From contig JAFVEW010000242.1 of the NCBI GenBank assembly GCA_017475805.1, forward strand, positions 1 to 5,324: a DNA stretch of 5,324 nucleotides, in the 5' to 3' direction. Position numbers and translations under genes: made by a program. Positions 1 to 5,324 of this stretch are shown here, piece by piece (within the stretch, counting starts at the first letter, position 1; each line of letters opens with the position of its first letter). This DNA comes from Synergistaceae bacterium. Lineage in GTDB: Bacteria > Synergistota > Synergistia > Synergistales > Aminobacteriaceae. The notes below the pieces were generated by a model that had not been told where the DNA came from, made no database searches, and saw only the letters and a program-made list of their open reading frames with translations.

Positions 1-1184
1 ATTATAAAAATTAAATTTAACGTCGAATTTTTAGGATTATATTCGCTCTTAACGTCCACTGTAATATTGCCTTTGCTCGTATATTTCACGGCGTTGTCAA
101 TTAAATTAATGACGGCCTGCTTAAGTCTTAAAACGTCGCCGAATAAATGTTCAGGCATTTTATCTTCAATTTGCAGCGAGAAAGTTACGTTAGGTTTTTT
201 ATTGAGCTTGTGAATAGCGTAGCCTTTGCACTCCATAATCATATCCCAAAGATGATAATCACTCTCGTAGAGGTCCATTTTGCCTGCTTCGATTTTAGAA
301 ATGTCGAGAATATTATTGATTAAAGTCAGCAGATAATTTCCTGAACGTCTGATATTTTGAGCGGCCTGCTGAGTTTCTGTGTCATGAGACTCGGCCAGCG
401 CGTTTATAATCATGTCGTTAATTCCTAAAATAGCGTTCATAGGAGTTCTGATTTCGTGAGAGGTATTCGCTAAGAAATTGCTTTTAGTTTGATTTGCATG
501 GTTGGCAAGCTGCATCGAGGCTTCTGCTTTTTCTCTTGCATTTTCTGTCTCAGCGTGAGCCGAGAGTAACTGCCTGTAAGTCGGAGCTTCCATGTAAAAA
601 AACGTGAACACTAACATCAGTGTTGCAACTATATAAACTAATGGAATATTTTTCTTGAAAATATATTGAACGACAAAAGCATCAATTAATAATATAAATA
701 GAATATTCATGACTATAAATTGACCGTTGCCATAATTCTGCTGGTAAACAAGCTGAAGTATAAAAGCCTCAACAACGAACAAAATTCCAAAGCCCGGTGC
801 AAACATTGTGTAAAAATTTTCTTTAGCTCCGAAAACAAACGGCATGACTATGCTGAAACAAAGCGTAAATAAATTCACTTCACGAAATTGTTTTGATAAC
901 TGTCCCGTATATGCTGCTACGTAAGAGGCAAGGCAAAACGTATTGATATTAATAAGGACATAAAAAATTTTCATGTGAATATCCGTCGCGTTGTTCGTCA
1001 TGAATAATTCAATTATGACTTCAAAAAGTGCCGTTATAAAACACGTAAAAACTAAAAGCAAAAACCGCCTGTTGATGTCGGACTTAGTTGCCATTCGTCC
1101 GCCTAAAAAAAGTGCCATGACCATTAGGAACGGCAGCACAGATATTTCTATAAAATTTTCCTCGATGCTATTCAGAAAAATCAT
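1..1184 (-). CDS. Membrane sensor histidine kinase, C-terminus cut by window edge
   Basis: The frame stays open from an ATG at 1184 to the left edge, giving 394 residues with no stop. An N-terminal membrane region of about 200 residues has some six or seven hydrophobic stretches (near residues 12-29, 41-62, 72-91, 104-120, 130-147, 157-174, 181-198) with short loops and no sizeable extracellular domain. A helical linker (about 203-235) leads to the HisKA dimerisation domain with the H-box SHEIRTPMNAILG (phospho-acceptor His243). The start of the HATPase_c domain follows with the N-box at 350-369 (RLKQAVINLIDNAVKYT, Asn360 and Asn364). The D/G boxes and any receiver domain lie outside the window; the H-box type is common in hybrid kinases, so a C-terminal receiver is possible. 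An AAGGAG lies at 1200-1205, a rather long 15 nt before the ATG, and no better in-frame start exists before the upstream stop. The kinase class is very secure; the signal sensed is unknown. Confidence 0.95.
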   Translation of the reverse strand, partial: MIFLNSIEENFIEISVLPFLMVMALFLGGRMATKSDINRRFLLLVFTCFITALFEVIIELFMTNNATDIHMKIFYVLININTFCLASYVAAYTGQLSKQFREVNLFTLCFSIVMPFVFGAKENFYTMFAPGFGILFVVEAFILQLVYQQNYGNGQFIVMNILFILLIDAFVVQYIFKKNIPLVYIVATLMLVFTFFYMEAPTYRQLLSAHAETENAREKAEASMQLANHANQTKSNFLANTSHEIRTPMNAILGINDMIINALAESHDTETQQAAQNIRRSGNYLLTLINNILDISKIEAGKMDLYESDYHLWDMIMECKGYAIHKLNKKPNVTFSLQIEDKMPEHLFGDVLRLKQAVINLIDNAVKYTSKGNITVDVKSEYNPKNSTLNLIFI

Positions 1185-1221
1185 TTTCGACTCGCGAAAC
1201 TCCTTAAAAATTTTTCCGTTA

Positions 1222-1230
1222 AGTATATCA
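1222..1230 (-). promoter_or_regulatory. Extended -10 promoter for the histidine kinase
   Basis: Read on the minus strand this is TGATATACT, an extended -10 (TGn plus TATACT, one mismatch to TATAAT). Transcription would start near 1215, about 30 nt before the kinase ATG, leaving room for the AAGGAG at 1200-1205. The -35 region is poor (TTAATT-like at 18 nt spacing), which is usual for extended -10 promoters. Confidence 0.45.
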
Positions 1231-1278
1231 CTTTAATTAAGTAGGAATTAAGAAATAGAAAGATTTTAATTATGCCCG

Positions 1279-1287
1279 TGTTAGAAT
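1279..1287 (+). promoter_or_regulatory. Extended -10 promoter of the small peptide transcript
   Basis: TGTTAGAAT is an extended -10 (TGn plus TAGAAT). No good -35 box is seen 16-19 nt upstream. The predicted start near 1294 coincides with GGAGAGG (1295-1301), which is exactly complementary to the loop of the terminator at the other end of the same transcript. That coincidence is part of why I favour this site. Confidence 0.45.
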
Positions 1288-1294
1288 AAGCTAC

Positions 1295-1395
1295 GGAGAG
1301 GCATTTTGAAATTTGATTTTTGAATTTCAGAGTGAGGCTTACAGGGGAACACCCCAAGTAACCCGAAAAATTTTCGAGCGAAAGGAGGTGTTAGC
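1295..1395 (+). promoter_or_regulatory. Structured 5' leader of the peptide mRNA, with candidate Shine-Dalgarno sequestration
   Basis: About 100 nt of leader holds several self-complementary elements. GGAGAGG (1295-1301) can pair with CCTCTCC (1576-1582). TGAAATT/AATTTCA (1307-1313 with 1323-1329) forms a hairpin with a 9-nt loop. TGAGGCT (1333-1339) can pair with AGCCTCA (1531-1537). GGGG-aaca-CCCC lies at 1344-1355, and CGAAAA/TTTTCG forms an arm pair at 1364-1376. The Shine-Dalgarno AAAGGAGGTG (1381-1390) sits 7 nt before the GTG start; its 3' half plus spacer, GGTGTT (1387-1392), is fully complementary to AACACC (1348-1353). The pairings are read from sequence; that they form and control translation is inference. 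The leader matches no riboswitch consensus I know. Confidence 0.45.
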
Positions 1396-1497
1396 GTGAA
1401 AAAAATTATTCAGCTTCTGCTAATAATAAAACTCGTGAAGTCCGTAGCTGAACTTACACGAGCCATCGCGGATTTAGTCCACGAAATTAAGCGCTAA
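1396..1497 (+). CDS. 33-residue cationic amphipathic peptide, candidate type I toxin
   Basis: A GTG-initiated 33-codon ORF ends in TAA at 1495-1497, 7 nt after the near-perfect Shine-Dalgarno AAAGGAGGTG. The product begins MKKIIQLLLIIKLVKSV and continues with an amphipathic half ending in HEIKR. It has 7 Lys/Arg against 3 Asp/Glu. Hydrophobic residues at 10, 13, 17, 20, 24, 27 and 31 follow an exact 3-4 spacing, so a single membrane-seeking or self-associating helix is likely. Length, charge and amphipathicity resemble type I toxins such as TisB or Fst, but I see no clear sequence match to a named family. It has its own promoter and terminator and lies opposite a predicted antisense RNA whose terminator is built into this coding sequence. 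The main alternative is a Leu/Ile/Val-rich leader peptide for the downstream permease, though that gene appears to have its own promoter past the terminator. Confidence 0.68.
   Translation: MKKIIQLLLIIKLVKSVAELTRAIADLVHEIKR
1422..1462 (-). terminator. Minus-strand intrinsic terminator inside the peptide ORF
   Basis: On the minus strand CTCGTG, a one-base bulge and AAGT pair with ACTTCACGAG around a 10-nt loop, giving ten base pairs. TTTTATTATT follows immediately (1431 down to 1422). On the plus strand the same hairpin is not followed by a T-run, so it is directional. It faces the promoter at 1606-1614 and would end that transcript. Confidence 0.6.
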
Positions 1498-1516
1498 ACC
1501 TTATTAGTCAAGGTTT
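1496..1516 (+). other. Hairpin directly after the peptide ORF
   Basis: AAACCTT and AAGGTTT form a perfect 7-bp stem with a 7-nt loop. It begins within the peptide stop codon and has no T-run on either side, so it is not a terminator. It may protect the mRNA 3' region or be a recognition element for the antisense RNA, which carries the same hairpin. Confidence 0.5.
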
Positions 1517-1568
1517 CACATGAAACGAGGAGCCTCAATTCCACGCTTCAGTGAGCCTTAAATATCAA

Positions 1569-1606
1569 CGTCTGACCTCTCCCAGACGGTTTTATCTCTT
1601 TATTTA
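1569..1606 (+). terminator. Intrinsic terminator of the peptide transcript
   Basis: CGTCTG (1569-1574) and CAGACG (1583-1588) form a perfect 6-bp stem with an 8-nt loop acctctcc, followed by gttttatctctttattt. It would end the peptide mRNA at about 310 nt. Seven of the eight loop bases are complementary to GGAGAGG at the predicted 5' end, and ACCTC in the loop also matches GAGGT within the Shine-Dalgarno. Confidence 0.7.
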
Positions 1607-1614
1607 TTATAGCA
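1606..1614 (-). promoter_or_regulatory. Extended -10 promoter for the antisense RNA
   Basis: Read on the minus strand this is TGCTATAAT, a perfect extended -10 consensus (TGn plus TATAAT). The best -35-like hexamer, TTTAAC, is at 19 nt spacing and weak. The only thing it can serve in this window is the antisense transcript across the peptide gene, because the next minus-strand gene start (kinase, 1184) lies beyond the terminator at 1422-1462 and has its own promoter. Confidence 0.55.
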
Positions 1615-1620
1615 TGATAG

Positions 1621-1673
1621 AATTCACGGCGTTAAAGTTAAATAAAAATAATGAATGGTATAATTCACGTTAA
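1621..1673 (+). repeat. Paired AATTCACG...GTTAA motifs around the permease promoter
   Basis: AATTCACG followed by GTTAA occurs at 1621-1635 (two extra bases between) and at 1662-1673 (sharing the G). The two copies start 41 bp apart, close to four helical turns, and the second overlaps the -10 and start region. This could be a two-site operator. In AT-rich DNA it could also be coincidence. Confidence 0.25.
1656..1664 (+). promoter_or_regulatory. Extended -10 promoter for the permease
   Basis: TGGTATAAT is a perfect extended -10 with start predicted near 1671, leaving a leader of about 76 nt. The -35 region (GTTAAA at 16 nt spacing) is poor. It lies downstream of the peptide terminator, so the permease is probably transcribed independently of the peptide unit. 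Confidence 0.55.
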
Positions 1674-1689
1674 TTTGCAAAATCAAAAC

Positions 1690-1703
1690 TTTGAAATTTC
1701 AAA
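1690..1703. promoter_or_regulatory. 14-bp perfect palindrome in the permease leader
   Basis: TTTGAAATTTCAAA is its own reverse complement and lies between the predicted permease start site and its Shine-Dalgarno (AAAAGGA, 1728-1734). Its first ten bases also occur at 1305-1314. It could be a repressor-binding site; it is too short and AT-rich to exclude chance, and no cognate regulator is visible. Confidence 0.25.
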
Positions 1704-1746
1704 TAAAAATTAAATAAACTTAAACTTAAAAGGATTCGATATAAAA

Positions 1747-3348
1747 ATGTTTTTATTGAACTTTGGCAATAGCGACAAACGAAAACTACGCAGAGAACTT
1801 ACGCCGCTTAATGTTTGGTCGCTGGCTTTCGGCTGTGTTATCGGCTGGAGTGCTTATGTTATGCCTAGCGGACTTTTCCTGCCGAGTGCCGGGCCGCTTG
1901 GAACTATAATAGCTATGGAGCTTGCAACTGTCGTAATGTTAATAATTTCATACAGTTACAGCTTCATGATAAGAAAATTTCCGATGACAGGCGGCGAATT
2001 TATTTACGCTAAAATGGCTTTCGGAGATTGGCACGGATTTTTTTGCGCATGGTTTTTAAGTCTTTCATATCTTTCTGTTATCCCGCTGAATGCTACAGCT
2101 TTGAACTTAATCATGAGGGCAATGTTCGGGAACTTATTTAAGTTTGGATTTCATTACACTGTCTCCGGCTATGATGTTTATCTCGGCGAAATGATTATAG
2201 CTTTAGGAGCTATTGCTATTTTATTTTTTATAACTTCAAAGGGAATTTTAGCGACAGGCAAGCTGCAAACTTTCATGGTTTTTATCTTGCTCGGCGGAAT
2301 TTTTATTTTAATCGGCGCGGCTGTTTTGAGTCCTGCAGCAAAAGCCTCGAATCTTCATCCGATGTTTCGTCCTGCTACGTCGACTTTTACAAAAGGAATT
2401 TTAGCTCAGATTATCGCGATTTTTGTAACGGGGCCGCAGTCATTCGTAGGATTTGACACAGTGCCGCAAGTTATCGAAGAAGCAAAATTTTCTTCCGACA
2501 AAGTTAAAGTCGTCATGGACACAAGCATAATAATGGGAAGTTTTGTCTACGTAGCTTTGACAGTGCTTGCATGTTCAGCGTTCCCTGAAGGTTATTCGAG
2601 CTGGTTTGAATACATTAACGATATTCCTCATTTATCAGGCTTCCGCAGTATAGCAACTCTTAACGCTGCCTATACGGTCATGGGAACTGCAGGACTTGTC
2701 GTAATATTTTTGTCAGTTATAGCGGCAATGCTTACGGGTATCGTAGGATTTTACACGGCGACTTCAAGACTTTTATATGCAATGGCTCGCGACAGAATGA
2801 TACCCGCATGGTTTGAAAAACTCAGCGATACAGGTATGCCGATTAATGCAGGAATTTTCTGCGCTTCTATAGCGGCAATAACTTCTCTTTTAGGACGCGC
2901 TGTTTTAGGCTGGGTGTTCGACATGGCATCGCTTGGCGGAGCTATTGGCTTTGCTTATACATGTATGGCGGCGTGCAAATACGCTATTGCTGAAAAACGA
3001 AAAGACATAGCGATTTTAGGTTCATTAGGCGCGGCATTGTCAGGAGTAATGGCCTTGCTTTTATTCGTACCTATTGAAGGCTTGAACGTCTCATTGAGTC
3101 AAGAATCATATATTTTATTAATTTTATGGACAACACTCGGCGTTGCGTTCCATGTTTGGATAGGACTTGAAGCTAAAAAGAGAGACGAATATGAAAACGC
3201 CGAAGAAATTATAAAAGCATCATTAGAAAACATAGATTTAACTCAAGAAGATTTTTCAGCCCCGATAAGAGATTTCAATGCTGAATGGGAATGGGGAAGC
3301 CTCCAAGACATACACGAACACAACAACAGCGACGGCGAAGAAAAATAA
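1747..3348 (+). CDS. APC-superfamily amino-acid permease
   Basis: This 533-residue integral membrane protein should import or exchange an amino acid or related amine across the inner membrane, driven by an ion gradient or counter-substrate. It shows the expected run of about 12 hydrophobic segments up to residue 475. The unwound TM1 motif GCVIGWSAYV is at 29-38, followed by a GP-rich loop. The conserved TM6 segment FVGFDTVPQVIEEAK is at 233-247, and the APC signature SRLLYAMARDRMIPAWF at 340-356. A hydrophilic, mostly acidic cytoplasmic tail of nearly 60 residues (476-533) ends the protein; the usual APC length is 430-500. The ATG at 1747 follows AAAAGGA by 12 nt, and the next in-frame Met is already inside TM1. 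Family is certain; substrate cannot be read from sequence. It is a single-gene unit with its own promoter and terminator. Confidence 0.93.
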   Translation: MFLLNFGNSDKRKLRRELTPLNVWSLAFGCVIGWSAYVMPSGLFLPSAGPLGTIIAMELATVVMLIISYSYSFMIRKFPMTGGEFIYAKMAFGDWHGFFCAWFLSLSYLSVIPLNATALNLIMRAMFGNLFKFGFHYTVSGYDVYLGEMIIALGAIAILFFITSKGILATGKLQTFMVFILLGGIFILIGAAVLSPAAKASNLHPMFRPATSTFTKGILAQIIAIFVTGPQSFVGFDTVPQVIEEAKFSSDKVKVVMDTSIIMGSFVYVALTVLACSAFPEGYSSWFEYINDIPHLSGFRSIATLNAAYTVMGTAGLVVIFLSVIAAMLTGIVGFYTATSRLLYAMARDRMIPAWFEKLSDTGMPINAGIFCASIAAITSLLGRAVLGWVFDMASLGGAIGFAYTCMAACKYAIAEKRKDIAILGSLGAALSGVMALLLFVPIEGLNVSLSQESYILLILWTTLGVAFHVWIGLEAKKRDEYENAEEIIKASLENIDLTQEDFSAPIRDFNAEWEWGSLQDIHEHNNSDGEEK

Positions 3349-3360
3349 AGTTAGAAATGA

Positions 3361-3407
3361 GGAGTTAGGAGTTAGAAAATAAAAATTTCTGCTCCTAATT
3401 TTTTTTT
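3361..3407 (+). terminator. Intrinsic terminator of the permease gene
   Basis: TTAGGAG (3365-3371) pairs with CTCCTAA (3392-3398), with an inner AGAAA/TTTCT stem (3374-3378 with 3386-3390) and a short A-rich loop, followed by nine T (3399-3407). It starts 13 nt after the permease stop. The left arm is part of a tandem GGAGTTA heptamer (3361-3374). The minus-strand side lacks a T-run, so it gives little termination for the convergent serpin gene. Confidence 0.8.
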
Positions 3408-3411
3408 ATTA

Positions 3412-4623
3412 TTACTTATCGAACGTTTGTTTTCCTGCGAATAAAATTGTTCGTGTGTAATCGTCAACTATGAAATATTCAAAAGGACTGTCGGCATGGA
3501 AGACTGCTTTAGGTTTTACTTGAGGCGCGACAGCAGTAGCTTTGACCATCACGACAGCAGTAGCAGCGGCGGCTTCGGTTTTTTCTTCGTCGACGTCAAT
3601 GAATGTCTGGTGAATAACTTGGTCGATTTTTAGTTTTTCGTCTTTAGTAATCCCTGAGAAATTCGCATCATCAGAGAAAGCCAATTTTACTCCGAGCGAA
3701 GCAAAAAGATTTTTGAGTTCGTAGCGTTCTTCAGTTTTGAATTTAGGAATCCATAAATCAACGTTATATTCACGCATAGAAGCAACTAAATCATTAAAAA
3801 TTTCAGCGTTAAGTTCAAAAAATTTCAAGTCGTCTTTTAATTCGAGAGTGCCGGAATAGCCTGCAACCTTAGGCGGCAAGAAAATTATCATTGAAAATCT
3901 TCCGCCTTCGTAGGGGATACGAATAATTTTATTTCCGTCTCGTTCAGCGTAGAGGAAATCTCCGCGCTTTTTCATCATGTCGACTTCCGTAACGAGACAG
4001 CCGCCGGGATAAAATTTTTCTTTTGAAGTCATTTTTTTGTTGAATTTTGACTCCCAGCCTGCATTAAAATAAACAGCGTTCGTCAAAATCATCTGAGTGT
4101 CAGGTTCAACCTTTTTTAATAACTCAGGGATTTTTGCGTTAGTTTTGTCGCTGACCCATTTATTAATTGTCTTGCGTGAGTTTTCTGCGTCGCCTCTGAA
4201 GTCTAATTCTTTAGCAGTGCTTCCGTAATTCATGAGCAAATTTTCTTTGAAAAGGTCTTTAAGCGTTAAGCCTTCGCGCAGCCATACACGATTAGCCGAC
4301 GTAAAAGCCTTTTCAGCCTCGATGTCTTTCATGTAATTGCCGAGTTCAGCGTGAAAATCTTGACCGAAGCCTAAAGATTCTTCAATTTCGCGTGCTGTGT
4401 TGCCTTCTGCTCCTGCGTAGGCCATTCCGAAAGCTGAGAGAATGCTGTAGGGCGAGAAGAAATAATCTCCTGACTTGTTTCGCATTATTTTAGCGGCATT
4501 GAAGGCGAAATTATTTATATTTTCGTTAGCTGTCATAGCAAAGGACTCCTTGACTGAACTGAAACATGAAATTAAAAAAATGATTATAAAAAACCACGTT
4601 AGAATTATTCGCAATATTTTCAT
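3412..4623 (-). CDS. Exported serpin (serine protease inhibitor, family I4)
   Basis: This 403-residue protein is a suicide inhibitor that traps serine (sometimes cysteine) proteases through its reactive-centre loop. Residues 1-29 form an export signal; LISC at 17-20 fits a lipobox, so it may be a surface lipoprotein, though cleavage after SFA (27-29) is possible. Serpin landmarks follow in order: FSPYSILSAFGMAYAGAEGNT (56-76), TNAVYFNAGW (181-190), FSGITKDEKLKIDQVIHQTF (322-341), the hinge EEKTEAAAATAV (346-357), and PFEYFIVDDYTRTILFAGK (380-398). The small-residue hinge indicates an inhibitory serpin, but Lys348 takes the P15 place that is normally Gly. The loop between hinge and PF anchor is about 7 residues longer than in alpha-1-antitrypsin and contains an ATAV...VK duplication. 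The start is set by AGGAGG at 4635-4640, 11 nt before the ATG. It is convergent with the permease, divergent from the next genes, and has no partner in an operon. Confidence 0.95.
   Translation of the reverse strand: MKILRIILTWFFIIIFLISCFSSVKESFAMTANENINNFAFNAAKIMRNKSGDYFFSPYSILSAFGMAYAGAEGNTAREIEESLGFGQDFHAELGNYMKDIEAEKAFTSANRVWLREGLTLKDLFKENLLMNYGSTAKELDFRGDAENSRKTINKWVSDKTNAKIPELLKKVEPDTQMILTNAVYFNAGWESKFNKKMTSKEKFYPGGCLVTEVDMMKKRGDFLYAERDGNKIIRIPYEGGRFSMIIFLPPKVAGYSGTLELKDDLKFFELNAEIFNDLVASMREYNVDLWIPKFKTEERYELKNLFASLGVKLAFSDDANFSGITKDEKLKIDQVIHQTFIDVDEEKTEAAAATAVVMVKATAVAPQVKPKAVFHADSPFEYFIVDDYTRTILFAGKQTFDK
3528..3564 (-). repeat. 13-bp direct repeat in the serpin reactive-centre loop
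   Basis: CGACAGCAGTAGC occurs identically at 3528-3540 and 3552-3564, offset by 24 bp (8 codons), so the frame is kept. In protein it gives ATAVVMVK (354-361) followed by ATAVAPQVK (362-370). It lies exactly where the protease bait residues of a serpin are. Confidence 0.85.
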
Positions 4624-4676
4624 AGTTAAAATTACCTCCTCAAAAATTTTTGTTAAGACTTAATTATTATCGCGCC

Positions 4677-4705
4677 TTAATATGAAAAAATTTAGAAAAT
4701 ATAAT
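4677..4705 (+). promoter_or_regulatory. Promoter for the small membrane protein genes
   Basis: TTAATA (4677-4682, four of six to TTGACA), a 17-nt spacer and TATAAT (4700-4705) give a good vegetative-type promoter with start near 4712. A second TATAAT at 4712-4717 has no fitting -35. Because transcription would start after 4682, the ATG there cannot be the start of the following gene. I saw no convincing minus-strand promoter for the serpin in the shared 136-nt gap; CAAAAATTTTTG (4641-4652) next to the serpin ribosome site is a perfect 12-bp palindrome of unknown role. Confidence 0.5.
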
Positions 4706-4759
4706 TTCATGTATAATTCATTTATTCCCAAAAAGAAAGGAGGAAAGAAAAAATTAAAA

Positions 4760-5011
4760 ATGGAACGTGAATGTGTGTATCAAGATTTTTATGACGTTGA
4801 CCAACGTTACAGAGACGAAAAGACAGCTCACTCTATCGAATGTAACGCTTTGAAGGTAGATTTTTCAATAGCACGTGTTGAGAATATTCTTTCTGAAATG
4901 AAGGATGAAATAAGAGAAATGAATGCGAGAATTACCAATATGGGCTGGACTATAACGCTGGCAATCTCTATAGTTGGAATCGTTTTAGCATTGTTAAGCG
5001 TCTATAAGTAA
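4760..5011 (+). CDS. Small coiled-coil/single-span membrane protein, paralog 1
   Basis: This 83-residue protein is of unrecognised family. It has a soluble, highly charged N-terminal two thirds with a likely coiled-coil segment (about 35-60) and one C-terminal hydrophobic span at about 63-82 ending in VYK. The layout (amphipathic helix, then a terminal span) recalls phage XhlA-type holin-associated proteins, but that is topology only. It is paralogous to the next gene: both begin MExExVYxxxYD and both have NMxW at residues 60-63. The frame is open upstream to an ATG at 4682, but paralogy, the predicted start of transcription near 4712 and the AAAGGAGG at 4736-4743 all favour the ATG at 4760, although a 16-nt spacing is long. 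It is probably co-transcribed with the next gene, 25 nt downstream. Confidence 0.75.
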   Translation: MERECVYQDFYDVDQRYRDEKTAHSIECNALKVDFSIARVENILSEMKDEIREMNARITNMGWTITLAISIVGIVLALLSVYK

Positions 5012-5036
5012 AGTAAAAGAAAGAGGGAAAATAAAA

Positions 5037-5300
5037 ATGGAAACTGAATATGTTTATAAAAATGCTTACGATATTGAAGTCCATAGACTTGAAGAAAGAA
5101 TGGATAGCACGCTTTCAAGAATCGAGTCTCGTATGGACGCTTACTTGGCTCGTATGGACGCGAGGGATGCCAGAATGGAAGGACGGCTCGATACTATGGA
5201 AGCGAAACTTGGTAATATGAATTGGGCACTTAACATGTTGCTGGCTGTAGCAGGTATTGCGGTGGCAGGCGTAAGTATATATCTCGCAATTATTCATTAG
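5037..5300 (+). CDS. Small coiled-coil/single-span membrane protein, paralog 2
   Basis: This 87-residue paralog of the preceding protein is also of unrecognised function. After METEYVYKNAYDIE comes a coiled coil at about 17-60 made of near-exact heptads with Met or Leu at fixed positions (RMDAYLA, RMDARDA, RMEGRLD, TMEAKLG). One membrane span follows at about 64-85, rich in Ala, Val and Ile. A 13-bp repeat (5128-5140 and 5149-5161), 21 bp apart, underlies two of the heptads, so the coil may have grown by heptad duplication. AAGAGGG at 5021-5027 lies 9 nt before the ATG. Most likely it oligomerises through the coil while anchored by its C-terminus; whether the coil is cytoplasmic is not visible. 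Confidence 0.8.
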   Translation: METEYVYKNAYDIEVHRLEERMDSTLSRIESRMDAYLARMDARDARMEGRLDTMEAKLGNMNWALNMLLAVAGIAVAGVSIYLAIIH

Positions 5301-5306
5301 AATGAA

Positions 5307-5324
5307 GAAAGAAAAAATTAAAAA
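5307..5324 (+). promoter_or_regulatory. Leader of a probable third paralog at the window edge
   Basis: GAAAGAAAAAATTAAAAA at 5307-5324 is identical to 4743-4760, where its last A is the A of the first paralog's ATG. The window therefore probably ends on the first base of a third start codon. Only the leader is visible, so the gene itself is a prediction. Confidence 0.45.

What the first reader, a model, noticed from the sequence alone, without database searches (positions are those of the whole stretch)
1279..1614. Candidate undescribed type I toxin-antitoxin locus between the kinase and the permease
Within about 335 bp there is a complete two-RNA unit. It has an extended -10 promoter, a structured leader, a near-perfect Shine-Dalgarno, a 33-residue cationic amphipathic peptide and a plus-strand terminator. 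Opposed to it are a perfect minus-strand extended -10 and a minus-strand terminator. Convergent RNAs overlapping at the 3' end are the layout of known type I modules such as txpA/RatA and bsrG/SR4. I do not recognise the peptide as Hok, Fst, Ldr, TisB or TxpA.
Basis: partly seen in the sequence, partly recalled or inferred. Interest (0 to 1): 0.85.

Follow-up and report, generated by a model that had tools for sequence, protein, structure and literature searches.

The report
Hidden toxin-antitoxin RNA family in Synergistota
A short stretch between two ordinary genes of a rumen-type bacterium is one copy of an apparently undescribed, many-copy genetic unit in which two opposed RNAs, one encoding a tiny membrane-active-looking peptide and one overlapping it as antisense, look like a toxin and its antidote.

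Summary
The window resembles rumen Synergistaceae. Its kinase/permease gap is 562 bp, against about 100-140 bp without the element in four relatives. Related peptide loci occur in 45 of 185 Synergistota genomes (about five on weak matches), dispersed and in tandem, and once within a phage structural gene cluster. Of 115 copies, 86 were analysed: sense extended -10 in 72 (shuffles 1.1); opposed extended or near-extended -10 in 70 of 82 (shuffles 3.0); an antisense-strand intrinsic terminator inside the ORF in 74 (main peptide type 68 of 78, against 6.5 of 78 in synonymous recodings). The peptide is under purifying selection (pN/pS 0.45), cationic and amphipathic. The RNA's first bases covary with its own terminator loop (13 fully Watson-Crick types; 0 of 2000 permutations); the start codon pairs with the stop region. 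Fourteen further copies mostly agree (9 to 12 of 14 per feature). Best reading: a new type I toxin-antitoxin family with TxpA/RatA-like convergent layout and hok/AapA-like 5'-3' closure. No RNA or growth data exist; predicted folding does not show that 3' trimming frees the ribosome site.

The parts
1279..1287 (+). sense extended -10, TGTTAGAAT; predicted start of RNA about 1294
   Evidence: pattern in 72 of 86 copies, shuffles mean 1.1
1295..1301 (+). 5' box GGAGAGG, complementary to the terminator loop
1295..1594 (+). sense RNA as folded (predicted, about 300 nt)
   Evidence: z -4.55; ends inferred
1383..1388 (+). Shine-Dalgarno AGGAGG
1396..1497 (+). 33-aa cationic amphipathic peptide, GTG start
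1391..1397 (+). start-codon arm TTAGCGT, paired with 1491-1497 in the minimum-energy fold
1491..1502 (+). stop-codon arm GCGCTAA plus ACCTT; in the minimum-energy fold ACCTT pairs with the Shine-Dalgarno
   Evidence: the second pairing is only modestly supported across copies
1421..1462 (-). intrinsic terminator of the antisense RNA, inside the ORF
   Evidence: present in 74 of 86 copies
1510..1559 (+). 3' UTR hairpin region
1569..1588 (+). sense terminator hairpin with loop ACCTCTCC
1606..1614 (-). antisense extended -10, TGCTATAAT; predicted start of RNA about 1599
1422..1599 (-). antisense RNA (predicted, about 178 nt)
   Evidence: inferred from promoter and terminator

Best explanation
A self-contained type I toxin-antitoxin module. 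A sense RNA of about 300 nt encodes a 33-residue cationic amphipathic helix that most likely acts on the cell's own membrane. An opposed promoter with a better -10 makes an antisense RNA of about 178 nt that begins with the complement of the sense terminator and stops at a terminator written into the peptide's codons, so it covers most of the ORF and the 3' UTR but not the Shine-Dalgarno; it would act by duplex formation, decay and altered folding rather than by direct masking of the ribosome site. The sense RNA is kept quiet by its fold: its 5' end pairs with its own terminator loop and its start codon with the stop region. Shown by comparison: conserved peptide, both promoters, both terminators, the covarying pairings. 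Inferred: transcription, repression, toxicity, membrane target, and that opening of the 5'-3' closure activates the message.
For: Sense -10 in 72 of 86 copies, shuffles 1.1. Opposed -10 in 70 of 82, shuffles 3.0, max 9, hexamer TATAAT in 68 of 76 against 9 of 76 for the sense one. In-ORF antisense terminator in 74 of 86; type A 68 of 78 against 6.5 (max 13) in synonymous recodings, with ATA for 91 of 103 isoleucines in the T-tract against 46 of 162 elsewhere. pN/pS 0.45. 5' box/terminator-loop covariation, 0 of 2000 permutations, 13 fully Watson-Crick types. Start-stop pairing, 0 of 1000. Further copies not used before. Tandem and dispersed copies and a phage copy.
Against: No RNA or growth data. 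Single-window scans are at chance level. Predicted Shine-Dalgarno accessibility is the same in full-length and 3'-trimmed forms (0.27, 0.28, 0.29) and in a shuffled control (0.26), so release by 3' trimming is not supported. In one search the count of copies with 6 bp or more (49 of 86) is reached by the best permutation. The Shine-Dalgarno does not covary with the terminator loop. Non-Watson-Crick cells show no excess of G-U over A-C (10 against 8), so RNA pairing is not separated from DNA-level symmetry by that test. 12 of 86 copies lack the in-ORF terminator by my criteria. No known toxin family is matched.
Confidence: 0.8

Rival explanations
1. An exported, signalling or antimicrobial peptide gene (phenol-soluble-modulin-like or leaderless-bacteriocin-like) in tandem paralogues, with an antisense RNA that tunes it; not directed at the producing cell.
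For: Cationic amphipathic helix; sub-threshold PSM hits for one of 15 members and for a consensus-like peptide.
Against: The PSM hits are far below the cut-off. The message is folded onto itself and opposed by a conserved antisense gene in each copy, which is costly design for a secreted peptide. No dedicated exporter beside the window copy; the surroundings of other copies were not annotated.
Confidence: 0.1
2. A structured regulatory RNA pair in which the ORF is incidental.
For: Strongly structured RNA (z -4.55) with covarying 3' UTR.
Against: pN/pS 0.45 in 335 pairs, 329 with pN below pS; peptide frame kept through length changes; strong ribosome sites.
Confidence: 0.05
3. A miniature transposable element whose terminal inverted repeats give the end-to-end complementarity, with promoters as part of the ends.
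For: Dispersed and tandem copies; 5' end and reverse complement of the 3' end look alike; no G-U excess; the window copy is an addition to a gap that is short in relatives.
Against: Codon-level selection and a codon-embedded antisense terminator. The ends are not symmetric: the loop lies inside a hairpin and the distance from hairpin to the opposed -10 varies from 2 to 27 nt. Target-site duplications were not tested.
Confidence: 0.05

Closest known systems
txpA/RatA and bsrG/SR4 (Bacillus subtilis)
   Same: convergent sense and antisense RNAs overlapping at their 3' ends; small peptide (bsrG/SR4 seen in passages of PMC8309996; txpA/RatA recalled)
   Different: no peptide family match; here the RNA 5' end covaries with its own terminator loop, not known to me for these systems
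aapA/IsoA (Helicobacter pylori)
   Same: 5'-3' long-distance interaction in the toxin mRNA, cis antisense RNA, several loci per genome, 30-residue cationic peptide (passages of PMC6733600, and PMC8309996)
   Different: in aapA3 the 3' end carries an anti-Shine-Dalgarno; here the loop covaries with the 5' end and not with the Shine-Dalgarno, and the box lies about 90 nt upstream of it
hok/Sok
   Same: end-to-end pairing of the toxin mRNA (details recalled; metastable structure of hok mentioned in passages of PMC6733600)
   Different: no Hok-like peptide match; antisense overlaps the 3' half here
TisB
   Same: 29-residue amphiphilic helix with charges on a strip, membrane pore (passages of PMC8309996); the similarity of helix pattern is my impression, not a test
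   Different: no Pfam or NCBIfam TisB match; IstR-1 is encoded apart
msoT1/msoA1 (Microcystis)
   Same: a candidate type I system outside Proteobacteria, Firmicutes and Tenericutes (abstract and passages of PMC12390103)
   Different: Cyanobacteria; sequences were not compared

Membership tests
type I toxin-antitoxin (class) | small peptide gene under coding selection | tested here: met
type I toxin-antitoxin (class) | cis antisense RNA gene with own promoter and end | tested here: met
   sequence level only; transcription not testable
type I toxin-antitoxin (class) | peptide toxic to the producing cell | not testable with these tools
   cationic amphipathic helix only
type I toxin-antitoxin (class) | antisense RNA prevents toxin synthesis | not testable with these tools
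   needs experiment
type I toxin-antitoxin (class) | primary toxin transcript not translatable because of its fold | tested here: inconclusive
   covarying closures for; no predicted release of the Shine-Dalgarno on trimming against
txpA/RatA, bsrG/SR4 | convergent RNAs overlapping at their 3' ends | tested here: met
txpA/RatA, bsrG/SR4 | peptide homologous to TxpA or BsrG | tested here: not met
   no such family in Pfam or NCBIfam scans; no direct sequence comparison was made
aapA/IsoA | 5'-3' interaction in the toxin mRNA | tested here: met
aapA/IsoA | 3' end masks the Shine-Dalgarno directly | tested here: not met
   terminator loop does not covary with the Shine-Dalgarno (422 of 1000), which is itself nearly invariant; a weak anti-Shine-Dalgarno signal just after the stop codon
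hok/Sok | Hok-family peptide | tested here: not met
   no match
TisB | TisB-family peptide | tested here: not met
   no match
miniature transposon | symmetric terminal repeats and no coding constraint | tested here: not met
   coding constraint, ends asymmetric with variable spacing
miniature transposon | target-site duplication | not tested
   filled and empty sites are too diverged to read

The most novel reading that the evidence does not exclude
A phylum-wide, in part phage-carried type I family built on one RNA chassis: a self-closing mRNA (5' end pairing with its own terminator loop, start codon with stop) plus a convergent antisense RNA whose terminator is written into the toxin's codons. 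The chassis carries at least two distinct, interchangeable peptide types, some neighbours in one array bear different end-to-end pairings, and arrays may serve in conflict with phages.
Probability: 0.4. Interest if true: 0.87.

Novelty: new variant of a known kind. Interest (0 to 1): 0.77.

Why it matters
A 2025 paper states that type I systems had been found only in Proteobacteria, Firmicutes and Tenericutes and offers a cyanobacterial locus as the first exception (PMC12390103, abstract and passages). A multi-copy family in Synergistota would add a phylum and about a hundred natural variants. Dual coding (peptide on one strand, the antitoxin's terminator on the other) and 13 fully compensated end-pairing types make it a natural mutagenesis set for the open question of how toxin mRNAs stay silent while they are being made. 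Synonymous-site tuning for an antisense terminator could also serve as a signature for finding type I systems elsewhere.

Tried and rejected
Promoter and terminator scans of the single window gave no excess over shuffles and were replaced by comparative tests. The Rfam STnc450 hit in L093 (29.6 bits, gathering score 37) is an alignment to the terminator region and was set aside; one paper mentions STnc450 (listing only). Pfam DUF1192, PSMalpha, DUF6358, Oscp1, cIII and NCBIfam phage_HTJ and PSM_delta hits are weak or below cut-off. The RNAalifold pairing of the Shine-Dalgarno with the 3' hairpin competes with a local hairpin that covaries well and is not used. G-U excess as proof of RNA pairing: not found. 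Release of the Shine-Dalgarno by 3' trimming: not found. An anti-Shine-Dalgarno just after the stop: only a modest signal (mean 11.93 against 10.87, 0 of 200 shuffles as high; but helices of 5 bp or more in 62 of 86 against shuffles mean 54.2, max 65). BLAST of the element against phage records gave only 25-base hits in 3 records; a relative's element gave 23-base hits in 2 plasmid records and none in phages. Two of three viral-contig patterns gave nothing; the third gave L101 and a chance hit L102. A 40-aa relative found 2 close proteins, both under E 0.1. Spread outside Synergistota was not tested beyond these collections, because the one genome-contig scan went to the permease.

Full report
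WHERE IT IS. The window encodes the N-terminal part of a histidine kinase (minus, 3-1184), the element, an amino-acid permease (plus, 1747-3348), a serpin (minus, 3412-4623) and two small ORFs. No whole genome is held for it. The permease's seven relatives are all Synergistota assemblies, six of seven with red-deer or goat sample names. Kinase and permease lie divergent in four of the seven (L002, L003, L004, L005). The gap there is 139 bp in L002 and 125 bp in L004, read, and about 100-120 bp in L005 and L003 by match coordinates; it is 562 bp in the window. No copy of the element was found by BLAST in these loci. L001 has another gene upstream; the upstream side of L006 was not examined and L007 holds only the permease's end. 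I infer that the element was added to this gap in the window's lineage.

A REPEATED FAMILY. A BLAST of window 1270-1620 against those seven genomes found strong copies (E below 1e-8) in three (G002, G006, G007), often in tandem, and weak or chance-level matches in four. A model of 15 peptides matched 44 of 149 relatives at E 0.01. A broader type-A model matched 44 of 185 genomes of the phylum at E 1e-4 and a type-B model 14 of 185. Only G020 is in the second list alone, so the union is 45 of 185; five of these (G030, G031, G032, G033, G057) rest on weak matches that I did not confirm as copies. Six copies lie in 1.8 kb of G023:C99. From the window and L018-L100 I catalogued 115 copies by peptide match. 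I kept 86 with a ribosome-site score of at least 2.5 and at least 110 nt upstream; the 29 dropped lack a recognised start or site, are broken, or lie at contig ends.

PEPTIDES. Type A consensus: MxxIIKLVKALTELxRAxAELIRxxKx (32 sequences). Type B: MKDFLDGIIKLLQYVSxSATVLEIILRVIRxWxTH (8 sequences). One search adds more distant ones with VAVAGAYATV-like cores. Among type-A pairs of 70-97% identity pN/pS is 0.45 (335 pairs, 329 with pN below pS; these pairs are not independent), with codon-position differences 0.262, 0.132, 0.378; type B gives 0.44 (10 pairs). Net charge is positive in 83 of 85 peptides under 45 aa, mean maximal hydrophobic moment 0.73; the window peptide has +4 and a moment of 0.67, reached by 1.75% of its shuffles. 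No Pfam or NCBIfam family is matched above its cut-off.

TWO PROMOTERS. The sense extended -10 is present in 72 of 86 copies (shuffles mean 1.1, max 4). The opposed -10, with TG zero or one base away, is present 55-190 nt after the stop in 70 of 82 (shuffles mean 3.0, max 9); the same motif in sense orientation occurs there in 25, which I attribute mainly to the next tandem copy. The strict extended form alone is in 35 of 82. The opposed -10 lies 2 to 27 nt after the terminator hairpin, the limit of the search (a few assignments are wrong, for example L037 and L043), so it is not just the U-tract read backwards. Its hexamer is TATAAT in 68 of 76 copies, the sense hexamer in 9 of 76, as expected if the antisense promoter is the stronger.

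AN ANTISENSE TERMINATOR WRITTEN IN CODONS. On the minus strand the ORF holds a stem-loop followed by a T-tract in 74 of 86 copies (type A 68 of 78). Recoding the same peptides with synonymous codons from the family pool gives 6.5 of 78 (max 13 in 40 rounds); permuting synonymous codons within each gene gives 10.7 (max 17); the plus strand gives 1 of 78. The T-tract uses ATA for 91 of 103 isoleucines against 46 of 162 elsewhere in the same 59 peptides. In the window the antisense RNA would run from about 1599 to about 1422.

A SELF-CLOSING MESSAGE. The first bases of the sense RNA are complementary to its terminator loop: 6 bp or more in 66 of 76 usable copies (5 of 86 lacked a recognised sense -10 and 5 a terminator). 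For 33 distinct pairings without GGAGAGG the mean score is 16.9 against 12.1 in permutations (max 14.0, 0 of 2000 as good); the Shine-Dalgarno against the same loops is no better than permuted (422 of 1000). Thirteen distinct fully Watson-Crick 7-mers occur. Some neighbours in one array carry different pairs (L035+799, L035+1501), others the same (L049). The start-codon region pairs with the stop region better than permuted by mean score (12.83 against 11.33, max 12.30, 0 of 1000), though the count of helices of 6 bp or more, 49 of 86, equals the best permutation. The 3' UTR with terminator has at least two doubly compensated sequences at 16 of 17 predicted pairs (73 copies), the leader at 7 of 12 (76 copies); sequence relatedness is not corrected for. 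The window RNA folds better than all 200 shuffles (z -4.55); its minimum-energy form pairs 1295-1301 with 1576-1582, the start codon with the stop codon, and the Shine-Dalgarno with 1498-1502. Against a simple trimming switch: predicted Shine-Dalgarno accessibility is 0.27 full-length, 0.28 without terminator, 0.29 without 3' UTR, and 0.26 with a shuffled downstream part; the start codon is 0.30 against 0.44 in that control (76 copies). For the window copy alone the Shine-Dalgarno value rises from 0.39 to 0.57 without the 3' UTR. Pseudoknots are outside this model.

FURTHER COPIES. Fourteen copies not among the 86 (13 from the phylum searches, plus L101, which I had already looked at) show a sense -10 in 12, hairpin with opposed -10 in 12, a 5' box/loop helix of 6 bp or more in 11 (weak in L140 and L144) and the in-ORF antisense terminator in 9.

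A PHAGE COPY. L101, a 9,990-bp IMG/VR contig, has terminase, portal, minor head, major head, neck and tail-sheath genes (six ORFs scanned) with a module on the opposite strand between portal and minor head genes, including a 12-bp antisense terminator stem. Its host is not known.

WHAT IS KNOWN. No held paper has both 'type I toxin-antitoxin' and 'Synergistetes'. Nothing in the listings describes such a family in this phylum; several of these lists were capped (20 of 271, 6 of 23, 15 of 246, 10 of 194), most entries were seen only as title and start of abstract, and the library holds open-licence papers only. I saw passages of PMC12390103, PMC8309996, PMC6733600, PMC5473847, PMC9318921 and PMC5521070. 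T1TAdb itself could not be searched. Rfam gives nothing for the window at E 1 and, for six relatives, only a tRNA above its gathering score.

VERDICT. That this is a real, selected, two-RNA, peptide-coding module is close to certain on comparative grounds. [quoted passage not shown] It works like txpA/RatA in layout and like hok and aapA in closing its message; by the tests available it is a member of none of these families.

Noticed in passing
window 1239-1260 and about 3350-3378; L018 on both sides of the copy at 2367; L002 about 9914-9950: Degenerate repeats like AAGTAGGAGTTAGGAAGTAGGAA recur in intergenic DNA of these genomes, flanking one copy of the element on both sides and lying just upstream of it in the window.
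   Followed up: no
window 4682-5011 and 5037-5300: Two adjacent small ORFs look like paralogues: a charged coiled-coil-like part followed by a hydrophobic C-terminal segment; only weak Pfam hits. A relative of the first lies in L007.
   Followed up: no
window 3412-4623: A bacterial serpin (PF00079, E 1.3e-99), also in L007.
   Followed up: no
L101 about 2630-2930 (minus): A complete module inside a phage head-gene cluster, opposite in orientation; it suggests phage transfer or a role in phage conflict.
   Followed up: partly
L058, L083, L086, L090 leaders: In some copies the leader ends in CCCCCC-GAAA-GGGGG over the ribosome site, with an alternative GGGG partner upstream: a possible local on/off switch.
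   Followed up: no
G048:C1, 2,728,333 bp: A genome with one very long contig and two copies; from its size I recall it as Fretibacterium fastidiosum, which no call confirms. A cultured host would allow RNA mapping.
   Followed up: no
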